Positions 1-20,475 of a stretch of 20,475 nucleotides of DNA are shown here, piece by piece; the stretch's first letter is position 1; each line of letters begins with the position of its first letter. The stretch lies in IMG/VR virus record IMGVR_UViG_3300005471_000057, positions 1 through 20,475 of that record; one strand, 5' to 3'. This DNA comes from a virus. A program made the translations under genes and the position numbers. Under the pieces are notes generated by a model that saw nothing but the letters and a program-made list of their open reading frames with translations, did no database searches and was not told the origin of the DNA.

Positions 1-2
1 CC

Positions 3-290
3 GAACTGGCCGCGCCCAAGGGTGGTCGCCCCAAGGGAAACCATTCCAATGGAACAGTTTCTAAGCCTGGCAACAGCGAGACCTACATCCTTCGCCGGTT
101 GAAGCGGGATCGTCCCGACCTCGCCGAGCTGGTCCTTGACGGCAAGGTCACCGCCCGCGCCGCCGGCATCGCGGCCGGATTCATCAAGCCCAACATCAGC
201 GTTCCGCTCGATCCCGAACGACTCGCCCCTATCCTCCGCAAGAAACTCGACCCTGCCGCGCTCGACCGGCTCCGGGAGCTCCTTGGTTGA
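3..290 (+). CDS. small DNA-binding-like phage protein, 5' partial
   Basis: The reading frame is open from base 3, so the true start lies upstream of the window. The visible 95 residues begin with a basic, Gly/Pro-rich stretch (KGGRPKGNHSN) and continue with YILRRLKRDRPDLAELVLDG and an Ala-rich segment ending AAGFIKP. I know this pattern (YxLRRLxRDxPxLAxxVxxG, then an AAxxAGF segment) from small phage and plasmid proteins that sit beside replication or ParB-like genes; their function is not established to my knowledge. The stop TGA overlaps the TTG start of the next gene (TTGA), which suggests translational coupling. A DNA-binding role is inferred only from basic charge and context. Confidence 0.7.
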   Translation, partial: ELAAPKGGRPKGNHSNGTVSKPGNSETYILRRLKRDRPDLAELVLDGKVTARAAGIAAGFIKPNISVPLDPERLAPILRKKLDPAALDRLRELLG

Positions 291-1006
291 ACCATGCCGC
301 CCTCCGCTATGTCGTCGAGGTCAGCCCCTCGACCGGTGCCGCATGGCAGCTGCTCATGGTGATCGCCTACCGCGCCGACAAGACGACCGGCGAGTGCTAC
401 GCGTCCCGCCGCCGTCTCGCCGCTGAGGCCCGCATCTCGACCTCGACGATCCATCAGGCGCTGGAGGAGCTGCTCGCCAGTGGCGAACTGGAGATCCTGG
501 TGACCGGTGCCGGCCGTCGCGCAACCACCTACCGCATCACCCATAGCGGCTCGCTCACCGAGCCAAACCCGAATGGCGTAGTGGCTCGATTTGGAGGCCG
601 TAGTGGCTCGGTCGACCAACCCGTAGTGGCTCGCTCACCGGACGGGTCTATAGAAGGAAGGGAAGAACAAGAAGGGATTGAAGGACGCGCGCGCGACGCC
701 GCTCCGCCTGGCGGCGTCGCCACGCGCTCCAACGGCCAAGTCCCGCCGGACGCCGCCGCCGCCATCGCAGAGCTCAAAGCATCACTACGACGTGTCCCAA
801 GTGTCTCAGTGTCCCAACCGACGTCCGGACCCGTCGCGCGACCGGTGAGCGCCGCCGCAGCAGATGCGCGGCAGGCAGCTCCCGACCCCGCAGCAAAGGC
901 CCCACACCGTCGTGGCACCCGAGGACGCAAAGGCCGACGTGGACGTGAACCACCCGCACGCTGCCACCGGTCCAACACTCCCAACACGGCAAGGAGCCCG
1001 CCGTGA
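287..1006 (+). CDS. winged-helix replication-initiator-like protein
   Basis: 239 residues from TTG at 287, which overlaps the upstream stop; a GGGAG sits about 9 bases ahead. Residues 15-84 read as a winged helix: a helix around AAWQLLMVIAYRAD, then CYASRRRLAAEARISTSTIHQALEELLASGELEI, then a wing with TTYRI. This resembles the N-terminal domain of phage and plasmid replication initiators and of phage GntR-like helix-turn-helix proteins. Residues 86-135 are low complexity and are encoded by DNA repeats that do not share one reading frame (see the repeat entry). The C-terminal 100 residues are Ala/Pro/Arg-rich without a recognisable fold. The domain layout (DNA-binding N-terminus, repeat-coded middle, variable tail) recalls lambda O. 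A plain transcription regulator is the main alternative. Confidence 0.75.
   Translation: MNHAALRYVVEVSPSTGAAWQLLMVIAYRADKTTGECYASRRRLAAEARISTSTIHQALEELLASGELEILVTGAGRRATTYRITHSGSLTEPNPNGVVARFGGRSGSVDQPVVARSPDGSIEGREEQEGIEGRARDAAPPGGVATRSNGQVPPDAAAAIAELKASLRRVPSVSVSQPTSGPVARPVSAAAADARQAAPDPAAKAPHRRGTRGRKGRRGREPPARCHRSNTPNTARSPP
542..633 (+). repeat. four iteron-like 12-bp repeats (CGTAGTGGCTCG)
   Basis: Three exact copies of CGTAGTGGCTCG occupy 577-588, 599-610 and 622-633. A fourth, CATAGCGGCTCG, is at 542-553. Copies one and four are both followed by CTCACCG, giving 19 bp with two mismatches. Start-to-start spacing is 35, 22 and 23 bp. The copies fall in two different codon phases of the surrounding gene (read as HSGS or RSGS in one phase and VVAR in the other), so the conservation is in the DNA and not in the protein. 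This fits iterons bound by the protein that the same gene encodes. Confidence 0.7.
647..684 (+). other. AT-rich polypurine stretch, candidate duplex-unwinding element
   Basis: By my count 22 of 38 bases are A or T, in a region that is otherwise about one third A/T. Almost every base on the + strand is a purine. The stretch starts 13 bases after the last iteron-like repeat and is followed by an alternating CG run (acgcgcgcgcg). Lambda ori has the same order of iterons followed by an asymmetric A-rich segment. Function as an unwinding site is inference. Confidence 0.5.
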
Positions 1007-1176
1007 CCGTCGGCGAACTGCTCGACATCCTGCTGGACCCGGACGACCTCATCCCGCGGACACTGCCAGTCCGGATCGGCATGCTCGGCCACGACCTGAC
1101 GTGGGAGATCGAAGGTGCCCACGGCGCGCTCGCCGGCCCAAACCCAGAGATCGTGCTGGAGATCGAGGACCCGTGA
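1003..1176 (+). CDS. small hypothetical protein (57 aa)
   Basis: A GTG start at 1003 overlaps the previous stop as GTGA and has AAGGAG at 991-996, six bases upstream. The product begins VTVGELLDILLDPDDLIP and is acidic. It resembles small phage proteins of the form 'ELLxxLxxLDPDxPV' placed among early genes, but I cannot name a function. The combination of overlap, spacing and Shine-Dalgarno site makes it a credible gene despite its length. Confidence 0.65.
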   Translation: MTVGELLDILLDPDDLIPRTLPVRIGMLGHDLTWEIEGAHGALAGPNPEIVLEIEDP

Positions 1177-1200
1177 CCTTCGTCGTCGCCAAGGTCGACC

Positions 1201-1228
1201 ACCCACCCACCCACCCACCCACCCACCC
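1201..1228 (+). repeat. tetranucleotide repeat (ACCC)x7
   Basis: Seven perfect ACCC units, with a partial unit before them, lie between the stop at 1174-1176 and the AAGGAG site (1233-1238) of the next gene. Because the unit is four bases, slippage would change the spacing and frame of anything read through it. Here it lies in the leader of the next gene and not inside its coding frame. Confidence 0.85.
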
Positions 1229-1243
1229 CACCAAGGAGACCCC

Positions 1244-1627
1244 ATGCATGACCCCCTCGTCGTCGCGTTCACGATCCGCCGACCCTGGCCCAAGCGACGC
1301 CACAACCCCGCCCGATCCCGCTGGTGGCCCCCACTGATCACCGTGTGGCACCGCGAACCCAGCGGCCGCGATGCCGGCACCGTCTGCGGCTGGCGGACCC
1401 ACTGGCGCCACCCACACCACTGGCATCTCCAAGTCCACCCAACCCAGACGCTGAAGCGGTGGCTGTGGTCCCGCTGCGCATGGTGCGGCGGCCGGTTCCG
1501 GTGGGGCACGGCACCATGCAGCCTCGACTGGAACGGTCCCGGGCCACGCTGGTTCCGTGGTGAGCCGATGGTGCTCCACGGCGAATGTGACACCGAACGA
1601 TCGAAGACGAAGAAACCCGTCCCGTGA
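1244..1627 (+). CDS. Trp-rich putative zinc-binding phage protein
   Basis: 127 residues from ATG 1244, chosen because AAGGAG lies five bases upstream at 1233-1238. The product is rich in Trp, His and Arg, and has a CxxC pair at C78/C81 (SRCAWCGG) plus C92 and H112/C115 near the end (LHGEC), consistent with one bound zinc. The sequence pattern (WHxxPSGxDxGTVC, then HHWHLQV, then a CxxC and DWNGPGPRWFRGE) matches a family common in actinobacteriophage genomes that, as far as I recall, has no assigned function. It heads the series of small genes up to 3150. Confidence 0.8.
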   Translation: MHDPLVVAFTIRRPWPKRRHNPARSRWWPPLITVWHREPSGRDAGTVCGWRTHWRHPHHWHLQVHPTQTLKRWLWSRCAWCGGRFRWGTAPCSLDWNGPGPRWFRGEPMVLHGECDTERSKTKKPVP

Positions 1628-1649
1628 CCGTCCCGGAGGACCTGACCCC

Positions 1650-1865
1650 ATGAGCGACCGTGTCACGCTCGACACCGTCTGGCGGCGCATCGACGGTCGG
1701 GAACGTGTCCGGGTGAAACGGATCTGGTTCTGGCCCGACCAGGGCTGGACGGTCCGAGCGCACCCCATCCGTGGCGGCGCGATCCTCATCGCCGACCAGG
1801 ACTGGTTCCTGGAGAACTACGCCAAGGTCGAGCCTTCCCCGTTCGGTCCCGAGGAGACCCCATGA
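1650..1865 (+). CDS. small hypothetical protein (71 aa)
   Basis: Starts at ATG 1650 with GGAGGA at 1635-1640. The same frame is open further upstream, but only this ATG has a Shine-Dalgarno site. The product begins MSDRVTLDTVWRRIDG, has an aromatic-rich core (RIWFWPDQGWTVRA, then DQDWFLENYA), and may be a small beta-barrel; no family is recognised. Its last seven codons (FGPEETP, stop) are encoded by a border sequence that recurs at 2411 and 2629, so the C-terminal tail is probably a by-product of the next gene's ribosome-binding site. Confidence 0.7.
   Translation: MSDRVTLDTVWRRIDGRERVRVKRIWFWPDQGWTVRAHPIRGGAILIADQDWFLENYAKVEPSPFGPEETP
1844..1865 (+). repeat. gene-border repeat, copy 1
   Basis: A 22-bp sequence ending GAGGAGACCCCATGA that includes the Shine-Dalgarno GAGGAG and the overlapping start/stop. 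It is identical over all 22 bases to 2411-2432, and over its first 17 bases to 2629-2645. Confidence 0.85.
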
Positions 1866-2062
1866 GCGAAGCCACAATGGTGACCACCGAGAGCTTCACC
1901 CGCTGTCTTGCGCACTTCAAGCGGGACGGCCTCCGCGTGTGGTGCATGCTCGACGCCGGCCATGACGGGCCGCATCGCGTCTGGCAAGGTGCCCTTGACG
2001 AGGGCGCTTCCGCATGGGCGTTCCAGTGGAACGAGACAGCCACCGAGCGGAGAGCCCGATGA
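1862..2062 (+). CDS. small Cys/His-containing hypothetical protein (66 aa)
   Basis: ATG 1862 overlaps the previous stop as ATGA, with GAGGAG at 1851-1856. The pattern C15-LAHF ... VWCMLDAGHDGPHRV resembles short actinophage proteins with a 'C(x)nC-L-xAGHxGPH' signature, which could bind one zinc through Cys/His. The remainder is short and Trp-containing. No function is assigned. The stop overlaps the next ATG. Confidence 0.7.
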   Translation: MSEATMVTTESFTRCLAHFKRDGLRVWCMLDAGHDGPHRVWQGALDEGASAWAFQWNETATERRAR

Positions 2063-2259
2063 GCCAGCCGTGCCCCCACTGCGGCAAGCCCACCACCCCC
2101 GACCCCGTCGAGGTCGTCCGCCAGGCACTCCAGCATCGTCGTGGCCTCGGCTGGTCCGACGAACGCATCGACCGCACGGCCCGGCTGGCGGTCAACGCGC
2201 TCCGGCTGGCGGGGATCCTGACGGACATGCCACCCGACCCCGGCAAGGAGACCAGTTGA
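2059..2259 (+). CDS. small zinc-ribbon-like protein (66 aa)
   Basis: Starts at ATG 2059 (ATGA overlap with the previous stop; GGAGAG a few bases upstream). The N-terminus reads MSQPCPHCGKPTTPD, one CxxC knuckle, followed by a mostly helical stretch (EVVRQALQHRRGLGWSDERIDRTARLAVNALRLAGIL). The frame stays open 45 bases upstream, but those codons lie inside the previous gene. With a single CxxC, zinc binding would need other ligands or dimerisation. Function unknown. Confidence 0.7.
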   Translation: MSQPCPHCGKPTTPDPVEVVRQALQHRRGLGWSDERIDRTARLAVNALRLAGILTDMPPDPGKETS

Positions 2260-2432
2260 GCGACTTCACCTGCGCGGAGTGCGGCGAAACCTTCCGAGAT
2301 GGTGCCTACACCATCATCAGCAACGAAGGCTCCGACACCATCTGCAGCGACTGCCACCAGCAGCTCACCGAGTGGACCCAGACCGCCAATGACGCTATCC
2401 GCAAAGCGCTCGGTCCCGAGGAGACCCCATGA
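2256..2432 (+). CDS. small two-knuckle zinc-ribbon protein (58 aa)
   Basis: A TTG start at 2256 overlaps the previous stop (TTGA), with AAGGAG at 2245-2250, five bases away. The product has two CxxC knuckles (TCAECGETF and ICSDCHQQL) about 24 residues apart, the layout of a compact zinc ribbon. It ends in the border-encoded tail LGPEETP. Such small zinc ribbons are frequent in actinophage early regions; a specific role cannot be given. Confidence 0.75.
   Translation: MSDFTCAECGETFRDGAYTIISNEGSDTICSDCHQQLTEWTQTANDAIRKALGPEETP
2411..2432 (+). repeat. gene-border repeat, copy 2
   Basis: Identical over 22 bp to 1844-1865. It again spans the Shine-Dalgarno site and the ATGA overlap. Confidence 0.85.
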
Positions 2433-2650
2433 TCCGCGAACTCGACCGCGCCGATTGGGTCGCCTGGGACGCCGAAGACCCCAGCGAGCGGGTCACCAGA
2501 GCCCTGTGGGCGCACAACCGTCCTTGGCCGAATGTTCGCTGGAACATCGTGATCACCGCTGCTGAAATGGCCGGTTATCCACCACGTCCCCCAGGGCCTC
2601 TACCAGCGTTTGCTACCGCGTCCCCGTCCGGTCCCGAGGAGACCCGTTGA
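2429..2650 (+). CDS. small hypothetical protein (73 aa)
   Basis: ATG 2429 with GAGGAG at 2418-2423 and an ATGA overlap with the previous stop. The product is acidic and Trp-rich (MIRELDRADWVAWDAEDPSE, then ALWAHNRPWPNVRWN), has a Pro-rich C-terminal half, and ends with the border-encoded GPEETR. No domain is recognised. Its stop overlaps the TTG of the next gene. Confidence 0.65.
   Translation: MIRELDRADWVAWDAEDPSERVTRALWAHNRPWPNVRWNIVITAAEMAGYPPRPPGPLPAFATASPSGPEETR
2629..2645 (+). repeat. gene-border repeat, copy 3
   Basis: Seventeen bases identical to the start of the copies at 1844 and 2411, followed by GTTGA in place of CCATGA, so the downstream gene starts with TTG. Confidence 0.8.
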
Positions 2651-3150
2651 GCTTGCCGCCCGGCTACCGCCCCCCGACCGACCCAGGCCGGGACACCCGC
2701 CTATGCGCCCGCTGCGGCGACCCCATCCGACGGCTCGCCGAATCCACCAGCCGCGCACTCGGCCTGGACACCGCATGGCTCGACTCTCTAGAAGCCGTCG
2801 ACCTCGAGGCGCTCGAACAGCTGACCGGCTATCTGCATCAGCTCGCCACACTCTGGTACTGGACGCAGTGGGCATTGGATGGTGGTGCCCGCAACAACGG
2901 GATTGACGAGATCCGCACCCATCAGCGTGGCGGTGACCCGACCGGCGACCGGATCGGCCCTGCAGGCACCATCGCCGATGATGCTGCGGTTCAGCTCCGC
3001 CAACGCTGCAGCACCGAAGCGAAACGACTCCGGGATGCCACCCTGAACCTGCAGCGGTATCTCTCCAACTGCGATCTGGTTGACAGCCCGAACCTAGAGC
3101 GGGAGCGGCGCCGCCACCTCCGAGATGAACACGGAAGGCTGGTGCCCTGA
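2647..3150 (+). CDS. hypothetical protein with N-terminal CxxC motif
   Basis: 167 residues from TTG 2647, with GAGGAG at 2636-2641. The N-terminus has LCARCGDPIRR (C20, C23). The rest is predicted mainly helical and charged (DTAWLDSLEAVDLEALEQLTGYLHQLATLWYW, later AVQLRQRCSTEAKRLRDATLNLQRYL), possibly forming a helical hairpin. No catalytic motif is visible. It is the last gene of the closely overlapping series and ends just before a 33-codon frame. Confidence 0.7.
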   Translation: MSLPPGYRPPTDPGRDTRLCARCGDPIRRLAESTSRALGLDTAWLDSLEAVDLEALEQLTGYLHQLATLWYWTQWALDGGARNNGIDEIRTHQRGGDPTGDRIGPAGTIADDAAVQLRQRCSTEAKRLRDATLNLQRYLSNCDLVDSPNLERERRRHLRDEHGRLVP

Positions 3151-3252
3151 ATGTCCAGGTCGCTACAGGCACCGTTTGGGATCAGTGCAGGTCAGATACT
3201 TGCGGCTCTTGACAGCGCAGTAGATACTGCGGGTGGTCAGGTGCGGCCATGA
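3151..3252 (+). CDS. possible 33-residue protein filling the gap before the HNH gene
   Basis: ATG 3151 directly follows the previous stop, and the frame's TGA overlaps the ATG of the HNH gene (ATGA). The predicted peptide starts MSRSLQAPFGISAGQILAAL and ends GGQVRP. The exact fit to both neighbours argues for a real gene. The Shine-Dalgarno site is weak (GGAAGG about 14 bases upstream), and the same stretch contains a palindrome, so a regulatory intergenic region is the alternative. Confidence 0.45.
   Translation: MSRSLQAPFGISAGQILAALDSAVDTAGGQVRP
3216..3231. promoter_or_regulatory. 16-bp palindrome, possible operator
   Basis: CGCAGTA-GA-TACTGCG is a perfect inverted repeat with 7-bp arms. 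It lies just after a TTGACA hexamer (3209-3214) and 18 bases before the HNH start. No matching -10 hexamer is found at 16-18 bp, so it is listed only as a possible protein-binding site. Confidence 0.3.
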
Positions 3253-3563
3253 GCCAGTGGACCTATGACTCCCGCCGCTACCGCAAAGCCCTCGCTGAAG
3301 TCCAGGCCACCGGCCCCACATGCTGGCTCTGTGGTCATGCTGGCAGCGACAGCCTCGACCACGTCATCCCTGCCAGTCTGTTCCCCGAACTAGCCGGCGA
3401 CCCGTCGAATTGGCGACCCGTCCACGGGGTGAACGGCTGCTCGCGGTGCCCCCCCAACAGTTCAGGGGACAAGCGGCGCAACGGCCAGCCACGACGCTGC
3501 AACCAGCAGCGCGGCAATAGGCTGTCGATGCCAGAGACAAGCCGCAGGTCACGAGTGTGGTGA
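3249..3563 (+). CDS. HNH endonuclease, packaging-module type
   Basis: 104 residues from ATG 3249. It carries the HNH signature: CWLCG (zinc Cys pair), SLDHVIP (the His-bearing strand), DPSNWRPVHGVNGC (the Asn) and a second Cys pair CSRCP/RRCNQQRGNR. HNH nucleases directly upstream of terminase genes are common in cos phages, and some are required together with the terminase for end cleavage. Position and size fit that role here. An independent homing nuclease is the alternative, but the gene is co-oriented and tightly coupled to its neighbours. Confidence 0.85.
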   Translation: MSQWTYDSRRYRKALAEVQATGPTCWLCGHAGSDSLDHVIPASLFPELAGDPSNWRPVHGVNGCSRCPPNSSGDKRRNGQPRRCNQQRGNRLSMPETSRRSRVW

Positions 3564-3565
3564 AC

Positions 3566-3709
3566 ATGATCGACCCTGAGCCCGAGATGCCCGACGGTGA
3601 GGTCGAGAACGTGTCCCCTCATCGCGGTCCTGACTGGTTCCTGATCTGCGCATTTGCCCTCGCCGCGATCGGCGGCACCATCGCCGCCTTCCTGGCCGGA
3701 CATGGCTAA
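3566..3709 (+). CDS. small single-pass membrane peptide (47 aa)
   Basis: Starting from ATG 3566, the product has an acidic N-terminal half (MIDPEPEMPDGEVENV) followed by one hydrophobic segment WFLICAFALAAIGGTIAAFL (residues 24-43) and a short tail, so it would be a single-pass inner-membrane protein. In-frame GTG codons at 3557 and 3560 are alternative starts; 3560 would give a GTGA overlap with the HNH stop. No strong Shine-Dalgarno site. Function unknown. Confidence 0.6.
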   Translation: MIDPEPEMPDGEVENVSPHRGPDWFLICAFALAAIGGTIAAFLAGHG

Positions 3710-3805
3710 GAGGGGGGAGGTCGGACGATCTGGCCGAATCGCGCCCCTCGCCCCCGCGCCAGTCGGGCGTGCCTCTGCCTAGTGCCTTGAGGGGGAACCC
3801 GCCAG
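3710..3805. other. non-coding gap before the terminase genes
   Basis: Ninety-six bases without a convincing gene. It begins with a G-run (aggggggagg, 3711-3720), contains C-rich runs, and ends with GAGGGGG, the likely ribosome-binding site of the small terminase gene. Its place before the terminase makes it a reasonable place to look for a cos or pac site, but I see no diagnostic sequence. Confidence 0.4.
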
Positions 3806-4072
3806 ATGACCACGCGTCGTGGCCCAGTTGAGCGGAAGGCCCGCAGCGATGTGCGGAAGCTCGGCGCGCTGACCGGTGTGCAGGCATCGCTGGCCGAGAC
3901 GGCGTTCACGTTGGCGCGGATGCTGGATGATGGCGCCGGGCTCGCGACGGCGGCGGTCGCCCGGGAGTTGCGGGCGCACATGACCGAGCTGGCGAGGCAG
4001 AAGCCCGCGAAGCCGCAGGAGGACAGTCTTGCCCAGCGTCGCGCTCGCCGAGCCGCAGCGGCTGGAGGGTAG
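3806..4072 (+). CDS. phage terminase small subunit
   Basis: 88 residues. The pattern VRKLGALTGVQASLAETAFTLARMLD followed by GAGLATAAVARELRAHMTEL matches the short actinophage terminase small subunit type, which recognises phage DNA and hands it to the large subunit. The C-terminus is very basic (QRRARRAAAAGG). It overlaps the large-subunit gene by 44 bp in a different frame. ATG 3806 follows GAGGGGG at a suitable distance. Assignment rests on the pattern plus its position before the large subunit. Confidence 0.8.
   Translation: MTTRRGPVERKARSDVRKLGALTGVQASLAETAFTLARMLDDGAGLATAAVARELRAHMTELARQKPAKPQEDSLAQRRARRAAAAGG
4017..4022 (+). promoter_or_regulatory. Shine-Dalgarno site fixing the TTG start of the large terminase
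   Basis: AGGAGG lies six bases before TTG 4029 and inside the small-subunit gene. It decides in favour of the TTG start and explains the 44-bp overlap. Confidence 0.75.
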
Positions 4073-5516
4073 CCGCCAGCCCCGGATCCTGTGGGAACCG
4101 CCGTTCGACCCGAGCGATCTTGGCGCCGAGGCGGTCGGGCTGGCCGCCGACGTGGGTCTGGTCCTGGATCCGTGGGAGGCTGACTTCCTGGCGGGGAGTC
4201 TCCGTGAGCGGGCGGGCCGGTGGGCGGCGTTCGAGGTTGCCGGGATGGTGAGCCGGCAGAACGGGAAGGGCGCGATCCTTGAGGCGCGGGAGATCGCCGG
4301 CCTGTTCCTCCTGGACGAGCAGCTGATCCTCCACTCGGCGCATGAGTACAAGACGGCCGCTGAGGGGTTCCGGCGGCTCCTCGGGCTGGTCGAGAACTGC
4401 GACATGCTCCGCCGGCGGGTCCGGCAGGTCCGCACCAGCCATGGTGAGGAGGGTCTGGAGCTCCTGAATGGGGCGCGGTTGCGGTTCATCGCCCGGTCGA
4501 CAGGGTCTGGGCGTGGGTTCACCGGTGACTGTGTGATCCTGGATGAGGCGCAGAACCTCCCGGACGCGGCGGTGGATGCGCTGATGCCGACCATGTCGGC
4601 CAGGCCGAATCCGCAGTTGTGGTACACGTTCACCGCGCCGGACAAGGACCTAGCACCCTGCGGTCACATCGCGCGGGTGCGGCGCCGCGCGGTCAAGGGT
4701 GGCGACCGGGGCCTGTACTACGCGGAGTGGTCGATCAACCCGCATGTGGTTGAGTGTTCGCTGGCCTGCACGGAGCATGACGACCCGGCTGATCCGCGGT
4801 CGTGGGCGCGGGCGAATCCGGGGTTGAACATTCGGATCAGTGAGACGCATGTTGGCCGTGAGATGGCGTCGATGTCGGCCAGCGGGTTCGCGCGGGAACG
4901 GCTCGGAGTGGGGAACTGGCCGGTGGAGGCCGGGGCTGGCTGGCAGGTCATCGCCGAGGAGCAGTGGACGGCCCGTGAGGATCGGCTGTCGCAGGTGCTG
5001 GATCCGGTGGCGGTGGCGATGGATGCGACCCCGTTCCGGGAGTGGGGGTCGATCGCGGTCGCCGGGCGTCGCGCGGACGGGCTGCTGCATGTTGAGGTGG
5101 TCGAGCATCGGCCGCGGACGTCGTGGATGGTCCCGTGGCTGCTGGACCGGATCGAGCAGTTGAAGCCGTGCGCGGTCGTCATCGACGGTGCCAGCGAGGC
5201 CGGGTCACTGATCGCGCCACTTGAGGCCGCCAACATTGAGGTGGTCAAGCCGACGTTCCGGGAGATGGCGCAGGCGTGCGGGCAGCTGGTGGAGGCGGTC
5301 ACCGACTCGGGGACGCTGCGGCACCTTGGCCAGGTCGAGCTTGCGGTGGCGCTGGCCGGCGCGCAGAAACGGCCGCTGGGGGATTCGTGGGCATGGTCCC
5401 GACGGGACTCAAGCGTGGACATCTCGCCGCTGGTCGCCTCGACGCTGGCGCTCTGGGGGCACGCGACACGGGCGCACATCAAGCCCGAAACGCTGCCACC
5501 GCCTGACATTTTCTGA
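4029..5516 (+). CDS. phage terminase large subunit
   Basis: 495 residues, TTG start. The N-terminal ATPase has a Walker-A-like loop SRQNGKG (75-81), preceded by the adenine-binding region WAAFEVAGMV, and a Walker B VILDEAQ (169-175) with catalytic Glu; LWYTFTAP (198-204) is the coupling motif. The C-terminal nuclease shows three acidic sites typical of the RNase H fold: VAMDATP (D332), AVVIDGAS (D386) and SSVDISPLV (D464). The protein powers DNA packaging into the procapsid and cuts concatemers. Length and layout are those of a complete large terminase of the HK97-like actinophage group. Confidence 0.95.
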   Translation: MPSVALAEPQRLEGSRQPRILWEPPFDPSDLGAEAVGLAADVGLVLDPWEADFLAGSLRERAGRWAAFEVAGMVSRQNGKGAILEAREIAGLFLLDEQLILHSAHEYKTAAEGFRRLLGLVENCDMLRRRVRQVRTSHGEEGLELLNGARLRFIARSTGSGRGFTGDCVILDEAQNLPDAAVDALMPTMSARPNPQLWYTFTAPDKDLAPCGHIARVRRRAVKGGDRGLYYAEWSINPHVVECSLACTEHDDPADPRSWARANPGLNIRISETHVGREMASMSASGFARERLGVGNWPVEAGAGWQVIAEEQWTAREDRLSQVLDPVAVAMDATPFREWGSIAVAGRRADGLLHVEVVEHRPRTSWMVPWLLDRIEQLKPCAVVIDGASEAGSLIAPLEAANIEVVKPTFREMAQACGQLVEAVTDSGTLRHLGQVELAVALAGAQKRPLGDSWAWSRRDSSVDISPLVASTLALWGHATRAHIKPETLPPPDIF

Positions 5517-5530
5517 CCGAAAGGTCCGCA

Positions 5531-5863
5531 ATGCCCCGCAGAATCGTGGCAATCGCTGCTGCCGTGGCCGGAATCTTCATGCTCGTCGGATTGGGCTGGG
5601 CGCTGCTCACCCTGGCCCTGCTGGTGGAGATCGGGTGGCCTCAGGAGCATGCCGCATGGTTGGAGCCTGTCCGCCAGCGTGTGCTGGGCGTGTGGCCGAA
5701 GGTCCGCGCGATGCCGCAGCAACTGACCGGCGCGAGCGCGGTCGTTGTGGGGGTGGTGTTCCTGCCGACCGGGGCGGGCCTGGCGTTGGGCGTGTGGGCG
5801 GCGCTGCTGGTCCTCGGCGGCCTACTGCTCTGCCTTGGCCTGCTGCTTGATCGGACGGCGTGA
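5531..5863 (+). CDS. small membrane protein between terminase and portal
   Basis: 110 residues with hydrophobic segments at about 6-33 (VAIAAAVAGIFMLVGLGWAL and following) and 70-106 (AVVVGVVFLPTGAG ... AALLVLGGLLLCLGLLL), so two to four membrane spans with a Trp/Pro-containing soluble loop between them. AAAGG lies upstream of ATG 5531. Small membrane proteins are often found between terminase and portal genes in actinophages; their role is unknown to me. Its stop shares a base with the portal ATG. Confidence 0.75.
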   Translation: MPRRIVAIAAAVAGIFMLVGLGWALLTLALLVEIGWPQEHAAWLEPVRQRVLGVWPKVRAMPQQLTGASAVVVGVVFLPTGAGLALGVWAALLVLGGLLLCLGLLLDRTA

Positions 5864-7272
5864 TGGGGTGGATCACCGGACGGAAGACGATCGGGCTGCA
5901 GGTCCCCTCCGGCGACCAGAACGTCATCCAGATCCCCCCATTCGGTGGTGGCAAGCCGAATCTGGACGGTGCGCTCTATCCCGATTCGAGCTATGAGACG
6001 TTCGCGCGGAACGGGTATGGCCGCAACGAACTCGTCTACGCGTGCATCACTGAGAAGGCCACCTCGCTGCCCCAGTCGATTCTGCGGGTGTATCCGACAG
6101 GGAAGATGGGCGGGGAACCACTCGAGGACCACCGGCTCCGCCGGCTGATCAGCCAGCCGAACCCGGTCACCAACGAGTTCGAGTTCTTCGAACTCGGCGT
6201 CACCTACCTCGACCTTGCCGGCAACATGCCGATCCTGATCCAGCGGGCACGGGATGGGTTGCCGGCGGAGTTGTGGCCGTTGCGCCCTGACTTGTTGCGG
6301 GTGTTTCCGACGAACAATCCGCGGATCTGGGACTACGGCTACTCGCTGGACCCCTCCGCGGGGGTGCGGGGGTCGCTGATGGATGTGGTCCCGATCCCAC
6401 GTGGGGATCTGATCCACATCAAGTACCCGAATCCGTTGGATCAGTATTTCGGGCAGCCGCCCTTGCGTCCCGCCGCGACGGCGACGTCGCTGGACAATTC
6501 CGCGTCGGATTTCGTGGAGACGCTGCTCCGCAACCATGCCGTGCCGGGGATCGTCATCACGACCGCGGAGGCGACCAACGACGAGGTCACCAAGAAACTG
6601 AAGGCGAAATGGAAGCAGGCGTTCGGCGGGGCCCGCCGCGGTGAGCCGGCGTTCCTCCAGCAGGGCATGGCCGTGGAGATGCTCGGCCTCAACCTCCGCG
6701 ACCTTGAGTTCCCCGACCTGCGGGCGACGACGGAGAGCCACATCTGCATGGTGCTTGGGGTTCCCCCGATCCTGATCGGCGCGAAGGTCGGCTTGGACCG
6801 CTCCACGTTCACGAACTACCGGGAAGCCCGTGCGTCGTTTTGGGAGGAGACGGTGATCCCGCTCCAGAGGCGGTTCCTCGAGCCGGTGAAGACTAGGCTG
6901 TTGCCGGAGTTCTCGGGGGTTGGGCGGTCGCGGGTTGAGGTGCGATGGGACAACTCCGAGGTGCTGGCCCTGCAGGAGTCGGTGCAGGCCAAATGGGAGC
7001 GGGCCACCAACGCGCTCGCGCGTGGCGGGATCACGTTGAACGACTTCCGCCGCACGGTCGAGCTCGACCCGGTTGCCGGGGGTGACGTGTTCCTGATCCC
7101 CGCAGGGGTGACCGCGAGCCCTGCCGACCAGATCGGCGCACCACCAGCAGCGCCACCGGCCCCGGACCAGCAGCAGCAGCCACCGCAGTTGCAGGCAGCC
7201 AGCTACGCCGACCGGTTCCTGGCGGAGCTTCTGGCGACGAACGGAGATCGGCGTGCCCTGGAACCCCGCTAG
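5863..7272 (+). CDS. HK97-family portal protein
   Basis: 469 residues from ATG 5863 (GTG 5860 is an in-frame alternative). Typical features: NELVYACITEKATSLPQSILRVY near residues 52-74, ISQPNPVTNEFEFFE, the PIPRGDLIHIKYPNPLDQYFGQPPL segment, ESHICMVLGVPPILIGAKVGLDRSTFTNYREA, and WEETVIPLQRRFLEP. The protein forms the dodecameric ring at the capsid vertex through which DNA passes. The C-terminus is Pro/Gln-rich, then YADRFLAELLATNGDRRALEPR. The last codons seem altered by insertion of the minus-strand HNH gene: before insertion the frame would read ...RALEARP, stop. Confidence 0.95.
   Translation: MGWITGRKTIGLQVPSGDQNVIQIPPFGGGKPNLDGALYPDSSYETFARNGYGRNELVYACITEKATSLPQSILRVYPTGKMGGEPLEDHRLRRLISQPNPVTNEFEFFELGVTYLDLAGNMPILIQRARDGLPAELWPLRPDLLRVFPTNNPRIWDYGYSLDPSAGVRGSLMDVVPIPRGDLIHIKYPNPLDQYFGQPPLRPAATATSLDNSASDFVETLLRNHAVPGIVITTAEATNDEVTKKLKAKWKQAFGGARRGEPAFLQQGMAVEMLGLNLRDLEFPDLRATTESHICMVLGVPPILIGAKVGLDRSTFTNYREARASFWEETVIPLQRRFLEPVKTRLLPEFSGVGRSRVEVRWDNSEVLALQESVQAKWERATNALARGGITLNDFRRTVELDPVAGGDVFLIPAGVTASPADQIGAPPAAPPAPDQQQQPPQLQAASYADRFLAELLATNGDRRALEPR
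7256..7263 (+). repeat. 8-bp direct repeat CCCTGGAA, left copy (insertion junction)
   Basis: Matches 7783-7790. The two copies flank the minus-strand HNH gene and mark the probable insertion point. Confidence 0.65.
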
Positions 7273-7283
7273 ATGTGGTTCCA
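7259..7283. terminator. inverted repeat at convergent gene ends
   Basis: TGGAACC (7259-7265) and GGTTCCA (7277-7283) form 7-bp arms around an 11-base loop that contains the overlapping stop codons of portal (+) and HNH (-). It could be a weak bidirectional terminator; there is no T-run. Confidence 0.3.
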
Positions 7284-7745
7284 GCGTTGGCCATGCACGA
7301 TGCGGCTGATCTGCGATGGATCGACGCCGAAGCGGCGGGCGATGTCCGCCCGAGAGAGACCGTCGGTCGTAAGTGCCCGGATGCGCTGGATGTCATCGGC
7401 GGTGAGTTTGGCGAACCGGTGTGCTTCGCCTTTGCCGTGGATGGAGCCGGCCATCCGACCCTTGGCCACCGCGTCCTGGATGTTGTCAGAACCAGACCCG
7501 ACCCACAGATGATCCGGGCGAACACACAGCGGTGTATCGCACCTGTGGAGAACCATCTCGCCGGGGCGGAGCGGACGGTTCGCGCGTTCCCACGCATAGC
7601 GGTGCGCGCTGATCCATTGGGACTTGCCATCGGCAAAACCGACGTAGAAGCGGCCATAGCCGCTGAGGCCGCGACTGCTGAGCCAGAGCCAGCATTCGCC
7701 GCTGCGGTCGACCTGCTCATCGAAACTGCGTCGTCGGCGGGGCAT
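7269..7745 (-). CDS. free-standing HNH homing endonuclease with C-terminal helix-turn-helix
   Basis: 158 residues, opposite in direction to all neighbouring genes. Residues 18-97 match the HNH_3-type layout: CWLW, GYGRF, SAHRYAWE (H48), a VLHRCD core (H67, C69, D70), PLCVRPDHLWVG (C74, H79) and SDNIQDAVAKGR (N88). Residues 113-152 (LTADDIQRIRAL, then SRADIARRFGVDPSQISRIV) form a helix-turn-helix that would position the nuclease on DNA. Free-standing homing nucleases of this type spread by cutting alleles that lack them. The start ATG has only a poorly spaced AAGG in front. Its stop overlaps the portal stop through CTAG. Confidence 0.9.
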   Translation of the reverse strand: MPRRRRSFDEQVDRSGECWLWLSSRGLSGYGRFYVGFADGKSQWISAHRYAWERANRPLRPGEMVLHRCDTPLCVRPDHLWVGSGSDNIQDAVAKGRMAGSIHGKGEAHRFAKLTADDIQRIRALTTDGLSRADIARRFGVDPSQISRIVHGQRWNHI

Positions 7746-7770
7746 GCCTTGAGATTACCACTAATAGGCG

Positions 7771-8877
7771 GTGGTCCGTATCCCCTGGAAGCTCGTCCAT
7801 AACCATCCGGCGTGCCGCTCGGGTGAGTGGGCGGTCGTCAACCAGCAGGCCGAAGCCGAAGGCCGCCATTCGATCGAGGGATGCCACGGCACCCGTGCCG
7901 AGGCGCTCGCGCAGCAGCGCGCCCTGTACGCCAACGAGCCGCAAGCCTCAAGCCATGAGGGGCAGATGATGGAGCGCAAGACGCTGGTCGCGCCAGTCGA
8001 GTGGAAGACCGTCAGCGGCGACCCGGGTGCCCTGGAGGGCTACCTGTCGGTGTTCGGCAACATCGACGAGGGCGGCGATGTCGTGTTGCCCGGTGCGTTC
8101 AAGAAAACGCTGGCGCACTGGCAGCAGTCCGGCCGGAAAATCCCGCTGCTGGTCGACCACAAGCTCAGCACGGACGGGGTCGTCGGCTCGATCGATCACG
8201 CCCGCGAGGACCAGGTCGGCGTCAAGGTCCGCGCCAGCTTCTCGTCCATTACCAAGGCCCAGGACATCCGCACCCTCATGCTCGAGGGGCACCTGGGCGG
8301 CATGTCGTTCACCTACGAGCCGCGCCGCTCCCGCCCCGGGATGAAGGACGGCCAGAAAGTCCGCTACCTCGAGGAGGTCCGCCTGTTCGAGGGGACCATC
8401 ACGCCGTTCCCGATGAACACCTTGGCGATGGCCAGCGCGAAAGCCGCCGTCGCCGCGCTGGAGCATGAGAGCGCCGACCAGGACGCCGCAGCGGCCCAGG
8501 CCGTCAGCGGTGCCGGGGCCATGCGCCTGGATTTCGAGGCGTTCACCACGGCGATGGGCAACGCGCTGGCCATTGAGTTCGCACCAGCCCGCAAGGCGGC
8601 CGTCGAAATGCTCGTCGCCGCCTACACCACCCAACCCGACGCAGCCGGACCCGCCACCGCCCAGCCGGACGGGTCCACTGCACTCGACGCCGCCCCGACC
8701 GAAGCCAGCAGCCCGCCTGCCAGCCCCGCACCGGGATCGTCGGTTCCGTTCTCCCAGCTCACCCCCCGCGAGCACGTCCAACACGTGCTGGAACGGGTCG
8801 AGCAGGCGGACGGTTCCCCAGCAAGCCTCGACGAGCTCGAGGCGAGAATCCGACGATCCCTAGAGGGGGCATCGTGA
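7771..8877 (+). CDS. HK97-family prohead protease with N-terminal fusion domain
   Basis: 368 residues from GTG 7771. Residues 5-56 (PWKLVHNHPACRSGEW ... GCHGTRAEALAQQRALYANE) are a short domain often fused ahead of phage proteases. Residues 70-220 are the S78-type protease: GYLSVFGNIDEGGDVVLPGAF, LLVDHK with catalytic H130, GGMSFTYE with catalytic S179, and EEVRLFEGTITPFPMN. The enzyme cleaves scaffold and capsid delta domains during head maturation. The C-terminal 130 residues are Ala/Pro-rich and end in a helical segment that may act as scaffold. The GTG appears to be supplied by the inserted HNH element: the older start was probably GTG 7253 (CGGAG six bases upstream), reading VPWKLV. Confidence 0.9.
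   Translation: MVRIPWKLVHNHPACRSGEWAVVNQQAEAEGRHSIEGCHGTRAEALAQQRALYANEPQASSHEGQMMERKTLVAPVEWKTVSGDPGALEGYLSVFGNIDEGGDVVLPGAFKKTLAHWQQSGRKIPLLVDHKLSTDGVVGSIDHAREDQVGVKVRASFSSITKAQDIRTLMLEGHLGGMSFTYEPRRSRPGMKDGQKVRYLEEVRLFEGTITPFPMNTLAMASAKAAVAALEHESADQDAAAAQAVSGAGAMRLDFEAFTTAMGNALAIEFAPARKAAVEMLVAAYTTQPDAAGPATAQPDGSTALDAAPTEASSPPASPAPGSSVPFSQLTPREHVQHVLERVEQADGSPASLDELEARIRRSLEGAS
7783..7790 (+). repeat. 8-bp direct repeat CCCTGGAA, right copy (insertion junction)
   Basis: Second copy of the sequence at 7256-7263. Joining the left flank, one copy and the right flank recreates continuous portal and protease coding sequence. Confidence 0.65.
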
Positions 8878-10136
8878 CCGACACACTCCGCAAGCGTTAC
8901 ACCGAACATGCGCTCGCGCTGATCCACAAGGCCCGCGAGATCAACGACCGGCACGCCGACGACCCGACCGCGCTGACCGTCGAGGAGCGCCGCCAGCGCA
9001 AGGAACTTCTCCAGGAGGCGCAGCGGTTCCAGGACCTCGCCGAGGACCAGGCCAAGCAGGACGCGCTGGAGGCGTGGGCGGAAGCCCCCGACGCCACCCA
9101 GCCTGTCCTGGCCGCCCAAGCCAACAAGGCGAACGGGCACGCCACCGCCGTCGGCGGGGAAGCGTTCTCTGAGGCCAGCAAGCGGCTGGCGACCCAGCGG
9201 TTCGCGAAGGCGCTCCGCGGCGGCGTCGGCGCGCTCACGCTGGAGGAGAAGGCCGCGATCGTGGAGAACGCGACCGGCCAGATCATCGTCCCCCACGATC
9301 TGGCCGGCCCGATCTTCCTCACCCTCCCCCGGCTGGGCGTCCTGCGCAACCTCGCGCTGATCCGGCCGACCACCTCGAACCTCGTCGACGTCCGCGCGCT
9401 CACGCAGGCGACCGCCGGATGGGGGCAGCTTGAGCTCGGCGCGACCCCCCCGACCGACGCGGCGCTCGCGGCGACCGGCCCGAACACCATCACCGTCCAG
9501 GACCTCGTCGCGCGGGTCCAGATCGGCGTCGACGAGCTGATGGACACCGACGCGAACCTCGTGTCGCTGGTGCAGGAGATCGTCGGGCAGCAGTTCGCCC
9601 AGATGGAGGATGACGCGTTCGCATTCGGGAACGGCACCTCCAAGCCGTTCGGGGTCGCCACCAGGGCGACGGTGGGTGGGGCGATCCCCGCCGCGCAGGG
9701 TGTCACCGCGGCCGCATCGGCGGTCAACCCTGACCAGCTCAAGAGCATGCAATACCTGATCCTCTCGCGGTTCGCCAACAACGGCGTCTACCTCGCCTCC
9801 GACGACGCGACCCAGGCGATCGCGCTGCTCAAGGACTCCACCAGCAACTACCTGTGGCAGCCCTCGAACCAGGCCGGCCAGCCGGACATGCTGTTCGGCA
9901 AGCCGTTCTACCGCCTGTCCGGCCTCCCATCGATGGCGGCAACGACCACGTTCGTCGACCCGGCGATCCTGTTCGCCGACCTGCAGTCCGGCTACATGAT
10001 CGCGGACCGGCAGCGGATCACCGTCCAACGTCTCGACGAGGTCTACGCCGACCAGGGCCTGGTCGGGTTCATCTTCCGCCAAAGGGTTGGGGGGGACGTT
10101 ATTAGGCCGGCAGCCTTCGCGAAATACCTATTGTAG
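8874..10136 (+). CDS. HK97-fold major capsid protein
   Basis: 420 residues from GTG 8874, overlapping the protease stop (GTGA), with AGAGGGGG upstream. Residues 1-75 are charged and helical (RKRYTEHALALIHKAREIN, VEERRQRKELLQEAQRFQDLAEDQ), the expected delta domain that is removed by the protease. The mature part shows the HK97 pattern: TGQIIVPHDLAGPIF, the E-loop/P-domain stretch LVDVRALTQATAGWGQLELGATPP, VGVDELMD-like QIGVDELMDTD, EDDAFAFGNGTSKPFG, and a C-terminal A-domain ending RITVQRLDEVYADQGLVGFIFRQRVGGDV. It builds the icosahedral shell. Confidence 0.95.
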   Translation: MTDTLRKRYTEHALALIHKAREINDRHADDPTALTVEERRQRKELLQEAQRFQDLAEDQAKQDALEAWAEAPDATQPVLAAQANKANGHATAVGGEAFSEASKRLATQRFAKALRGGVGALTLEEKAAIVENATGQIIVPHDLAGPIFLTLPRLGVLRNLALIRPTTSNLVDVRALTQATAGWGQLELGATPPTDAALAATGPNTITVQDLVARVQIGVDELMDTDANLVSLVQEIVGQQFAQMEDDAFAFGNGTSKPFGVATRATVGGAIPAAQGVTAAASAVNPDQLKSMQYLILSRFANNGVYLASDDATQAIALLKDSTSNYLWQPSNQAGQPDMLFGKPFYRLSGLPSMAATTTFVDPAILFADLQSGYMIADRQRITVQRLDEVYADQGLVGFIFRQRVGGDVIRPAAFAKYLL

Positions 10137-10173
10137 ACATAGGGGACACGCAGCACGTCGACAGGAGGCAGCC

Positions 10174-10380
10174 ATGGCCAAGCAGAGCGCGGGCCGCCCG
10201 GTTCCGCCACTCCCGCCGGGGGTGCGCAACTCCAGGGGCAACCCGGACGGCAACCCATCCCGCGCGGCGCCGCGTCCCGCGCCGACGGTGGACGGCAAGC
10301 CGGTCAGCCCGGCGGTCGCCCGGACCCGTGCTGGCGGCGCTGCCGCGCAGGGTCACGGCAACTCGGGGGGTGGCAAGTGA
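10174..10380 (+). CDS. small basic Pro/Gly-rich hypothetical protein (68 aa)
   Basis: ATG 10174 is fixed by AGGAGG at 10163-10168, five bases upstream. The product (MAKQSAGRPVPPLPPGVRNS at its start) is basic, Pro/Gly/Ala-rich and probably disordered. It comes straight after the capsid gene, where actinophages often encode small capsid-associated or unknown proteins. No function can be assigned from sequence. The stop overlaps the next gene's GTG. Confidence 0.7.
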   Translation: MAKQSAGRPVPPLPPGVRNSRGNPDGNPSRAAPRPAPTVDGKPVSPAVARTRAGGAAAQGHGNSGGGK

Positions 10381-10616
10381 AGATCGTCATCCATGGCCCA
10401 CTGGCCGGGTACGGTCCCGACGGGACCATTCACTCGTGGGCACCGGACACCGAGGTGGAGGTGGACGACAAGGACGCCAAGGCGGTCGCCTGGGCGAGGG
10501 GCTGGGGCGAGGGGCCTCACGCGACCCTTGTCGAGGATGTCGCCAAGCCCAAGGAGCCGGAGAAGGCGGCCAAGCCAACGGCCAGCACGTCTAGTCGTGG
10601 CCGTACGGATACCTGA
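10377..10616 (+). CDS. small hypothetical head-module protein (79 aa)
   Basis: GTG 10377 (GTGA overlap with the previous stop; GGGGGG/GGTGG region upstream). It starts MKIVIHGPLAGYGPDGTIHS, continues EVEVDDKDAKAVAWARGWGEG, and ends in a Lys/Pro/Ala-rich tail. Short proteins with a beta N-terminus and a 'VEVDDxxAxxLV' middle are common just after actinophage capsid genes and are usually left unnamed. A structural accessory role is inferred from position only. Confidence 0.65.
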   Translation: MKIVIHGPLAGYGPDGTIHSWAPDTEVEVDDKDAKAVAWARGWGEGPHATLVEDVAKPKEPEKAAKPTASTSSRGRTDT

Positions 10617-10634
10617 CAGCCAAGTCAACGAGGT

Positions 10635-10670
10635 TGGGAGCCCCCGTCCCCTCCGGTGCGGGGGCTCCCA
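10635..10670 (+). terminator. 12-bp stem hairpin after the head genes
   Basis: TGGGAGCCCCCG (10635-10646) pairs perfectly with CGGGGGCTCCCA (10659-10670) across a 12-base loop. It is very GC-rich with no T-run after it, so it is either a terminator of the kind used in high-GC genomes or a barrier/processing hairpin in a longer mRNA. It ends only 9 bases before a very strong ribosome-binding site. Confidence 0.7.
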
Positions 10671-10679
10671 CATAACCGG

Positions 10680-10689
10680 AGGAGGTGAT
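10680..10689 (+). promoter_or_regulatory. near-maximal Shine-Dalgarno sequence AGGAGGTGAT
   Basis: Ten consecutive bases complementary to the 3' end of 16S rRNA, six bases before ATG 10696. It identifies the intended start of the glycosyltransferase gene, although the frame from that ATG stops after 14 codons. Confidence 0.8.
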
Positions 10690-10695
10690 GCCAGG

Positions 10696-10840
10696 ATGAG
10701 GATTCTGTGGCACTCAGTAGCGCCATGGGCTCCTACCTGAAGCTGGGTACGGGCAGCAAACAGGAATCTTCGCCCCACGCATCCGCGGTCTCGGCCACGA
10801 CATCGCCCTGTCCGCCTACTACGGCCATCAGGGCAGCGAG
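10696..10840 (+). pseudogene. displaced N-terminal part of the glycosyltransferase (frameshift at 10738-10744)
   Basis: From ATG 10696 the frame reads MRILWHSVAPWAPT and hits TGA at 10738. From 10745 a second frame reads GYGQQTGIFAPRIRGLGHDI and runs without a break into the large downstream frame. Together they match the usual opening of phage GT4-like glycosyltransferases (MRxLWHSxAPWxPTGYGQQT). The seven bases TGAAGCT at 10738-10744 are the excess. Possible explanations are a real 7-bp insertion, a sequencing error, or a +1 ribosomal shift at ACC-TGA, which would insert only two residues (Glu-Ala). Confidence 0.75.
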
Positions 10841-12640
10841 ATGGTCTGGAATGACATCAAGGTCTACCCGTCCTACTCTGCCCCGTATGGCTCCGACGTG
10901 ATCGTCCCCAACGCGCTGCACCACTTTGACGCGCACAACTCCAGGGGTCTGCATGAGGCGTCCTGCCGCGGGATCATCATCACCCTGGGGGACGTGTGGA
11001 CGTTCGAGTCGCCGTTGTTGGATCAGCTCGCCGTCGGCGCGTGGGTGCCCGTCGACCATCTTGAGGTTCCCGACGTGGTCCGTCGCTGGTTCGAGGTGGT
11101 GGGTGCCGTCCCGATCGCCATGAGCCGATTTGGTGAGGCGGCGCTGCAGCGTGCCGACCTCAACCCGATGTACGTCCCCCACGGCATCGACCTCACGGTG
11201 TTCCGTCCTGGCGACAAGGCGGCCGCCCGCAAGGGCGTGGGTTTGCCGGAGGACGCGTTCGTGGTGGGGATGGTCGCCAACAACGTCGGCCGGGACGGCA
11301 ACCGCAAAGCATTCTCGGAGCAGATCGAGGCGTTCCGGCTGCTCCGCCGCAAGCACTCCGACGCGATGCTGGTCCTGCACTGCGACGTGGACCAGCCCGC
11401 CGGGATGCGCCTCCGCCCGTTCCTCGAGCGGACCCTTCCCAAAGGCAGCTACACCTACACCGACATTTACGCCTACCGCAAGGGCCTCAACCCAGCGGCG
11501 GTTGCAGAGATCCACCGCGCCGCCGACGTCCTCTCCAACTGCTCCTATGGAGAGGGGTTCGGCATCCCCATCATCGAAGCGCAAGCGTGCGGCACCCCGG
11601 TCATCGTCACCGACGCCACCGCGATGCCGGAACTCGTCGGCGCTGGTTGGAAGGTCGGCTACGAGCGGCTCTGGCACGACTCGCAGGGCGCGTGGGCCGC
11701 CAAACCGCTGATCGGTGACATCGTCCAGGCGTACGAGGAAGCCTACGACCACGCGCGGGATGAGGATCTGCGGGCGATGGCGTGGGCGTTCGCGCAGGAC
11801 TATGACGCCGACCGGATCACCCAGGAATACTGGAAGCCGGTCCTGGAACGGTTCGAGGCCGCCCTGGAGCTCCGCCGCCAAGACCTGACCCACCCGCCGG
11901 ACCCGGCGCGGCTACCCGTCCAGATCCGTTCGGCGGATGGCCTGTTGTGGGTGGACCGTGGTGGGAAGGCCGGTGACCAGCTCGGCCCCGACCCCCATGA
12001 GGCCGATCTGTGGCCGATCCTGGAAGGGCTACTCCCCGAGGGTGGCGTGTTCCTGGATGTGGGCGCGCATGTGGGCCACTGGTCGCTGCGGCTCGCCCAT
12101 AAGGCATCGCGGGTGATCGCGGTCGAGGCGAACCCGGTGACCGCGTCCACGCTGCGTCGCAACATCGCCCTCAACGACCTCGGCCACAAGGTCGAGGTCA
12201 TCCAGATGGCCGCCTGGGATGAACCGGCCAGGCTCAGGTTGTTCGACCCCTACAACCAGATCGCCGGCGGTAGCACCAGGGTCCTGCCAGCCGACAACGG
12301 CGACGGGATAGTCGAGGCGGGGCGGCTCGACGAGGCGCTGTTCGATGAGCTGCACATTGACCTGATCAAGCTCGACGTCGAGGGCGCCGACATCCACGCG
12401 ATCGACGGGATGGCCGGCCTCTTCGCCAAGCACGGCCCGGCGCTGTTCATCGAACTGCATGACATCTACGGGTATTACACCCGCGCTGAGCTCGAGGCGT
12501 GTCTGGAACGGGTCGGCTATCAGTGGGAGGTCGCTCATACGATCCCGACCACGTGGATGCCTGATGGGGAAAGCGATGTCGTCCAGCAGGCCGATTACCT
12601 GCTTGCAACCCCTGCCCTGGTCCCAACGAAAGGAACCTGA
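10841..12640 (+). CDS. glycosyltransferase - FkbM methyltransferase fusion
   Basis: 599 residues from ATG 10841; the intended start is probably ATG 10696 (see the displaced N-terminal entry). Residues 1-345 are a GT-B-type glycosyltransferase: VPHGIDLTVFRPGD, VVGMVANNVGRDGNRKAF, and the sugar-nucleotide E-x7-E motif EGFGIPIIE (E238, E246) followed by ACGTPVIVTDATAMPEL. Residues 385-575 are an FkbM-type SAM methyltransferase: FLDVGAHVGHWS (motif I), VIAVEANP, RLDEALFD, IDLIKLDVEGAD and ALFIELHD. The enzyme would transfer a sugar and then O-methylate it. Phage glycosyltransferases near structural genes can modify virion proteins, so capsid or fibre proteins are the likely target. Starting at 10841 would remove the GYG part of the nucleotide-binding domain. 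Confidence 0.85.
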   Translation: MVWNDIKVYPSYSAPYGSDVIVPNALHHFDAHNSRGLHEASCRGIIITLGDVWTFESPLLDQLAVGAWVPVDHLEVPDVVRRWFEVVGAVPIAMSRFGEAALQRADLNPMYVPHGIDLTVFRPGDKAAARKGVGLPEDAFVVGMVANNVGRDGNRKAFSEQIEAFRLLRRKHSDAMLVLHCDVDQPAGMRLRPFLERTLPKGSYTYTDIYAYRKGLNPAAVAEIHRAADVLSNCSYGEGFGIPIIEAQACGTPVIVTDATAMPELVGAGWKVGYERLWHDSQGAWAAKPLIGDIVQAYEEAYDHARDEDLRAMAWAFAQDYDADRITQEYWKPVLERFEAALELRRQDLTHPPDPARLPVQIRSADGLLWVDRGGKAGDQLGPDPHEADLWPILEGLLPEGGVFLDVGAHVGHWSLRLAHKASRVIAVEANPVTASTLRRNIALNDLGHKVEVIQMAAWDEPARLRLFDPYNQIAGGSTRVLPADNGDGIVEAGRLDEALFDELHIDLIKLDVEGADIHAIDGMAGLFAKHGPALFIELHDIYGYYTRAELEACLERVGYQWEVAHTIPTTWMPDGESDVVQQADYLLATPALVPTKGT

Positions 12641-13059
12641 TGCGACGCATTCTCACCACCCTCGGCTTGGCCGCTGCGCTGACCCTCGGGGTCGCCGGCA
12701 CCGCGCTGGCTGGCAGTCCCCACTTCGTTGACGGCACGGTCACCGCGACCCGCACTGGTGACACGTTGACGGTGAGCGGGAAGGAAGCCGGCCTCGGCGA
12801 CGAGACCCAGATCACCGTCGAAGCGTCCGCGACGGCGGCGTGCCTGAACCCGGGTCAGCAGTTCCCCCAGGCTGCCAACAAGGAGACCGTGACCGCCTCC
12901 GCCGTGGTGCCAGTGCAGAACGGCAAGGCGTACTTCTCCCTGGACCTGGTGGCGTCGTTCCAGCCGTCCTGCTCCCCGCCCATGGAGATCGTTTTCGGCA
13001 ACATCGTCGTGACCGACGCCACCAATGGGATCACCATGACCCTGCCCGGCACGTTCTGA
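12640..13059 (+). CDS. Sec-exported small beta-type protein
   Basis: 139 residues from ATG 12640 (GAAAGGA six bases upstream; TGATG overlap). A clear Sec signal peptide occupies 1-24 (MRRILTTLGLAAALTLGVAG, cleavage likely after ALA, before GS). The mature part is Thr/Val-rich (GTVTATRTGDTLTVSGKEAG) and ends TNGITMTLPGTF, with two Cys (C68, C111) that may form a disulfide. It resembles small secreted actinobacterial proteins of unknown function. A phage would export it from the infected or lysogenic cell. Its overlap with the glycosyltransferase gene suggests co-translation. Confidence 0.8.
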   Translation: MRRILTTLGLAAALTLGVAGTALAGSPHFVDGTVTATRTGDTLTVSGKEAGLGDETQITVEASATAACLNPGQQFPQAANKETVTASAVVPVQNGKAYFSLDLVASFQPSCSPPMEIVFGNIVVTDATNGITMTLPGTF

Positions 13060-13062
13060 GGG

Positions 13063-13081
13063 AGGGCCGGGCACCGGCCCT
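13063..13081 (+). terminator. GC hairpin after the secreted-protein gene
   Basis: AGGGCCGG (13063-13070), loop GCA, CCGGCCCT (13074-13081): an 8-bp perfect stem that begins four bases after the stop codon. There is no T-run. It could be a terminator or an mRNA 3'-end stabiliser. Confidence 0.5.
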
Positions 13082-13156
13082 GCTACGAGCGTCCAGACTC
13101 CAAGGCCAGCACCCGGCTGGCCTGCATGCTACCCAACCTGTGGAGGTTCATCCGCT

Positions 13157-13690
13157 GTGGTCTGCGCGACCCCGGTTCCCGGGACGATCACCAACCAGAC
13201 TGGCCCCGCGACCTTTGTCGACTGTTATGGGCAGGGGAAGCAGGGCCTGAACTACCAGTGGCAGTGGCCCGCCGTGCTTTCCGACAAGGCGAACTCGTGT
13301 GCGCATTTCCGCGCGAACGAGATCGTCCAGGACGAGAAGTGGCTGATCGTGGTCCTGTATGGGCTGCGTGACCCGGCGGACACCAACGATGCGCCGTACC
13401 CGCCTGCGACGACGGTGGTGCCGGTCGGGTCGGCGACGACTCCGGTAAACGGGACGAGCTACACCGCGTCGGGGACGTGGGTAACCCACAGCTCGAATTG
13501 CCATGAGAGCACCAACCAGACCGCGTCCGCCGGGTCGCTGACGGTCGTGTCGGTGGCCGATTCGCTGCTGACGGTCGACTATGACCTGACGTTCACCGCG
13601 GGGCATTTCACGGGGACGCTGTCGGCGCCGCTGTGTGACCTGACGGACTGCCCCCCGCGGCCGTCGAAGTCGACCTGCGTGGCCAGCTAG
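13157..13690 (+). CDS. Cys-containing secreted-type hypothetical protein
   Basis: 177 residues if started at GTG 13157 (GGAGG about 10 bases upstream). It holds seven Cys (C3, C23, C48, and others in SSNCHEST, APLCDLTDCPP and KSTCVAS), and a C-terminal half with GSLTVVSVADSLLTVDYDLTF and FTGTLSAPLC. That pattern is familiar from bacterial lipoproteins of the 'GxVTxxSVxxxxxxGxxDxxFxxGxxxGxFxAPxC' kind. An exported protein is expected, yet no signal peptide or lipobox is found upstream in any frame. Either the N-terminus has been lost or the protein is a virion component. It converges with the next gene, sharing CTAG. Confidence 0.6.
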   Translation: MVCATPVPGTITNQTGPATFVDCYGQGKQGLNYQWQWPAVLSDKANSCAHFRANEIVQDEKWLIVVLYGLRDPADTNDAPYPPATTVVPVGSATTPVNGTSYTASGTWVTHSSNCHESTNQTASAGSLTVVSVADSLLTVDYDLTFTAGHFTGTLSAPLCDLTDCPPRPSKSTCVAS

Positions 13691-13890
13691 GCGAGCGAGT
13701 CGAACATCCTCGGCCGCCAGTGGTTCGGTGATGGGTCTGGGGCACTCATCCAGCACACCACCCAGGAGCCCTGAGGGCCATCCCGCAGCGTGACCGTCGA
13801 GCCGACCTTCAGTGCCCGGCGCGCTGGGAGCCAAGCGGTCAGCCGCTTCACGCCGTCGGTGAGATCGCACTGCACGAACAGTTCTCGCAT
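13687..13890 (-). CDS. small phage protein on the minus strand (67 aa)
   Basis: The product begins MRELFVQCDLTDGVKRLTAW and continues LKVGSTVTLRDGPQGSWVVCWMSAP. This matches a recurrent short actinophage protein type ('CxLxDGxxxxTAWLPxxxxLKVGxxVTLKDxxxxWxVV', beta-rich, often coded near structural genes) of unknown role. Its stop overlaps the plus-strand stop through CTAG, and its start faces the next plus-strand gene with a 16-base gap. No Shine-Dalgarno site is visible. It is the second gene in the window that runs against the others. Confidence 0.7.
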   Translation of the reverse strand: MRELFVQCDLTDGVKRLTAWLPARRALKVGSTVTLRDGPQGSWVVCWMSAPDPSPNHWRPRMFDSLA

Positions 13891-13906
13891 GCGAGGAGTC
13901 TAGTCG

Positions 13907-14620
13907 ATGCCGGTCCTGTCGGCCGCGAACGCCATCCAGGCCAAGACCGGGTCGTCGTCGAACACGACCAGTGCCACTGTTGCGCTCGACAACCCGACCA
14001 CCCCGGGTGGGACGGTCACCGTCGAGCTGTTCGGGCCGATCGCGTGGCCGGGGATGCCGGACGGGTGGGAATACGACGCGTCCACGTTCTCGACCGGGCT
14101 GGCGTGGATGTTCCGCTACTCCGGCGGGCCAGGCGGGGAAACCTCGTGGACGTGGACGCTCGGGTTTGCGGTCAACTGGGTGTGGCGGGTCACCGAATGG
14201 GACGTCGGGTTGGACCCCATCTCCCCGTTGGAGACGTGGACCGCCAACACCGCGTCAGGGGTCGGCGTGACCACGGTGTCGACGGGGACGACCCCGACGA
14301 CGACCCGCGCGGAGACGGTCGCGCTGGCCTGGCACCTGTGGAACTGGGGTGGCGTGTCGGCGCAGAGCTTCGACTGGTCGGCCCACACCAACGGCTTTGT
14401 CGAACGGGACGAGCTGCGGGTCACCTTCCCGGCCGGGACCGGCGCGGAGATGGACTCCTGCTGGTCGTGGGCATTCTCCGACACTGCGGGGACGTTTGAG
14501 TGCACCGCCACCACCAACACGACTCCACGGCACGCCGGTGACACCTTCTACAGCCTGATCGTGGTGTATGCGGCGACGCAGCCGATCATCGAGATGCCCG
14601 GCGCGGTCACGGTGGTCTGA
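13907..14620 (+). CDS. putative virion surface protein (237 aa)
   Basis: ATG 13907 with GAGGAG eight bases upstream. The product starts MPVLSAANAIQAKTGSSSNT, is Thr/Ser/Gly/Trp-rich and mostly beta (VTVELFGPIAWPG, MFRYSGGPGGETSWTWTLGF, NWVWRVTEWDV), ending IEMPGAVTVV. No signal peptide and no enzyme motif. The composition and its position among other such genes suggest an outer-head or tail decoration protein with a jelly-roll or Ig-like fold. Family not recognised. Confidence 0.6.
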   Translation: MPVLSAANAIQAKTGSSSNTTSATVALDNPTTPGGTVTVELFGPIAWPGMPDGWEYDASTFSTGLAWMFRYSGGPGGETSWTWTLGFAVNWVWRVTEWDVGLDPISPLETWTANTASGVGVTTVSTGTTPTTTRAETVALAWHLWNWGGVSAQSFDWSAHTNGFVERDELRVTFPAGTGAEMDSCWSWAFSDTAGTFECTATTNTTPRHAGDTFYSLIVVYAATQPIIEMPGAVTVV

Positions 14621-14621
14621 C

Positions 14622-15350
14622 ATGAGCATCGCGCACGGCTCAGAGATTCTCGGCGCGGCGAACTCGACCGCGGGGAACTACGACACCTCGATCACCCCGG
14701 CGGTCACCCCCAGCGGGGTGTGCGTGATCATCGTCGACTCAACCAGCGTGTCCGACGTGGTCACCAGTGTTACCTACGGCATCTCGATTGGGGCGGTCAC
14801 CCTGGCCCGCCGCCGGTTCGACAGTGAGACGACCGAGGCCGGCGCCGTGTACGTGTACTGGGCGGCTGGGACGTTCCCGACGGGTGCGCAGACCGTCCGA
14901 GTGGTGCGCACCGGCACCGACAATCTGCGGGTGGCGATCTCGACGATGACGGTGACCGACCCGGCCAACTTCACCATCGCGGTCGACTCCGACGCGACCG
15001 GCACGTCGGTGAGCGTGGCGAACCCGTCGTGGACCCATGCGAGCCTGGTCGACAACGTGGTCGCCTATCTGGGGATCCACTCCGGCCTGCAGGCCATGAC
15101 GAACACCCCGGCGACCAACTGGACGCTTGCGCCCACCCCCGGGTTCGAAGATGTCGGCGCGATCGGTCGGGGTTGGGCTCGGCGGGTGCTGGCAACCGCG
15201 GGGACGCTCGGGGCTGGGTGGACCGCAGCGACCGCCGACGACTTCCGCGGCTCGTCGATTGCATTTAAGGAAGTCCCGATCAGCGTGGCCGGTAGCGCCC
15301 GTCCACCGCATGTCAACCGTCGTGCCGCCAACCGCGCAGCTGTCTGGTAA
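14622..15350 (+). CDS. putative virion surface protein (242 aa)
   Basis: ATG 14622, directly after the previous stop; in-frame codons upstream are part of the preceding gene. The product starts MSIAHGSEILGAANSTAGNY, with PSGVCVIIVDSTSVSDVVTSVTYG, an arm RRRFDSETTEAGAVYVYWAAG, and ends with SIAFKEVPISVAGSARPPHVNRR. This 'phage beta-sandwich' pattern (PSGxxVxIxxxxxxxDxVxxVTYGG, then TxxxxxFxEVP) is seen in actinophage minor structural proteins. The role in decoration or attachment is inferred. The stop TAA overlaps the next gene's Shine-Dalgarno site. Confidence 0.65.
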   Translation: MSIAHGSEILGAANSTAGNYDTSITPAVTPSGVCVIIVDSTSVSDVVTSVTYGISIGAVTLARRRFDSETTEAGAVYVYWAAGTFPTGAQTVRVVRTGTDNLRVAISTMTVTDPANFTIAVDSDATGTSVSVANPSWTHASLVDNVVAYLGIHSGLQAMTNTPATNWTLAPTPGFEDVGAIGRGWARRVLATAGTLGAGWTAATADDFRGSSIAFKEVPISVAGSARPPHVNRRAANRAAVW

Positions 15351-15359
15351 GGAGAGCCG

Positions 15360-15836
15360 ATGGGCAAGGCCGGATACACCACGGCGACCGGCGCGACCGC
15401 GACCCCGCTGGCCGCCGCCGCCGCCAAGACCTGTCTATGCGTGATCGCGCCCGCCCAGTTCGGCATCGACCTGAAGAAGATCCGGGTCAGCTTCGACGGG
15501 GTCACTGCCACCGCCGTGCCGGTGCTGGTCGAGCTGATGACCTCGACACTGGCGACCAACTCCACCCCGGGAACCAATAACTCGACCGGGACGGTCACCC
15601 AGGTCTACGGGCGGACGATCACCGCAGGGTTCACCAGCTTCTACTCCTCTACTGTCGAACCGACCGTCCTCACGCAGATCGACCACTGGTGGCAGGACCC
15701 GAACAAGAGCCTGGTTATTTACGACTTCCCGCTTGGGGACACCCCGGACACGGCGGTGTCGAATGGGCTGGTGATCCGCTGCACCGCACCAGCGATCGTC
15801 AACGTCCGCTGTGCCATGTGGTTCGAGCGTTGCTAG
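15360..15836 (+). CDS. conserved phage structural-type protein (158 aa)
   Basis: ATG 15360 with TAAGGAG at 15348-15354. The product contains APAQFGIDLKKIRVSFDGVTA, VPVLVELMTST, a Trp pair in IDHWWQDPNKSLVIYDFPLG, and ends GLVIRCTAPAIVNVRCAMWF plus ERC. The sequence 'CxAPAQFGIDLKKIRVxFDGVTA ... VIYDFPLGDxPD ... RCTAPAxVNVRxxMWFER' belongs to a beta-rich protein type that I associate with phage and prophage structural regions. No enzymatic function is expected. Confidence 0.7.
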   Translation: MGKAGYTTATGATATPLAAAAAKTCLCVIAPAQFGIDLKKIRVSFDGVTATAVPVLVELMTSTLATNSTPGTNNSTGTVTQVYGRTITAGFTSFYSSTVEPTVLTQIDHWWQDPNKSLVIYDFPLGDTPDTAVSNGLVIRCTAPAIVNVRCAMWFERC

Positions 15837-15847
15837 GAGGCTGAGCC

Positions 15848-17701
15848 ATGGCACGGCTCGGCCGCCGGCAGCCGAACCGGCCCATCATCCTGCACGCCAA
15901 GGCACCGCTCGAGGTCCCCCAGCAGGTCGCGGGCTTGCGGTTGTGGCTGGCCGCCGACAAGATCACCGGCCTCTCCGGCGGCGCCGCCGTCTCCACCTGG
16001 GCGGACGCGAGTGGGCTTGGCAACGACGCCACCCAGACCACCGGCGCCGCGCAACCCACCTACCAGACCGCCGTCGTCAACGGCCTCCCGGTCGTCCGGT
16101 TCGACATCACCGGGACCGCCGACTGGATGAACCTCGCCACCGCCGATTTCCTCGCCGCGACCAACGCTATCGGCGCCATCGCGTTCTTCGCGGTCGTCAA
16201 GATGAGCGCGACCGACGCGACCACCCGCGACTACCTGTCAATCTCGACCCCGACCGGTGCTAACGCTCGCTTTAAGGCCGGCCAGCGCGCCCCCGCCGCG
16301 AACACGTGGGGCATGACCGTCCGACGCGCTGACACTGACGGCGCCGCCAGCCTCGAGGCTGGCACGTCTGACACCTCCTGGCATGTCCACTCGGCGATCA
16401 TCGACTACGTCAACGGCGACGGGTTCCTCAACCTCGACGGCACCCAGATCGGGTCGAACCTGGCGCTGACCACCTCGGGCACGACGTCGGCGACGAACTC
16501 CATCGCCTCGGCGGTCGGTGCCCGCGGAGATGGGCTCGGGGAGTTCTGGCCCGGCGACATCGCCGAACTGATCGTCTACGTCGGCGCCAACAAGATCGCC
16601 GACGCGGACCGGGATCTGGTCACCAACTACCTGCTCACCAAGTACGCCATCACCACTGGGACCAACTACACCCAGACGGTCACCGACCCGGAGGGCCTGC
16701 TCGACAGCCAGACCCAGGCCGCCAGCTACGCGCAGACGACAACCGACCCCGAAGGCGCCCTCGATGGGGCGGCGCAGGCTGCGACGTTCACGCAGACAGC
16801 GACCGACCCCGCAGGGATCCTCGACACCAGCTCGGCGTCGTTCGTCCTCTCCCAGACCATCACCGACCCCGTCGGCCTCCTGGACGCGGCCAGCCAGACC
16901 GCCACGTTGATCCGCAGCCAGACCGACCCGGAGGGCCTGCTCGACACCGCCAGTCAAGCGGCGAGCTTCACCCAGGCCCTGACCGACCCCGAAGGGCTGC
17001 TGGACGGGGTCACCTACGACAAGGGTGTGCTGCTCACCCTCACCGACCCGGTCGGGATCACCGATGGTGGCATCGCCACTTCCGCCCAGCTCACCCTGAC
17101 CGACCCGCTTGGCCTCCTCGATGCGGCGAACCAGATCACCACGGCCACCCGCAGCCAGACCGACCCCGAAGGGGTTCTGGACAGCCAGAGCCAGTCGCTG
17201 TCCGGCTCACAATCCCAGACCATCACCGACCCCGTCGGCCTGGTCGACAGCAGCCCGCAGGCCGCCAGCTCCACCCAAACGGCAACCGACCCGATCGGCC
17301 TGCTGGACGTCAAGGGTGAACAGCTTGACCGGCCACTCACCGACCCGGTCGGCCTCCTTGACAGCCAAGCCCGCCTCGCCGCCGCCACCCCGACGGTCAC
17401 CGACCCCGTCGGCCTGCTGGACGCCGCCAGCCAAAGCTTGGCCGCAGCGCAAGCAACAACTGACCCGGTCGGGATCACCGACAGCCGCACCCAGGACGCC
17501 ACCGGGCCGAGCGGCCAGACGCACATCAACCCCATCGGGATCACCGACCTGATCATCTACACCCTCGTCAACGTGGCGCCCCGATGGGTTGAGGCCGCCA
17601 GCACCGCCAGCGGCCTGGTCGAGGGCACCGGCATCACTGGCGGGATCGTGGAAGGTGCCTCGTTCAGCGTTGTCGTGATCGAAGGTTCCAGCAGCCTCTG
17701 A
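15848..17701 (+). CDS. LamG-like surface protein with TDPxGLLD repeat stalk
   Basis: 617 residues from ATG 15848 (AGGAGG a few bases upstream). Residues 25-270 look like a LamG/concanavalin-type jelly roll: GLRLWLAADKITGLSGG, VSTWADASGLGNDATQ, VVNGLPVVRFD, and GEFWPGDIAELIVYVGANKI. Residues 276-568 are about 15 imperfect 18-21-residue repeats centred on TDPxGLLD. The C-terminal 50 residues (VNVAPRWVEAA, then GLVEGTGITGGIVEGASFSV) may anchor or trimerise the protein. The layout suggests a carbohydrate-binding head on an extended stalk projecting from the virion. No signal peptide is present, so it is probably assembled rather than exported. Confidence 0.8.
   Translation: MARLGRRQPNRPIILHAKAPLEVPQQVAGLRLWLAADKITGLSGGAAVSTWADASGLGNDATQTTGAAQPTYQTAVVNGLPVVRFDITGTADWMNLATADFLAATNAIGAIAFFAVVKMSATDATTRDYLSISTPTGANARFKAGQRAPAANTWGMTVRRADTDGAASLEAGTSDTSWHVHSAIIDYVNGDGFLNLDGTQIGSNLALTTSGTTSATNSIASAVGARGDGLGEFWPGDIAELIVYVGANKIADADRDLVTNYLLTKYAITTGTNYTQTVTDPEGLLDSQTQAASYAQTTTDPEGALDGAAQAATFTQTATDPAGILDTSSASFVLSQTITDPVGLLDAASQTATLIRSQTDPEGLLDTASQAASFTQALTDPEGLLDGVTYDKGVLLTLTDPVGITDGGIATSAQLTLTDPLGLLDAANQITTATRSQTDPEGVLDSQSQSLSGSQSQTITDPVGLVDSSPQAASSTQTATDPIGLLDVKGEQLDRPLTDPVGLLDSQARLAAATPTVTDPVGLLDAASQSLAAAQATTDPVGITDSRTQDATGPSGQTHINPIGITDLIIYTLVNVAPRWVEAASTASGLVEGTGITGGIVEGASFSVVVIEGSSSL
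16673..17551 (+). repeat. about 15 tandem 54-63-bp coding repeats (TDPxGLLD)
   Basis: The core TDPEGLLD/TDPVGLLD/TDPVGITD recurs about every 19 residues, usually preceded by QT and followed by an Ala/Ser/Gln-rich linker. The DNA copies share stretches such as ACCGACCC and GGCCTGCTGGAC, so recombination or slippage could change copy number without breaking the frame. Confidence 0.85.
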
Positions 17702-17713
17702 CAAGGAGTCTCG

Positions 17714-17899
17714 ATGGCCAGCAAGAACCAGGACGCACCTGAACCGATCATGCATACCGGCACCGACACTCCACCCGGACAGCGTGACCTCGCTGTCGGT
17801 GAGCAGATCGCGGTGGACGCCGGCCAGATTCCTGGGTCGGCCGGCGAGGCGACCCAGGAGCTGGAGATCACCGACACCGTCAGCGGCCAGGACCTGTAG
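17714..17899 (+). CDS. small acidic hypothetical protein (61 aa)
   Basis: ATG 17714 with AAGGAG upstream (17703-17708). The product (MASKNQDAPEPIMHTGTDTP at its start, ending LEITDTVSGQDL) is acidic, lacks Cys, and is probably disordered. The start and spacing look genuine. No family recognised. It lies between two surface-type genes in the same operon. Confidence 0.6.
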   Translation: MASKNQDAPEPIMHTGTDTPPGQRDLAVGEQIAVDAGQIPGSAGEATQELEITDTVSGQDL

Positions 17900-17908
17900 G
17901 AGGCATCC

Positions 17909-18667
17909 GTGCGCGCCATGCTCGACCGTGAAACCAACCTCGCCCGCATCATCGGCTGGGGCTTCTACGAGCTGCTCGGCCCCGACGGCGAGCTGAAGCA
18001 GCGCGGCGAATTCGCCAATCTCGTGACCCAAGTTGGCGATCAATACTATGGGGACCGGGCCGCGCAGATCGTCGGGTCGACCGTGGCGATCACCGCGATC
18101 ACCAACGCCACCTCTGCGGTGGTCACCACCGGGTCGGCGCACGGGTTCGGGGTTGGCGACTCGGTCCTCATCGCTGGGGTCACCCCGGCCGGCTACAACG
18201 GTCGCTGGGGCATCACCGCCGTCGGCTCCTCTACCACCTTCACCATCTACGTCGGGACCGCGCTCGGTGCTGGCTCGGCGTTCGGGACCGCGCAGGGCCT
18301 CACGCTCCCGAGCGCTTCGGGGATGCGCCTCGGGACCGGCGTGACCGCTGTCGCCAAGACCGGCGCTGGCGCCGCGATCGTCACCGTCGGGACCGGGACC
18401 AACAACTCCAAGGCGTTCGACTCCACCTGGCCACAGTCCTCGCTGTCCGGCTCGTCCCGGCGTATCCAGTACAAGACCACCTGGGCGGCTGGCGATGCCA
18501 CCCAGAACAGCTTGGCTGAAGTGGTCATCACGACCGAGCAGCCACTCTCTCAGGTCGCCGGGACTGCGGCGAACACGACCAGCCGCGCGCTACTGTCCCC
18601 GACCGTCAACAAGGGCGCCTCCGACACCCTTGCGATCACTTGGAACCACGACCTGCTCGGTGCGTAG
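17909..18667 (+). CDS. putative tail-fibre or surface protein (252 aa)
   Basis: GTG 17909 is placed five bases after AGGAGG (17898-17903). Residues 1-50 (IIGWGFYELLGPDGELKQRGEFANLVTQVGDQYYGDRAA) resemble the N-terminal part of actinophage minor structural proteins. Residues 58-115 (ITNATSAVVTTGSAHGFGVG, then AGVTPAGYNGRWGITAV) form a small beta domain often found in phage fibres. The C-terminus ends TLAITWNHDLLGA. No enzyme motif. A structural role is inferred from composition and neighbours. Confidence 0.65.
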   Translation: MRAMLDRETNLARIIGWGFYELLGPDGELKQRGEFANLVTQVGDQYYGDRAAQIVGSTVAITAITNATSAVVTTGSAHGFGVGDSVLIAGVTPAGYNGRWGITAVGSSTTFTIYVGTALGAGSAFGTAQGLTLPSASGMRLGTGVTAVAKTGAGAAIVTVGTGTNNSKAFDSTWPQSSLSGSSRRIQYKTTWAAGDATQNSLAEVVITTEQPLSQVAGTAANTTSRALLSPTVNKGASDTLAITWNHDLLGA

Positions 18668-18669
18668 CC

Positions 18670-19737
18670 ATGCGGCGGCGGGCGTTCCTCACCGGTTTGG
18701 CTGCAGCAGGGGCCGCTGCAATCCCGGCAGACTCGCGTGCCAAGCCGCCACACCCACCCCACCCACACGCCACCCCTACGACCTCGAGCGGCTCGACGAC
18801 GAGTACGACGGAGCCAATGCCAACCACCACGACGGTCACCATCGGCACCACAGGCGTGCTCACCTGGCCACCCCCGGCCGGCTGGGCGGGCTTCCAAACC
18901 CAGGCCGTCCCCACCTCCGGTGGGACGATCAACCTGACCGCAGGGCAGGACTACCGCCTCGTCATGCCTGCCTCACCGGTTAACAAGCGGGTCCGGATCG
19001 TCGGTGGCCGCCACGTCGTCATCATCGGCGGTGAGGTCAACATCGACACCGACTGGGGCGGCAACGGCGACGACAACAACGCCCTGTGGTTCGACTCCCA
19101 AACCGGCACGATCCACATCGAAGGCGTCTGGATGCACGGCGCGTTCATCAACGACGGCGTGAAGGGCACCAGCTTCTGCCTCTGGCAGGTGCAGGGCTGC
19201 CGCATCGACGAGCTCCAAGGCACCCAGGCCGGCTACCACTGCGACTGCTTCCAACCCTTCGGCGGGTTCACCGAGCTCCGGGTCGACAAGGTCACCGGCT
19301 ACTCCCAGTTCCAGGGGTTCATGCAGAAAGCCGACGCCAACCGGTGGCTCACCGTCGACATCCGCCGCCTCAACTTCGGCCAGTATTCGACGCCGGATTC
19401 GACGGCGCGGACGTGGAACTTCATCACCGGCGGGCCCAACCCGGACGGGTTCCCGTGGGTCGAGGGGCCGGTCCATCTGGGCAGCCAATGCTATCTGCAG
19501 CCCCGCACCACCGCGCTGTCCAGCTCGATCGCGCCGGCGGCGTGGTTCACGTTCTCCGGGACCGGGGGCAGCGAGATTGCGACCCCACTCCCGTCCGGAT
19601 GGGTGGACACCAACCCGGGGCTGGTCATCGATGGGACGATCCAGGAGGGCCTCCCCCCCGGCGGTGACTACGTGCCCACGCCGGCCAGTGGCGGCAACGT
19701 CGGCCTCACCTACGTCTCCCCGGGGTACCTGACATGA
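18670..19737 (+). CDS. Tat-signal protein with probable beta-helix domain
   Basis: 355 residues from ATG 18670, three bases after the previous stop. Residues 1-24 form a twin-arginine signal: RRRAFL followed by a hydrophobic TGLAAAGAAAIP and a likely cut after SRA. Residues 25-60 are a Pro/His/Thr/Ser linker. From about 85 onward, strands such as RVRIVGGRHVVIIGGEVNID, TIHIEGVWMHGAFI, CRIDELQG and LTVDIRRLNFGQY fit a right-handed parallel beta-helix as in pectate-lyase-like and phage tailspike proteins. Four Cys at residues 167, 174, 189 and 191 may form disulfides outside the cytoplasm. A glycan-active or glycan-binding role is possible but no catalytic residues can be assigned. Confidence 0.75.
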   Translation: MRRRAFLTGLAAAGAAAIPADSRAKPPHPPHPHATPTTSSGSTTSTTEPMPTTTTVTIGTTGVLTWPPPAGWAGFQTQAVPTSGGTINLTAGQDYRLVMPASPVNKRVRIVGGRHVVIIGGEVNIDTDWGGNGDDNNALWFDSQTGTIHIEGVWMHGAFINDGVKGTSFCLWQVQGCRIDELQGTQAGYHCDCFQPFGGFTELRVDKVTGYSQFQGFMQKADANRWLTVDIRRLNFGQYSTPDSTARTWNFITGGPNPDGFPWVEGPVHLGSQCYLQPRTTALSSSIAPAAWFTFSGTGGSEIATPLPSGWVDTNPGLVIDGTIQEGLPPGGDYVPTPASGGNVGLTYVSPGYLT

Positions 19738-20475
19738 GCGGCATCCAGGCCCTCAAGGGCACCAGCGTCACCGTGACCGAGACGTTCAGCGTGGATGGTT
19801 CGCCGACCGATCTCGACGCGGGCGTCCCCACCGTCCACGCGTTCTCCCCGAACGGCACCGAGCTCTCCCCGCAGCCGACCGCGTCCGGCGCGTGGACGGG
19901 CCGCACAACCGGCCAGTACCGGATCGTCCTGGACGCCCAAGCCGAGGTGACCTACCTGGATCCGATCACCTGGGTCGGCACCATCGGGGGAAAGCAACAG
20001 ACCCTGTTCTCGCGGGTCGAGTGGGTCGGCGCGCTGCTGTTCAACCTCGCCGACCTCCGGGCCGTCAAGGTTGCCGGCGGCACCCCGTTCACCAGCACCA
20101 CCGACTACCCCAACCAGACCCTGCTCGACCGCCGCGCACAGGTCACCGACGACTTCGAGGCCCGCACCGGATACAGCTTCATCCCCCGGTTCGCCCGCGA
20201 AACCTTCGACGGCGCCGGACAGACCTCCCTGATCCTCAGCAAGTACCTGTGCCAGCGGCTCCTGTCCATCACCATCGACGGGACCGCCCAGACCGCCACC
20301 GACTACGTGCTGGCCGACACGGGACTGCTGCAACGCAAGACCGGGGGGACATTCTCCTCCCTCGCACCCCAGAACGTGGTCGTTGAGTACGTGTACGGGT
20401 TCACCCGGCCGCCCGCGGAGATCAGCGAGGTCGGCCTGGCCCGCGCCGCCTCACTGCTCCTCCCATCCCAGGCCG
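19734..20475 (+). CDS. head-tail connector protein with N-terminal extra domain, 3' partial
   Basis: The frame is open from ATG 19734 (ATGA overlap with the previous stop) to the window edge, 247 codons. Residues 1-85 (SVTVTETFSVDGSPTDLDAG ... YRIVLDAQAE) look like a small beta/Ig-like domain. Residues 95-247 carry the connector pattern: LFNLADLRAVKV, LLDRRAQVTDDFEARTGYSFIPRFARETFDG, the LLSITIDG strand, DYVLADTGLLQRKTGGTF, and VVVEYVYGFTRPPAEISEVGLARA. Such proteins bind below the portal and complete the head before tail attachment. The gene is cut by the end of the window. Confidence 0.8.
   Translation, partial: MSGIQALKGTSVTVTETFSVDGSPTDLDAGVPTVHAFSPNGTELSPQPTASGAWTGRTTGQYRIVLDAQAEVTYLDPITWVGTIGGKQQTLFSRVEWVGALLFNLADLRAVKVAGGTPFTSTTDYPNQTLLDRRAQVTDDFEARTGYSFIPRFARETFDGAGQTSLILSKYLCQRLLSITIDGTAQTATDYVLADTGLLQRKTGGTFSSLAPQNVVVEYVYGFTRPPAEISEVGLARAASLLLPSQA

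Follow-up and report, generated by a model that had tools for sequence, protein, structure and literature searches.

A probable lambda-like replication origin inside the initiator gene of a tailed phage

The window (the whole stretch of 20,475 nucleotides analyzed here) is a linear IMG/VR record and an incomplete fragment of a phage genome. It very probably contains the replication origin of a tailed phage, located inside the gene of the phage's own initiator. A lambda-like origin within this gene had been proposed in a first-pass annotation, and sequence comparison supports the proposal: in-gene repeats occur throughout the initiator class, recognition helix and repeats covary, and the layout recurs in a sister phage. 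Most comparative tests agreed with what an in-gene origin predicts, with no result against it. The genes of the window are arranged as in tailed phages, with an upstream small gene followed by the winged-helix gene, small genes, an HNH endonuclease, terminase, portal, protease and capsid. The host is probably an actinobacterium, as loosely inferred from GC content and gene similarity. The features of the candidate origin and its surroundings are as follows.

3–290, plus strand: upstream gene, its 5′ end cut by the record, encoding a small protein with a ...SETYILRRLKRDRPDLAE... motif
287–1006, plus strand: O-like/HTH_36 winged-helix replication-initiator gene (239 aa), with a TTG start that overlaps the upstream stop
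305–544, plus strand: predicted N-terminal winged-helix DNA-binding domain, residues 7–86 (from a PHROG match over residues 1–86, a structure model and a profile)
437–466, plus strand: predicted recognition helix, residues 51–60, STSTIHQALE (from an alignment)
542–553, plus strand: iteron 1, CATAGCGGCTCG, two mismatches, codon phase 0
577–588, plus strand: iteron 2, CGTAGTGGCTCG, exact, codon phase 2
599–610, plus strand: iteron 3, CGTAGTGGCTCG, exact, codon phase 0
622–633, plus strand: iteron 4, CGTAGTGGCTCG, exact, codon phase 2
~636–698, plus strand: strand-asymmetric purine tract, candidate unwinding element, with its A+T maximum at 645–686 and CTATAGAAG at 648
1170–1211, plus strand: 42 bp identical to the sister phage, a synteny anchor 3′ of the initiator

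The gene that houses the repeats belongs to a family of replication initiators. In profile searches, its residues 1–86 align with the beginning of PHROG 6643 (replication initiation protein, 9.1e-8), with further matches of the initiator to PHROG 1032 (4.2e-6) and the O-like PHROG 391 (1.2e-5). Among Pfam families, HTH_36 (PF13730) is reached at 20.9 bits, below the curated cut-off of 25, and Phage_rep_O (PF04492) gives no match to the window initiator, while the initiator of another phage, L121, scores 80.5 bits. The winged-helix pattern is kept when the protein is aligned with initiators of named phages, and the profile of that alignment finds winged-helix DNA-binding chains in the PDB, including the chromosome replication initiation protein 2vn2. 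A single-sequence structure model predicts the order helix-helix-helix-strand-strand, at low confidence (pLDDT 57). These matches bear out the earlier placement of the repeats in the middle of a winged-helix, initiator-type gene. After the purine tract, the C-terminus of the initiator is of low complexity and without a domain recognized in profile searches. Several relatives of the upstream gene are located just 5′ of replication initiators. No helicase loader or helicase was found among the proteins of this 20-kb fragment that were put to profile searches.

Within the gene, the 12-bp word is present as first described, in three exact copies (577, 599 and 622) and one with two changes (542). 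The reported steps of 22, 23 and 35 bp are likewise correct, their start-to-start order from iteron 1 to iteron 4 being 35, 22 and 23 bp. Counted from the TTG at 287, the copies occupy two codon phases, encoding (H/R)SGS or VVAR accordingly; no further phase is possible, as the word would contain a TAG stop in the third one. The copies at 542 and 622 agree over a longer 22 nt, ACCCrTAGyGGCTCGCTCACCG (539–560 and 619–640). As in lambda-type origins, several iterons lie within the coding sequence of the initiator, downstream of its DNA-binding domain. DnaA boxes, searched for at up to two mismatches, are absent from window positions 1–1500.

Directly after the repeats, the first-pass annotation had noted an AT-rich polypurine run, and this run has the strongest purine bias of the 20-kb record: the 26 most purine-biased 38-mers of the whole record all begin within 636–661, with a maximum of 33 purines in 38. 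The 38-mers that begin at 645–649 contain 22 A+T in 38, tied for the highest value in the record. At ~58% A+T in a record with a mean of 32%, the tract is AT-rich in a relative sense. An AT-rich, strand-asymmetric region thus adjoins the iterons, again as in lambda-type origins. The element CTATAGAAG has a single copy in the window, at 648, and a single copy at the equivalent position of the sister phage.

This layout closely resembles known phage origins. Within O, lambda ori comprises four 19-bp iterons and a 49-bp region that is A-T rich and highly strand-asymmetric (PMC4488673), and lambda O and the window protein share an N-terminal DNA-binding part, four mid-gene iterons and an adjoining A-T rich, strand-asymmetric region (PMC4488673, PMC7466680). 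In the window, however, the repeat cores measure 12 bp, the protein is without a Phage_rep_O match, no lambda-P-like helicase loader was found in the fragment, and the phage is GC-rich. In SPP1, the direct repeats and AT-rich unwinding element of oriL are positioned inside initiator gene 38 (PMC6316719), as predicted for the window; SPP1 also possesses oriR as a second origin and gp39 as a known helicase loader, neither of which was seen in the window, an incomplete linear fragment. The design of the candidate origin matches lambda ori and SPP1 oriL, and is itself already known.

The window's own lineage was reached via the capsid gene. A capsid-based search led to a sister phage (L141, L146) with a capsid 90% identical, whose IMG/VR contigs 3300036854_000026 and 3300036860_000167 overlap at both ends at 99.98–100% identity (L141 1–1427 and 2825–14903; L146; L150 14008–15434), implying a circular genome of ~50.8 kb. 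At the syntenic locus, the sister encodes a different initiator (PHROG 2447, 3e-26) with in-gene repeats of the GTCACACC type that differ from those of the window, followed by CTATAGAAGTAGAAGTAGAAG, and it keeps the CTATAGAAG purine tract despite its other initiator and other repeats. The sister tract contains (TAGAAG)4 (L141 101–126), in keeping with the triplet pattern of bacterial DnaA-trio elements. In a third phage, L127, an upstream gene 80% identical to that of the window is followed by another PHROG 2447 initiator, which carries the in-gene inverted repeats TGTCCGAGCGGACA and TGTCCGCTCGGACA (L127 3610–3735) together with a shorter perfect inverted repeat. In the sister and L127, the repeats are inverted or of shorter length and were recognized by visual inspection and repeat search (the repeat-pair statistic counts one pair in the sister initiator and none in that of L127), so their support for the layout is qualitative. 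Window, sister and L127 differ in both initiator and repeats; both were swapped together, as predicted for an initiator-origin unit. Lambda, P22 and L likewise each have different iterons in their own initiator gene (PMC8022706); gene 18 of P22 and phage L parallels the window, sister and L127 in that related phages carry different iterons, in other hosts and with other repeat words (PMC8022706). In the sister genome, the detrended GC-skew minimum lies 2.6 kb from the repeats, and the raw minimum 22 kb away. No usable relative with the same initiator came from the related-locus search, tblastn on phages and plasmids, or the sister records. The best match, Pavtok gp51 (E 7), was rejected as a direct relative and serves as a lead only.

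Several other parts of the window stand out. At 7264–7768, between the portal and protease genes, a minus-strand ORF (7269–7745) encodes HNH_3 and helix-turn-helix domains; the portal and protease alignments of the sister abut without this ORF, which looks like a homing-endonuclease insertion. The region 10841–12640, 3′ of the capsid gene, encodes a 599-aa protein with glycosyltransferase and methyltransferase matches in one chain, and a virion protein at 15848–17701 carries about a dozen (T)DPxGLLDxxxQ-like repeats arrayed at its C-terminus. A CCAC/CCCA tandem run at 1199–1230, 5′ of a gene start, is longer than in the sister, which has CCACCCACCAAGG.

The best surviving alternative, which we regard as unlikely, is that the repeats are operators through which the winged-helix protein represses or times its own operon from within the gene, with the origin located elsewhere. 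Winged-helix proteins are mostly transcription factors, and autoregulatory binding sites are commonplace. Yet the sites lie ~255–350 bp into the coding sequence, not at a promoter, and they adjoin a strand-asymmetric AT maximum, like lambda ori. The best profile matches of the protein are replication initiators, and the sister phage retains the layout with an initiator of another family.

An origin within the initiator gene is also favored by the wider class. As a first sample, 11 further HTH_36/O-like genes from named phages were picked by protein homology, not by repeats; the initiator collection also took in genes of other initiator families. In-gene repeats 21–24 bp apart are present in 10 of these 11 initiators versus 2 of 105 neighboring genes, some of the phages being related and the genes not all independent; this corresponds to 20 pairs in 9.2 kb versus 2 pairs in 64 kb of neighboring genes. 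As a second sample, 80 IMG/VR loci were condensed to 37 distinct genes, 35 of which have such repeats (59 pairs in 28.9 kb versus 2 pairs in 124 kb of flanks). In a third sample, around Pavtok gp51, exact 22-then-23-bp steps were often found. The window steps of 22 and 23 bp fall within the class range of 21–24 bp. Erwinia phage Pavtok, Klebsiella phage SJM3, Vibrio phage K74 and Enterobacteria phage mEp460 have alignable winged helices (20–34% identity over the first 95 aa) and in-gene repeats at 21–24 bp steps, marking putative origins; they differ from the window in their repeat words and in C-termini that are not recognizably related. A low-complexity, strand-biased tract is often found 3′ of the class repeats (AACCAGTCA-type in mEp460-like phages). 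Its type varies, being purine in the window and sister and AC-rich or pyrimidine-rich in other phages, and the purine tract was therefore rejected as a universal class feature.

Viral contigs were also scanned for the word TAGTGGCTC, which was rejected as a common iteron because, among the matches listed, most are Gly-Ser coding repeats. In-gene repeats of TAGTGGCTC occur in two unrelated phages, L121 (1274–1345, Phage_rep_O) and L070 (3610–3690, HTH_36). As both were found through the word itself, and a few chance matches are expected among many in-gene arrays, they are not counted as evidence, and the shared core is likely a coincidence.

The first-pass annotation had also suggested asking whether the repeat word changes together with the winged-helix residues, and such covariation is found with the recognition helix of a related family, the mEp460-type initiators, which are 20–25% identical to the window protein. 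In each of 51 mEp460-type genes, the final repeat ahead of the tract was picked out by its position, and pairwise distances were compared. Repeat distance correlates with recognition-helix distance at r 0.886 and with the rest of the domain at r 0.211 (n=51 for both); the partial correlations are 0.88 for the helix given the rest and 0.02 for the rest given the helix (Mantel p 5e-4). The best single columns are 69 (in the wing), 52, 53, 55 and 50. This suggests that the protein reads the repeats in the mEp460-type family. Among these initiators (L159, L160, L161, L170–L249), iteron words such as GTGTAGGCCCAGAAAGCAC, GTAGCACCAGATAGCAC, GGTGACAGAGAGTCACC and GGTGCAGGAGATTCACC diverge between close relatives and covary with helix residues 50–55 and wing residue 69, and the tract CAGAACCAGTCACTCTTTTGAACCAGTCA 3′ of the iterons is nearly constant. 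In the more diverse, Pavtok-like family, the partial correlation is 0.36 for the helix (p 5e-4) and 0.42 for the rest of the domain, a significant covariation that is inseparable from general relatedness and was rejected as a helix-specific signal. The Klebsiella phages SJM3 and SopranoGao offer a natural swap: their initiator C-termini are 77% identical, their winged helices 27%, and their repeats differ, whereas Pavtok and SJM3 have winged helices 83% identical and the same repeat word. This points to a pairing of helix and repeat, and physical linkage could be an alternative cause of the co-inheritance.

Across families, S52/T53/I69 (mEp460 numbering) tends toward GTAG-containing words and R52 toward GTG-type words. 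The window residues S53, T54 and wing I70 align with these covarying columns, S52/T53/I69, and the window's own word contains GTAG. This weakly suggests that a helix-word code may extend to the window, the pattern involving few families and having been seen after the fact. That the whole class, including the window, might share a readable code, in which a few helix and wing residues set the iteron word and specificity diversifies fast while the tract stays constant, is a tentative idea that we consider somewhat less probable than its converse.

These class-wide patterns also bear on the idea that the repeats form a partition (centromere-like) or packaging site, which we consider very improbable. 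Arrays of short repeats are known at parS and pac sites too, and the upstream gene is without an assigned function. Against this, no ParA/ParB-type gene was recognized among the searched proteins, the terminase gene lies ~3 kb off, homologous initiators from many phages have their repeats after the winged-helix domain, and in one family the repeats covary with the recognition helix.

To a similarly small degree, the repeats may be a chance cluster or a formerly functional, decayed origin, as the two changes in one copy and the low-complexity C-terminus without a recognized domain might suggest. However, CGTAGTGGCTCG is the sole non-simple 12-mer of the record with three exact copies within 100 bp; a comparable cluster appeared in none of 300 order-3 Markov genomes, and three such copies within 100 bp in none of 20,000 codon-order shuffles of the gene. 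Moreover, three copies show no change over their 12 bp although the spacers between them have diverged, and the initiator gene is intact. The least credible explanation is protein-sequence selection or duplication in a low-complexity linker: the region does code for SGS/VVAR motifs in a linker, and other TAGTGGCTC repeats in viral contigs are mostly Gly-Ser coding (among the matches listed), but the copies are split between two codon phases, with different peptides encoded, 52 of 89 class repeat pairs are out of codon phase, and none of 20,000 synonymous, protein-preserving codon permutations recreates three exact copies within 100 bp, which upholds the earlier claim that selection on the protein does not explain them.

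For the preferred reading, an origin inside the initiator gene, we propose the following order of events. Through its N-terminal winged helix, the gene product would bind the four iterons at 542–633, where the 22- and 23-bp steps, about two helical turns each, would align the bound proteins in a stack along the same face of the DNA. By analogy with lambda, the resulting nucleoprotein complex may strain and melt the adjoining purine-rich, AT-richest tract (~636–698), at which a helicase would then be loaded.

The analysis thereby assigns a likely origin to a phage group that is represented by only a few metagenomic contigs here, and finds the lambda layout (a winged helix, iterons at two helical turns and a strand-asymmetric tract) across unrelated phages. 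The covariation of helix and repeat in the wider class is its most interesting by-product. It may provide a way to predict the origin that a given initiator recognizes, and would make the evolution of replication specificity testable through helix swaps in phages.
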